NCBI RefSeq assembly: GCF_022690685.1 | Contig: NZ_JALCYY010000003.1 | Location: forward strand, 62,001-126,000 | Source: Anaeromyxobacter terrae | GTDB lineage: Bacteria > Myxococcota > Myxococcia > Myxococcales > Anaeromyxobacteraceae | Length of the DNA: 64,000 nucleotides | Direction: 5' to 3' | Shown here: in pieces, positions 1-64,000 of the stretch | Layout: each line of letters opens with the position of its first letter | How positions within the stretch are numbered: the first letter of the stretch is position 1 | Made by a program: the position numbers and the translations under genes | The notes under the pieces: generated by a model | The model's input: the letters and a program-made list of their open reading frames with translations, nothing else | Databases searched by the model: none | What the model was told of the DNA's origin: nothing

Positions 1-54
1 TGCGACGCCGCACGCGCCCTGAAGGAGAAGCTCGAGTCCCACCTCGAACCCTGA
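1..54 (+). CDS. 3' end of an unidentified protein (partial)
   Basis: Only the last 17 codons lie in the window, ending ALKEKLESHLEP and then TGA. The tail looks like an amphipathic, charged C-terminal helix. Nothing in it identifies a family. The stop is followed by GAAGGAGA, which serves as ribosome binding site for the next small gene, so the two are probably cotranscribed. Confidence 0.6.
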   Translation, partial: CDAARALKEKLESHLEP

Positions 55-65
55 AGGAGAGCGCG

Positions 66-170
66 ATGAAGCTCCTCACCACGCTCAAGAAGCCCACCTG
101 CTGCGCGCCGGAGAAGGTCGCGCAGTGCTGCGCCAAGGCATCCCCGCTCGTGTCGGGCTGCCACGACTGA
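66..170 (+). CDS. 34-residue cysteine-rich microprotein
   Basis: An ATG lies 6 bp after a strong AAGGAGA. It opens a 34-codon frame ending in TGA. The product begins MKLLTTLKKPTCC and has five cysteines out of 34 residues, as two CC pairs (12-13 and 21-22) and Cys32, plus a His just before the C-terminus. There is no signal peptide. The cysteine spacing suggests a metal-binding or redox-active peptide. Position right before a thioredoxin/thioredoxin reductase pair supports a thiol or metal-stress role, but this is inference. I recognise no family. The good ribosome binding site and tight spacing argue that it is real. Confidence 0.55.
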   Translation: MKLLTTLKKPTCCAPEKVAQCCAKASPLVSGCHD

Positions 171-261
171 AGCACCGCGGGGTCCGCCCCGCACCCTCCC
201 TCACCCTCACCCTCCGGTAGCCGGGCCACCCGGCGCGGGAGGGGCTTGCCTGGAGATCCGA

Positions 262-597
262 ATGTCCGCAGCCGTCGAGGAGATCAGCGCGAACCAGTAC
301 GACGAGCGGGTGCTCGGGGCCGAGACCCCGGTGGTGCTCGACTTCTTCTCCACCGAGTGCCCTCCGTGCGAGGCGCTCGCGCCGAAGTACGAGGCCGTCG
401 CCGAGCAGTTCGCGGGGAAGGTCCGCTTCCTCAAGATCTTCCGGCAGGGGAACCGCGAGCTCGCGACGAGGCTCGGTGTGAGCGGCAGCCCCACCCTCCT
501 CTTCTTCAAGTCCGGCCGGGAGGTCGGGGCGCGCATGACCGGCGAGGACATCAAGCGGTCCGCGCTCAAGTCCGCGGTCGAGGCGCTCCTCCCGTGA
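262..597 (+). CDS. Thioredoxin-fold protein with CPPC active site
   Basis: A 111-residue cytoplasmic thioredoxin-family protein without signal peptide. The redox motif is Cys33-Pro-Pro-Cys36 in the context [12 protein letters not shown]. This replaces the usual WCGPC: the Trp is Glu and the Gly is Pro. The conserved cis-proline (Pro77 in GSPTLLFF) is present. ATG follows TGGAG by 6 bp. The thioredoxin reductase gene starts 17 bp downstream, so this is very probably the cognate substrate of that enzyme. The CPPC motif should shift redox potential and partner choice relative to housekeeping TrxA, so a specialised thioredoxin is more likely than the main one. Confidence 0.88.
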
Positions 598-614
598 GCC
601 CGGAGACTCCTGCC

Positions 615-1535
615 ATGTCGGAGCGTTACGACGTCGCCATCATCGGGGCTGGACCGGCCGGGCTGACCGCCGGCATCTACGCGGCGCGCGCGCGGCTCAG
701 GACGATCGTGCTCGACGAGAGCGTCCCCGGCGGGCAGGTGAAGACGACGCACAAGGTGTCGAACTACCCCGGGTTCCCCGAGGACGTCCACGGCTCGGAG
801 CTCTCCGCGGCGTTCGCAAGGCAGGCGGAGCGCTTCGGCGCGCGGATCCGCCGCTCGGTGGAGATCACCGCGCACGACCTCTCCGCCTTCGTGAAGACCC
901 TGGAGCTCGACGAGTCGGAGACGGTCGAGGCGCGCGCCGTCATCGTGGCCACCGGCGCGAAGCCCCGACCGCTCGGCGTCCCCGGGGAGGACACGTTCAA
1001 GGGGCGCGGCATCTCCTACTGCGCGACCTGCGACGGCGCCTACTTCGAGGGGAAGGACATCCACGTCATCGGCGGCGGCAACTCCGCCGTGGAGGAGGCG
1101 CTCTTCCTCACGCAGTTCGCGCGGAGCGTCACCATCGTCCACCAGTTCGAGCAGTTCCAGGCGGAGCCCGCCTCGGTGGGCGAGGCGCTCACGAACCCGA
1201 AGATCCGCGTCCTGTTCGGCCACGAGCCGCGCGCCTTCCACGGCGAGACCGCGCTCGAGGCGCTCGAGGTCGAGGCGCTGCGGACCCGCGAGCGCAAGCG
1301 GCTCCAGACGGACGGGGTGTTCGTGTTCGTCGGCATGGTGCCGCGGACCGACCTCCTCGCGCGCTACGTCGAGCTCGCGCCGGGGGGCTACGTCGAGACG
1401 ACCGACGCCATGGAGACGAGGATCCCCGGCGTCTACGCGGCGGGCGACATCCGCGTGAAGCGGTTCCGGCAGATCACCACGGCGGTCGCCGACGGCACCA
1501 TCGCCGCGCTGGCGGCGCAGAAGTACCTGCGCTGA
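615..1535 (+). CDS. trxB: Thioredoxin reductase family flavoprotein with altered nucleotide-binding motif
   Basis: The product has 306 residues, the normal low-Mr TrxR length. The FAD motif GAGPAGL is at 11-17, the redox dithiol Cys136-Ala-Thr-Cys139-Asp is present, and the second dinucleotide motif [10 protein letters not shown] is at 153-162. The C-terminal FAD motif is GVYAAGDI. In E. coli TrxB the NADPH 2'-phosphate is held by the HRRDGFR segment. Here the aligned segment is HQFEQFQ (176-182), so all three arginines are replaced. Known low-Mr reductases that lost these residues use NADH, ferredoxin or unknown donors, so NADPH use is doubtful. ATG 615 was chosen over upstream in-frame starts because the Rossmann fold begins immediately after it. 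It forms a two-gene unit with the CPPC thioredoxin. Confidence 0.9.
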
Positions 1536-1541
1536 GAGGTC

Positions 1542-1587
1542 GCGGCGCGGCGCGTCCTTCCTCTCCGCCCAGGACGCGTCGCGCCGC
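1542..1587 (+). terminator. Strong hairpin downstream of trxB
   Basis: Arms at 1542-1558 and 1571-1587 pair over 17 positions (16 Watson-Crick, one G-U) around a 12-nt loop, starting 6 bp after the trxB stop. No T-run follows, as is common in very GC-rich genomes, so termination efficiency is uncertain. Confidence 0.6.
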
Positions 1588-1642
1588 CCTCCGTCTCGTG
1601 TTAAGGCACGTCCCGCCGCGCTCCCGCGGCGAGGAGACCCCC

Positions 1643-2029
1643 GTGCGCATCCTCCACACCATGCTCCGCGTCGGCGACCTCGAGCGCTCCGTCGCGTTCT
1701 ACACCGAGGTCCTCGGGATGAGGCTCCTGCGCCGGCAGGACTTCCCCGACGGCCGCTTCACCCTCGCCTTCGTGGGCTACGGCCCGGAGTCCGAGCAGGC
1801 GGCGCTGGAGCTCACGCACAACTGGGACACGAAGGCGTACGACCTCGGCAACGGGTACGGCCACGTGGCCCTCGAGGTGCCGGACGCCTACGCCGCGTGC
1901 GCGGAGATCAAGCGGCGCGGCGGCGTCGTCACGCGCGAGGCGGGGCCGATGAAGCACGGTACGACCGTCATCGCGTTCGTGCAGGATCCCGACGGCTACA
2001 AGGTCGAGCTCATCCAGCGCGGGACGTGA
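1643..2029 (+). CDS. gloA: Lactoylglutathione lyase (glyoxalase I)
   Basis: The enzyme isomerises the hemithioacetal of methylglyoxal and glutathione (or another thiol) to the S-lactoyl thioester in the cytoplasm. GTG 1643 was chosen over upstream codons because it gives a 128-residue protein that keeps E. coli GloA numbering exactly. The four metal ligands His5, Glu56, His74 and Glu122 all fall in place ([28 protein letters not shown]). GAGGAGA precedes the start. No insertions of the Zn-dependent eukaryotic type are seen, so the Ni/Co-type bacterial enzyme is expected. It is separated from trxB by a hairpin and is convergent with the che operon. Confidence 0.93.
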
Positions 2030-2066
2030 CGGCGGCGTTCGCCTGGATCGACGCAGGCGGACGGCG

Positions 2067-4271
2067 CTACGCGGAGCTCCCCCCCGCCCGCGCCGGCAGG
2101 GTCACGAAGAACGTCGTGCCGCGCCCGGCCTCGGAGGTGACCGCCACGCTCCCGCCGTGCGCGCGCACGAGCTCCCTCACGATGAAGAGGCCGAGACCCG
2201 TGCCGCCGCTCGCGGCGGTCCGGCCGCGCTCGAACGGCTCGAACATGTTCGCGAGGAGCGCGGGATCGATGGGGGGCCCGTCGTTGTGCACCGCGATCAC
2301 CTTTCGGTCGCCGTCCGTGTGCCACTCCAGCGACACCGCCGCGTCCTCCAGGCTGTAGCGCACCGCGTTGGTGAGCAGGTTCGAGAGGACCTGTCCGATG
2401 CGGTCCGGGTCCCACTCGCCCGCGCCGTCGGCGCCGGGCTGGTACGAGATCTTCCGGCCGGCGTTCGCGCTGCTCACCTCCTCGATGATGTCCCGGCAGA
2501 TGGCGTCGAGCTCGGCCGGCCGCCGCGCGATCGGGATCCCCTTGCCGAGCCGAGCCCTCGAGTAGTCGAGCAGGTCGTTCACGAGCCGGGACATCCGCGC
2601 GGCAGCGCCCGAGGCGCGCGCGAGCACCCGCCGGTTCCGCTCGGAGAGCTGCGGGTCCCGGAGGGCGACGTCGAGGGAGACGCGCACCACCGAGATGGGC
2701 GTCCGGAGGTCGTGCCCGGTGATGCCGAGGAGGTGCGCCTGCACCTCCTGCGTGCGCCGGCGCTCGGTCACGTCGCGCAGGTAGGCGGTGAGGCCGTCGC
2801 GGTGCGGGAACGCGCGGACCTCGATCCACCGCTCCGCGGGCCCTCGCGCCTCGAACGTCACCGGCACCTGGGCCTCGACCGCGCGGTCCAACTCCGCGCG
2901 CGGCTGGCCCCGCGCCAGGAACGGGCAGCGCTCCCACAGGACCGCGCCGGCCAGCGCGTCGCGCGGCGAGCCCACCATCTCCTCGAGCGCGTGGTTCACG
3001 TACACGAAGCGCCAGTCGCGACCCGCCGCGAAGAACGCGTCCGAGATGGTCTCCAGGATCGCCGCGCTCCGCGCGTACCCTTCGCGCGTCCGGTTCTCGT
3101 CCTCGAACTGGCTGCGGCGCAGCTGAGCGTTGACGCGCGCGCGCGCGACGAGCGGGCCGCTCGCCAGCGGAACGTAGTCGTCGGCGCCCCCGGCGAGGGC
3201 GTCGACCGTGGCCTCCGGGTCCGGGCGCTCGCCCACGACGAGGAGCGGAAGGTGGCGCCATCGACCGTCGCCGCGAATGCGCAGGCACGCGGCGGCCCCC
3301 TCTTTGCCCTGCTCCGTCGCCTCCACCAGGATCGCGTCCACTCGGTCGACCGCGAGGAGCGCGAGGGCCTCCTCGGGCGAGGCGGCCACCACCACGTCGT
3401 GGCCGTCGACGCGCAGCGTCTCCGCGACGTCGCCGAGCGGGGCGGTCCCCGCCCCGATCACGAGGATGCGCCTCGCCGCCGGCGCGCCGGCCGCGCTCCC
3501 CTCCGGCGCCGACGTCGCGCTGCGGAGCAGGGCCTGCAGCCGGGCGAGCACGAGCTCGTTCCCGTCCTCGTCCTTGCGGACGTACGCGTCCGCCCCGGCG
3601 TCGAGCGCGCGGAGCTCGCCGACGGAGCCCGACGCGGTGAGCAGGATGCAGGGCGTGGTGCGGAGCGCCGCGTCGGCGCGGACCTCGCGGATGAAGGTGG
3701 CGCCGTCCATCCCCGGCATCACGCCGTCGACCACGATGGCGCGCGGCCGCCGTTCCGAGGCGACGCGGAGCCCTTCCTCGCCGCTGCCGGCCGTCACCAC
3801 CTGCAGCCCCGCGCGCTCGAGCGCCTCCCGCAGCTCCTCCCGGGCCGTGACGCTGTCGTCCACGAGCAGCACCGGCCGCGGGGCGGCGCCGGAGTCGACC
3901 CCGGCGCGGCGGCGGACGAGCTCGCGGGCGCGGGCCACGACCTGCGCGGCGTCGTACGGCTTGCCCACGTACTCGTCCGCCCCGGTCTGCAGGCCGCGCA
4001 CGCGATGCTGGACCTCCGTCTCCGTGGAGAGGAGCACGACCGGCGTCCCCGCGTGCTGCGGGGACCCCTTGATCTCGGCGAGCAGCTCGAGGCCGTCGCC
4101 GTCGGGGAGGAGCACGTCGAGCACGGCGAGCGCGAACCGCCGGGACGCAAGGGCGCGGCGCGCGCTCGCGACGTCGGCGGCGAGCACGGGCTCGAACCCC
4201 GCGGCGGAGAACGCCTCCTCGAGGTGCATCCGCACGGTCAGGCTGTCGTCGACGACCAGGACGGCGCTCAT
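2067..4271 (-). CDS. Hybrid sensor kinase with three N-terminal receiver domains (REC-REC-REC*-PAS-HK)
   Basis: Soluble 734-residue protein. Receiver 1 (1-120) has VVDDS and LDVLLPDGDG. Receiver 2 (about 130-250) has LVDDS and VDGVMPGMDG. The third receiver-like domain (about 268-390) has lost the acidic pocket (ILVIGAG) and its phospho-acceptor Asp region reads ILVEATEQ, so it looks degenerate. A PAS-like segment (about 405-510) leads into HisKA (GHDLRTP, phospho-His) and a HATPase with N box (NLLTNAVRYS) and GTGLGLFIV. It is the last gene of the che operon and its ATGA overlaps the cheB stop by 4 bp. No stand-alone cheY is present, so the two intact receivers may be phosphorylated by CheA, with this kinase passing the signal on. 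That role is inferred. Confidence 0.9.
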   Translation of the reverse strand: MSAVLVVDDSLTVRMHLEEAFSAAGFEPVLAADVASARRALASRRFALAVLDVLLPDGDGLELLAEIKGSPQHAGTPVVLLSTETEVQHRVRGLQTGADEYVGKPYDAAQVVARARELVRRRAGVDSGAAPRPVLLVDDSVTAREELREALERAGLQVVTAGSGEEGLRVASERRPRAIVVDGVMPGMDGATFIREVRADAALRTTPCILLTASGSVGELRALDAGADAYVRKDEDGNELVLARLQALLRSATSAPEGSAAGAPAARRILVIGAGTAPLGDVAETLRVDGHDVVVAASPEEALALLAVDRVDAILVEATEQGKEGAAACLRIRGDGRWRHLPLLVVGERPDPEATVDALAGGADDYVPLASGPLVARARVNAQLRRSQFEDENRTREGYARSAAILETISDAFFAAGRDWRFVYVNHALEEMVGSPRDALAGAVLWERCPFLARGQPRAELDRAVEAQVPVTFEARGPAERWIEVRAFPHRDGLTAYLRDVTERRRTQEVQAHLLGITGHDLRTPISVVRVSLDVALRDPQLSERNRRVLARASGAAARMSRLVNDLLDYSRARLGKGIPIARRPAELDAICRDIIEEVSSANAGRKISYQPGADGAGEWDPDRIGQVLSNLLTNAVRYSLEDAAVSLEWHTDGDRKVIAVHNDGPPIDPALLANMFEPFERGRTAASGGTGLGLFIVRELVRAHGGSVAVTSEAGRGTTFFVTLPARAGGSSA

Positions 4272-5335
4272 GGCGGCCTCCCGGGCGTGCCCGCGCGCGC
4301 CGCGATCGCCGCGCCGATCTCATGGATCGGCAGGACGCGCTGCGCCGCACCGAGGAGGATCGCCTCACGGGGCATGCCGAACACGACGGAGGTCGCCTCG
4401 TCCTGGGCGATGGTGGCGCCGCCCGCCTGCCGGATCGCGAGGAGTCCCTGCGCGCCGTCGCGCCCCATCCCGGTGAGCAGGCACGCGAGCGCCTCGGCGC
4501 CGCAGTCCCGCGCGACCGAGTCGAACAGCACGTCCACCGAGGGCTTGCAGCTGTGGCGCTCGGGGCGATCGTCGAGCCGGAGGACGCCGCGCTCGACGAC
4601 GAGGTGGCGGCCCGGGGGCGCCATGAGGACCGTCGAGCGACCGCGCTCCGCGAGGCGCTCGCCGTCGCGGGCATACCGGACGCGCAGCGGGGAGAGCCCG
4701 TCCAGCCACTCGGCGAACGCGGCGCCGAAGGGCTCGTTGATGTGGACGACGAGCAGGATCGGGTGCGGGAACTCCGGCGGGAGCCGGCGGAGGATCTCCA
4801 CCAGCGCCGCCGGCGAGCCCGTGGAGCCGCCGATCGCCACGAGGTTCGTCGGCGCCGCCGGCTCTCCCGCGAGGGGCGGCGCCGCGCCCGGACGCGACAT
4901 GGCCCCGAGCCGCGCCCGCGGGTGCGTGATCACCTTGAGGCGCGAGATGAGCTTCACCGTGCCGCGGAGCCGCTCCTCCCACTCACCGTCCGGCTCCGTC
5001 CCGAGGGGCTTGTCCAGCACGTCGATGGCGCCCGCCGCGAGCGCGTCGTAGGTCCGGAAGAGCTCGCCGCGGTTCGTCGACGCGGACACGACGAGGATCG
5101 GCGTGGGGCAGTACGCCATGATGTACTCGGCCGCGGCGACGCCGGTCATCACCGGCATCATCATGTCGAGGGTGACGACGTCCGGCCGGAGCCGCTGGCA
5201 CAGCTCGATGCCGCGCCGCCCGTCCTCGGCCTCGCCCACGACCTGGAGCTCGGGATCGGCCGACAGCACCTCCACGAGGCGCTTGCGGACGGTGAGCGAG
5301 TCCTCCACCACGAGCACGCGGATCGGCACGGTCAC
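4268..5335 (-). CDS. cheB: Chemotaxis response regulator protein-glutamate methylesterase
   Basis: A 355-residue CheB of normal layout. An N-terminal receiver (VVEDSLTVRK, LDMMMPVMTG) joins a C-terminal methylesterase domain. The catalytic Ser lies in IGGSTGSPAAL, the His in VVHINEPFG and the Asp in LLTGMGRDGAQG. It demethylates and deamidates glutamates of the operon's receptor when phosphorylated by CheA. The GTG start overlaps the cheA stop by 4 bp and its own stop overlaps the hybrid-kinase ATG, so translation of all three is coupled. Confidence 0.95.
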   Translation of the reverse strand: MTVPIRVLVVEDSLTVRKRLVEVLSADPELQVVGEAEDGRRGIELCQRLRPDVVTLDMMMPVMTGVAAAEYIMAYCPTPILVVSASTNRGELFRTYDALAAGAIDVLDKPLGTEPDGEWEERLRGTVKLISRLKVITHPRARLGAMSRPGAAPPLAGEPAAPTNLVAIGGSTGSPAALVEILRRLPPEFPHPILLVVHINEPFGAAFAEWLDGLSPLRVRYARDGERLAERGRSTVLMAPPGRHLVVERGVLRLDDRPERHSCKPSVDVLFDSVARDCGAEALACLLTGMGRDGAQGLLAIRQAGGATIAQDEATSVVFGMPREAILLGAAQRVLPIHEIGAAIAARAGTPGRPP

Positions 5336-7419
5336 CCCAGGAGCTCCTCGATCGCCGCCAGCAGGCGCGCCTGATCGAACTCGCTCTTCACGACGTAGGC
5401 GCTCGCCCCCGCGGCGAGGCCGCGCGCCCTGTCCTCCGGCGCGCTCCGCGACGTCACCAGGATGGCGGGGATGGACGAGAGCCTCGGGTCCGCGCGCGTG
5501 ACGCGCACGAACTCGAACCCGTCCATGCCAGGCATCTCGACGTCGACGAGGAAGAGGCCGAACCGCCGCGCGCGCGCCTTCTCGAGCGCCTCCTCGGCGG
5601 AGACGGCGAGGTCCACCTCGTGGCCCGCCGACTCGAGGATGCTCTGCTCGAGCATGCGGGTCGTGAGCGAGTCGTCGACGACGAGGATCGGCGCGCGCGG
5701 CGATGGCGCCGCCTCCTCCTGGGAGACGCGGCCCCGCGCCGCCGCCACGAGCCCCGCCGGGTCGAGCACGAGGCGCGGGTTGCCCTCGCCGTCGAGCGCC
5801 GCCCCCGCCACCGCGGGATCGAGCCCCATGTACGCGGGCAGCGGCCGCACGACGACGTCGGCCGTGCCCACCAGCCGATCGGTCCCGAGGACGACGCGTC
5901 CCCCCGCCGCCTCCACGACGACCGCCGACCAGGCGCGGCGGGGGCCGGAGGGCCGCGGGAGACCGAGCACGCTCGCGAGCGGCAGGAACGGGACGAGCGC
6001 GCCGCCGTACGCGACGGTCGCCCCCTCGGCCGTGCGCGTCACCCGGTCCCCCTCGAGGAACGCCGCGCTGCGGACCGCGTCGAGCGGCAGCGCCGCCACC
6101 GCGCCCGAGGCCTCGACCTGCAGCGCGGTCAGGGCGGTGAGGGAGACGGGCACGACCACCTCCACCTGCGTACCGCGCCCGCGCTCCGTGCGGATCGCGA
6201 CCTCCGCGTGAAGGCGCGCGGCGACGTCGCGCACGACGTCCAGGCCGACGCCGCGCCCGGCGACGTCCGTCACGGTGGCGCTCGTCGAGAGGCCGCCGCG
6301 CAGCAGGAGCGCGGTGAGCGCCGCGTCGTCGAGGCCGGCGGACTCCCCGGCGGAGACGAGCCCCTTGCGCGCGGCGGCGGCCCGGACCGCCTCGAGGTCC
6401 ACTCCGCGGCCGTCGTCGACGCAGCGGAACACGACGCGGGTCCCGCGGCGCTCGACCTCGATGCGGACGCGGCCCGGCGCGGGCTTGCCCCGCGCGGCGC
6501 GCTCGGCGGCCGGCTCGATCCCGTGCGCCACGGCGTTGCGCACGGCGTGCAGGAGCGCCTCGCGCATGGCCGTGAGGACGTTCGCGTCCACGCGCACGCC
6601 GCCGCCGGCGAGCTCGAAGGTCACCGTGCGGTCGAGCGCCCGCGCGGCGTCGCGCGCCGCCCGCTCGAGCGGCCCCGAGATCGCCCGGGCCGGCAGGAGC
6701 CGCAGCCGGTCGGCGGCGCGCCGGACCTCGCCGAGCTCGCGCTCGGCCTGATCCGCCCGGGCGTCGAGCGAGCGCTGCGTCCCGTCGAGCGCCCGCGCGA
6801 GCTCGTCGACGAGCGGCCGCAGGCGCGCGACGGAGGGCGGCCCGTCGCCGTCGCCTCGCCGCACCGAGAGCTGGTCCGCGAGGGCGCGCGCGATCTCCTT
6901 CGCGTGGTCGAGCCGCCCGAGCTGCCGCCGGAGGGTCGCGAGGTGGACGCCCGCCTCCAGCGTGGTCTCCACGACGACGTCGACCTCGTGGAGATCGACG
7001 CGCACCGTCCGGATCGGCTCGTCCGGCCGGGGGGCCGGCGCGGCGCCCGCCGCCGCGGGCGTGGCCGGCGCGGGTGTGGCCGCCGCGGGCGTGGGCGGTT
7101 CGAGCGCGGCGACCGCGGCCGCCATCTCGTCCACGAGCCGCAGGAGCTCGTCCGTCCGCTCGCGCGGCACGGGCGGAGCCCCCTCGTCGCGGTGCTCGGC
7201 GAGCGCGTCCTCCGCCGCGTGCGCGCGGTCGCCGATCACCTGCACCTGCACCACGCGCGCCGCGCCCTTGAGCGTGTGCGCGTACCTGAGCAGCCGCGCG
7301 ACCACGGCCCGGTCCCCGGGGGACCGCTCGAGCTCGAGGAGCCCGCGCGAGAGCCCGTCGAGCAGCTCGCGCGCCTCGATCCGGAAGTACCTGTAGCGGT
7401 CGCGGGCCATCGCGCTCAC
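5332..7419 (-). CDS. cheA: Hybrid chemotaxis kinase CheA with C-terminal receiver (FrzE-like)
   Basis: A 695-residue protein. The Hpt domain carries the phospho-acceptor His48 in [12 protein letters not shown]. No clear CheY/CheB-binding P2 domain is seen. A low-complexity Ala/Pro linker (about 115-145) precedes the dimerisation helices and HATPase ([33 protein letters not shown]). A CheW-like P5 domain follows, then a fused receiver (about 577-695) with [10 protein letters not shown] and [12 protein letters not shown] CheA-CheY fusion is typical of the Myxococcus Frz system and of alternative-function chemosensory systems. The start is GTG 7419 (GTGA overlap with the mcp stop); ATG 7410 is the alternative. 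Confidence 0.94.
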
Positions 7420-8885
7420 GCGGCGTCGCGCTTCTGGACGAGCCGCGCGAGATCGCGCGACATCGTCGCGAGCTCCGAGGCGGTCTGGAGCGACTGCCCG
7501 GAGCTCGCCTCCGCCTCGCGCGTCGCCTGCGCGACGTTGGCGATGGCCTCGTTCACCTGCTCGACCGCGGTCGCCTGCTGCTTCGTCGAGAGCTCGATCT
7601 CGCGGGCTGAGTCCGTGGTCGAGCCGACGAGACGCGCGATCTGCGAGAACGCCGCGGCCAGCTCCGCGAACTGGCGCGCGCCCGCCTCCGCGGCCTTGGA
7701 GCCGCTCTCGGTGGCCATGACGGTGGTGTTCACCGCGGCCCGGACCTCGTCGACGAGCGAGCGGATGTCCTTCGTCGAGCCCGCGACCCTATCGGCGAGC
7801 TTGCGGATCTCCTCGGCGACCACCTGGAACCGCTTCCCCGACTCGCCCGCGCCTGCCGCCTCGATCGTGGCGTTGATCGCGAGGATGTTGGTCTGCTCCG
7901 CGAGCTCGTTGATGATCTCGACCACGCCGCCGATGTGCTGCGACTTGCGACCCAGGTCGAGCATGTGGTCGACGATGAGCTCCACCTGCCGGCGGATGCC
8001 TCCCACCGCCTCCTGGCTGCGCTGGACCGCGTGGTCGCCGGCCCGCGCGGCGGAGGCGGTGTCGGACGCGATGGAGGCGACGCGCTGCGCGCTCCCCGAG
8101 ATCTGCCGCGACGTCGCGAGCAGCTCGTTGATGGTGGTCGTGATCTCGGCCATCGCGCTCGCCTGCTGCTTCGCGCCGGTCGCCTGCTGCCCCGCGGCCG
8201 CCTTGAGCTCCGCGGAGGACGTCTCCACGTGTCGGACCGCGCCGGCGATCTGCCGCGAGAGCATGCGCCCGAGCAGGAGCGCGAGCGCGGCCGCGAGGGC
8301 GACGCCGGCCACCGAGAGGACCACGACGATCCGGCTCGCGTCCGCCGCGGCCTCGCTGGACTGGCGCCGCCGCGCCTCGAGCAGCTCACGCTGCCGGGCG
8401 ATGTAGCCGTCGACCGCGGCGTTGAGCCGCTCCCGCAGCGGGCGCACCTCCCGCTCGAGCCGCGCCGCCGAGACCTCGAGCTTCTCCCGGGGAGCGTCGG
8501 CGAGGATCCGATCCACCGCGGTCCCGTGCTCCTCCTCGACGCGGGCGACGTCGTCGAGCATCGGCCGGAGCGACTCGTCGTGCTGCTGGCCCCGTAGCTC
8601 GTCGAGGACACGGCGCATCTCGCTCCGCGCGGTCCGCATCGCGTCGAGGTAGCGCGCGTCGTTCGTCATGAGGTACGCGCGCGCCTCCGCCGCCTTCCTG
8701 AAGCTCATCGCGTTCAGGCGCTCGGCGTTCACGAGCCGCCGCGTCGCGAGCTCGATGATCTCGTCCTTTCCTGCGACCGTCTCGCGGAGCGCGAGGACGG
8801 CGACGCCCGCGATCGCGAGCGCGACCACCACCACGAGCAAGAACCCCAGCGCGACCTTCTGCGAGAACGTGAGCCTTCGCTCCAT
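7416..8885 (-). CDS. Methyl-accepting chemotaxis protein, two TM helices
   Basis: A 489-residue receptor. TM1 is near residues 9-31 and TM2 about 170-195 ([19 protein letters not shown]). Between them is a helical, charged periplasmic domain of about 140 residues, of the four-helix-bundle kind. After TM2 only about 20 residues precede the signalling coiled coil, and I see no convincing HAMP domain. The hairpin tip reads [21 protein letters not shown], as in FrzCD-like receptors. ATG 8885 is preferred over GTG 8897 because GGAGAG sits 5 bp before it; the ATG lies 1 bp after the cheW stop. It presumably senses an envelope signal for the CheA encoded next. Confidence 0.92.
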
Positions 8886-8886
8886 G

Positions 8887-9408
8887 TCACTCTCCACGTC
8901 GATGTTCCGTGATGGCGCGCAGGACCGATGGGATGCTCACCACCGGGCGCCCCGCGCCCCCGAGCTCCGCGATCTCGGCGAGGTGGCCCGGCCCCTGCCC
9001 CGCCGCACGCTGCAGGGCCGAGGGCGCCACGAGCACGTGCCCGTCGAGCACGTCGAACGCCAGCGCGACGCGCTCCTCCTCCCGGCCGGCGAGCAGCATC
9101 CAGCGCGGTGGCTCGCCGCCATCGGCGACCCCGAGCAGCCGGGCGAGGCTGAAGACGGGGAGGACCGCCCCGCGGTGTCCGCAGACCCCGAGCACCTCCG
9201 GCCGGCGACTCGGGGCGGGCACGATGAGCCTCGCCGGGAGGAGCCCCGCGGTCTCGAGCACGCGAACCGCGATGGCCTCGCCGCCCGCGCGGATCACGAG
9301 CAGCGGGACGAGATCCCGCCGCGCGCCCGCCGGGGGCGCCGCGAACGCGGCGTCGAAGGCCGCCCGCAGCGCCTCGACCGTGCCCTCGAGCATCGTCTCG
9401 TCGCTCAC
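8887..9408 (-). CDS. cheW: CheW-like coupling protein (second in operon)
   Basis: A 173-residue CheW-domain protein starting at GTG 9408, whose GTGA overlaps the cheR stop by 4 bp. The SH3-like CheW core is seen as [44 protein letters not shown] and [19 protein letters not shown]. It should bridge CheA and the receptor encoded directly downstream. The N-terminal 35 residues are an extra acidic/Ala-rich extension compared with E. coli CheW. Confidence 0.87.
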
Positions 9409-10985
9409 TCCATCCCCCCGCACGCGCCGAGCTCGGCGCGGCACACCTCCAGCAGCCCTTCGCGCGTGAACCCGCCCCCGAGCAGGAGGATCCGCGAGCC
9501 GTCCTCGCCGGCGAGCAGCACGCGCGCGCGCGCGAGCTCGCGGCGCGCGAGCTCGAGGTCGCCGCCGCGCTTGGCGAGGAGGCCGAGGTGGAGGCGCGGC
9601 ATCGCGAACGTCGGATCGAGGTAGAGCGCGTAACGGTCGTGGTCCGCGGCGCCCACTGGGTCGCCCGCGTGCTCGCGGCAGAGCGCGCGGAGGTAATGGG
9701 CCTCGGCGTTGAGCTCGTCCCGCTCGAGGATGCGCGCGCAGACGCGCTCGGCGCCCGCGAGATCGGCGCTGCTCGTCAGGAGGACGGCGCGGAGGAGCAG
9801 CGCGTCGACGTCCTCCTCGGCGGCGGGGGCGCGCGGGCCGAGCGCCGCGAGCGCCTCGGCGAACCGCTCCCGCCTCAGGAGCTCGAGCGCGAGGGCGACG
9901 CGAGCGCCGTCGCCGTGCGCGTCCGGCTCGCCTCGCGTCGGGAGGGCGTCCTTCGCCGCGGTCCCCTCACGCGGCTCGGGCGCGCGGGCCGCCGCGGCGA
10001 CCTTCGCGACGCGCTCGGATGCTTCCTGGATCGCCTGCACCCACGCGGTTCGCGCGTCGGGCGCGGGCGCGGGCGTCGGCGACGGCCACGGCGACGGCGA
10101 CGGCGACGGCGACGGCAGCGTATCGTCCGGCGGGCCGAGCGCGGGCGCGCCCTCCTCCGTGCCCCGGGGCTGGTAGTAGAAGGTCCCGTGCGACTGCCGC
10201 AGGTGGTAGTCGGTCGAGACGCCGCGCAGCGTCTCGGCGTGGCCGAGGAACAGGTAGCCGCCGGGGACGAGGGCGCCTGCGATCCGCGCCACCACCCGCC
10301 GGAACACCTCGGGCGAGAAGTACATGACGACGTTGCGGCAGAAGACGACGTCCCAGCTCCCCGGCGCCCACAGCGCGGGATCGTCGTCGACGAGGTTCCG
10401 CTCCTCGAACGAGACGAGGGCCCGCACGTCGTCGACCACGCGGGAGTGGCGGCCCTCGGCGCGGAAGAAGCGCGCACGCAGCGCGGGCGTGGTCTGGCGG
10501 AGCGACCAGGCGGAGTAGCGGCCCTCCCGCGCGCGGGCGATGGCGGCCGGGTTCACGTCGATCCCGTGGACGCGCACGTCCCAGGAGGCGAGCTGCGCGT
10601 CGGCGCGGACGAGCATCGCGAGCGTGTAGGGCTCCTCGCCCGAGGCGCACCCCGCGGACAGGATCCGCAGGCGTCGATCGGCGCCGCGCCGCCGCACCCG
10701 GTCCGGCAGCACCGCGCCGGAGAACGCCTCCAGGTCGTTGGAGTTCCGGAAGAAGTAGGTCTCCCCCACGGTGAGCCGCTCCGCCAGGGCGCGGACCTCG
10801 TCCCCGCCGCCCTCACCCGAGAGCCGCGCCACGTAGGCGTCGATGGAGCGGGCCTTGGTGGCCTCCGCCCGCTCCTCCGCGACCTGGGCGAGCTGCTCGA
10901 GCTTGTCGTCGTCGAACCGCAGCCCGAGCCGCGCCCCAACCGCGCGGCGGAAGCGCTCGAGCTGCTCTCGGCCCGCGGCGGTCAC
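9405..10985 (-). CDS. cheR: CheR methyltransferase with C-terminal TPR region (FrzF-like)
   Basis: A 526-residue protein. The N-terminal CheR helical domain and SAM-binding Rossmann domain (LTVGETYFFRN, LSAGCASGEEPYTLAML, VVFCRNVVMYFSPE) methylate receptor glutamates. A Ser-Pro repeat linker at about residues 290-305, encoded by a hexanucleotide repeat (10078-10119), joins it to a C-terminal TPR region of about 180 residues (LLRRERFAEALAAL, EAHYLRALCREHAGD). CheR-TPR architecture matches Myxococcus FrzF, where the TPRs regulate methylation. GTG 10985 overlaps the upstream cheW stop by 4 bp, which sets the start. Confidence 0.93.
   Translation of the reverse strand: MTAAGREQLERFRRAVGARLGLRFDDDKLEQLAQVAEERAEATKARSIDAYVARLSGEGGGDEVRALAERLTVGETYFFRNSNDLEAFSGAVLPDRVRRRGADRRLRILSAGCASGEEPYTLAMLVRADAQLASWDVRVHGIDVNPAAIARAREGRYSAWSLRQTTPALRARFFRAEGRHSRVVDDVRALVSFEERNLVDDDPALWAPGSWDVVFCRNVVMYFSPEVFRRVVARIAGALVPGGYLFLGHAETLRGVSTDYHLRQSHGTFYYQPRGTEEGAPALGPPDDTLPSPSPSPSPWPSPTPAPAPDARTAWVQAIQEASERVAKVAAAARAPEPREGTAAKDALPTRGEPDAHGDGARVALALELLRRERFAEALAALGPRAPAAEEDVDALLLRAVLLTSSADLAGAERVCARILERDELNAEAHYLRALCREHAGDPVGAADHDRYALYLDPTFAMPRLHLGLLAKRGGDLELARRELARARVLLAGEDGSRILLLGGGFTREGLLEVCRAELGACGGME
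10078..10119 (+). repeat. GGCGAC hexanucleotide array inside cheR
   Basis: Seven consecutive hexamers, five exactly GGCGAC and two one-base variants. Read on the minus strand they encode the Ser-Pro linker between the methyltransferase and TPR parts of CheR. Length change by slippage would keep the frame and only alter linker length. Confidence 0.8.
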
Positions 10986-11443
10986 GCGACGTCCTCCTGT
11001 CCCGCGATGGCGCGCCACGCGTCCTCCGGGACGATCCGCGCCGCGCGGAGGAGGACGAGCAGCTCGCCGTCGAGCGCCCCGAGCGCCTCGATCGCGCCCC
11101 CGTCCGCGGCGCCGAGCAGCGGCGCCGCCGTCCGCTCCACGCCCGCGAGCGACGCGACGCCCGAGACCGCGTCGACCGCGAGCGCCGCGGGCCGGTCGCC
11201 GCAGCGGACCAGCACGAACCGGCGCGTCGCGGCGGCGGCGGCGCCGAGGAACGCGGCGAGCTCCACCACGGGGACCGCCGCGCCGCGCACCACGGCCGCC
11301 CCGAGCACGAACGGAGGGAGCCCCGCGCACGGGGTCGTCGGCAGCGGACGGAGCGTCTCGATCACGTGGGAGAGCGGGATCGCGCACGCGCGCCCGCCGG
11401 CGCGCACGAGCAGCACCGATTCGCGCTTTCCTTCCGGTTCCAC
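10982..11443 (-). CDS. cheW: CheW-like coupling protein (first gene of the che operon)
   Basis: A 153-residue CheW-domain protein with the core segments SVLLVRAGGRACAIPLSHVIETL, VLGAAVVRGAAVPVVELAAFLG and ALAVDAVSGVASL. GTG 11443 follows GGAGG by 4 nt; GTG 11470 in the same frame is an alternative. It is the promoter-proximal gene of the seven-gene operon, with start/stop overlaps of 4 bp at nearly every junction. Two CheW proteins in one operon recall FrzA and FrzB; one may dock a different receptor. Confidence 0.85.
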   Translation of the reverse strand: MEPEGKRESVLLVRAGGRACAIPLSHVIETLRPLPTTPCAGLPPFVLGAAVVRGAAVPVVELAAFLGAAAAATRRFVLVRCGDRPAALAVDAVSGVASLAGVERTAAPLLGAADGGAIEALGALDGELLVLLRAARIVPEDAWRAIAGQEDVA

Positions 11444-11769
11444 GGCGCCTCCAGACGGGGGGATCACCGTAGGCGACCGGAGGGCCGGGTCGCAAGCATC
11501 CGAGCGACGCTCGGCCGGCTCGCCGGTCAGCCGGCGGGAGCCTGGCCGGCCGCGAGGGGTCCGTTCGAGGCCCCCGCGAGCGGACGTTCGCGCGACCGTG
11601 CGGCGTCGTGCCGGACGCAACTCCCCGAGCCGGGGATCCTCCGCGCGCCTCGGGCGTGGCTCGTCACGCGCCGGCAGTTGGCGCCGCGCGCCGCGACGCT
11701 CAGCGTCCCGACGTGAACGCGCTCGTCCGACGGGAGGGCGAGCTGAGCCTCGGTGAAAGGGGAAGCGGA
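11444..11769. other. Divergent intergenic region between che operon and lipoprotein gene
   Basis: A 326-bp stretch without a credible gene. It must hold the promoters of the che operon (left) and the lipoprotein gene (right). The only structure I see is a perfect 6-bp inverted repeat CGCCGG-TCAG-CCGGCG at 11521-11536. No recognisable -35/-10 or -24/-12 element was found. Confidence 0.5.
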
Positions 11770-13329
11770 GTGAGCGGACGTCTCGGCAGGAAGTGGATCT
11801 TCGTGGCGGCCACCGTCCTCGCGGCGTGCGGTGGCGGCGGGGGCGGCGCGAAGACGCCGCAGGAGCAACCCCCGCCGGTGGAGCCTCCCCCGGTGCAGCC
11901 GCCGCCGGTGGATCCGCCCATCGTCGTGCCGCCGCCCGACGCGCAGCCGGCCGTGACGCTCGCGTCCCCCACCACCGTGGCCAGCTGGACGTTCTACGCC
12001 GCCGAGGGCGACAAGGTCGGGGTCTTCGACGCGTCGGCCGACGAGGCCGGCAACGTGTACGTCGCGGCGGGCGCGGCGGTGTTCGCGAAGGCGCGCGCCG
12101 ACGCGGAGTTCAAGGCCTTCGACGCGAAGAGCGCGGGCCTCACGACGAACTGTGACGAGGCGCAGACGCTCATGTGCCCGGTCATCTCGGTCGCGGGCGC
12201 CGACCCGGGCCACGCGGTCCTGGGCTTCATGGGGATGGGCACGGACGGCGACCTCGACCCCGAGTGGTGGATGTCGTCCGGCGGCGCGGACGTGGTCGGC
12301 TTCGACGCCACCGCGGGCACGCTCGCGCGCGCGCGGCACGTCTTCATCGCGGCGCCGCCGGAGCAGGTGAACGAGACCGGCGCCTACGACTTCTGGAACC
12401 TCGGCCGCAAGAAGGTTCGCCAGGTCCACCGCATCGCCGTCGAGCACGACCCGGCGCGCGGCTCGCACTACGGCGACGTGTGGTTCGCGGGCTCGCACGG
12501 CTCCTTCTCGGTGCTCATCGCGAACGCGGCGCAGCGCGGCTGGAGCCTGGACGCGACGAAGTACCCGGGCTTCGAGGCCGCCCAGGATGTGTGGGAGCAC
12601 GATCACCCGGACCTCCGCGGCGTCATCTACGAGAACGGCGTCCCGCGGAAGCCGGGCGGGGAGATGATCACCGGCACCGCCACGGCGCTCGCGATCGATC
12701 CCACGACGGGCGACCCGTGGGCCGCGAACGGCATCCGCCTCGCAGTGAAGAAGGGCGCGGGGGCGCGCGCCGATGGCTGGAACGCGCCGATGTTCCCGCC
12801 GCGGAACGGGGACTGGAGCGCGACGAGCGGCTTCTACGACGTCTGGCCCGACCCCATCTTCACGACGGCCTCCGAGTTCTGGGCGAACAACCCCGCCTAC
12901 CAGGACGCAGTGAGCTCGATCTCCTTCTGCCCGGACGGCACGCTCTGGATCGCCTCGGAGATCCACGGGCTCGCGCGCCGCGCGCCGGGCGAGCCGCTGG
13001 TGGACGACGTGTTCGAGCACGTCGCCATCCCGCCCGAGTACTGCTGGGACGAGGCCGGCACGCAGGTGTGCGCCGTGTACTCCGTCGCCTGCGACCCCAA
13101 GGACGGCTCGGTCTGGGCGGGCCTCGGCTACGGCGTCATCGGCCGGTACAAGGACGGCGCCTGGACGTTCCCGGTCCCGAAGACGGCGCCGCTCTTCGCG
13201 CAGCAGAACCCGGTCGGCTCGATCCAGATCGACGCCTTCGCCGGCGTGGAGAGCCGGATCGTCTACTTCAGCCACATGGCGACCTGGAAGGGCGCGAACG
13301 GCGGGCTCACCGTCTACCGGGGCCCGTGA
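11770..13329 (+). CDS. Large outer lipoprotein, beta-propeller-like
   Basis: A 519-residue predicted lipoprotein. Its signal sequence ends in the lipobox LAAC with Cys20, followed by a Gly run and a Pro-rich spacer (PPPVEPPPVQPPPV). The rest has propeller-like sequence repeats (NVYVAAGAAVF, DVWFAGSHGSFSVLI, DPWAANGIRLAV, TLWIASEIHGLARR, SVWAGLGYGVIGRYK). These resemble two-component regulator propeller blades, but no exact family can be named. GTG 11770 is chosen because it places the lipobox at a normal distance and GGAAGCGGA precedes it. A paralogue lies at 43689-45281 with the same lipobox position and overall plan. Function unknown; probably surface-exposed. Confidence 0.75.
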   Translation: MSGRLGRKWIFVAATVLAACGGGGGGAKTPQEQPPPVEPPPVQPPPVDPPIVVPPPDAQPAVTLASPTTVASWTFYAAEGDKVGVFDASADEAGNVYVAAGAAVFAKARADAEFKAFDAKSAGLTTNCDEAQTLMCPVISVAGADPGHAVLGFMGMGTDGDLDPEWWMSSGGADVVGFDATAGTLARARHVFIAAPPEQVNETGAYDFWNLGRKKVRQVHRIAVEHDPARGSHYGDVWFAGSHGSFSVLIANAAQRGWSLDATKYPGFEAAQDVWEHDHPDLRGVIYENGVPRKPGGEMITGTATALAIDPTTGDPWAANGIRLAVKKGAGARADGWNAPMFPPRNGDWSATSGFYDVWPDPIFTTASEFWANNPAYQDAVSSISFCPDGTLWIASEIHGLARRAPGEPLVDDVFEHVAIPPEYCWDEAGTQVCAVYSVACDPKDGSVWAGLGYGVIGRYKDGAWTFPVPKTAPLFAQQNPVGSIQIDAFAGVESRIVYFSHMATWKGANGGLTVYRGP

Positions 13330-13335
13330 CGGAGC

Positions 13336-13351
13336 CTCGCGGTCTCGCGAG
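13336..13351. terminator. Hairpin between convergent genes
   Basis: CTCGCG-GTCT-CGCGAG, a perfect 6-bp stem with a tetraloop, in the 36-bp gap between the convergent lipoprotein and GH15 genes. It could act for both strands. No T-run is present. Confidence 0.4.
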
Positions 13352-13365
13352 CCCGGCCCGTCGCG

Positions 13366-15153
13366 TCAGCGCGACCGCCGGCTCGCGGGCCCGCACCCGC
13401 GGGCGAGCACCTCGGCGCTGCCGACGAGCGCCATGTGGCTGAACGCCTGCGGGAAGTTCCCGACGAGCCTTCGCGTGCGCGGATCGTACTGCTCGCTCAG
13501 GAGCCCCACGTCGTTCGCGAGCCCGGCCACCCGCTCGAACAGGCGCACCGCCTCCTCCCGCCGCCCGGCGAGCGCGAGCGCGTCCACCATCCAGAACGAG
13601 CTGGCGAGGAAGATCCCCTCCCCCGGCGGCAGCCCGTCGGGCGTGGTCCTCGTGTCGTAGCGGCGCACGAGGCCGTCGTCCACGAGCTCCCGCCCGATCG
13701 CGTCGATCGTCCCGAGCACGCGCGGGTCGCGCGGCGGCAGGAACCCGACCACCGGGATCACGAGCAGGCTCGCGTCGAGATCCTTCGCGCCGTAGCGCTG
13801 CACGAACGCGCCGCGCTCGGCGTCGTAGCCGCGGCGGCAGACCTCCTCGTGGATCTGCTTGCGCAGCGCCCGCCAGCGCTCGACCGGGCCCTCGAGCCCG
13901 AACCGGTGGACCGCCCGGATCGCGCGATCGAACGCGACCCACGCCATCACCTTGGAGTGGGTGAACATCTGGCGCTCCGCGCGGATCTCCCAGATCCCCT
14001 CGTCCGGCTCGTCCCAGCGCCGCTCCAGGGACTCGAGCAGCGCCCGCTGCATGCGCCAGCCCTCCGGGACGGGCGAGAGTCCGGCCTCCTCGGCCTGGAA
14101 CAGGCAGTCCATGACCTCGCCGTAGACGTCGAGCTGGAGCTGCTGGTGCGCCGCGTTGCCGACGCGCACCGGCCGCGCGCCCTCGTACCCCGGGAGCCAC
14201 GGCACCTCGCGCTCGTCGAGCCGCCGCTCCCCGGCGAGCCCGTACATGATCTGCAGCTTCCCAGGATCGCCCGCGACGGCGCGGAGCAGCCAGTCCCGCC
14301 ACGCCGCCGCCTCCTCGCCGTAGCCCGCGTCGACGAGCGCGGTGAGCACGAGGGTCGCGTCGCGGATCCAGCAGTACCGGTAATCCCAGTTTCGCACGCC
14401 GCCGAGCCGCTCCGGCAGGGACGTCGTGGGCGCGGCGACGAGGCCGCCGGTGGGCGCATAGGTGAGCGCCTTCAGCGTGACGAGCGAGCGCGCGACCTCG
14501 TCGCGCCACGGCCCGACGTGCGTGCAGCGCGCCGTCCACGCCGCCCAGAAGCGCTCGGTGTGCGCGACCTCGGCGAGCGGATCGATCGGGTTGGGCGGCT
14601 TCCGGTGCGAGGGGAACCAGGTGAGCGTGAAGGGCACCCGCTCCCCGGCGTCGACCTCGAAGGTGCGCCGGGCACAGCCATCCTCGAGCTCGCACGGCAG
14701 CGGCGAACGGAGCAGCACCGCGTCGGGCCCCGCGAGCGCCGCGAGCCCGCCGTCGAGCCGGCGCAGCCACGGCCGTCGTGCGCCGTACTCCATCCTGAGC
14801 CGCAGGTCGAAGTCGATCGCGACGCGCCCCTCCACGCCCTCGACGACCCGCACGAGGTCGGGCACGTCCTGGCGCGGCGGCATGCAGTCGACGAGGCGGA
14901 CACGCCCGCCCTCCACCTCGAACTCCGTCTCGAGCACGAGCGTGCCGGGGCGGTAGCGGCGCGTCACGCGGCGCGGCTCGAGCCTCGGCGCGATGCGCCA
15001 GCGCCCGTGGTCCGGGCCGCCGAGCAGCGCGGCGAAGCACGCGTCCGAGTCGAACCGCGGCCAGCACAGCCAGTCCACCGATCCGTCGCGACCGACGAGC
15101 GCGGCGGTCTGCATGTCGCCGACGAGCGCGTAGTCCTCGATGCGGAGCGCCAT
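13366..15153 (-). CDS. Glycoside hydrolase family 15 (glucoamylase/trehalase-like)
   Basis: A 595-residue protein without signal peptide that matches bacterial GH15 proteins of the YgjK-unrelated, trehalase-like type. The N-terminal beta domain contains IEDYALVGDMQTAALV and DWLCWPRFDS. The (alpha/alpha)6 barrel has NWDYRYCWIRDATL, the acid catalyst region EPDEGIWEIR and the base region PGEGIFLASSFWMVD. ATG 15153 gives the conserved start; upstream in-frame codons add an unlikely Arg-rich tail. In this phylum such enzymes may hydrolyse trehalose or alpha-glucans; the substrate cannot be settled from sequence. The trehalose synthesis genes lie 15 kb away. Confidence 0.9.
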   Translation of the reverse strand: MALRIEDYALVGDMQTAALVGRDGSVDWLCWPRFDSDACFAALLGGPDHGRWRIAPRLEPRRVTRRYRPGTLVLETEFEVEGGRVRLVDCMPPRQDVPDLVRVVEGVEGRVAIDFDLRLRMEYGARRPWLRRLDGGLAALAGPDAVLLRSPLPCELEDGCARRTFEVDAGERVPFTLTWFPSHRKPPNPIDPLAEVAHTERFWAAWTARCTHVGPWRDEVARSLVTLKALTYAPTGGLVAAPTTSLPERLGGVRNWDYRYCWIRDATLVLTALVDAGYGEEAAAWRDWLLRAVAGDPGKLQIMYGLAGERRLDEREVPWLPGYEGARPVRVGNAAHQQLQLDVYGEVMDCLFQAEEAGLSPVPEGWRMQRALLESLERRWDEPDEGIWEIRAERQMFTHSKVMAWVAFDRAIRAVHRFGLEGPVERWRALRKQIHEEVCRRGYDAERGAFVQRYGAKDLDASLLVIPVVGFLPPRDPRVLGTIDAIGRELVDDGLVRRYDTRTTPDGLPPGEGIFLASSFWMVDALALAGRREEAVRLFERVAGLANDVGLLSEQYDPRTRRLVGNFPQAFSHMALVGSAEVLARGCGPASRRSR

Positions 15154-15237
15154 GCTCCGGTGGTAACCCCGCGACGCGGCGTGCGCCGTCGGGAACGGAC
15201 GCCAGCCGCGCACCGCGGCCGGCGTCCGCGCCCCAAG

Positions 15238-15867
15238 TCAGGGCGTCGTCGCGGGTGGCACGCCGGTGGTTCCGTCGCACGCATAGGGACACACGGCGCC
15301 GCCTGCGCAGAGGCCCATCCCGTACGTACCGTCCGGGTTCGCCTCGCAGGCGCCCGGCGCCGTCGCGCCGCCCAGCATCGCCTGGCAGCGCTCGCGCTGC
15401 TGCTCGAGCCAGCCGCCCATCTGGCAGACGTGCTGCTGCATCTCCGTGCGGTTCGCGAGGACGTCCCCGGCGCACGCGACGCCCTGGTGACGGGCGAGCT
15501 CCGCCCCCATCGCGTCGACGCCGCAGACGAGATCGGCGCCGCCCTGCATGCCCATGCCGCCGCCGGTCATGCCCATCCCACTCGTCCCACTCATGTGCTG
15601 CCCGTCGCCCGCGAGCGCGCCGCCCATCTGCCTCATGCGCTCCAGCGCCGAACCGGCTGCCGCGCCGTAGCGCATCTCCGCCGCCCGGCACGCGTCCGCG
15701 GTGTCCGCCGTGGCCGCCTCCGCCTGGTAGGTCGTGACGGCCGCCGCGAGGTCACCCCGCGCCGCCTGGTAGGCCTGCACCTGCGAATCGACTCCGCCGC
15801 TCTCCGTGCCACCGCACGCGCTCGCCAGCGCGGCGACGACCCCGATCATCCAGCTCTTCGTCCTCAC
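15238..15867 (-). CDS. Met-rich, Cys-rich predicted lipoprotein
   Basis: A 209-residue predicted lipoprotein starting at GTG 15867, with lipobox ALASAC and Cys18. The middle holds a Met/Gly/His tract (QHMSGTSGMGMTGGGMGMQ). The C-terminal half has about nine cysteines (DLVCG, GVACAG, QHVCQM, RERCQ, GACEA, GLCAGGAVCPYACDG). No family is recognised. Met-rich and His-containing tracts are typical of copper or silver binding envelope proteins, so metal binding is plausible but unproven. It is divergent from the His/Met-rich secreted protein at 16183, with a palindrome between them. Confidence 0.7.
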   Translation of the reverse strand: MRTKSWMIGVVAALASACGGTESGGVDSQVQAYQAARGDLAAAVTTYQAEAATADTADACRAAEMRYGAAAGSALERMRQMGGALAGDGQHMSGTSGMGMTGGGMGMQGGADLVCGVDAMGAELARHQGVACAGDVLANRTEMQQHVCQMGGWLEQQRERCQAMLGGATAPGACEANPDGTYGMGLCAGGAVCPYACDGTTGVPPATTP

Positions 15868-16182
15868 GGCTCTGCCTCTTGCGAGCGAGGGATCTCCGCG
15901 GAAGGGCGCTCGCCTCCTGCTCCGCGCTGCGGCGTGCTCCGGCGCGCCGCAACGCCCCCCATCGCAGTCGGCGTGCCATCCGCCCGGCGGCCCCGGAACG
16001 GCAGCATTTCCGGGCCCTGGCGCGATCTCCCGGGACGCCGCGCCGTACCATCCGGTACGGTCGATCGTACGGCACGGGACACTGCCGGCAAGAATCCCGC
16101 GCGGCGGCGCGATCTTACGCACGGCACGGACCATGCTCTCCGCACCGTTGCCGCCGGGAGCGGCTCTCAGGAGAATGAACCC
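15868..16182. other. Divergent intergenic region with candidate operator
   Basis: 315 bp between two divergent envelope-protein genes. It contains the inverted repeat described separately at 16043-16072 and is otherwise featureless. CAGGAGA at 16169-16175 is the ribosome binding site of the right-hand gene. Confidence 0.55.
16043..16072. promoter_or_regulatory. Candidate operator: CCGTACC/GGTACGG inverted repeat plus extra half-site
   Basis: A perfect inverted repeat CCGTACC-ATCC-GGTACGG (16043-16060) is followed after 6 bp by a third GTACGG half-site (16067-16072). It lies midway between divergent genes, about 125-140 bp from the right-hand start. The symmetry and placement fit a regulator binding site; which regulator is unknown. 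Confidence 0.45.
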
Positions 16183-16641
16183 ATGCGCCACGCGTCCCTC
16201 GCCGTCCTCGCTCTCGCCGCTGCGCTCCCCGTCGCCGCGCTCGCCGAGGACGACGTGACGCGCTCAGGTGGGGACCGTGCGATGCGCGCCGCCCACGAGG
16301 TGGTCCGCGAGGCGTTGCTCGAGCGCGCCACGCTCCCGGCGCGCCCGCCAGCGCTCCCCGACGGCGAGATGATGGAGTCCGGAGCCCGCGCGGACCGGGC
16401 TCGCCGAGACGAGGCGGAGCGCGCCGCGCACGACCGCGCCGCCCGCCACGGCGAGCAGCAGCGTGCGCGTCACGCCGGCGGCGACCGCGACCACGGCGCC
16501 GCGGGAGGCCACCGCGGCGGGATGCACCCCGGGGACTCCGCTGGCGACTGCCGCGATGCGGCCGGTGCGGTGCGGACCCGCGAGATGCACGGCGGGATGG
16601 AAGGCGGGCACATGGGCGGCGGGCACATGGGCGGGAGATGA
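16183..16641 (+). CDS. Secreted His/Met-rich protein
   Basis: A 152-residue protein with a Sec signal peptide (LAVLALAAALPVAALAED, cleavage expected after ALA). The mature part is Arg/Ala/Asp/His rich and ends in a His/Met/Gly repeat (MHGGMEGGHMGGGHMGGR). CAGGAGA precedes ATG 16183 by about 8 bp. Its TGA overlaps the next gene's ATG by 4 bp (ATGA), so it heads an operon running through a TPR protein, a barrel protein, a kinase and a sigma54 regulator. Metal binding by the tail is plausible. No family recognised. Confidence 0.75.
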   Translation: MRHASLAVLALAAALPVAALAEDDVTRSGGDRAMRAAHEVVREALLERATLPARPPALPDGEMMESGARADRARRDEAERAAHDRAARHGEQQRARHAGGDRDHGAAGGHRGGMHPGDSAGDCRDAAGAVRTREMHGGMEGGHMGGGHMGGR

Positions 16642-17237
16642 CCGGAGGCGTCGCGCTCCAGGCCGCCGCGCTCGCCGTCCTCGTCGCCGCGGGCGCTACC
16701 GAGGGCGGCGCGGAGCCACATCTCCTCGCCGGAGCGGCGCACTTCCGCGCCGAGCGCTACGACGCCGCGCTCGTCGAGTTCCGCGTCGCCGAGCGGCTCG
16801 GAGAGCCCGAGGCGGCGGGCTATGCGGGCGCGGCCCTCGTGAAGCTCGAGCGCTTCGAGGAGGCGGTCGAGACGTTCGAGACCGCCAGCCCCGGCGGGCA
16901 TCCGCTCCACGACTACTATCGCGCCCTCGCCTGCTACGGCGCCCGGCTCTACTCCTGCGCCGACCGGCTCCTCGCCGGCCTCGGCGATCGCTCCGGACCG
17001 CGCATCGCAGAGCAGGCGCGCGCGATCCGCGCAGAGCTCGCCCCCACCCTCGAGGCACCTCCTTCCGAGACGAGCCTCGCCTGGTACCGCGACCGCTGCG
17101 AGGCGCGCCGCGCAGAGGGACGCGCCGCGCTCGCGGCTGCGTACTGCCGGGAGGCGGACGCCCTCGCCGCGCGGCGCGGCGCCGCGACGCGCGCGGCCGG
17201 CTCGGACGGCGCCGGTCCGCCGCGGAACGGAGGCTGA
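16638..17237 (+). CDS. Secreted TPR-like protein
   Basis: A 199-residue protein beginning with a hydrophobic segment (VALQAAALAVLVAAGATEGGA) that can be a signal peptide. Two or three TPR-like helical hairpins follow (LLAGAAHFRAERYDAALVEF, AGYAGAALVKLERFEEAVETF, YYRALACYGARLYSCADRLL). It overlaps the upstream gene by 4 bp and is followed after 1 bp by the barrel gene. It probably acts as a periplasmic scaffold for the neighbouring envelope proteins. Confidence 0.75.
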   Translation: MTGGVALQAAALAVLVAAGATEGGAEPHLLAGAAHFRAERYDAALVEFRVAERLGEPEAAGYAGAALVKLERFEEAVETFETASPGGHPLHDYYRALACYGARLYSCADRLLAGLGDRSGPRIAEQARAIRAELAPTLEAPPSETSLAWYRDRCEARRAEGRAALAAAYCREADALAARRGAATRAAGSDGAGPPRNGG

Positions 17238-17238
17238 G

Positions 17239-18633
17239 GTGCTCGCTCCCCTGCTCGCGCTCGCCCTCGCCGCCATCGACCCCTGCGCGCCGGTCGAGGC
17301 GCTCTCGCCCGATGCCGCCGCCGCGCAGGCCTACCGCTCGGTCGCGGACGCCGAGCTCGCTGCGGGCGCGCGGGACAGCGCCGCGGCGGCCTACCGGGAG
17401 GCCCTCGCGCGCGACCCCGCGGACGAGGCCTCGCGCTCCGCGCTCGCGCGGCTCTGCGTCGCGCGCGGCGAGGATCCGTTCCAGGACGGGCTCCGCAAGC
17501 TCGACGCGGAGGACCTCGCCGGCGCGGCGCGCGCGTTCGAGGCGGCGTACGCCGCGGACGGCAGCGCCCCGGCGGCGCTCCTCGGCGGCATCGCCCGCTT
17601 CGAGCTCGGCGACGACGCCGCCGCCGAGCGGCTGCTGCGCGCCGCCGAGCGCGCGCCCGCGCACCGCGAGGAGGCGCGCTTCTACCTCGGCCTCCTCGCG
17701 CTGCGCGCCGGCGACGGGACGCGCGCGGCGTCGCTCCTCGAGGGCGCCGCGGTGAACCCGTCGCTCGCGAGCCCCGCCCTGGATCTCGCCCGCCTCGCCC
17801 GGAGAGACGGCCGGCTCGTCCTGTCGTTCCTCGCCGAGTCCGGCTGGGACTCGAACGTGAACCTCGGGCCGGGCGGTCCCCAGGGCGTCGCCCCCGAGTC
17901 CGACGGCACGGCGTCGCTCTCCGCCTCGGCCCTGTGGCGCCCGCAGGGCGCGCGGGGACCCTACCTGCGCGCGGGCGGGCTCTGGCACGAGCTCGCCCGG
18001 CTCGACGCCTACGATCTCGGCGGCATCGAGGCGGCCGCCGGCTGGCAGCTCCGGGGCGGGAACCGCGGCGCGGCTGCGGAGTACGAGTACGCGCACCGGG
18101 CCCTCGGCGGCGAGGACTACCTGGGCGCCCACCGCCTCCTCGCGTCCGGCTGGCTCCGACGCGGCCGGGCGGTCGCGACCGGAAGCTACGCCGTGCGCTT
18201 CGAGTCCTATGCCGGCAACTGGTCGCCGTTCTCCGGCGTCCTGCAGCGGGCCGAGGCGCGCGTCGCGCTCGACGCGACGCCGCGGCTCAGGCTCGGCGTC
18301 GCGTACGCCGGCGCGCGCGACGCCGCGGACGAGCCCGTCCTCTCCTTCTGGGAGCACGGCCCGCGCGCCGAGGCGCGCGTCCTGCTCGGGCGCGCCCGGC
18401 TCGGGATCGATCTGGGGCTCACGTTCCGCGCCTACGACGCGTTCGACGTCGCCCTGGGCGACCGGCGCCGCGACACCTACCTCGACGGCGCGGCGTTCCT
18501 GGAGGTGGAGCTCGCGGACCGCTGGAGCGCGCGGGCGGGCGTCGTCGGCCGCCACGCGCTCTCCAGCGTCGGCGCCCTCTCCTACGATCAGCTCGCGCCC
18601 TCGGTGGCGATCGGGTACACGCTGGGGCTGTAG
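17239..18633 (+). CDS. TPR plus outer-membrane beta-barrel protein
   Basis: A 464-residue protein. A short signal-like N-terminus precedes TPR-type repeats (about 20-195: AAAAYREALARDPADEASR, AARAFEAAYAADGSAPAALL, ARFYLGLLALRAGDGTRAA). The remainder (about 200-464) has alternating hydrophobic beta strands (LVLSFLAESGWDSNVN, GSYAVRFESYAG, ARLGIDLGLTFRAYDAF) ending in SVAIGYTLGL, as expected of an outer-membrane barrel of about 12-16 strands. The architecture resembles surface lipoprotein assembly or polysaccharide export barrels with TPR domains (DUF560/Slam-like is one possibility). GTG 17239 follows GGAGG. Its stop overlaps the kinase GTG by 1 nt. Confidence 0.75.
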   Translation: MLAPLLALALAAIDPCAPVEALSPDAAAAQAYRSVADAELAAGARDSAAAAYREALARDPADEASRSALARLCVARGEDPFQDGLRKLDAEDLAGAARAFEAAYAADGSAPAALLGGIARFELGDDAAAERLLRAAERAPAHREEARFYLGLLALRAGDGTRAASLLEGAAVNPSLASPALDLARLARRDGRLVLSFLAESGWDSNVNLGPGGPQGVAPESDGTASLSASALWRPQGARGPYLRAGGLWHELARLDAYDLGGIEAAAGWQLRGGNRGAAAEYEYAHRALGGEDYLGAHRLLASGWLRRGRAVATGSYAVRFESYAGNWSPFSGVLQRAEARVALDATPRLRLGVAYAGARDAADEPVLSFWEHGPRAEARVLLGRARLGIDLGLTFRAYDAFDVALGDRRRDTYLDGAAFLEVELADRWSARAGVVGRHALSSVGALSYDQLAPSVAIGYTLGL

Positions 18634-19874
18634 TGTCCCTCGCGCGGATCCCCCTCGCCGCCGCCGCCGTCGGCCTCGCCGTCGCCCTCACCGCGACGCT
18701 CTCGCTGCATCGCTCCGCGACCGGTGCGCTGGATCGGGTCCTCGCGGAGCGGCTTCGCGGTGCGGGCACCGCCGCCGCCGAGCTCCTCGCCGACGTCCCC
18801 CCGACCCCCGAGCGGCTGCGCGCCATCATGGACGCGAACGCGCTCGAGGGGGCGTACGTGCTCTCGCCCGACCTCGTCGTCCTCGCCGACGCGACGGGTC
18901 CCGCGGGCGACCGCGCGGACCTCCTGCGGGTGGACGCCGGGCGCGTCGCGCGCGCGCTGCACGGCGAGGCGACGATCGCGTTCGGTTACGCCGTCGGCGA
19001 CCTGCCCGTCGCGACCGGCTACTTCCCCATCCGCGGTCCGGGCGCCCCGCGCGCGGTGCTGGCGCTCGAGGCGGGCGAGTCGTTCGCGCAGGCGCGCGCG
19101 GGCGTCCGGCGCGCGCTCATCGTGGCGATGGTCGTCTCCGCGCTCGGCGCGCTGAGCCTCGCCGCCCTGGGGGTCCACTGGGCGCGGGGCGAGGCGCAGC
19201 GGCGCACCGGCGCGGAGCGGGCGGCGCGCGGCGACGCCCTCGCGCGCATGGGCGCCATGGTCGCCCACGAGATCCGCAACCCCCTCGGCGTCATCCGCGG
19301 CGCGGTCGAGCTCGTGCGCGAGCGGACGGGGGATGGGCTCGCCGCGCGCGATCGCGAGGCCCTGGAGGACGTGCTCGGCGAGGTCGAGCGGCTCCGGCGC
19401 CTCACCGACGACTTCCTGGACCTCGCGCGCGAGCCGTCGATCGCGCCGGCCGAGGTGGACGCGGCCGCCGTGGCGGAGGAGGCGGCCCGCGGGCTCGCAC
19501 GCTCCCACCCGCGGGTGGACGTCCGGGTCGCGGTCCCGGCGCTGCCTGTCCGCGCGGATCCAGCGCGCCTGCGGCAGGTGCTCTCGAACCTCCTCCAGAA
19601 CGCGGCCGAGGCCGGCGCCGCTCGGATCGAGATCCGCGGCTCGGCCGTGGACGGGGCGGTGGTCCTCGAGGTGCGGGACGACGGGCGCGGCGTCGATCCC
19701 GCGCTGCGCGGGCGGCTCTTCGAGCCGTTCGCGACGGGGCGCAAGGACGGCGCGGGGCTGGGGCTCGCCATCGCCCGCAGGATCGTGGAGCGGCACGGCG
19801 GCGAGCTGCGCCTCGTCGCGGAGCCCGGACCGGGCGCCGCGTTCGAGGTGCGCCTGCCCCGGAGCGCGGGATAG
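18633..19874 (+). CDS. Membrane sensor histidine kinase, NtrB-like partner of a sigma54 regulator
   Basis: A 413-residue kinase. TM1 is at about residues 5-22. A periplasmic sensor of about 130 residues follows (AGTAAAELLADVPPTPERL, LSPDLVVLADATGPAGDR), and TM2 is near 160-182. The kinase core has the H box MVAHEIRNPLGVIRG, the N box NLLQNAAEAG, and DDGRGVD/GAGLGLAIA. GTG 18633 shares one base with the upstream stop. The downstream regulator starts 11 bp after its stop. Placement behind envelope genes suggests that it senses an envelope state or metal and controls the same locus. Confidence 0.92.
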   Translation: MSLARIPLAAAAVGLAVALTATLSLHRSATGALDRVLAERLRGAGTAAAELLADVPPTPERLRAIMDANALEGAYVLSPDLVVLADATGPAGDRADLLRVDAGRVARALHGEATIAFGYAVGDLPVATGYFPIRGPGAPRAVLALEAGESFAQARAGVRRALIVAMVVSALGALSLAALGVHWARGEAQRRTGAERAARGDALARMGAMVAHEIRNPLGVIRGAVELVRERTGDGLAARDREALEDVLGEVERLRRLTDDFLDLAREPSIAPAEVDAAAVAEEAARGLARSHPRVDVRVAVPALPVRADPARLRQVLSNLLQNAAEAGAARIEIRGSAVDGAVVLEVRDDGRGVDPALRGRLFEPFATGRKDGAGLGLAIARRIVERHGGELRLVAEPGPGAAFEVRLPRSAG

Positions 19875-19885
19875 GAGTACCGGTC

Positions 19886-21226
<1,341 letters not shown>

Positions 21227-21291
21227 CGGCGCAGCGCCCCCGGCGCAGGCGAACCCGTGCCGCCGAGCGGCTGCTCTGGTAAGGAGCCGGG

Positions 21292-22245
21292 ATGCGCATC
21301 GTGGTCATCGGGGCGGGAGGAGTGGGCGGGCTGCTCGGGGGATTGCTCGCCCGCTCGGGAGTCGAGGTCGCGATCGTCGCGCGCGGCGCGCACCTCGAGA
21401 CGATCCGGCGGGACGGGCTCACGGTCGAGTCGCCCCTCGGCACCTTCACGGTGCGGGTCGCGGCGGACGCGGCGCCCGGCGCGCTCGGCCGCGCCGACGC
21501 GGTGCTGGTCGCGGTCAAGGCGTGGCAGGTCGCGGAGGTCGCCCCTTCGCTCGCGCCGCTCGTCGCGGGGGGTGGCGTCGTCATCCCGCTGCAGAACGGC
21601 GTGGAGGCGGCGGGCACGCTCGCGGAGGCGCTCGGCCCCGAGCACGTCGCGGGGGGAACGATCAACGTCCTCGCCTGGATCTCCGGCGCCGGGCGCGTCC
21701 AGCACGTGGGCACCCCGCCGCGCGTCACCCTCGGCGAGCGGGGCGCCCTCGCCACCGCGCCCTCGCCCCGGCTCGAGGCGGTCGCCGCCGCGCTGCGTGC
21801 CTCCGGCGTGGAGGCGGCGGTCACGCCGGAGATCGAGACGGCCGTCTGGGAGAAGTTCCTCTTCGTCGAGCCGCTCGGCGCGATCGGCGCGGTGACGCGG
21901 GCGCCCGTGGGCGTCTTCCGCGCCGTCCCCGAGACGCGCGCCCTCCTCGCCGCCGCCCAGGAGGAGATCGCGGCGCTCGCCCGCGCCCGCGGCGTGGCGC
22001 TCCCGCCCGGCGCCGCCCATCGCGCGCTCACGCGCGTGGACGGGGTCCAGCCGGACGGCACGATCTCCATGCAGCGCGACATCGGGGCTGGCCGTCCGTC
22101 GGAGCTCGCCGATCAGCCCGGCGCGGTGGTGCGGCTCGCCCGCCTCGCGGGCCTGCCGGTGCCGGTGCACGAGGCCCTGCTCGCGGCGCTGCTCCCGCAG
22201 GAGCTCGCGGCGCGCGGCCGCATCGAGCCGTTCTCGCGGACGTGA
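21292..22245 (+). CDS. panE: 2-dehydropantoate 2-reductase family protein
   Basis: A 317-residue PanE/ApbA-family oxidoreductase that reduces ketopantoate to pantoate with NADPH in CoA synthesis. Seen: nucleotide motif IGAGGVGGLLGGLLA, LQNGVEAA, catalytic Lys in VWEKFLFVEPL, and the C-terminal segment MQRDIGAGRPSELA, where the family commonly has GRPTE. The Ser-Glu pair keeps the acid. Many genomes have several paralogues with other 2-oxo acid substrates, so the symbol is provisional. Convergent with the next gene (7 bp gap). Confidence 0.88.
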   Translation: MRIVVIGAGGVGGLLGGLLARSGVEVAIVARGAHLETIRRDGLTVESPLGTFTVRVAADAAPGALGRADAVLVAVKAWQVAEVAPSLAPLVAGGGVVIPLQNGVEAAGTLAEALGPEHVAGGTINVLAWISGAGRVQHVGTPPRVTLGERGALATAPSPRLEAVAAALRASGVEAAVTPEIETAVWEKFLFVEPLGAIGAVTRAPVGVFRAVPETRALLAAAQEEIAALARARGVALPPGAAHRALTRVDGVQPDGTISMQRDIGAGRPSELADQPGAVVRLARLAGLPVPVHEALLAALLPQELAARGRIEPFSRT

Positions 22246-22252
22246 GGGGCGT

Positions 22253-23254
22253 TCACAGGCGCGACCTCAACCCGGCGACGAGCGTGATGTCGGCCCCCCG
22301 GTATGGGCTGAAGATGTTCTCGGCGATCCCCGTCTCCAGGTCGACGTGGCTGGAGAGGGCGACCGTCGCTCCGCCGAGCACGTAGGCGGTCGAGCCGTCG
22401 AGCTGGCCGAGGCCGGTGCCGCCGAGCGGCGAGAGATGACCGCTCGCCTGGAGCTGGAGCGCCAGGCGCGCTCCGAGGCGCCGGGTCACCCCGAGGTTCG
22501 CCGCTCCGTACGGGCGCGTCTTCACGTGCACGACCGGGAGGCGGGCGGTGGGGAGCATGAGGTCGAGCTGGAGCCGGACCGCGGTGGAGGTCCAGCGGAA
22601 GCCCGCGAGGACGCTCGCGCCGAGCTCGAGCTCCTCGCTCCCGTAGGGCAGGCGTCCCGTGGGGAGCTTGAGCGCGCCGCGCAACGCCAGCTCGCCGCCG
22701 CGTCCATCGCCCGCGACGAACACCTTGAGTCCAGCCCAGACATCCCCAAGCCCCGCGCCCGGACCGCTCCGTGAGAGGCCGCCCCCGTCGCGCCGCGCGA
22801 GCTCGAGGCGGGCGACGTTCCGGGGACGTCCTCTCCGCTGCGGGTTCGAGGCGTGGACCAGGCCCTCCACGAGCTCGATGGGCCGGTCGAGATACCCGCC
22901 GTAGTCCACCACGAACGGGATCGCGAGCTGCGCCTCGACGCGCTGCGCGAGGCCCTGGCGAAGAATCACCGTGGGCTGCGCCGTCTCGACCTGGATGTCG
23001 AGGGTGAACCTCTCGTTCTCCGCGGCGAGGAGGCTGTTCGAGTACAGGAGCCGCAGCTCCAGCTCGAGCTGCCGGGCCGGCACCACCTCCGGCGCCTCGA
23101 AGGGGAGCTGGAGGAAGAGCCGCGCCAGCGGCGCCGGCTCCTGCCACGGGATCGGGGTAGCGACGGTGACCTCGCCCCCGGGGTCGCCTGCTGCGCGGGG
23201 GGCGACGGCCCAGCAGCACGCTGCCAGCGCCGCGATCGCGGTGGCCGAGCTCAC
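22253..23254 (-). CDS. Outer-membrane beta-barrel protein, DUF3187-like
   Basis: A 333-residue protein from GTG 23254, with a signal peptide (ATAIAALAACCWAVAPRAAG). The mature start PIPWQEPAPLARLFLQLPFE and the strand pattern (LELRLLYSNSLL, VEAQLAIPFVVDYGG, LALRGALKLPTGRLPYGSEEL, LTLVAGLRSRL at the C-terminus) fit the DUF3187 group of uncharacterised outer-membrane proteins. The final Leu is less typical than a terminal Phe. Divergent from the lipoprotein gene at 23439. Function unknown. Confidence 0.75.
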   Translation of the reverse strand: MSSATAIAALAACCWAVAPRAAGDPGGEVTVATPIPWQEPAPLARLFLQLPFEAPEVVPARQLELELRLLYSNSLLAAENERFTLDIQVETAQPTVILRQGLAQRVEAQLAIPFVVDYGGYLDRPIELVEGLVHASNPQRRGRPRNVARLELARRDGGGLSRSGPGAGLGDVWAGLKVFVAGDGRGGELALRGALKLPTGRLPYGSEELELGASVLAGFRWTSTAVRLQLDLMLPTARLPVVHVKTRPYGAANLGVTRRLGARLALQLQASGHLSPLGGTGLGQLDGSTAYVLGGATVALSSHVDLETGIAENIFSPYRGADITLVAGLRSRL

Positions 23255-23438
23255 ACCGACACGGTCCTTCCTGCCGCGGATCTCAGCAGCGAGGCGACGA
23301 ACGGCGGACGCGGGATCCTCGGCGCACACGGGAGCACATCCGCCCTGTTCGCCGCACGATCGTCTACCGGCCGGGCGCGCGACGGGCCGCCCGCGTCGTT
23401 GTAAGAAGGGACGCGTGAAACCCAATCCTGGAGGAACC

Positions 23439-24881
23439 GTGCTCCGCAGATCTCCGCGCCTCACCCCGCTCGCCGTCGTCGCCGCGCTCATCGCGACGAC
23501 CGCCGCCTGCAGCGGATCCGACAAGAAGGCCTCGTGTGACGTGGCGAAGCAGACCGGCTGCGCGTCCGGCCAGGTGTGCGAGGCGGTCGAGGGCGGCACG
23601 AGCCTCTGCACCCAGCCGCTCGTCATCCGCGGCAACGTGTTCGACCTCGGCACCGCCGTGGGCGTCGAGAAGGCGCGCGTGGTCGCGCTCGACGCCAACC
23701 GCTCGCCCATCAGCACCGTCGCGATCACCGACGCGGCCGGCGACTTCAGCATCCAGGTCGCGAACCCCCGCGCGAAGGACGGCACGCCCCTCGCGCGCGA
23801 CCTCTTCCTCCGCGCCGACGCGCAGGGCTACGCGACGTTCCCCTCCGGCATCCGCGAGGCGCTGCCGATCGACACCGCCGCGGCCACCCGCGTCGACACG
23901 CGCTACGAGCTCGCCGATCCGCAGACCACGGACATCGGCCTCCTCGAGCTCCCCTCCGCGGGCACCGGGACGATCTCCGGCACGGCCGCGGTTCCGGCCA
24001 ACCAGCCGGGCGTGCTCGTGGTCGCGGAGTGGGCCGCGGGCGGCGCTGGGTTCAGCGCGCTCGCCGACCGCAACGGCGACTACGCGATCTTCAACCTCGC
24101 GCCCGGCGAATACACGGTCCAGGCGTACGCGCGCGGCGCGGTCCACGAGCCCAAGACCGCGACGGTGGCGGCGGACGCGGTGACCGACGTGGATCTCGCG
24201 CTCGTCTCCGGGGCGGCGGGCGCGAACGTCACGGGCCAGGTCAGCCTCGTGAACCGCGGCGCCGGCACCGGGACCTCCGTCGTCCTCGTGGTCGAGTCCA
24301 CCTTCGACCCGAAGCTCCTCCGCGGCGAGACGCCCCCGGGGCTCCGCGCGCCGGGGCCGGGCACTGCGCCGAACCTCGACGGCGCCTTCGAGATCGCGGG
24401 CGTTCCCCCGGGACGCTACGTCGCGCTCGCCGCGTTCGAGAACGACTTCCTCGTGCGCGACCCGGACGTCTGCCAGGGAGGGACCGAGCTCGTGAGCTTC
24501 GACGTGACCGGCGCGCTGCCGGTGTCGCTCACGACCTTCAAGATCACGGGCTCGCTCGACGTCATCTCGCCCGGCGCGGACGGGCCCGAGCTCCTCACGA
24601 ACGCCACCCCGACGTTCTCGTGGGTGGATGACAGCTCGGAGTCGGCCTACGAGCTCACCGTCGTGAACGCCTTCGGTGACGTGGTCTGGACGAAGACCCT
24701 GCCGGGCAGCAGTGGCAGCAACCCCTCCGTTCCGTACGCGGGCCCGGCGCTCGCGCCCGGCTACTACCAGTTCAAGGTGAAGTCGGTGAAGGGCACGTGC
24801 ACCCCGACCGGCACCTCGACTCCGGTCACCCAGTACATCTCCCAGACCGAGGACCTGAAGGGCGTCTTCATCGTGCCCTAG
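23439..24881 (+). CDS. Lipoprotein with carboxypeptidase-regulatory-like beta-sandwich repeats
   Basis: A 480-residue predicted lipoprotein with Cys24 in ATTAACSGSD. A small Cys-rich segment follows (KASCDVAKQTGCASGQVCE). It then has about three CarboxypepD_reg-like beta-sandwich units, marked by ITDAAGDFSIQV, DRNGDYAIFNLAPGEYTVQAY and NLDGAFEIAGVPPGRYVALA. A final fibronectin-like segment (TPTFSWVDDSSESAYELTV) ends the chain. GTG 23439 follows TGGAGGA by 3-4 nt; GTG 23415 is an alternative. Such proteins bind surface ligands or polysaccharides; no specific role is evident. Confidence 0.78.
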   Translation: MLRRSPRLTPLAVVAALIATTAACSGSDKKASCDVAKQTGCASGQVCEAVEGGTSLCTQPLVIRGNVFDLGTAVGVEKARVVALDANRSPISTVAITDAAGDFSIQVANPRAKDGTPLARDLFLRADAQGYATFPSGIREALPIDTAAATRVDTRYELADPQTTDIGLLELPSAGTGTISGTAAVPANQPGVLVVAEWAAGGAGFSALADRNGDYAIFNLAPGEYTVQAYARGAVHEPKTATVAADAVTDVDLALVSGAAGANVTGQVSLVNRGAGTGTSVVLVVESTFDPKLLRGETPPGLRAPGPGTAPNLDGAFEIAGVPPGRYVALAAFENDFLVRDPDVCQGGTELVSFDVTGALPVSLTTFKITGSLDVISPGADGPELLTNATPTFSWVDDSSESAYELTVVNAFGDVVWTKTLPGSSGSNPSVPYAGPALAPGYYQFKVKSVKGTCTPTGTSTPVTQYISQTEDLKGVFIVP

Positions 24882-24946
24882 ATGACAGTTCGCGATTCGC
24901 GATCACCTTCGGTTTCGCGCATCGGCCGGCCGCGTCCGCCGGCGCC

Positions 24947-26455
24947 TCAGGGCGCCGCGGGCGCGGCCGGCGCGCTCTCGGGGACGAGCTGCGGCGTGTC
25001 GTGAGCGAGCGGGAGCCGGACCGTGAAGATCGTCCCCATCCCCTCCACGCTCGCGACGGCCACGGAGCCGGCGTGCGCCTCGACGAGCCGCCGGACCACG
25101 TAGAGCCCGAGCCCCGTGCCCGCCACCGCCGAGCGCAGGCTGCCGGTCCGCCGGAAGGGCTCGAAGATCGTCGCCCGATCGCGCTCGGAGATGCCGATCC
25201 CCTGGTCCGCCACCTGGATCACCGCCTCGCCGGAAGCGACGCGGAGGGTCACGCGCACCTCGCCGCCGCCCGGCGAGTACTTGATCGCGTTCGAGAGCAG
25301 GTTCGCGAGCACCTGCTCGATCCGGAGGGGATCGCAGTAGACGGGCACGGGGTGATCGGGGACCTCGGACACGAGCCGGTGGTGCGCAGAGGTGCCCTCG
25401 AACAGCTCGAGCGCGCTGCGCACGTGATCGCGCAGGTCCACGCGCTCCACCCGCATCTCGACCTCGCCCGCCTCGATGCGCGCGGTGTCGAGCAGGTCGT
25501 TCAGCATCCGCTCGAGCTTCACCGCCTGCCGCCGCACCACGTCGAACGCGCGGCGCGTGCGCGCCTCGGGCGGCAGGGGCCCGCCCACCGGCACCGCCGC
25601 CGCCGTGAGCTTCAGGGCGGAGATGGGGTTGCGCAGGTCGTGCGCGACGCTCGCGAGGAACGCCGCCTGTCCCTGCCGCTGCCGCGCGAGCGCGTCCGCC
25701 ATCCGGTTGAAGTCGCGCGCCATCCGCGCGACCTCCTCCGGCCCCACCTCTCGCGCTCGCACCAGCGGATCGCCGCCGCCGAAGCGCGCGAGCGCGTCGG
25801 AGAGCTCCAGGACCGGCCGGAGCGCCTGCGTCTTCAGCCACCAGCCCAGGAGCCAGGACGCGAGCACCATGGCGAGCGCGAGGGAGATCCCTGCGCCGTT
25901 CGCGATCATCTGCCAGCGCGCGGCGCTCGCGCGCGCGGCCCGTACGTGCGCCATGTTCACGTCGACGAGCGCCCCCACCGCGGCGTAGGCCTGCTCGAGG
26001 CTCGCCTCGGTGCCGGGAGCACCCGCGCGGCTCGCGAGGAGGTACTCCCCCACCGCGTCGACCGCCTCGTGGGCCGCGGCGTGCTCCTCCGGGGTCGCGA
26101 GCCGCCGATCGGCGTCCACGAGGTGCGAGGCGAGGCGCCGCTCGTGATCCATGCGCACGAGCGGGTCGCTCGAGCGCGCGTGCACGAGCAGGTCGATCGC
26201 CGCCTCCTCGGCCTGCCGCACGCTCTCCGCGGACGCGAGGATCCCGCTGTTCGCCCCTTGCACCGCTGCCGTGATGACCGCGAGCGCAGCGGCCGAGAGG
26301 ATCCCCATGCCGGCGAAACCGACCAGGACGGCGATGAGGCTCGCCTGCAGGCTCGTCTTCGTACGAAAGCTCCTCGCCCCAGGGATAGGGATCGACGTTC
26401 CGAACCGTGAAGCGCACCCCTCCGTTCTGGTGGGGGGTCGGGCTCTCGGCCGCAT
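24947..26455 (-). CDS. Membrane sensor histidine kinase with HAMP domain
   Basis: A 502-residue kinase. TM1 (about 42-63) and TM2 (about 180-200) flank a helical periplasmic domain (RQAEEAAIDLLVHARSSD, HAAAHEAVDAVGEYLLAS). A HAMP linker follows (LRPVLELSDALARFGGGD). The core has H box VAHDLRNPISALKL, N box NLLSNAIKYSP, DQGIGISERD and GTGLGLYVVRRL. ATG 26455 is used because no in-frame ATG or GTG lies between it and TM1, but the first 35 residues are unconvincing and a rarer start may be used. No partner regulator is adjacent. Convergent with the lipoprotein gene. Confidence 0.85.
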   Translation of the reverse strand: MRPRARPPTRTEGCASRFGTSIPIPGARSFRTKTSLQASLIAVLVGFAGMGILSAAALAVITAAVQGANSGILASAESVRQAEEAAIDLLVHARSSDPLVRMDHERRLASHLVDADRRLATPEEHAAAHEAVDAVGEYLLASRAGAPGTEASLEQAYAAVGALVDVNMAHVRAARASAARWQMIANGAGISLALAMVLASWLLGWWLKTQALRPVLELSDALARFGGGDPLVRAREVGPEEVARMARDFNRMADALARQRQGQAAFLASVAHDLRNPISALKLTAAAVPVGGPLPPEARTRRAFDVVRRQAVKLERMLNDLLDTARIEAGEVEMRVERVDLRDHVRSALELFEGTSAHHRLVSEVPDHPVPVYCDPLRIEQVLANLLSNAIKYSPGGGEVRVTLRVASGEAVIQVADQGIGISERDRATIFEPFRRTGSLRSAVAGTGLGLYVVRRLVEAHAGSVAVASVEGMGTIFTVRLPLAHDTPQLVPESAPAAPAAP

Positions 26456-26542
26456 GCGCGCGCGGGTGTCGGCGATGCACGCGGGGTCCCTCTTCCCGAT
26501 GCGGCGCGGGCGCGCGGGCTCGCCGGGCGAGGCCCGCGCCGG

Positions 26543-27880
26543 TCAGGCCGTGGCGGGCCTCACCTCCGCGGTGACTCGGAGCACGAGCGCGCCCACCACG
26601 CCTGCGGCGAGCGAGCCCACCAGGATCCCGATCTTCGCCTGGGCGAGCAGGGCCGGGTCGGACGCGAACGCCAGGCTCGCGATGAACAGCGAGACGGTGA
26701 AGCCGATACCGGCGACGATGGCGACCCCGAGGAGCTTCGCGTACGAGGCGCCGCCGGGCATGGGCGCGAGGCCGAGCCGCACCGCACCCGCAGCGAAGGC
26801 GAAGATCCCGACCTGCTTGCCGGCGAACAGCGCGGCCGCCGTCCCGACGGCCACCTCGCCGAGCGGCTCGACGCCCTCTCCTCCCCCGAGCACCACGCCC
26901 GAGTTCGCGAGCGCGAAGAGCGGCATCACGCCGAACGCCACCCACGGGTGGAGCGCGTGCTCGAACCGCGCGAGCGGCGCCTCGAGGTCCTCGATCGAGT
27001 CCTCGATCCGGAGCAGCGCCTCGGAGTCGAGCTCGTCGTCGCCCGACGTCGCGAGCAGCCCGCCGACGTGGTCGCCGAGGCGGGCGAGCACCTCCCGCGG
27101 GCGGCGACGCGGACGCGCGGGGATGGCGAGGCCGAGCACGACGCCCGCGATCGTCGCGTGGATGCCGGCGTGGTGGAGCGCCCACCAGAGGAGCGCGCCA
27201 CCCGCCGCCCACGCGGCCCAGCTCCGCACGAACGCGCGCGACATCCCCCAGAGCCCCGCCGCCGCGACCGCCGCGGCGACGAGCCAGCGCGCGTCGAGCC
27301 CGTGCCCGTAGAACAGCGCGATGACGAGGATGCCCCCGATGTCGTCGAAGATCGCGAGCGCGGTCAGGAAGACGGCGAGCGCGTGCGGCACGCGCCGGCC
27401 GAGGAGCGCGAGCACCCCGATGCTGAAGGCGATGTCCGTCGCCATCGGGATGCCCCACCCTCGGGCTCCGGGTCCGCCCGCGTTGAAGGCGAGGAACACC
27501 GCGGCCGGGACGATCATCCCGCCCAGCGCGGCGATGGCCGGGAGCGCCGCCTGGGCGGGCCGGCGCAGCTCGCCGACGGCGAGCTCGCGCTTGATCTCCA
27601 TCCCCACCACGAAGAAGAAGACGGTCATGAGCCCGTCGTTCACGAGCTGGAGCAGCGTGAACCGCGCGACGGCGCCGCCCGCCCCCAGCGCCAGCTCGGT
27701 CCCGAGCACGTCCTGGTACACGGCTGCGCCACCCAGGTTCACCCACGCGAGCGCCCCGACCGCGGCGGCGAGCAGCACGATCCCGCTCGCGGCCTCCAGG
27801 CGAAAGAAGGCCACGATGGGCCGGGCGACCGCGCCGAAGAGCGGCGCGAGCGGGGCGCGCGTGGGGGCTCGTTCGTTCAT
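26543..27880 (-). CDS. nhaA: Na+/H+ antiporter NhaA
   Basis: A 445-residue inner-membrane antiporter with about 12 TM helices, exporting Na+ or Li+ in exchange for protons. The functional motifs are intact: WGIPMATDIAFSIGVLALLG (the Asp equivalent to E. coli Asp133) and TALAIFDDIGGILVIALF (the Asp163/164 pair). Compared with 388 residues in E. coli, it has a longer hydrophilic loop with an acidic stretch (SGDDELDSEALLRIEDSIEDLE, split here by its own helices) before the C-terminal bundle. Divergent from the ClC gene at 28090. Confidence 0.95.
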   Translation of the reverse strand: MNERAPTRAPLAPLFGAVARPIVAFFRLEAASGIVLLAAAVGALAWVNLGGAAVYQDVLGTELALGAGGAVARFTLLQLVNDGLMTVFFFVVGMEIKRELAVGELRRPAQAALPAIAALGGMIVPAAVFLAFNAGGPGARGWGIPMATDIAFSIGVLALLGRRVPHALAVFLTALAIFDDIGGILVIALFYGHGLDARWLVAAAVAAAGLWGMSRAFVRSWAAWAAGGALLWWALHHAGIHATIAGVVLGLAIPARPRRRPREVLARLGDHVGGLLATSGDDELDSEALLRIEDSIEDLEAPLARFEHALHPWVAFGVMPLFALANSGVVLGGGEGVEPLGEVAVGTAAALFAGKQVGIFAFAAGAVRLGLAPMPGGASYAKLLGVAIVAGIGFTVSLFIASLAFASDPALLAQAKIGILVGSLAAGVVGALVLRVTAEVRPATA

Positions 27881-28089
27881 CGTTCCGGCTCCGGGTTCGG
27901 CGAGGGCGAGGAGCGAGCTTGCACGCCCGGCGGTTCAAGCTCAACTCGAAACGGCGGCCCTTCCGTTGCGACACCAACGGTCACCGTCTCGCGATGTCGC
28001 GCGCCCGGACAAGCTGGTCATCCTCGGTCGCCGCGGCCGCACCTCGCTGCCGCTTTACGCGAGGGCGCCGCGGAGTATCCTCTCGCGTC

Positions 28090-30036
28090 ATGACCGAACG
28101 CCCCCGGCGCCCCGCCCCCTGGCGCGCGCTCGCGAGCGCTCTCTCCCGCTGGGCAGACGCAGCGGGCTCGACCGGACGGGCGCTCCAGGGCGGCCTGTCG
28201 CTGCTCGTCCCGGAGGCCCCCCTCGAGCTCCGCATCGCCGGGCGGGTGCTCCTCCACGCGGCGGTGGTCGGCCTGCTCGCCGGGGTGGTCGGCGCCGCGT
28301 TCTTCGCCGCGCTCGAGCTCGGCCAGCGCGTGCTCCTGCACGGCCTCGCCGGCTTCGAGCCGGCGCGCGCCCGTGGAGAGGTGGTGGTCGCGGCCGCGAG
28401 GACCGCGGTGTTCCGGCCGTGGCTCCTCGCCCTCCTGCCCGCGGCGGGCGGCCTCGTGAGCGGGGTCCTCACGAGCGTGCTCGCGCCGGAGGCCGCGGGC
28501 GGCGGCGGCGACGCGTCGATCGAGGCGTACCACCGGGGCGGACTGTTCCGCTGGCGCGTCGTGCCGGTGAAGTTCGCCGCGGCCTTCGCGGCGCTGTCCT
28601 CGGGTGGCTCCGGGGGGCGCGAGGGCCCGACGATGCAGATCGGCGCGGCCATCGGCTCCGTCGCGGCGCGGCTCCTCCCCACGAGCCGCCGGGAGCGGCG
28701 GGTCCTCTTCGTCGCCGGCATCGCCGCCGGCATCGCGGCGGTGTTCCGCACGCCGCTCGGCGCCGCCCTGCTCGCGACGGAGATGCTCTACCGGGACGAC
28801 TTCGAGGCGGACGCGCTCGTGCCGGCGATCCTCGCGAGCGTCGTCGCCTACTCGGTGGTGATCGCCGCGTTCGGCGAGACGACGCTCCTCGGCCTCTCGC
28901 TGCGGTTCCCGTTCTCCCCGCGCCAGCTCCCGCTCTTCGTGCTCCTCGCGCTCCTGGTCTCGCTCGCCGCGGCCGGCTTCGTCCGGCTGCTCCGGGCGGT
29001 CCAGGCGCTCTCGCGCAGGACCCCCGGCCCTCCCTGGCTCCGCCCCGCCCTGGGCGGCCTCGGGGCGGGCGTTCTCGGAGCGGCGATCGCGGTCGCCCTC
29101 GGGGTGTGGCTCGGCCCGGAGGCCCGCGGCTTCGGCGTCCTCGGCGGCGGCTACGGCACCGCCCAGGTCGCGATGGATGGCGCGCCGTGGTTCCCGGTCG
29201 GGTGGGAGCTCGTCGCGCTCTTGCTCGCCATGGCGGCGGCGAAGGCGCTCGCGTCCGCCCTCACCATCGGCTTCGGCGCGGCGGTGGGCGACTTCGCGCC
29301 GTCCCTCGTCGTCGGCGCCCTGGTCGGCGCCGCGTTCGGGTACGCCGCGCGCGCGGCGCTCGGGGATCCGGGGATCGAGCCGGCCGCCTTCGCGCTCGTC
29401 GGGATGGGCGCGTTCTACGGAGGCGTGGCGCACGTGCCGCTCTCGGCGCTCGTGCTCGTCGCGGAGCTGGCCGGGAGCTACGACCTGCTCGTCCCGATGA
29501 TGCTGACGGTCGGGATCTCCTACGTGGCGCTCAGGCGCTGGTCGCTCTACCCCAGCCAGCCGGCGAGCCGCGCCGTGGCCGCCGGAGCCGCGGGCGAGGC
29601 GCTCCGGGTGGCGCTGGCGCGCCCCGCCGCCGAGCTGCTCCAGTTGCCCGATCTGCCCGACTTCGGCGAGGAGACGCCGCTCTCCGCCGTCGCGGCGGCG
29701 AGCGCGGGCGCCGCGCAGCGGGTCGCGCTCGTCCGCGGGGCGGACGGCCGCCCGCGGGGGCTCGTCGATCTCGCGCTCCTCGGAGCCCTCGGCCCCGCCG
29801 AGCTCGGCTGGACGCGCGCGGCCGACGCGATGGTCCCCTTCGCGGCCCTCTCGCCCTCGGCCTCGTGGCGAGACGCCATCGCGGCGCTCCACCGGCACGG
29901 CCTCCCGCAGCTCCCCGTCGTCCAGGCGGGCGCCGTGCTCGGCTGGGTGGGCGAGCGCGAGCTCGCGCGCGCGGCCCTCGAGCTCGAGCTCGGGGGCGCC
30001 CCTCCCGGCACGCCCGCGCCGGGCGAGCCCGCCTAG
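28090..30036 (+). CDS. ClC-family chloride channel/antiporter with CBS-like tail
   Basis: A 648-residue ClC protein with about 10-12 membrane segments. The selectivity and gating motif appears as GSGGREGPTMQIGAAIGS, with the gating Glu in GREGP. AAGIAAVFRTPLGAALLATEML and GVAHVPLSALVLVAELAGS are further ClC signatures. A C-terminal cytosolic region (about 490-648) has two weak CBS-like repeats (RAADAMVPFAALSP, LHRHGLPQLPVVQAGAVLG). ATG 28090 was chosen because the ClC helix A begins soon after; GTG or ATG codons upstream encode non-family sequence. A second ClC gene lies at 59524-61263. Confidence 0.9.
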   Translation: MTERPRRPAPWRALASALSRWADAAGSTGRALQGGLSLLVPEAPLELRIAGRVLLHAAVVGLLAGVVGAAFFAALELGQRVLLHGLAGFEPARARGEVVVAAARTAVFRPWLLALLPAAGGLVSGVLTSVLAPEAAGGGGDASIEAYHRGGLFRWRVVPVKFAAAFAALSSGGSGGREGPTMQIGAAIGSVAARLLPTSRRERRVLFVAGIAAGIAAVFRTPLGAALLATEMLYRDDFEADALVPAILASVVAYSVVIAAFGETTLLGLSLRFPFSPRQLPLFVLLALLVSLAAAGFVRLLRAVQALSRRTPGPPWLRPALGGLGAGVLGAAIAVALGVWLGPEARGFGVLGGGYGTAQVAMDGAPWFPVGWELVALLLAMAAAKALASALTIGFGAAVGDFAPSLVVGALVGAAFGYAARAALGDPGIEPAAFALVGMGAFYGGVAHVPLSALVLVAELAGSYDLLVPMMLTVGISYVALRRWSLYPSQPASRAVAAGAAGEALRVALARPAAELLQLPDLPDFGEETPLSAVAAASAGAAQRVALVRGADGRPRGLVDLALLGALGPAELGWTRAADAMVPFAALSPSASWRDAIAALHRHGLPQLPVVQAGAVLGWVGERELARAALELELGGAPPGTPAPGEPA

Positions 30037-30041
30037 CGCGC

Positions 30042-30848
30042 CTACACCTCGCGGACCGGCTGGACGGCGCGCGCGAGCGACTCCGCGCGGGTCCCGCGCC
30101 CGTCGAGCCGGCTGCGCTCCTCGACGAGGAGCCGGAGGAGGTCGTCGATGGCCTCCTGTCCGGCGAGACGGTACGCCGCGCCGCTCCCCCCGCCTCCCCC
30201 GATCCGCACCCCGACCACGCCCGGCGCGCGGAACGCGTCCTCGTCCGTGGTGTCGTCCCCGACGTACAGGGCGGTCCTGCAGCCGCTCCGCTCGAGGAGC
30301 TCGGCGATGGCGTCGCCCTTGGTCGGCGCGTCGGCGGGCACCGCGTTCACGACCGCGTGGCCGCCGAAGACGCGCGCGCCGGGCAACGCCTCGGCGGCCT
30401 CCCGGATGGCGCGCTCGGCCGCGGCCGGCTCGGCGGCGCGCCGGTAGTGGATCGCGATCGAGAGCCCCTTGTCCTCGATCTCCACGCCCGCCAGGGCACC
30501 GAGCCGCGCCGCGAGCGCCGTGCGCCAGGCGATCACGGCGCCGCGCGGGGAGCGGTCCACCGGACCGAACCCCGCCTCGGCGCCGTGGTTCCCGACCCAC
30601 GCCACGAGCGGCACGCCCTCGAGCCTCGGGGCGAGATCCGCGCGCGAGCGCCCCGACACGACGACGCACGGGTAGAGCAGCGCCGCGACGCGGAGGAGCG
30701 CGCGCGTGTCGGGCCGCATCCGCGCGCGGCCGGGCTCGTCCACGATGGGCGCGAGCGTGCCGTCGAAGTCGAAGGCGAGGAGCGCGCGGTCGTGCGCGAG
30801 CGCGGCGACCGCCGGCCGCGACGCGGGGGCGAGGACGTCGGGGATCAT
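30042..30848 (-). CDS. otsB: Trehalose-6-phosphate phosphatase
   Basis: A 268-residue HAD-superfamily phosphatase that releases phosphate from trehalose 6-phosphate. Seen: motif I LLAFDFDGTLAPIVDEP (Asp nucleophile and acid), motif II VVVSGRSRADL, GNHGAE, and motif IV YVGDDTTDEDAFRA. Its ATGA overlaps the stop of the synthase gene by 4 bp, so the two trehalose enzymes are translationally coupled. Convergent with the ClC gene, with a 5-bp gap. Confidence 0.94.
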   Translation of the reverse strand: MIPDVLAPASRPAVAALAHDRALLAFDFDGTLAPIVDEPGRARMRPDTRALLRVAALLYPCVVVSGRSRADLAPRLEGVPLVAWVGNHGAEAGFGPVDRSPRGAVIAWRTALAARLGALAGVEIEDKGLSIAIHYRRAAEPAAAERAIREAAEALPGARVFGGHAVVNAVPADAPTKGDAIAELLERSGCRTALYVGDDTTDEDAFRAPGVVGVRIGGGGGSGAAYRLAGQEAIDDLLRLLVEERSRLDGRGTRAESLARAVQPVREV

Positions 30849-33115
30849 GGCTTCACCTCGTGGACGCTGTGCAGGCCCAGGTTGAGCCGGGTGGAGAGGC
30901 GGTCCCGCTGACGGAGGCGCGCCGCGTCCACGAGCATGCGCCCCGCCCATCGGTACACGTTGAAGTCGGCTACGAACGCGCGCATCGCGCGCATGCGGGC
31001 GGCCTGCTCGTCGGGAGGCATGGCGAGCGCCGTCGCCAGCGCCGCGCTCGCCTCCTCGACGTCGTACGGGTTCACGAGGAGCGCCTCGGTGAGCTCGCGC
31101 GCCGCCCCGGTGAAGCGTGAGAGCACGAGCACGCCGCGCTCGTCGTCGCGCGCCGCCACGAACTCCTTGGCGACGAGGTTCATGCCGTCGTGCAGCGAGG
31201 AGACGTAGCAGACGTCGGCGGCGCGGAGGTAGCGGAAGATCGCGGGCGGCTCGTGGTGCGCGCGCATGAGCGCGATCGGCCGCCACGCGCCCTCCGCGAA
31301 GCGCGCGTTCACGCGGGCCGCGATCGCGTCGACCCGCTCGGACAGCTCGCGGTACCTGTCGATGAGCGTGCGGCTCGGCGCCGAGAGCTGAACGAACGTG
31401 AAGCGGCCGCGCAGGTGAGGGAAGCGCTCGAGGAGCCGCTCCACCGCGATGAGGCGCTCCTCGATCCCCTTCGTGTAGTCGAGCCGGTCGACGCCCACGC
31501 CGAGCTTCGCGTCCGGGGGGAGGCCCAGCTCCGCGAGCACCTGCCGCCGGCACTCCGCGGCCGGCGGCGCCTCTCCGGCCCAGCGATTCGGCCAGTCGAT
31601 CGAGATCGGGTAGGCGCGCACGAGCGACTCGCGGCCGCCGAGCACGACCGACTGGCGCTCCCGGTCGAGCCGCGCCTCGAGGTACCGATCCACCCCGTCG
31701 GTGAAGTTGTTGCAGTGGAGCTGCGTGTGGAAGCCGACGACGCTCGAGCCGAGCAGGCCGTCCAGCAGCTCGTTCGCCCACGGGCAGATCCCGAAGCGCT
31801 CGGCGTTCGGCCAGGGGACGTGCCAGAAGCTGATGATCGTGGCGCGCGGCAGCCGCTCGCGGATCATCCGCGGCGCGAGCGCGAAGTGGTAGTCCTGCAC
31901 GAGGACGATCGGATCCGGCCCGTCCACCTCCTCGCAGACCGCGTCCGCGAAGCGGCGGTTCACGCGCTGGTACTCGCGCCAGTCCTGGGCGCGGAACACC
32001 GGGCGGGTGTGCGCGACGTGGCAGAGCGGCCAGAGCCCCTCGTTCGCGAAGCCGTAGTAGTAGCCGCGCTCCTCCTCCGGCGTGAGCCACACGCGCCGGA
32101 TCGCGTAGGACTCCTCGCCCGGCGGCACCCGCACCCGGTCGTGGGCGTCCACGGCCGCGCGATCCGCCGTGCCGCTCCCGTGCGCGACCCACACGCCGGA
32201 GCAGGCGCGCATCACCGGCTCGAGCGCGGTCACGAGCCCGCTCGCGGGGTGGAGCACGCGCAGGCTCCCGTCCGGCGCGCGGTCGTGGATGTACGGCTCG
32301 CGGTTCGCGAGGGTGACGATGCCCTCGCCGTGGAGCGTCTCGGTCAGGGTGCGGTGCAGCCTCTCCGCCGACCACCGGCCGCCGGCGCCGAGTCCCTGCT
32401 CCGCCGCGAGGTCCGAGACGAGCTGCCGGACGTCCGAGAGCAGCGGCTGGAACTCCTTGCGCGGAGAGCGCGCGCTCGCCCCCGGCGCCGCCCATCCGAG
32501 GGTGAGGAGCCGGCGCAGCTCCTCGTTCCACGTCCGCCACGAGAGGCGCCGCACGAACACGGTGAGGATCGAGGCGAGGATCGCGACGATCGCGAACGCG
32601 CCGGCCGTGTAGCGCCGCAGCGCGGCCTCGCGACGCGCGACGAAGCTGAGGTCGTGCACGAGCGCGACGTGGGCGAGGACCTCACCGCCGTCGTCGAGGA
32701 GCGGCTGGACGGTGAGGTGGACGAGCCCGCCCTCCGCGTCCTCGACCCGATCGAGCTCGAGCCGACCGCCCTCGCCCGGGTCCCCGAACCGCTCGCGGAG
32801 CCCGTCGCACTCGTACGCACTCGGGCCGACCCCCGTGCGCGCCAGCGTCCGCATCCCGCGCCCGCACACCGACGCCGCCATGATGCGATCGTCGCGGGCG
32901 ATCTCGGCGAGCAGCGCACCCACCCGCTTGCGATCCCCGCCCGAGAGGTGCGTCACGAGCGCCTCGCGGGCGCCCGCGACTACGAGGTGCGCCCGCAGGC
33001 TGACGTCCTTCTCGTACCAGGCCCGCGCCGTCCCGTTCAGGAGGGCGGCAGCCGCCCAGGCGAGCGCCGCGAGGACGCCCACCAGTGGGATGAGGACCCG
33101 AACGAAGGCTCGCAC
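30845..33115 (-). CDS. otsA: Trehalose-6-phosphate synthase fused to an N-terminal membrane sensor domain
   Basis: A 756-residue protein. TM1 is at 6-27, a predicted periplasmic domain at 28-168, TM2 at 169-190, a juxtamembrane helical linker to about 260, then a GT20 trehalose-6-phosphate synthase. The catalytic part has VQDYHFALAPRMIRE, SFWHVPWPNAERF, GVDRLDYTKGIEERL and SSLHDGMNLVAKEFVAARD, matching the UDP-glucose and glucose-6-phosphate binding sites of OtsA. E. coli OtsA is 474 residues and soluble, so about 260 residues are extra. The extracytoplasmic part resembles sensor domains of kinases and receptors (LVHLTVQPLLDDGGEVLAHV). Synthesis therefore may be gated by an external signal such as osmolarity; this is inference. 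GTG 33115 is the only in-frame start that keeps TM1. Confidence 0.92.
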   Translation of the reverse strand: MRAFVRVLIPLVGVLAALAWAAAALLNGTARAWYEKDVSLRAHLVVAGAREALVTHLSGGDRKRVGALLAEIARDDRIMAASVCGRGMRTLARTGVGPSAYECDGLRERFGDPGEGGRLELDRVEDAEGGLVHLTVQPLLDDGGEVLAHVALVHDLSFVARREAALRRYTAGAFAIVAILASILTVFVRRLSWRTWNEELRRLLTLGWAAPGASARSPRKEFQPLLSDVRQLVSDLAAEQGLGAGGRWSAERLHRTLTETLHGEGIVTLANREPYIHDRAPDGSLRVLHPASGLVTALEPVMRACSGVWVAHGSGTADRAAVDAHDRVRVPPGEESYAIRRVWLTPEEERGYYYGFANEGLWPLCHVAHTRPVFRAQDWREYQRVNRRFADAVCEEVDGPDPIVLVQDYHFALAPRMIRERLPRATIISFWHVPWPNAERFGICPWANELLDGLLGSSVVGFHTQLHCNNFTDGVDRYLEARLDRERQSVVLGGRESLVRAYPISIDWPNRWAGEAPPAAECRRQVLAELGLPPDAKLGVGVDRLDYTKGIEERLIAVERLLERFPHLRGRFTFVQLSAPSRTLIDRYRELSERVDAIAARVNARFAEGAWRPIALMRAHHEPPAIFRYLRAADVCYVSSLHDGMNLVAKEFVAARDDERGVLVLSRFTGAARELTEALLVNPYDVEEASAALATALAMPPDEQAARMRAMRAFVADFNVYRWAGRMLVDAARLRQRDRLSTRLNLGLHSVHEVKP

Positions 33116-33276
33116 CCGGGCATGGTGCGATCGATCGATTTGTGTTGCAACCGTCCCCCCGGGCCCACGGGCGCCCGGCCGGGCTCGACGGGAGACCCGG
33201 GCGTCGCTCGCTGGCCGGGCGGCGCATCCGACAGACAGCTCACCTACGGGGCGGGCTCGTCCGTCCGGGGGGCGGT

Positions 33277-33690
33277 TCAGTTCCGGGCGACGTGCCCGGC
33301 GGACTGCCGCGCGCGGCCGGGCTCGGCGGCCGGCGGTGGGCAGTGCGCGCGCACGACCGAGACGAGCCGCTCGAGGTCGAACGGCTTCTCGAGGTGACCG
33401 TCCGCACCGGCCGGGCGCTCCTTCACCGCGGCGCTCATGGTCACGACCTTCAGCGAGCGGAGACGCACGTCGGCGCGGATGCGGCCGAGCAGCGCGATCC
33501 CGTCGAGCCGCGGGAGGAACAGGTCGAGCAGCACGAGTCCGGGGCGGAGCCCCGCGTCGTGAAGGATCTCCCAGGCGTCCTCGCCGTCGACGGCCACCTC
33601 GACCCTCGCGCCGAGGAGCTCGAGCAGATCCGAGAGCGCCTCTCGGATGCCGGGGTCGTCCTCGACGAGGAGGACGGATGTGCGGGTCAT
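33277..33690 (-). CDS. Single-domain response regulator
   Basis: A 137-residue receiver protein without output domain. Acidic pocket VEDDPG, phospho-acceptor Asp in LVLLDLFLPRLDG, Thr/Ser in VVTMSA, and Lys in LEKPFDLERL. The start is ATG 33690 or ATG 33696, neither with a good ribosome binding site. The gene lies between otsA and the giant ligase, divergent from the ligase. No kinase is adjacent, so it probably takes phosphate from an unlinked kinase. Confidence 0.87.
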   Translation of the reverse strand: MTRTSVLLVEDDPGIREALSDLLELLGARVEVAVDGEDAWEILHDAGLRPGLVLLDLFLPRLDGIALLGRIRADVRLRSLKVVTMSAAVKERPAGADGHLEKPFDLERLVSVVRAHCPPPAAEPGRARQSAGHVARN

Positions 33691-33839
33691 GACCATCTGC
33701 CGCAAATCTTCGCTCCCACCCCGGTTTCGGCTACCCCGGCCGTCACCCCACGGTCGTGCGACGCCCAACGGCCGCACCTGCGCCCGTCCCCTGCGCCTCC
33801 TGCATCGACAGGGGCCGGGGAGCATGGTTTCCTCCGGCC

Positions 33840-39633
<5,794 letters not shown>

Positions 39634-39715
39634 TGCCCGCCGGCCACGCGTGATACAAGGCGGCCGCTCATCCCGAGCGTAGCGCCCCGCCCCGGGGCGA
39701 GCAGCCGAGGGACCC

Positions 39716-40567
39716 GTGCTCACGAGCCGCCTCCTCATCCTCGCCGCCGCGGTCCTCTGGTCCACGGCCGGCGCCGCCATCAAGACGAGCGGCCTCGACG
39801 GCTGGCAGCTCTCCGGGGGCCGCTCGCTCGTCGCCGGCCTCTTCCTCCTCGCCGCCGTTCGCGAGGCGCGGCGTCGCCCCACCCTCCGCATCCTCCTCGT
39901 CTCCGTCGCCTACGCCTTCACGGTGGTGCTGTTCGTCGTCGCGACGAAGCTCACCACCGCGGCGAACGCGATCTTCATCCAGGACGCGGCCCCGCTCTTC
40001 GTGCTGCTGCTGTCGCCGCTCCTCCTGCGCGAGATCCCCACCCGCGGCGAGCTCCTCGCCGTGCCGGTCTACGCGCTCGGGCTCGGGATGTTCTTCCTCG
40101 ACGAGCTCTCCGGCGGGCAGGTGGCGGGGAACCTCATCGCCGTCGGCTCGGGGGTCGCGTTCGCCTTCTCGATCGTGGGGCTCCGGCTCCTGCGCGACGA
40201 GGGTCCCGCAGCGCTCGTGTACGGGAACGTCCTCGCGGCGCTCGTCGCGCTCCCGGTCGGCCTCGGCGGCCCCGCCCCGACCGCGCTCGACCTCGCGCTC
40301 GTCCTCTACCTCGGCATCTTCCAGCTCGGCCTCGCCTACCTCTGCTTCTCGCGCGGCCTCTTGCACACGCCCGCCGTCGAGGCGTCGCTGCTCATGCTGC
40401 TCGAGCCGGTGCTGAACCCGATCTGGACCTTCCTCGCCGCCGGCGAGCGCCCGGGTCCGTGGGCGATCGCGGGCGGCGCCGTGGTGCTCGCCGCGACCGC
40501 CTGGCGGACCGTCGCGCCTGTGATCGCCGCGCGCGCGGCGGCGTGGGGATCGAGGGGTAGCGGGTGA
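39716..40567 (+). CDS. EamA/DMT-family transporter
   Basis: A 283-residue inner-membrane protein with ten predicted TM helices in two EamA repeats, the layout of drug/metabolite exporters (VLWSTAGAAIKTSGLDGWQL in repeat 1, LLEPVLNPIWTFLAAGERPG in repeat 2). GTG 39716 is the start. It follows the ligase and homocitrate synthase-like genes on the same strand, with an 82-bp gap, so it could export their product. Its TGA directly abuts the convergent patatin stop. Confidence 0.88.
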   Translation: MLTSRLLILAAAVLWSTAGAAIKTSGLDGWQLSGGRSLVAGLFLLAAVREARRRPTLRILLVSVAYAFTVVLFVVATKLTTAANAIFIQDAAPLFVLLLSPLLLREIPTRGELLAVPVYALGLGMFFLDELSGGQVAGNLIAVGSGVAFAFSIVGLRLLRDEGPAALVYGNVLAALVALPVGLGGPAPTALDLALVLYLGIFQLGLAYLCFSRGLLHTPAVEASLLMLLEPVLNPIWTFLAAGERPGPWAIAGGAVVLAATAWRTVAPVIAARAAAWGSRGSG

Positions 40568-41737
40568 CTACCCCCGCGCCCGCTCCCGCTGCGGCGCCCC
40601 GAGGAAGAACTCCTGGAGCTCCTCCCTGCGCGCCAGGGTGTCGACGTAGCCGAGGTCCATGACGCGCTTCAGGTAGATGGGCTCGAAGGCGAGGTACGAG
40701 AGCAGGTCCTCGCCGGCGTGGCCCGTCGCGCCGATGCCCTTCAGCAGGTACCGCAGCATCGCCGGGAAACGCTCGTACTCGTCGGCCGCGAGCTTCCCGA
40801 GATCCTGCGAGGGACGGAGGACGAGGGCGGGCACCATCCTGAGGTCCACGTCCTGGTGGTTCAGCTTGTCGCGCGGGATGAGCGCGAGCGTCTTGTTGAT
40901 GCGCTGGAGCCGCTCGAGATCCGAGTCGAGCGAGTCGAGGAACACCGCGTTGAGCAGGACGCCGGCGATCTCGGAGAGCGGGAGCTGCTGGTCCTTCTCC
41001 TTCGCCTGGCGCTTCAGCGTCTCCCCGGGCGGGCGGAGGTAACGCACGCTGATGGCGAGGATCCGTTCGGCGCCGAGATGGATGGCCGGGCTCATCGGGT
41101 GGTTCATCCGCACGCAGCCGTCCCCGTAGTACGTACCGTCCACGCGGATGGGCGGGAAGAACACCGGGATCGCGGCGGAGGCCATCACGTGATCCAGGGT
41201 GAGGCGGGCGCGGACCCCGATTCGCGTCGAGCGGATCCACGGCGCGATCTCGGCCGCGCCCTCGAAGAAGGTGACGCCGCCGCCGGTGTGGTAGTTCGTC
41301 GCGGAGACCGCGACGGCGTACAGCCGCCCGGCGCGGAGGTGACGTCGCATCCGGCCCACCGGCACCTCGCTCTCGAGCAGCCGTCGGAGCGGAGCGGGGT
41401 CGAGCAGGTAGTTGATGCCGGACTTGCCGATGAGGCCGCCCGCCGAGAGATCGCGCAGCCAGCGGCTGCCGATGCTCGCGAGCCGGAGCGTACCCGTCCG
41501 GTAGACGCGGTCGGGCGTGAGGGACTCCCAGGTCGCGCGCAGGCGCTGGGTCGCGCGGCTGAAGTCCTCGGCGCCAGTCGAGATGACCAGCGAATTGATC
41601 GCCCCGGCGCTGATCCCCGCGATGATGTCGAACGGGAGCGGACCCGGCCCGAGAACGTCGGACAGGGCGCGAAGCGCCCCGACCTGATACGCGGCGCGGG
41701 CGCCTCCGCCCGTCAGCACGAGGCCCGTGTGGCCCAC
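40568..41737 (-). CDS. Patatin-like phospholipase
   Basis: A 389-residue patatin-family lipid acyl hydrolase without signal peptide. The oxyanion loop GGGARAAYQVGALRAL is at the N-terminus. Catalytic Ser43 is in GISAG, and the Asp of the dyad is in YYGDGCVRMNHP. The extra C-terminal 150 residues (INKTLALIPRDKLN, RYLLKGIGATGHAGEDLLSYL) match the RssA-like larger bacterial patatins. It acts on phospholipid or neutral acyl esters in the cytoplasm or at the membrane. Convergent with the exporter with no gap. Confidence 0.92.
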   Translation of the reverse strand: MGHTGLVLTGGGARAAYQVGALRALSDVLGPGPLPFDIIAGISAGAINSLVISTGAEDFSRATQRLRATWESLTPDRVYRTGTLRLASIGSRWLRDLSAGGLIGKSGINYLLDPAPLRRLLESEVPVGRMRRHLRAGRLYAVAVSATNYHTGGGVTFFEGAAEIAPWIRSTRIGVRARLTLDHVMASAAIPVFFPPIRVDGTYYGDGCVRMNHPMSPAIHLGAERILAISVRYLRPPGETLKRQAKEKDQQLPLSEIAGVLLNAVFLDSLDSDLERLQRINKTLALIPRDKLNHQDVDLRMVPALVLRPSQDLGKLAADEYERFPAMLRYLLKGIGATGHAGEDLLSYLAFEPIYLKRVMDLGYVDTLARREELQEFFLGAPQRERARG

Positions 41738-41839
41738 GGTCCAAAGGTAGCGCCGCCTACGCAGCGCGGCATCCTGACTGCCCGGAATGTCGCACCACGT
41801 CGGCCCGCTGCGGCGTCCCGAACCGCGGACCCCGGCACC

Positions 41840-42229
41840 TCAGCGGAGGGCCTTCAGCGCCGCCTTCACGTCCGGGACGGCGAGGTAGAGGTTCATGCTC
41901 CGGGCGCTGCCGGCGGTCCCGACGTAGGCGTACTGCACGTTGATTCCCGCCGCGCCCAGCCGGTCCGCCACCGTCCCGACCGAGCCGGGTCGGTCCGGAA
42001 CGGTGACCTCGACCACCTCGTCCTCGGTGCTCTCCCAGCCGTGCGCGGTGAGGATCTTCCTCGCGGCCGCCGGACGGTCGACCACGAGCCGGACGAAGCC
42101 GCGGCCGTCCATGGCGGCCGCCATGAACGCCCGGATCGTGACGCCCTTCTCCCCGAGCGCGTCGGCGAGCTTGCCGAGGGTTCCGGGCCGATCCTCCACC
42201 CACGCCGAGATCTGCTTCGCCCTGGGCAT
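41840..42229 (-). CDS. Tandem ACT-domain protein
   Basis: A 129-residue protein made of two ACT domains: ISAWVEDRPGTLGKLADALG (1-65) and VEVTVPDRPGSVGTVADRLG (66-129). ACT domains bind amino acids, so this is likely a small amino-acid-sensing regulator. AGGAGG sits 5 bp before ATG 42229. It is separated by 125 bp from the PLP enzyme upstream; a shared role in amino-acid metabolism is possible but not shown. Confidence 0.87.
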   Translation of the reverse strand: MPRAKQISAWVEDRPGTLGKLADALGEKGVTIRAFMAAAMDGRGFVRLVVDRPAAARKILTAHGWESTEDEVVEVTVPDRPGSVGTVADRLGAAGINVQYAYVGTAGSARSMNLYLAVPDVKAALKALR

Positions 42230-42354
42230 GCGCGCCTCCTCGGCCGCGGCGAGATCCGCGGTCCGTGAACGAAGCTCATAACCCGGCGCGTCCGAACGTC
42301 CAGCGTCCAGGCGTACAGCCCCCGTCCGCCCGCTCGCTTCTGCGAGCGCCCCTG

Positions 42355-43380
42355 TCACTCCGCCCGGGCGAGCCGCTCCGCGAACGGGAACAGGCCGAAG
42401 GCGCCACCGGTGTGCAGGAACACGACGCGCGATGACGGAAGCCCGCCCGGCTCGGAGGCGCGACGGGCGACGCCGAGCAGCGCCTTGCCGGTGTAGACCG
42501 GGTCGAAGAGGACGCCGTCCGCCCGCGCGGCGTGGCGGATCAGCGAGAGCGCCTCGTCGGTCGTCTGCGCGTACCCGGGCCCGATGAAGCCGTCGTCCAC
42601 GGAGATCTCCGCGGGCGGGACCTCCGGGAGCTCCGGCCAGCGGCGCCGGGCGTCGGCGCAGAGGCCGGCGATCGCCGCGCGGAAATAGGCGGCGTCGTTG
42701 CAGACCGCGAACCCGACCGGCCGCGCCTCGCGCCAGCCCGCGACCCGAACGCCGAGCTCGAGCCCCGCGCCGGTTCCGCCGGACCCGGCCGCGTAGGCGA
42801 TCGTCAAGGGCCCCGTGCGCCAGGCCTCCGGGAGCTGCGCGCGGAGCTCGGCCACCGCGGCCACGTAGCCGAGGCTCCCGAGCGCGCTCGAGCCGCCCTC
42901 GGGGATGACGTAGGGCCGCCGGCCCGCGCGGCGCCGCTCCGCCGCGACCGCCTCCATCACCTCCGCCCGCCGCCGGTACTCGTCGTGCGACACCCAGCGG
43001 ATCTCCGCCCCGGCGAGCCGGTCGAGGAGCGCGTTCGCCTCGAGCGCCGGCGGCCGCGACGGGTCGGGGACGCGGAGGAGCACCAGCGCGGCGAGGCCGC
43101 GCTTCGCCGCCGCGAACGCCGTCGCCCGGCAGTGGTTCGACTGGACGCCTCCGCAGGTGATGAGCGTGTCGGCCCGGGCCGCCTCGGCCTCGGCGAGGAG
43201 GAACTCGAGCTTCCGGGCCTTGTTGCCGGAGAGCTCGAGGCCGGTGAGGTCGTCGCGCTTGTAGAGGAGCTCGAGGCCGAGCTCCGCGCCCAGGCGCGGA
43301 GAGCGCTCGAGCGGCGTCGGCAGGCGCGCCAGCGCCACGCGCGGAGCGAGGTGCACGGTGGGTGGTGTCGGCGGGGTCAT
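42355..43380 (-). CDS. D-cysteine desulfhydrase / ACC deaminase family PLP enzyme
   Basis: A 341-residue fold-type II PLP enzyme. The cofactor Lys is Lys54 in LSGNKARKLEFLLAEA. CGGVQSNHCRATAFAA and the phosphate-binding loop AYAAGSGGTGAGL are conserved. The length and motifs fit DcyD, which converts D-cysteine to pyruvate, H2S and ammonia, better than ACC deaminase. The two are hard to separate without the active-site Glu/Leu pair comparison. Cytoplasmic, no signal peptide. Confidence 0.88.
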   Translation of the reverse strand: MTPPTPPTVHLAPRVALARLPTPLERSPRLGAELGLELLYKRDDLTGLELSGNKARKLEFLLAEAEAARADTLITCGGVQSNHCRATAFAAAKRGLAALVLLRVPDPSRPPALEANALLDRLAGAEIRWVSHDEYRRRAEVMEAVAAERRRAGRRPYVIPEGGSSALGSLGYVAAVAELRAQLPEAWRTGPLTIAYAAGSGGTGAGLELGVRVAGWREARPVGFAVCNDAAYFRAAIAGLCADARRRWPELPEVPPAEISVDDGFIGPGYAQTTDEALSLIRHAARADGVLFDPVYTGKALLGVARRASEPGGLPSSRVVFLHTGGAFGLFPFAERLARAE

Positions 43381-43688
43381 GCGGCGAGCCTAGCACCGCC
43401 CCGCGGTGCCCTGCCGGCGGACGCCCGCGTCCATCGGGCCCGCCCGGTCGCCTGGGCCGCGAGCGGCTCGTCACGGTGCGTGCGAGCGAGCGATCCCGCG
43501 CCCGCCCCTGGACGGGCCGACCCGCCCTCGACCTTGCCGCCTCGGCGCAAAGCCGTTCCACCCGCGCGCACCGCGTTGCCGCGCGAGCGCGCCGGTCCGC
43601 GACCTTGCGCGTGGCCCGCGGCTCGCAACTCGCACGAGCGGCACTCGTGCGCTCTCCGCCCAGCCGGGCGCGAGCGCGGGGAGAACGG
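43381..43688. other. Divergent intergenic region
   Basis: 308 bp between the PLP enzyme and a lipoprotein gene. No gene, strong hairpin or promoter consensus is visible. It must contain the two divergent promoters. Confidence 0.4.
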
Positions 43689-45281
43689 ATGACGAGACGT
43701 GGGGTGATGGGGCTCGGCGCGCTCCTGGGCGTCCTGCTCGTGGCGTGCGGCGGCTCGGGATCGAGCGGCAAGACGCCGGCGGGCGGGACCGGCGGAGACA
43801 ACGGGGGCGGCGGGGGCGGCGGGACTCCACCCTCGACTCCGCCTCCGACCACGCCGCCGCCGGAGCAGCCGCCGGGGTTCCAGTTCGGCACGAAGGGTCC
43901 CTGGCCGGTCGAGAACGCGGTCTACGGCGCGAAGGACGGGATCGAGGAGTCGCCCGTCGTCGCCATGACCACCGACGAGGCGCAGAACCGCTGGGTCGCG
44001 ACGCCGCGCGCGCTCTACCTGCTCCGGCCGGGCGAGACGACCTTCCGGCGCTTCGACGAGGTGGACGGTCTCCACCTCGGCGCGATCACCGGGCGGACCC
44101 CCGGCGCGGTCGGCTGGGCCAAGTACTGCGACAAGGCGCCGATCCCCGACGACAGACCCTGCAACGGCGATCTGGTGTGGGGCGGCGCCGGACCCGAGGG
44201 GATCAAGGCGATCGTCGGCGGCGGCAAGAACGAGGTGTTCATCGGGTACGACGGCGACCAGACCCGCGGCGCGGACGGCGAGCCGATCCCCTGTCTCGAC
44301 GCGGACGATCCGGTCGGCTGGAAGGGCTTCGACTACTGCGACCCGCTCCGCCACAGCGGGAAGGTGGACTGGGTGCGCGTCCAGGAGGACGGCACGCTGC
44401 AGGTGGTGAGGTTCGACCTCCTGTCGAACCGCTACGGCGCGAAGTACTGGCACGACCGGACGATCAGCCGGCTCGCCTACGACCACTTCGTCCACCCGGG
44501 CACGCTCTACACCGGCGCGAACCACGGCGTGTCGATCCTCTTCCCGGCGAAGTACCGGGAGCCCGCGCCGGGCGAGTGGTTCGACCTCGCGTACTCCGAG
44601 TACATGGGCGATCACCAGCACGCGCGCGTCTGCTACCACGAGGTCTGCGGTCCGGACGGCGAGAGCGCGAGCATGCGCGTCGGCGAGTGGCTCGGCCTCG
44701 CGATCGACGCCGAAGGGCGGCTCTGGCACGCGGGGAAGTGGACGGCGGGCCGGATCACCTGGGTCGACGACGCGTACGAGTGGCACCATCGCTACGGCGC
44801 CGCCTTCGACGCCGCGTTCGGCGATCCGTGGATGGACGGCGCCCGGACGAGCCCGCCGGTGTTCGACGTGACGGAGTCGGGCGACCCCGTGTACCTGACG
44901 GCCGTGTCGGCGTGCCCGGACGGCCGGGTCTGGTTCGCGAGCCGTGGGCCCACCACCGGGAACGCCGCGGCCCGCAAGGACGCGGTCGCGGTGTGGGACG
45001 GGAGGCGGTTCGCCTACTACACCGCGTCCCAGGTCGGCCTGGCCGAGGCCGGGGTCCGCGATCTCGCGTGCCTGCCCGACGGGCGGCTCGCGATCGCGGG
45101 CTACACGACGGGGCTCGCGATCTATGACCCCGCCACCGCGAGCGCGAAGCCCATCCGCGCCTCGTCCGGGCTCATCCCCAGCGATCGCGTGAGCGCGCTC
45201 GAGCTCGATCGCATGGTCGACCCGCCCGCGCTCCACGTGGCGACCGCGTCGGGCGCCGCGGTGCTCCGGGCGCTGCCGTAG
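43689..45281 (+). CDS. Large outer lipoprotein, paralogue of the one at 11770
   Basis: A 530-residue predicted lipoprotein with lipobox LLVAC and Cys20, then a Gly/Thr/Pro spacer ([20 protein letters not shown]). Propeller-like repeats follow ([76 protein letters not shown]). Several cysteine pairs ([29 protein letters not shown]) suggest disulfides in an oxidising compartment. It shares its plan, spacer and lipobox position with the 11770 protein, so the two are distant paralogues. Ligand and function unknown. Confidence 0.75.
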
Positions 45282-45291
45282 CCGCTCCGGC

Positions 45292-45328
45292 CGGTGCGTA
45301 CGGGCGCCGCCCACCCGCACGCACCGGT
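45292..45328 (+). terminator. Hairpin downstream of lipoprotein gene
   Basis: CCGGTGCGT (45292-45300) pairs perfectly with ACGCACCGG (45320-45328) around a 19-nt loop, which can itself fold (GGGCG-C-CGCCC). It begins 11 bp after the lipoprotein stop. No T-run. Confidence 0.5.
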
Positions 45329-45396
45329 CGCCGAGTGGCCCACCCCCGGCCATCCGGGGTAGAACGGCGCGAACGTTCTCGAGCGGAGGCTCGTCC

Positions 45397-46575
45397 GTGC
45401 GCCTTTCCATGCGGCTCAAGATCGCGGGGCTGGTCGGCGTGGCGACCGGGGTCACCGCGATCCTCGACACCGTCGTCTTCCATCTTCTGTACGAGAACGC
45501 GCCCACGTCCGACCTCGCGCGCGGGCTCGCCGTGGCGATCGTGATCTCCGTCGTCGCCGCGGGGGTCGCCTACCAGGTCGCGCTCCGCCTGACCCGGCCC
45601 CTCGAGCGGCTGCGCGACACGGCCGCGGCGATCGCGGCCGGCGACCTCGGCCGCCAGATCGACATGGACGCGACCGCCGAGACGGCGGACCTCGCGGCCA
45701 GCTTCGGCGCGATGATCGAGGGGCTGCAGGCCACCATCGCCGAGCTGCGCGAGGCGGCGTTCACCCTGGACGGCCGCTCGAGCGACATCCTCGGCTCCGT
45801 CACCCGGCAGGCGGCGATGGCCGCGCAGCAGGCGGCCGCGATCAACGAGACCTCGACGACCGCCTCCGAGATCGCCCAGACCTCGAAGCAGGCGACGCAG
45901 CACGCCGACTCGGTCATCGAGATGACGCGCCGCTCCGACGACCTCTCCCAGGAGGGGCTCCAGACCGTCGAGGAGGCGGTGAAGGCGAGCGCGAGCCTCG
46001 GCGAGCAGGTCAACAAGATCGCCTCCAGCATGAGCGGGCTCAGCGAGCGCACGCTCCAGGTCGGAGAGATCATCTCCTCGGTGAAGGACCTCGCCGAGCA
46101 GTCGAACCTGCTCGCGCTGAACGCGTCCATCGAGGCGTCGAAGGCGGGCGAGCACGGGCGCGGGTTCGCGGTCGTCGCCATGGAGATGCGCAACCTCGCC
46201 GAGCAGTCGCGCCAGGCCGCCGTGCAGATCCGCGCGATCCTCCAGGAGATCCAGCGGAGCGCCCGAGACGCGGCGGCGGCGACCGACGAGGGGGCGAAGC
46301 GCGCCACCGCGGCCATGGGGCTCGCGCGGAGCGCGGGCGAGGCGATCGAGGGACTCGCGATGGTGATCCGCGAGTCCGCCGTCGCGGCCCGGCAGATCGC
46401 CAACAACACGCGGCAGCAGACCATCGGGGTGGATCAGATGGTCGCCGCGATCTCCGAGCTCTCCCAGGCGATCAACGAGAGCGCCGAGGGCACGCGCGCG
46501 ATCGAGCAGGGCACCGCAGCGCTGACGGAGATCTCGAAGCAGCTCGCCTCGGCCGTGCAGCGTTACCGGGTCTAG
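45397..46575 (+). CDS. Methyl-accepting chemotaxis protein with almost no periplasmic domain
   Basis: A 392-residue receptor from GTG 45397. TM1 (about 8-30) and TM2 (about 44-64) are separated by only about ten residues. A HAMP domain follows ([19 protein letters not shown]), then the signalling hairpin with tip [21 protein letters not shown]. Without a periplasmic ligand domain, sensing must be membrane-based or cytoplasmic, for example of redox, proton motive force or temperature. No che genes adjoin it; it could feed the operon at 2-11 kb or another one. Confidence 0.92.
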
Positions 46576-46600
46576 GCGGCTCTCGAGCCGGGGCGGCCGC

Positions 46601-47236
46601 TCACCGCTCTCCCCGGCGCCGCGCGCCCGCGCGCCGCGCCGCCTCCGCCAGCACCTCGTACGGCTGGCACCCCACGACGCGCGTCACGGGCCGAGCGCCC
46701 GGCGCCGCGACGAAGTCGAACGTCGGCACGCCGGTCACGCCCGCCTCTCGGGCCGCGCGCCGCGCCGCGTCCACGCACGCGAGCGCGCCCGCCTCGTCCG
46801 CCGCCGCGAGCGCGGCCGCCGGGTCGAGCCCCACCGCGCGCGCGACGTGCACGAGATCCTCGTCGCGGTCGAGATCACGCCCCTCGCGCCAGTACGCGTC
46901 GAACGCGGCGGCGCGGAAGACCTCGAGCTTCCCGGCCTCGCGCGCGTACTGCGCGGCGGCGAGCGCCCGGCGGGTGCTCGGGAGCCGGTCCGGCGCGCGC
47001 AGGTCGCGGAGGCCGAAGCCCGCCGCGAAGCTCTTCACGTACCCCAGCATCGCGCCGGCGTCCGACAGGTAGGACGCGAGCGGAAGGCCGCCGCGCGGCG
47101 TCCCCGGGTGCAGCTCGTAGCCGACCCAGTCCACCTCGATGTCGTACTCCGCCTGCAGCCTGACCAGGCTGCTCCGCTCCGCGACGAAGCAGAACGGTCA
47201 GACGAAGTCGGAGAAGAGCCGCACGATCGCGCCCAT
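46601..47236 (-). CDS. Probable selenoprotein: DsbA/FrnE-family oxidoreductase with UxxC active site
   Basis: One frame runs from ATG 47236 to the stop at 46601 (211 residues), interrupted only by TGA at 47198-47200 (codon 13). The product reads MGAIVRLFSDFV-U-PFCFVAER, so the TGA falls exactly on the first Cys of the DFVCPxC motif of FrnE-like thioredoxin-fold proteins. The second Cys is Cys16. Downstream sequence is a typical FrnE domain (EVDWVGYELHPGTPRGG, cis-Pro in GVTGVPTFDF). A SECIS-like hairpin follows the UGA. A selenocysteine at the attacking position is known in other thioredoxin-fold selenoproteins. Automatic calls would start at GTG 47134 and miss the active site. A nonsense mutation or sequencing error is the alternative. 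No signal peptide, so cytoplasmic. Confidence 0.8.
47155..47172 (-). promoter_or_regulatory. Candidate bacterial SECIS hairpin
   Basis: On the minus strand, GCAGCCT-GGTC-AGGCTGC forms a perfect 7-bp stem with a GGUC tetraloop. The loop begins 32 nt after the in-frame UGA, within the spacing usual for bacterial SECIS elements (about 16-37 nt), and carries the expected G residues. The E. coli fdhF loop is similarly AGGUCU. An alternative 8-bp stem closer to the UGA (47169-47192, loop UCGCGGAG) competes with it. Confidence 0.55.
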
Positions 47237-47335
47237 GGGTGGGGCGTGTAACGGGGGCGGCCGCTCCGCTCCACTCCCGGCGCGGGTACGGCCAGCGCGG
47301 CGCGCGGTCCCGCGCCGTGGTAGATCCGGCAACCC

Positions 47336-51043
<3,708 letters not shown>

Positions 51044-51053
51044 GTCTCGCCGC

Positions 51054-52244
51054 CTACTCGCCCTCGGTCTCGGTCCCGCCCCTGCCGCCGCCCTCCAGGC
51101 GGAGGCCGACGCGCTCCCAGACCGCACCTGCCGCGGCGCCTAGGCCGCTCCGGACGCGCTGGAAGGCGAGGTGCACGGCGAAGCTTCCGAGGAGCACCGC
51201 GGTGGCGACGAGGAGCGCGTGCCCGAGCCCGAGGTGCGGGCCGATCCGCCCCGTGAGCCCGGTGAAGGTCGACCAGCCGTAGACCACCGGCACGTGGATC
51301 GCGTAGACGCCGAGCGAGGCGCGGCCGATCGGCGCGACGCGAGCCGCCCACGCCGCGGGCACGGTGGAGAGGGCGGCGAGCACGAGCAGCACGGCGCCGC
51401 AGCGGAACGTGAAGAGGAGCGGGTGCCCCATGGGCATCTCGCCCACGCCCGTCCCGATCGTGCCCGCGACGAGCACGGCCCCCACGAGCGCCATCCCGGC
51501 GGCGCTGCGGCCGCCGCCCGTGCCGGCGAGGAGCCCGACGAGCGCGCCCACGAAGAAGTACGCCGCCCACGGGAACAGCGGGAACGGCGAGGTCCCGCCC
51601 GTCGCCTGCTCGACCACGAGCGCCGCGATCGACCGCGACAGCTGCGGGATCCCCGGCACGATCGGCGCCGGGGCGAGCATGCCGAGCGCGACGCACAGGA
51701 GCGCGAGCGCGCCGATGGCCCACGTGTGCTCGCGGCGGGACCACGGCAGCGCGAGGACGAGCGAGGCGGCGAGGAGCGCGACGGCGATGGTGTGCAGCGC
51801 GTCGAACGACAGGAAGTGCGCCCACACCTCGACGTCGCCGGCGGCGAGCCGCTCCACCCCCCAGCCCGGCCAGCGGAGCGCGTAGCCGATGCCGAGCAGG
51901 AGGAGGACGCGGCCGATCCGGCCGCGCGGGATCGCGAGGCCCCGGGCGCGCCCGCGCGAGATCGCGACCGTGACGGCCCAGCCCGAGACCATGAGGAACA
52001 GGGGCGCCGTGAAGCCGCGCGCCTTCCAGTACAGCTCCACGCCCGGGGTCGCGCGCACCGCGGTCGCGAGCAGCGCGTCGAGGGTGTGGCCGAACACCAT
52101 CGCCAGCACGCCGAGGGCGCGCGCCGCGTCGAGCGCCGCGATCCGGCCGCGCGGGGGAGGCGCTCCCGCCCCGGGGACTGCGTGGAGCGGTGGCGCGACA
52201 GCGGAAGGGCGGCGCGGCTCTGTCGTCTGATGGGTCGCTTGCAA
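51054..52244 (-). CDS. Polytopic membrane acyltransferase-like protein (DUF1624/HGSNAT-like)
   Basis: A 396-residue protein with about ten TM helices. The N-terminal DAARALGVLAMVFGHTLDALL and FLMVSGWAVTVAISRGRARG match the DUF1624/heparan-alpha-glucosaminide N-acetyltransferase group, which transfers acetyl groups across a membrane. The His in FGHTLD is the likely catalytic or acetyl-carrying residue in that family. The start is uncertain: TTG 52244 is the first codon available and no GTG or ATG lies before the first TM segment. Substrate unknown. Confidence 0.75.
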   Translation of the reverse strand: MQATHQTTEPRRPSAVAPPLHAVPGAGAPPPRGRIAALDAARALGVLAMVFGHTLDALLATAVRATPGVELYWKARGFTAPLFLMVSGWAVTVAISRGRARGLAIPRGRIGRVLLLLGIGYALRWPGWGVERLAAGDVEVWAHFLSFDALHTIAVALLAASLVLALPWSRREHTWAIGALALLCVALGMLAPAPIVPGIPQLSRSIAALVVEQATGGTSPFPLFPWAAYFFVGALVGLLAGTGGGRSAAGMALVGAVLVAGTIGTGVGEMPMGHPLLFTFRCGAVLLVLAALSTVPAAWAARVAPIGRASLGVYAIHVPVVYGWSTFTGLTGRIGPHLGLGHALLVATAVLLGSFAVHLAFQRVRSGLGAAAGAVWERVGLRLEGGGRGGTETEGE

Positions 52245-52335
52245 CGGTGCAACTCGCGGAAGCGGGCGAGCGCCCGGTCGGTCGGCTCCGGGCGCGAGCG
52301 GCCGAACCTATAACACGGCCCTGCCCTCCGCGCTC

Positions 52336-52371
52336 CCGTCCGGGCCGCTCCGCTCGGAGCGGCCCGGACGG
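52336..52371 (-). terminator. Perfect 17-bp hairpin ending the cytochrome operon
   Basis: Arms 52336-52352 and 52355-52371 are perfect reverse complements separated by 2 nt (CCGTCCGGGCCGCTCCG and its complement). It starts 12 bp downstream of the monoheme cytochrome stop. Very strong intrinsic structure, but without a U-tract on the transcribed side. Confidence 0.75.
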
Positions 52372-52383
52372 TCGGCTCCCTGC

Positions 52384-52686
52384 CTACTTGAGCCCGTCCT
52401 TCACGTACTTCGCGACCGCCTGGATCTCGGCGTCCGTCATCTTGCCCTTGAACGCCGTCATCTTGCCCTTGCCGTTCTCGATCACCTTGGCGATGTCGGC
52501 CTCGCTCGCCTTCAGCGTGGTGAGATCCTTCGCGCCGAGCTTCTGGGCCATCGGCGTGTTGCCCTTGCCGTCCTTCCCGTGGCAGGCGGCGCAGCGCTTG
52601 GCGAAGATCTCCGCGGGGGCAGCGCCCTCCGCGCGAGCGATGGCGGCGGCGGCGAGGACGACGAGGGCGACGGCGATGCGCTTCAT
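52384..52686 (-). CDS. Monoheme class I cytochrome c
   Basis: A 100-residue periplasmic protein with a signal peptide (AVALVVLAAAAIARAEG) and one heme site Cys32-AAC-His36. A distal Met ligand is likely in KMTAFKGKMTDAE. Size and fold match small soluble c-type cytochromes that shuttle electrons. It is the last gene of the tetraheme cytochrome/FeS/NrfD operon, 23 bp downstream of the NrfD gene, so it is the probable electron acceptor of that complex. Confidence 0.93.
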   Translation of the reverse strand: MKRIAVALVVLAAAAIARAEGAAPAEIFAKRCAACHGKDGKGNTPMAQKLGAKDLTTLKASEADIAKVIENGKGKMTAFKGKMTDAEIQAVAKYVKDGLK

Positions 52687-52709
52687 GGTGCTCCTCCCTT
52701 GTGCGTGGT

Positions 52710-53963
52710 TCACTGCGCCGGAATCCCGGCGCTGCTCGGGCCCGGCGCGGCCACCCGCTCCGGCGCCCGGAAGGTTCCGACGAGGATGGGCACCGCGATC
52801 TTCACGAGCGCCGTGAAGACGAGGAAGCCCACCCCGAACACGCCCGCCGCGATGGCCCACTCCGTCGCGGTCGGCGTGTACTCGTAGATCTCGCCCAGCG
52901 TGTCCGGCGTGAACCCCGGGATGATGAGGCCCATCCCCTTCTCGATGTAGACGCCCGCCCAGATGAGCAGGCAGCCGAGGTTCAGGGTGACGTAGTTCCT
53001 CCGGGTGCGCGGGATGAGGAAGAGCACGAACGCGGCGACGCTGCACGTGAGCGAGAGCCACGCGTACGGCACGAGCGCCCGGTGGCCGTCGAGGCCACCC
53101 CAGAAGTACTGCGTGTACCTGAGGTGCTCGGTCGCCGAGTAGTACTCCTTGAACAGCTCGGCGCCGAGGAGGAACAGGTTGAGGAACATCGCGTAGCTCA
53201 TGAGCTCCGCGATCTTCCAGATCGCCTCGTCCTTGATCGGGAACCGGTTCGTGCGGCGCAGGATCTGGAAGAGGATGATCATCACCGCGGGTCCGGAGCA
53301 GAACGCGGACGCGATGAAGCGGGGCGCGAGGATGGAGGCGTTCCAGTACGGTCGCGCGGCCATGCCGTTGTAGAGGAACGCGGTCACGGTGTGCGTCGAG
53401 ATCGACACCGGGATCGAGAGCAGCACGAGCGGCAGGAAGATCCGCCGGTCGTAGTGCTCGCCGCGGTACGTCTTGAAGAGCAGGTAGAGGACGAGCGCGG
53501 CGTTCAGGAGCAGGTAGGTGTTCAGGACGAGCGCGTCCCAGGCGAGGAGCGAGCGTGGCCAGTTGGGCGTGCCGAGGAGCGGCATGATGTGGAGGAACCG
53601 GTCCGGGCGGCCCATGTCCACGAGGATGAACAGGAGGCACATCGTGAGCGCGCTGATGGCGAGCAGCTCGCCCAGCACCACCACCTCCTTGATCGGCTTC
53701 CACTGGTAGACGTAGGCGGGGATGACGAGCAGCACCGCCGCCGCCGCGACGCCCACGAGGAAGGTGAAGTTGCCGATGTAGAACGCCCACGAGACCTGAT
53801 CGCGCATGTTCGTCGCGATGAGGCCGGTGCGCACCTGGTGGACATAGGCGATCCCGCCGATCGCCACGAGCGCGAGGAGCGCCGCGACCCACGCCTTGTA
53901 CGCGCGCCCGCCGGAGACCACGAGGCGCGCGCTGCCCTTCACGAACTCCACCGCTCCGCTCAT
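52710..53963 (-). CDS. NrfD/PsrC-family quinol-interacting membrane subunit
   Basis: A 417-residue protein with about ten TM helices, the length of ten-helix NrfD proteins such as HybB or ActC/F. Typical segments: WAFYIGNFTFLVGVAAAAVLL, ILVDMGRPDRFLHIMPLLG and SILAPRFIASAFCSGPAVM. It should oxidise or reduce menaquinone and exchange electrons with the FeS subunit encoded 11 bp upstream. ATG 53963 is clear. Confidence 0.93.
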   Translation of the reverse strand: MSGAVEFVKGSARLVVSGGRAYKAWVAALLALVAIGGIAYVHQVRTGLIATNMRDQVSWAFYIGNFTFLVGVAAAAVLLVIPAYVYQWKPIKEVVVLGELLAISALTMCLLFILVDMGRPDRFLHIMPLLGTPNWPRSLLAWDALVLNTYLLLNAALVLYLLFKTYRGEHYDRRIFLPLVLLSIPVSISTHTVTAFLYNGMAARPYWNASILAPRFIASAFCSGPAVMIILFQILRRTNRFPIKDEAIWKIAELMSYAMFLNLFLLGAELFKEYYSATEHLRYTQYFWGGLDGHRALVPYAWLSLTCSVAAFVLFLIPRTRRNYVTLNLGCLLIWAGVYIEKGMGLIIPGFTPDTLGEIYEYTPTATEWAIAAGVFGVGFLVFTALVKIAVPILVGTFRAPERVAAPGPSSAGIPAQ

Positions 53964-53974
53964 CGCCCGCCTCG

Positions 53975-54898
53975 CTAGGTCGCGTAGAAGTAGTAGAACT
54001 GCGGGTGCGTCGCGAGCTCCTCCTTGAAGACGAACACCCGCTTCGTCTCCATCACCCGGCGGATCTCGCTCTCCGGGTCGAGGAGGTTGCCGAACTTGCG
54101 CGCACCCACCGGGCAGACCTCGACGCACGCCGGGTAGCGCCCCTCGCGCGTGCGCTGGATGCAGAAGGTGCACTTCTCGACGACGCCCTTCGGGCGGGGC
54201 CGGTTGCCGAGGTAGTGCTGGTGCGGGTTGAGCTCCTCGGCCGGCAACGTCGGCGTCGCCCAGTTGAAGTGGCGCGCGCCGTAGGGGCAGGCCGACATGC
54301 AGCAGCGGCAGCCGATGCACCAGTCGTAGTCGATGACGACGATGCCGTCCTTCTCCTTCCACGTCGCCTGCGTCGGGCAGGCCTTCACGCAGGGCGGGTT
54401 CCGGCACTGCTGGCACTGGACGGGCATGTAGAACTTGCCCGGCCGCGGCACGGCGTCCGCCTCGTAGTAGTGGTTCGCGTGGGCGAGATCGACGCCGTGC
54501 TCCTTGTCCATCTCGAGCACGCGGATCCACTGGATCTGCGGGCTCTGCCGCGACTGGTTGTTCTCCGCCACGCACGCGTACACGCACCGCCGGCAGCCGA
54601 CGCAGCGCGAGAGATCGAGGCCGTAGCCGAACTCGACGCCCGGCCTGGGGCCAGTCGCGGACACCGTGGTCTTCTTGCCGAAGCGCTCGAGGTTCTTCCG
54701 CTCGACCTTGGCGAGCACGCGGCGGAGCTCGTCGGGTGAGAGCTCCTTGAAGTGGCTGCGGAGGAAGTCCTCCATCTCCACGCCGCAGGAGGACAGCGCC
54801 GCGACCGCGGCGCCGGCGGCGGCCGTCCGCATGAAGGCGCGGCGCGACGGGTCCATGGGCTCGTCCGCCACGACGGGCAGGCTCTTCCGCTCGGACAT
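53975..54898 (-). CDS. Tat-exported ferredoxin-like subunit with four [4Fe-4S] clusters
   Basis: A 307-residue protein with a Tat signal (DPSRRAFMRTAAAGAAVAAL) followed by a lipobox-like SSCG. Four Cys clusters are visible: CVGCRRCVYAC, CQQCRNPPCVKAC, CIGCRCCMSAC and CTFCIQRTREGRYPACVEVC. This is the HybA/DsrO/NrfC type. It links the NrfD membrane subunit to the periplasmic cytochromes. It starts 2 bp after the tetraheme cytochrome gene and precedes nrfD by 11 bp. Confidence 0.93.
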   Translation of the reverse strand: MSERKSLPVVADEPMDPSRRAFMRTAAAGAAVAALSSCGVEMEDFLRSHFKELSPDELRRVLAKVERKNLERFGKKTTVSATGPRPGVEFGYGLDLSRCVGCRRCVYACVAENNQSRQSPQIQWIRVLEMDKEHGVDLAHANHYYEADAVPRPGKFYMPVQCQQCRNPPCVKACPTQATWKEKDGIVVIDYDWCIGCRCCMSACPYGARHFNWATPTLPAEELNPHQHYLGNRPRPKGVVEKCTFCIQRTREGRYPACVEVCPVGARKFGNLLDPESEIRRVMETKRVFVFKEELATHPQFYYFYAT

Positions 54899-54900
54899 GG

Positions 54901-55620
54901 CTACCTCCCGCCCGCGGCGGTCGTGGGGGCCGTCGCCTTGGCCGGGGCCGTGCGACGCATCTCGTCGGGGCGGAGCGGCCGCGGCTCGGGGCGGAGCATC
55001 TCGAGCGTCGGCGCGGTGGTCCTCTTCCCGTCCACCTCGATCTCCTTCACGCCCTTGAACCCCGGGGTGTGCGGGTTGTGACAATTCACGCACAGGAAAT
55101 AGGTCTTCTCGCCGTCCCACTGGCCGACGCGCTTGCCATGCACGCCCGCGCGCCAGTCGCGGTACTTGTCCCCGTGACACTGGCCGCACAGCCGGTACGA
55201 CTCGGTGAACGGCACCGTCTCGCCGCTCGCGAGCTTCAGCACGTCGCGGTTCTCCGCGTCGTGGCAGTCGAGGCACCAGCGCGCGTTGGAGTCGTGGTCG
55301 AACACCTTCTGGATGTCCTCGTGGAACGTGAGCTCGCGCCGGGTGCGATCACCCGGATCGACGTGGCACCCGCTGCACGGGAAGATTCCCTCCGAGAAGG
55401 GGGGCGGCTCCGCCTGGATCAGCGGGGGCGCGACCTTTCGCACCGCCGACGACTCTTCGAGCGCCTTCGCGCCGTGCGCAGGATCGAGTTTGGGCGGGCT
55501 CTTCACCGTCTCCGCAGGAGTCGCGTCCGGCTTCGTGCCCGCGGCGCGCGCGGCCTGGGGCGACGCGAGAGCGGCGGCGACCGCGAGGATCGTCAGGGCA
55601 TGGATGATGTCGAGGCGCAT
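54901..55620 (-). CDS. Tetraheme cytochrome c
   Basis: A 239-residue secreted protein with a signal peptide (LTILAVAAALASPQAARA) and four CxxCH heme sites: CSGCH, CLDCH, CGQCH and CVNCH. Additional His residues (FHEDIQKVFDH, GVHGKR) are likely distal ligands. GGGAGA 4 bp before ATG 55620 sets the start. It is the first gene of the operon. With the FeS, NrfD and monoheme proteins it forms a likely quinol:cytochrome oxidoreductase, comparable in layout to the Cbc complexes of Geobacter used in metal or extracellular respiration. Confidence 0.92.
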   Translation of the reverse strand: MRLDIIHALTILAVAAALASPQAARAAGTKPDATPAETVKSPPKLDPAHGAKALEESSAVRKVAPPLIQAEPPPFSEGIFPCSGCHVDPGDRTRRELTFHEDIQKVFDHDSNARWCLDCHDAENRDVLKLASGETVPFTESYRLCGQCHGDKYRDWRAGVHGKRVGQWDGEKTYFLCVNCHNPHTPGFKGVKEIEVDGKRTTAPTLEMLRPEPRPLRPDEMRRTAPAKATAPTTAAGGR

Positions 55621-55728
55621 GAAGTCTCCCACTCTCGGGGGAAGCTACTCCGCGCCTTGATCTGTCGTTTGATCCTGGTCAATTCGACGCTCGCTCGCTT
55701 GGGGCGTGAGCGCCGAGTGAGGCCGCGT

Positions 55729-56985
55729 CTACGCACCCTTAGGCGGCATCCGGAGCGCCCGCTCCTCCTGCCGCCGCCATTGACCGTGCGCCGCCCCGGA
55801 GGCCGCGAGCCGCCCGAGGAGCGCCTGCGTCGCTGCGTCGAGCCTGCCCGGCGGCTCGCGGGCCCAGGGCGTCCCGGGGAGCGGCATGAACGCGTGCGCG
55901 TGGACCCGCGCGCCCGCCGCCGCGAGGCGGCCCATCGCCGCCCGCGTGGCCCTGCGGTCGTCCTCCATCTCCCCTGGCAGGCCGAAGATGAAGTCCACGG
56001 AGGGTGTTAGGCCTGCCTCGAGCGCGAAGCGCGCCGCACGCGTCACGCTCTCCGCGTCGTGGCCGCGCTGCATCGACGCGAGCAGCCGATCGGAGCCCGA
56101 CTGTCCGCCGATGACGACCGTCCGGTTGTCGCAGTAGCGCCGCAGGAGCGCGAGCGCCTCCGGCGACACGTGCTCCGGCCGGAGCTCCGACGGGAAGGAG
56201 CCGACGAAGAGCCGCCGCCCGGGCCCCAGCGCCTCGCGCAGCGTCGCGAGCAGCGCCTCGATGGCGGCGAGGTCGCAGCCTCCGTCCGGCGAGCCCCAGG
56301 AGAGCGCGGACGGCGTCAGCACGCGCAGGTCCCGCGTGTCGACCTTCGCCAGGGCGCGGGCCCAGCGCGCGAGGGTGTCGAGCGAGCGGTGGCGGAAGCG
56401 GGCGCGGAACAGGAACGGAGTGTGGCAGAAGCGGCACGCCCAGACGCACCCGCGCGTGATCTCGAGCGGGCCGATCCGGCCGGCCCGCACCGCGAACGGC
56501 GGCAGCGCGTCCAGGTCGACCGGCGGCCCCCGCCCGCTCGTCCGCATGCCGCCGCCGTCGAGCCATGCGAGCCCGGGACCCGCGCGCGGATCGTCGCCCA
56601 CCGCGACGCGCGCGAGCAGCGCCGGCAGGGTCTCCTCCCCTTCCCCGATCGCGACGAGGTCGAAGCCGGCCGCGAGCGTGCCGGCCGGATCCGCGCTGGC
56701 GTGCGGGCCGCCCGCGACGTGCAGCACGCGCGCATCCGGCACCGTGTCGCGCACGCGCGCCAGCTCGGCGGCCACCTCGTCGAAGCTCGCCGTGTAGAAG
56801 GACCACGCGACGACCGGCCGCCTCCCCGCCGCGAGCGCCGCCCGCGCGGCGTCGGCGACCGCCTCGGGAGAGGGGGCGAACACGACCGGCACCTCTGCGG
56901 TGGCGGGGTGCGCCTCGACCGCGCCGAGGAGCACGTTGAGCGCGTGGCGGGCGGTCCTGCGGTAGTGGAGGACGAGGGTCGTCAC
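55729..56985 (-). CDS. B12-binding-domain radical SAM protein
   Basis: From GTG 56985 the product has 418 residues. The N-terminal cobalamin-binding-like domain (about 1-125) has VVAWSFYTASFDEVAAELA and HVAGGPHASADPAGTLAAG. The radical SAM core has the cluster motif Cys in RGCVWACRFCHTPFL and later VIGGQSGSDRLL and FIFGLPGEMEDD. It resembles the MJ_1487-type B12/radical SAM family (TIGR04013), whose substrates are unknown. The open frame continues upstream to 57447, but that part is low-complexity (Pro-Thr-Ser-Arg repeats) and unlike the family, so it was left out. Confidence 0.85.
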   Translation of the reverse strand: MTTLVLHYRRTARHALNVLLGAVEAHPATAEVPVVFAPSPEAVADAARAALAAGRRPVVAWSFYTASFDEVAAELARVRDTVPDARVLHVAGGPHASADPAGTLAAGFDLVAIGEGEETLPALLARVAVGDDPRAGPGLAWLDGGGMRTSGRGPPVDLDALPPFAVRAGRIGPLEITRGCVWACRFCHTPFLFRARFRHRSLDTLARWARALAKVDTRDLRVLTPSALSWGSPDGGCDLAAIEALLATLREALGPGRRLFVGSFPSELRPEHVSPEALALLRRYCDNRTVVIGGQSGSDRLLASMQRGHDAESVTRAARFALEAGLTPSVDFIFGLPGEMEDDRRATRAAMGRLAAAGARVHAHAFMPLPGTPWAREPPGRLDAATQALLGRLAASGAAHGQWRRQEERALRMPPKGA

Positions 56986-57498
56986 CGCGGCGACAGCGTG
57001 CCTCCGGGGCGCGGCGGGCGGCAAGGGCGGGCGAGCGGGCTTGGTGGACGGCCGGAGTCGGGGTCGGCCTGTCCGGGTCGAGGTCCGGGTCGAGGTCGGG
57101 GTCGAGGTCGGGGTCGTTCTGGCCGACATCGCCGCGGCTGACGTCACCTTGGCGCGCCGCCTGGACGGGACCTCACGTCCTCGGCGGGCCACGATGGACG
57201 GGGACAAGGTACGGGGGGCGGTGCCGGGGGGCTGCACGTGGGCGACGTCGCCTAGGCCGACCGCGTTGCATTGCGGTCCGTGGGTCGGGGCGGTGCCTAC
57301 CGCGTCCAGTGGCCCGCCTGCGGGCGCGAGGTCCCGCCACGTGGGGCGGCGCGCTGCGGGCGGGGTCGGTGATGGGCTCGCTGCAATCGTCGTCGAAGTC
57401 GTCGGCCTCGCAGCCACGTAGGGCGGCGCGTCGCGGGGCGGGTTCAATTAGTGACTCGTCGACTTCGTCGCGTTCGCGCGCCGTAGGCTACACTCCTC
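56986..57498. other. Gap with hexanucleotide repeat, no credible gene
   Basis: 513 bp between the radical SAM and CPBP genes. The only clear structure is the hexamer array at 57057-57117. Both strands have open frames, but their translations are low-complexity and show no family. Promoters of both divergent neighbours should lie here. Confidence 0.5.
57057..57117. repeat. GGTCGG/GGTCGA hexanucleotide array
   Basis: About nine hexamers of GGTCGG, GGTCGA and GGTCCG. It is the reverse complement of the CCGACC array in the Tgt fusion (49134-49196). Here it lies outside a confident coding region, 70-130 bp upstream of the radical SAM start. Confidence 0.75.
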
Positions 57499-58425
57499 GT
57501 GTCACCCGCCATGCAACCTTCAGCGTTCACTGTGTCCCAGCGTGCCCCACGCCACGGCCTCGCGTTTCGCCTCTTCGCCTTCGTCGCTGCGTTCCTCGCC
57601 GCGACCCTGCTCGCTCGCGCGGTGCGGTATTTCCTCACCGGCCGCGCGCGCCTGCCGCCCGGTCCAGAGTCGAGCGCGGAGCCCTACTTCCTCCTGTATC
57701 GCCTGACTGGCGTGGGGGCGGTGCTCGTCGCGACGTGGCTCGTGCTGCGCCTGCTCGACGGACGGAGGCTCCGCGACCTCGGGCTCGGCAGCGGCGTCCG
57801 CGAGGCGGCGCGAGACGGAGCGAGGGGCGCAGCGCTCGTCACCGCGATCTTCCTCGCCGGATTCACCGCACTCACCGTGACGGGCGCGGCGCGCGTGACG
57901 GGCGCGACGCCGGACTGGCGCGCGCTCGCGCTGCAGGCGGTCCCGGCAACGCTCCTCGTCGGCCTGTACGAGGAGCTCCTGTTCCGCGGGTATCTCTTCC
58001 AGGCCCTGGCGGAGCGGCTCCGTCCCTGGCCCGCGATCGTGCTCGTCTCCGCCGCGTTCGGTGCGATCCACTACCCCAACCCCGGGGTCACCGCGCTCGG
58101 CGCGGCCGCGACGGTGCTCTACGGAGTGCTCCTCGGCGCCCTGCTCGTCAGGACGCGTAGCCTCTGGACCTGCATCGGCTTCCACTTTGCCGGAAACCTC
58201 GTCCAGGCCGCGCTGCTCGGCTCGCGCGCGAGCGGGATGAGCTACGGCACGAGCCTCCTCGCGGTCGAATACCGGCCGACGCTCTTTGCCGGCGCGCCGA
58301 GCGGCCTCGAGGCCGCGGTGCCGACCCTGCTCGTAGCCCTCCTCGCGCTCGCGTGGGTGGTGCGGGCCGAGGTCTGGCGCGCTCGTGGCGGAGCACGCGT
58401 CCTCTTCGACGGCCCGGAGCAGTGA
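57499..58425 (+). CDS. CPBP-family intramembrane metalloprotease
   Basis: A 308-residue protein with about eight TM helices. The Abi/CAAX protease motifs are intact: EELLFRGYLF (EExxxR), SAAFGAIHYPN (FxxxH) and GFHFAGNLVQA (HxxxN). Such enzymes cleave within the membrane or process prenylated or bacteriocin-like peptides. GTG 57499 is listed; ATG 57511 is equally possible. No bacteriocin genes are adjacent. Confidence 0.9.
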   Translation: MSPAMQPSAFTVSQRAPRHGLAFRLFAFVAAFLAATLLARAVRYFLTGRARLPPGPESSAEPYFLLYRLTGVGAVLVATWLVLRLLDGRRLRDLGLGSGVREAARDGARGAALVTAIFLAGFTALTVTGAARVTGATPDWRALALQAVPATLLVGLYEELLFRGYLFQALAERLRPWPAIVLVSAAFGAIHYPNPGVTALGAAATVLYGVLLGALLVRTRSLWTCIGFHFAGNLVQAALLGSRASGMSYGTSLLAVEYRPTLFAGAPSGLEAAVPTLLVALLALAWVVRAEVWRARGGARVLFDGPEQ

Positions 58426-58783
58426 GCCGGCGGCGCCGGAGAGCGCGAAGCGCTCGCGCCCCTTCGCAGGCGAGGCACGCGACCGGCGTCGCGGTTACGA
58501 GCCCCGCCATGGCGACCCGCTCTCTCGACGTGATTCGGCCGCGCCGCCCCGAGGCCTGGAACCCGGCCGACGGTCCCCCCATCTCCCCGCTGCAGCGGCC
58601 GCCGCGCCGGCCGGTCGTGGCGTCCGACGGGAGCACCTCGCGCGGGTCCGGCGCACTGTGGGCTCCGAGCCAGGGCCCCTGCCGCCCAGAGACCGGCGGC
58701 GCGGGCGGCGAGCCCAGCGGGCGCAACATCCCGATCCGGAAGGATTGCTGGGACTAGGGCGATCGAGCGAGGCGCGACCGCCC
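58426..58783. other. Intergenic region with one possible small gene
   Basis: 358 bp between the CPBP gene and the convergent DUF2378 gene. The only candidate gene is the 82-codon frame at 58509-58757, listed separately. No hairpin or repeat stands out. Confidence 0.4.
58509..58757 (+). CDS. Possible 82-residue small protein
   Basis: ATG 58509 opens an 82-codon frame with mostly G/C third positions. It starts MATRSLDVIRPRRPEAWNP, is Pro/Arg/Gly rich and ends IPIRKDCWD. No signal peptide or membrane helix is seen, and the region before the ATG has no clear ribosome binding site. It could be a real small cytosolic protein or chance. No family recognised. Confidence 0.3.
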   Translation: MATRSLDVIRPRRPEAWNPADGPPISPLQRPPRRPVVASDGSTSRGSGALWAPSQGPCRPETGGAGGEPSGRNIPIRKDCWD

Positions 58784-59389
58784 CTACAGCCACTCGCAGC
58801 GGAACTCGCAGCAGTCCGCCTTCCTCGCCCGGCAGCGCGTCTCGACCACGCTGACGCTCTTCCCACCGCAGATCTCGATCGCGTGCTGGAGCCACCCGAT
58901 CGTCGTGAGGCAGTCCTCGGCGGCGAGCTCCTCGTCGCCGAGCGTGCGGACCAGCGCCGCGCGCTCTCCCTTCGGCTCGTGCGCCCGGTGCCCGGAGGAG
59001 TGCTGCGACGCGTACATTCGAGGCACGTCCGCGAGGAACCGCTGCGGGTCTCCCTCGCGCACGAACGCGCGCTGGACTCCCGTGGGCCCCAGGTTCGTCG
59101 CGGCGCTGAACCGGCCCATGTCCAGGAAGAGTCGCGTCCGGTCACCGCTCGCGAGGATCGCCGCCGCGGTCATCTCCAGGCGAAGGAGCAGGTCCGCCGG
59201 ATACCAGCCGCTCTGGAGGACGATCCCCCGGAGCGACTCCTGATCGGCCTTCGACAGGTGGCGTACCACGCGCCCCGACTTCTCCGGTCCCTGGGCCTCC
59301 AGGTACTTCAGGCGCGCGAGCAGCAGCGTCCCCTTCACCTTCCCTGCGATGCGCGTACCCGGAGTCGAGGCGCTGGAGCTGTCGGACAT
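58784..59389 (-). CDS. DUF2378 (TIGR02265) family protein
   Basis: A 201-residue protein of the myxobacterial TIGR02265 family. Recognised by the core around GTLLLARLKYLEAQG, FSAATNLGPTGVQRAFVREG and the Cys-containing end ETRCRARKADCCEFRCEWL. Family members are numerous and functionally unknown; many are about 180-200 residues, so this is full length. The N-terminal Ser/Thr-rich tail is extra. Its presence supports placing the organism among myxobacteria. Confidence 0.8.
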   Translation of the reverse strand: MSDSSSASTPGTRIAGKVKGTLLLARLKYLEAQGPEKSGRVVRHLSKADQESLRGIVLQSGWYPADLLLRLEMTAAAILASGDRTRLFLDMGRFSAATNLGPTGVQRAFVREGDPQRFLADVPRMYASQHSSGHRAHEPKGERAALVRTLGDEELAAEDCLTTIGWLQHAIEICGGKSVSVVETRCRARKADCCEFRCEWL

Positions 59390-59523
59390 GGTGGGCCTCC
59401 GCGCGGCAAACGACCGCAGCCGGTCACTTCGCCGCGCGTCGCGCCCGCTGTCAACCCCATTGGCTCGAACCCGTCGCGCCTACCTTCACCCACGGAGCAC
59501 CCTGGCGGGGCCGCGTACGGCGC

Positions 59524-61263
59524 CTAGAACGTCCCCTGCGCGAGCAGGGCGCGCATCGCGACCGTTCCGACGAGCCTTCGCCGGTCGTCGACCACCGGAA
59601 GCCGCTCGAGGTCGGTCTCGCGGAAACGCTCCGCCACCTCCGCGAGCGTCATCGTGGTCGTGATCGGCACCACGTCCCTGTTCACGACGTCCGCCGCCAC
59701 GATCATCCCGAGGTGGGCGTGATCGGAGATCGTGCCCTTGAGCGCGTCGAGCTGGATGACGCCGAGGAGCTCGTTGTCGCTCGCGGTCACGTAGAGATCG
59801 TGGCCGGGCGGCAGGGAGAGGAGCTTCTTCAGCATCTGATCGAAGGGCATCGTCGGCTCGACGCGCTCCGCGTCGGGCACGACGAGCGCGGCCACGGGCG
59901 TGCGGCGGAGCCAGTCGGGGCGCGGCAGCTCCGGGAGCCGCACGCCGCGACGCCGGAGCGGAGCGGTGTAGAGCGAGTCGGGCTCGATGGCGCGGCTCGT
60001 CGCGGCGGCGATCGCGGCGGAGAGCATGAGCGGGAGGATGACGCCGTAGTCGCCCGTCATCTCGAAGATGATGAGCACCGACGAGACCGCGGCGTGCGTC
60101 GTGCCGGCGAGCACGCCCGCCATCCCGACGAGCGCGAGCGCGCCGGGGGGCGCGAGGCCGGGGAAGACGAGGGCGAGGAGCTCACCCGCCGCGCCGCCGA
60201 TCGCCGCGCCGTAGAACAGCGAGGGCGTGAAGAGTCCTCCCGGCACGCCGGAGCCGGTGCAGAGCGCGCTCGCCGTGAGCTTCAGGATCGGGAAGAGCAG
60301 GAGCGCCTTGAGCTGCACGGTGCCGAGCAGCATCGCGTGGACGCTGTCGAACCCGTTGCCGAGCACCGGCGCCCAGCGGATGGACATGAGCCCGACGATG
60401 AAGAGCCCGAGCACCGGCAGGAGCGGCTTCATCCAGCGCGGGAACCGCTCGAACGTGACCTCCACCCAGCCCATCACGCGGATGTAGATCACCGACGCGA
60501 GGCCGAGGAACGGCGCGAGGACGAGCCCGGGGACGAGCTCCCGCGGGTGGAGCAGCTCGTACTCCGGGATGATGTACGTCATGTGCGCGCCGGGCAGGAT
60601 GCGCGAGACCGCGGTCGCGACGACGCACGACACGACGATCGGCCCGAGCAGCTCGAGGGCGAAGGAGCCGAGGAGCACCTCGAGCCCGAAGAGCGCGCCG
60701 CCGATCGGCGTGTCGTAGGCGGCCGCGATCCCCGACGCGGCGCCGCACGCGACGAGCACGCGCGCCTGCCGCTCGTCGAGCTTGAGCCGCGACGCGAGCC
60801 AGGATCCCGACGACGCCCCGGCCTGCACGAGCGCGCCCTCGCGGCCCAGGGAGGCGCCCATGCCGACCGCGACGATCGAGAGCAGCCCCCGCACCATGGT
60901 CGGCCCGAGCGCGAGCTGCCGGTCGCGGTGCCAGATCGCCTCGATGATGCGCGCGGTGCCGTGGCCGCCCATCGGCCGTCGCCAGAAGAGGTAGACGACC
61001 GTCACGAGCGCGCCCGCGAGGGTGGGCACGAGGACGCGCTGGAGGGGCGGGGCGGCCTCGACCGCGGCGATGAACCGGTCCGCGTCCGGCCAGGCGAGCC
61101 CCTGGACGAGCCTCAGGACGTAGAGCAGCGCGCCCGCGCCGAGCCCCGAGAGCAACCCGGTCGCGATGACGAGCACCCAGAAGCGCTGCGCGGCGCCCGG
61201 CAGGATGCGGAGGAAGTCGCGCAGCGATCGGAAGAACAGGGGCGGCGCGCCACCGGCGGGCAT
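59524..61263 (-). CDS. ClC-family chloride channel/antiporter with CBS domains
   Basis: A 579-residue ClC protein. The gating region is MGASLGREGALVQAGASSG. YDTPIGGALFGLEVLLG and TGSGVPGGLFTPSLFYGAAIG are further conserved segments, the last containing the second selectivity filter loop. Two CBS domains occupy the C-terminus (about 440-579: DLYVTASDNELLGVIQLDAL, LERLPVVDDRRRLVGTVAM). ATG 61263 is preferred over 61296 because GGAGGGGG lies directly upstream. It is more canonical than the ClC at 28090 and probably not its functional duplicate. Confidence 0.93.
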   Translation of the reverse strand: MPAGGAPPLFFRSLRDFLRILPGAAQRFWVLVIATGLLSGLGAGALLYVLRLVQGLAWPDADRFIAAVEAAPPLQRVLVPTLAGALVTVVYLFWRRPMGGHGTARIIEAIWHRDRQLALGPTMVRGLLSIVAVGMGASLGREGALVQAGASSGSWLASRLKLDERQARVLVACGAASGIAAAYDTPIGGALFGLEVLLGSFALELLGPIVVSCVVATAVSRILPGAHMTYIIPEYELLHPRELVPGLVLAPFLGLASVIYIRVMGWVEVTFERFPRWMKPLLPVLGLFIVGLMSIRWAPVLGNGFDSVHAMLLGTVQLKALLLFPILKLTASALCTGSGVPGGLFTPSLFYGAAIGGAAGELLALVFPGLAPPGALALVGMAGVLAGTTHAAVSSVLIIFEMTGDYGVILPLMLSAAIAAATSRAIEPDSLYTAPLRRRGVRLPELPRPDWLRRTPVAALVVPDAERVEPTMPFDQMLKKLLSLPPGHDLYVTASDNELLGVIQLDALKGTISDHAHLGMIVAADVVNRDVVPITTTMTLAEVAERFRETDLERLPVVDDRRRLVGTVAMRALLAQGTF

Positions 61264-61460
61264 CCCCCCTCCACGACCTGTCTCGATGCCAGCCAAGCGT
61301 GCGCGCGCCGCCCCGTGTCCCCAAGATCGGCCGCCACGGGCGCCCCGGCAACCGGCCCTGGCCGGGAGGCCCGCCCCGGAGTCGCGTTCGAGCGGACGCG
61401 GGCACGGCCGCCGCCGCGAGGGCTCTACCGTCCGTCAAGCCGGGGCGCAAGCTTCCGGGC

Positions 61461-62426
61461 GTGGATCCGCTGAAGCAGCTCATCGAGGAGCCCGGGGCGC
61501 TCACTCCGCGGCAATACGCCAGGCGCGCGAGGCAGCTCGCGGCGTTGCACCTCGCGCTCGCCTTCGGCGCGGTCACGGGTGAGGGGGTCCTCTTCGCGCG
61601 CGGGAAGGTGCTCGTCACCCTCGCCCAGCGCTCGAACGTAGAGACGCTCACCCTCGCGTTCTTCGCGGTGTTCTTCGCCTACGTGGGGCTCCTCGGGCTG
61701 CGCGGCGCCCCGGGCGCGCTGCGCGTCGTGCGCTTCGCGCTCCTCGCTCGAATCCGCGGACGCGAGGCCGCCGAGCGGGCGAAGCACGAGGCGCTCGGCC
61801 TACCCCGGGGTGACGGGCCGATCGCCGCCCTGAGCGTGGTCCTCGAGCGGCAGGACTCGCCCGCGCGCCCGTTCGAGCTCGCCGTCCAGGACGCGGCAGG
61901 CTCGATGGGGCGGCTGCGCGTCGACGGCGCGCGCGTCCAGCACGCGCCGCACCGGCGGGACGGCTCGGCGAACCTCCTCGCCTACTTCGCGCGCCAGGTC
62001 GATCAGGTGGCGGGGCGACGCCAGGGACGCGACGTGGACGTGGTCGAGTGGGGAACGCTCGACGACGAGGCGACGCGCCGGTTCCTCGCGCTCGCCGAGT
62101 TCGGCCGCAACCTGGGCGCCGCGCTCGGCAGGGACGGCCTGTGGCCGCGGGTCGTCCTCACCGCCGAGGACTGCGCCGAGCTCGAGCGGCGCCTCGCGGC
62201 GATCTGCCCCGCGCTGCGCGACGAGGGTTTCCTGCCGCACTGGGAGTACGAAGCGGAGCACAAGCTCCCCATCGTGCCGGAGCCGCTCGGGCTCGCGAGC
62301 CTCGGGCGGACCGAGAAGCGCGCCGACCCCCTGCCCTCGCTCACCGCGCTCGCCCTGGTGGTCGCGCTCGCGACCGCCCTCCTCGCCGCGCTCATCCTCT
62401 ACCCGCCGTGGGTTCCCGGGAAGTGA
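61461..62426 (+). CDS. Uncharacterised membrane protein
   Basis: A 321-residue protein from GTG 61461. TM-like segments are at about 30-52 (LHLALAFGAVTGEGVLF), 66-84 (TLAFFAVFFAYVGLLGL) and near the C-terminus (LTALALVVALATALLAALIL). The soluble middle (about 110-290) contains SVVLERQDSPARPFELAVQDAAG and DVVEWGTLDDEATRRFLALAEF. No family recognised. The next small gene starts 1 bp after its stop, so they are probably cotranscribed. Confidence 0.7.
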   Translation: MDPLKQLIEEPGALTPRQYARRARQLAALHLALAFGAVTGEGVLFARGKVLVTLAQRSNVETLTLAFFAVFFAYVGLLGLRGAPGALRVVRFALLARIRGREAAERAKHEALGLPRGDGPIAALSVVLERQDSPARPFELAVQDAAGSMGRLRVDGARVQHAPHRRDGSANLLAYFARQVDQVAGRRQGRDVDVVEWGTLDDEATRRFLALAEFGRNLGAALGRDGLWPRVVLTAEDCAELERRLAAICPALRDEGFLPHWEYEAEHKLPIVPEPLGLASLGRTEKRADPLPSLTALALVVALATALLAALILYPPWVPGK

Positions 62427-62427
62427 C

Positions 62428-62754
62428 GTGAGGCGCGCGCTCGTCATCCTCGCCCTCGTCGTGGCCGGAGCCGCAGCGGTGCGCGCCTGCGCCGGCCCGC
62501 GCCCGTCGGTCGCGGCGTCCTGGCTGGAGTCGGGGCCCTCCGGCTACGTGGCGGCCGCGCGGATCAGGAACGCCGGCGGCGATGGCGAGATCCAGGTGAA
62601 CTTCCGCCTGCGCGAGCGCGCGACGGGCCGCACCGTCCCGGCCCAGGGAACCGCGGAGGTGCACCGCGGGGAGGAGGTCGAGGTGCGCGTGCCCGTGCCC
62701 GCGCCGCCCGGCGACTGGTCGCTCGAGGCGCAGTCGGAGTATCCGCCGCGATGA
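62428..62754 (+). CDS. Small secreted protein
   Basis: A 108-residue protein from GTG 62428 with an N-terminal signal or anchor (ALVILALVVAGAAAVRACAG), possibly a weak lipobox at ACAG. The rest looks like a single immunoglobulin-like beta sandwich (YVAAARIRNAGGDGEIQVNF, EVEVRVPVPAPPGDWSLEAQ). Follows the membrane protein gene by 1 bp. No function can be named. Confidence 0.7.
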   Translation: MRRALVILALVVAGAAAVRACAGPRPSVAASWLESGPSGYVAAARIRNAGGDGEIQVNFRLRERATGRTVPAQGTAEVHRGEEVEVRVPVPAPPGDWSLEAQSEYPPR

Positions 62755-63147
62755 GCGCGGGGCACCCCCCCGGCGAGCAGGGGCGGGGCCCGACGACAGC
62801 GGCCAGCCGTCGGCGGAGCGGGGGCGCAGCCCTCATCATTCATCACATCCTGGGGATGCGGCCGTGCACGCGGTTGCCGTTCGACGAGCGGCCCAGCGCG
62901 CAGGCCGGTGGGGAATCGACGAGGTGTGCTCGTGCGGCCCGGGAACGCGCCTTCGGAGCGGTACGCGGGCGGCAAGTCGCGGCGAGCGGTGACCGCGGGG
63001 ACCCGGCCGATGGGTCGGACGCTTGGCCGAGGCGCGGCGCCGCGACGCTCGGCCCGACCACAGCTGGAGAGCCGTCGCTATGGCGCGCGGCCGCGCGAGC
63101 GCCGTCCGGGCGCAGCGTCACTCGTCCTTCGTTGGCGCGCGCAAGTC
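62755..63147. other. Gap without recognisable gene
   Basis: 393 bp. Open frames exist on both strands but translate to Arg/Ala-rich sequence without family features. Third-position bias is weaker than in neighbouring genes, which suggests non-coding or decayed DNA near the HNH remnant. Confidence 0.4.
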
Positions 63148-63681
63148 TCACGGCGCCCACATTCCCAGCTGAATGGCGGGACGCGGGGGCGGCGCGACGC
63201 CAGCGCGTTCCCGCGGCGTCGGCCGGTGGCCCGGGTTGCGGCGGAAGCGATCCATGTGCTCGCGTCCGAAGGTCCTCTCGGCGTGAAGCAGGTTATGAGC
63301 TCGGCAGGCGAGCCGAAGATTGTCGATCGTCGAGGGCCCCCCGAGCGCCAGAGGGCGGATGTGGTCGAGCTCGAGCTTCCAGCGGCTGTTGCAGCGACAC
63401 CCGTCCGGACCGACCCAGGCGCAGCGCCCGCCGTCGCGCTTCCACACCGCGCGGCGCACTATCGCTGGGATCGTGGAGGTCGCCTCCGGGGACGCCGCCG
63501 CCGTCGGCTCCGGCCCAGCCTCGACGAAGGCGCGCCGTCGGTCGAACTCGTTGAGGTGGAGGAGGAAGTCGACCTGGACGTTTCGTTCCTCTCCGGCGAG
63601 CTCGCGCAGGCGAACGGCGAGGACGTTCGAGTCGAGGGTGGCGGGAACGGGCGAAGACAGGAAGTGCACCTCCAGATGCAC
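63148..63681 (-). pseudogene. HNH endonuclease, internally deleted
   Basis: The C-terminal half is a good HNH domain: VRRAVWKRDGGRCAWVGPDGCRC, LELDHIRPLALGGPSTIDNL, CRAHNLLHAERTFG. The N-terminal half has VLAVRLRELAGEERNVQVDF and LLHLNEFDRRRAFVEAG, which in full-length relatives continues into a helical domain of roughly 200 residues before the HNH part. Here it jumps almost at once (PEPTAAASPEA) to the HNH region. It therefore looks like an in-frame deletion derivative. GTG 63681 is a possible start; an upstream in-frame ATG at 63870 gives unconvincing sequence. The HNH part could still be made, but a functional nuclease is doubtful. Confidence 0.55.
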
Positions 63682-64000
63682 CCTTCGTAACACGCGTTTT
63701 CGAGAGCTCCGGAGGCGCTCCAGGCTCGCGCGAGCGCGGTATTTCTCGGTGTGCCCTCGGCGACCCTCTGCCGCGGTCGAACGCGCGCGCCCGGCCCAAC
63801 TGCGCGCGCGTGAGTGGCTCTGTCGCGCCGCCTCGAACCCAGGACCGGAACTTCGGCTGGGAGCAGTCAAGGGCGTTCATTCACGCACCGCAACTGGGAC
63901 GGATTGTTCACATCGCCATGAAGCGCGTACGACGGCCGGCACTACCTCTGGCGATAGGTTTCACGTTCAGTGACTTTTCGCAAGCTCATGCGCCGCTTCC

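Follow-up and report, generated by a model that had tools for sequence, protein, structure and literature searches.

An in-frame UGA at the active site of an FrnE-like oxidoreductase of Anaeromyxobacter terrae is very probably read as selenocysteine

On the minus strand of the window, the 64,000-nucleotide stretch of DNA from the soil bacterium Anaeromyxobacter terrae analysed here, a frame of 211 codons runs from ATG 47236 to a terminal TGA at 46603-46601 and is broken by one internal stop, a TGA at codon 13 (47198..47200, minus strand) in the context SDFV-U-PFC. The question raised by this locus is whether the internal TGA ends translation, results from an error, or is recoded. A preliminary description had proposed that it occupies the place of the first cysteine in the CPxC motif of a DsbA/FrnE-like protein and that it is translated as selenocysteine (Sec). 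Re-reading of the sequence gave the same frame, broken by this single TGA. Taken together, comparison with homologues, the sequence behind the UGA and the gene content of the genome indicate that codon 13 is almost certainly read as Sec, a confidence that applies to the identity of this residue, and that the product would be a cytosolic Sec-containing thiol-disulfide oxidoreductase of the FrnE type.

Conservation of the interrupted frame and the selenocysteine machinery

With cysteine at codon 13, the 211-residue protein encoded by the FrnE-like gene (46601..47236, minus strand) matched the DSBA family PF01323 with 99 bits (E 3.9e-28; curated cut-off 25.6), and no NCBIfam model scored above its cut-off. 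Among the DSBA-family places of the same genome, an internal stop was found only in this gene. A scan of GC content by codon position, combined with inspection, gave no convincing case of a further TGA-interrupted gene in the window.

Relatives were sought in 84,980 species genomes, and the clade to which the gene belongs comprises 24 distinct loci, including its own and those of eight congeners. TGA stands at exactly codon 13 in 19 of these 24 loci, and TGC in five (L033, L038, L039, L041 and L042). All nine Anaeromyxobacter genomes examined have the TGA; each contains one TGA-bearing DSBA-family gene, which is always the orthologue of the present one, with the same start codon and frame, the more distant congeners being 64-67% identical to our protein. 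The TGA is also found in ten more distant relatives of the clade (50-59% protein identity). With identities falling to about 50%, the TGA forms are spread over Myxococcota, 'Deltaproteobacteria' and one Chloroflexi MAG. The last of these, L028, lies on a contig that bears the label Chloroflexi (MAG SZUA-161); its Sec gene is of Myxococcota type and has an identical SECIS core, which may reflect either horizontal transfer or a binning error. The homologues without Sec have TGC or TGT at this codon, as expected if the TGA sits at the first cysteine of CPxC; those of Bacillota and Herpetosiphon have cysteine there.

A lone in-frame stop near the 5' end resembles a fresh nonsense mutation, and the mechanically derived ORF does begin at GTG 47134, where the preliminary description had expected gene callers to start. 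The TGA could accordingly be a real stop in a pseudogene or a mistaken TGC, with a truncated product initiated at GTG 47134 or no product at all. However, the same TGA recurs in the nine genomes of the genus and in ten other loci of the clade, which come from independent assemblies. Downstream of the UGA, 33 of 55 and 63 of 92 differences from the two nearest congeners affect the third position of a codon, an excess indicating that this part is translated in frame, as coding sequence. Cys16 (47189..47191, minus strand), the second residue of the UxxC motif, is invariant in 83 of 83 homologues, and initiation at GTG 47134 would delete this active site. Signs of gene decay, which would have spoken against the Sec reading, were looked for and none was seen. 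We therefore regard a pseudogene or a sequencing error as refuted, with a residual probability close to nil.

The genome itself (5.65 Mb, 99.98% complete) contains all four genes that the preliminary description had suggested searching for: selA (532 bits), selB (above cut-off, with an intact ORF of 649 residues), selC, the gene for a tRNA-Sec with anticodon UCA (75.4 bits, in agreement with ARAGORN), and selD (above cut-off, 395 bits). The selD frame holds a TGA in the canonical GAG-U-ACK site (L106:1531-1533), and selD is hence itself a selenoprotein gene. Ten UGA genomes from outside the genus were tested for selA and all 10 have it, as does the A. terrae genome, compared to four of nine genomes with a Cys form (Fisher one-sided test calculated by hand, about 0.008). 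Of the clade's five Cys members, three belong to genomes that gave no selA match, some of these being MAGs and possibly incomplete. L038 (genome G018) and L042 (G022) have the Cys form and retain selA; in these two lineages Cys seems to have taken the place of Sec while selA was kept.

The hairpin behind the UGA

A perfect 7-bp hairpin with a GGUC loop had been claimed to follow the UGA at a distance normal for bacterial SECIS (bSECIS) elements. This hairpin, GCAGCCU-GGUC-AGGCUGC (47155..47172, minus strand, read from 47172 to 47155), was confirmed and compared to the published limits, namely an apical loop of 3-9 nt, a stem of 4-16 bp, a G among the first two nucleotides of the loop, a spacing of 16-37 nt between UGA and loop and an MFE <= -7.5 (PMC13188914). 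All of its values fall within these ranges: a loop of 4 nt opening with GG, a stem of 7 bp without mismatch, a loop placed 32 nt after the UGA (the stem begins after 25 nt) and a folding energy of -11.1 kcal/mol, with a z-score of -3.15. An equally good bSECIS-like hairpin follows 26 of the 816 TGA triplets (3.2%) of the window, and given this background the hairpin was dropped as sole evidence of Sec. The combination of hairpin and TGA is nevertheless far above chance because it is conserved across the loci of the clade.

No UGA row of the clade differs in the stretch CTGGTCAGG, and the stem varies hardly at all. Where the encoded amino acid is equal, the same codon is used in 98% of cases over the six codons of the hairpin (22-27), compared to a mean of 52% (sd 9%, maximum 90%) for windows of six codons located after codon 35. 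The arginine codon of the hairpin is AGG in 17 of 17 non-redundant UGA rows, compared to 12 of 304 arginine codons elsewhere in the same genes. The hairpin is missing in the five TGC rows. L038 (TGC) and its sister L036 (TGA), joined with a support of 100/99, show its loss together with that of the TGA. Covariation is weak (a double change at a single pair, a result reached by 66 of 500 shuffles) because the sequence is almost invariant; the conservation is that of the hairpin's sequence, rather than of compensated pairing. An Rfam scan of the region gave no match to a SECIS model, and a sub-threshold match to mir-885 was put down to chance.

On the basis of the sequence and of the machinery present, we propose that during translation SelB carrying Sec-tRNA(UCA) would bind the hairpin 25 nt behind UGA 13, and that this codon would then be read as Sec instead of as a stop. 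Readthrough without selenium, with UGA decoded for instance as tryptophan or by near-cognate suppression, would likewise conserve the frame, but the homologues have cysteine and not tryptophan at this codon, a SECIS-type hairpin is conserved, the full Sec machinery is encoded and selA is present in all the UGA genomes tested. This explanation is in our view highly improbable, if marginally less so than a pseudogene, and insertion of Sec is the reading retained below.

Fold, family and probable activity

The AlphaFold model of the protein (pLDDT 95.8) has as its closest solved structure FrnE of Deinococcus radiodurans (Z 25.2, 1.8 A, 196 residues aligned), followed by SCO1869 of S. coelicolor (Z 23.9) and then by HCCA isomerase and kappa-class GST (Z 20-21). 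Profile searches gave E 1.5e-43 for FrnE and 2.4e-17 for HCCA isomerase. With FrnE closest by both sequence and fold, and with a UPxC motif, the protein belongs to the FrnE-like subfamily. In the model, residue 13 just precedes helix 14-21, and Pro171 (46724..46726, minus strand), which is invariant in the alignment, precedes strand 172-176, a placement found in thioredoxin-fold active sites; Pro171 is expected to be the cis-proline that faces the active site in this fold.

D. radiodurans FrnE (DR_0659; PDB 5cnw, 5coh and 5xwh) has the same fold with CPxC at the same place and is predicted to be cytosolic; no signal peptide is evident in our 211-residue sequence. It differs from our protein by a cysteine in the place of Sec, by an alanine at the position of Cys190, and by a C-terminal CxxxxC that serves for regeneration (PMC8945050). 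The latter motif is not present in our sequence, so that the recycling route must differ; it is optional in the family, being missing in some members such as D. maricopensis FrnE (PMC8945050). FrnE has been described as acting in the cytoplasm as a disulfide reductase/isomerase, and cells that lose it become more sensitive to cadmium and diamide (PMC8945050).

By analogy with FrnE, whose fold our protein is predicted to share, Sec13 would face the TGVP-loop proline from the N-terminus of the first active-site helix, and a Sec13-Cys16 selenenylsulfide would form in the catalytic cycle. The enzyme would most likely act as a disulfide reductase/isomerase, its selenolate attacking substrate disulfides; a cytosolic thiol system would re-reduce it, and Cys190 may help to resolve or recharge the centre. 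We consider this direction of the reaction and this type of substrate, both transposed from FrnE, to be probable. A selenoprotein acting as a DsbA-like oxidase, or in a role similar to that of kappa GST and HCCA isomerase, would fit the rank of the latter two as next structural neighbours. FrnE is however closer both by profile and by structure (Z 25 compared to 21), and the lack of an evident signal peptide and the intact UxxC pair also argue against such roles, which we deem unlikely. The neighbouring genes (DTW, tgt and a chemotaxis receptor) are not conserved beyond the genus, and the neighbourhood was dropped as a hint to the substrate, DTW and tgt being conserved within the genus only.

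A third cysteine, a second Sec clade and the start of the mRNA

The Sec forms are accompanied by a third cysteine, Cys190 (46667..46669, minus strand), in the motif VVGCQPYE. It is present in 57 of 57 Sec forms, which come from two distant clades, compared to 4 of the 20 Cys forms that have a residue at this position, i.e. four of five inside the clade and none of 15 outside. This distribution, which is partly confounded by ancestry, suggests that Cys190 may take part in regeneration.

A second clade is formed by 41 gammaproteobacterial loci with TGA at the same codon and the motif U-P-W-C, their proteins sharing only 34-37% identity with ours. In their hairpin, TCAGTAC-CGTGA-GTATTGA, the loop is placed about 20 nt downstream of the UGA, compared to 32 nt in the A. 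terrae gene. Since the hairpins differ in both sequence and position, the SECIS elements of the two clades are not recognisably the same. In L043, L045-L055 and other gammaproteobacterial loci the hairpin reads TCAGTACCGTGAGTATTGA and lies nearer to the UGA. The differing elements may result either from independent gain or from replacement of the element, the tree joining the two Sec clades with weak support and long branches.

ATG 47236 has no Shine-Dalgarno sequence, and a TTACAC element is found 9 nt upstream, within a possible -10 promoter element TTACACG (47245..47251, minus strand). Of 21 clade loci, some of which are related rows, 15 have a [TG]TA motif at -17..-10, compared to a mean of 1.7 and a maximum of 6 after shuffling, and only four have SD-like motifs. 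The segment 47237-47260 (minus strand) of the window and the same place in L028-L042 and L110-L118 share this -10-like TTA/GTA motif, 10-17 nt upstream of the start codon. A -10-like motif so close to the start codon, together with the scarcity of SD-like motifs, suggests that the mRNA is leaderless, in which case about 40 nt would separate its 5' end from the Sec codon. In the literature searched, no leaderless bacterial selenoprotein mRNA was found.

A wider reading, which we advance tentatively and hold to be possible but doubtful, would combine these features: Sec13, Cys16 and Cys190 might constitute a three-residue redox centre in which Cys190 assumes the regenerating function that the C-terminal CxxxxC has in D. 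radiodurans FrnE; with Cys190 already there, Sec may have been gained on two occasions, in clades with differing SECIS hairpins; and the mRNA would probably be leaderless, with recoding close to its 5' end.

The preliminary description had seen a distinctive selenoenzyme in this protein, a claim that is not supported, as DsbA-like selenoproteins have been described before: with UxxC in COG2761 (the FrnE group) in Sargasso Sea data of 2005 (PMC1088965), in A. dehalogenans in 2006, as one of 11 selenoproteins listed (PMC1794560), and as 'DsbA 1' (pfam01323, UxxC) from GOS in 2008 (PMC2398784). The Sargasso Sea and GOS family shares with our protein PF01323, the UxxC motif, Sec at the first active-site cysteine and a SECIS element directly downstream (PMC1088965, PMC2398784); unlike our gene, its sequences are marine metagenome reads. 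The A. dehalogenans protein (PMC1794560) comes from the same genus. Because each Anaeromyxobacter genome has one TGA-bearing DSBA gene, the gene at 46601-47236 is in all likelihood the orthologue of the one listed, a match made by gene count per genome. What is new here is the presence of Cys190 in all 57 Sec forms, the non-matching SECIS hairpins of the two Sec clades and the signs of a leaderless mRNA.

Reading UGA 13 as Sec corrects the annotation of a gene that is truncated or broken when ORFs are called mechanically. The family offers a clean comparative case of a cytosolic FrnE-type selenoenzyme across Myxococcota, in which natural Sec/Cys pairs, such as the sisters L036 and L038, make the benefit of Sec over Cys testable in an enzyme with the DsbA fold.
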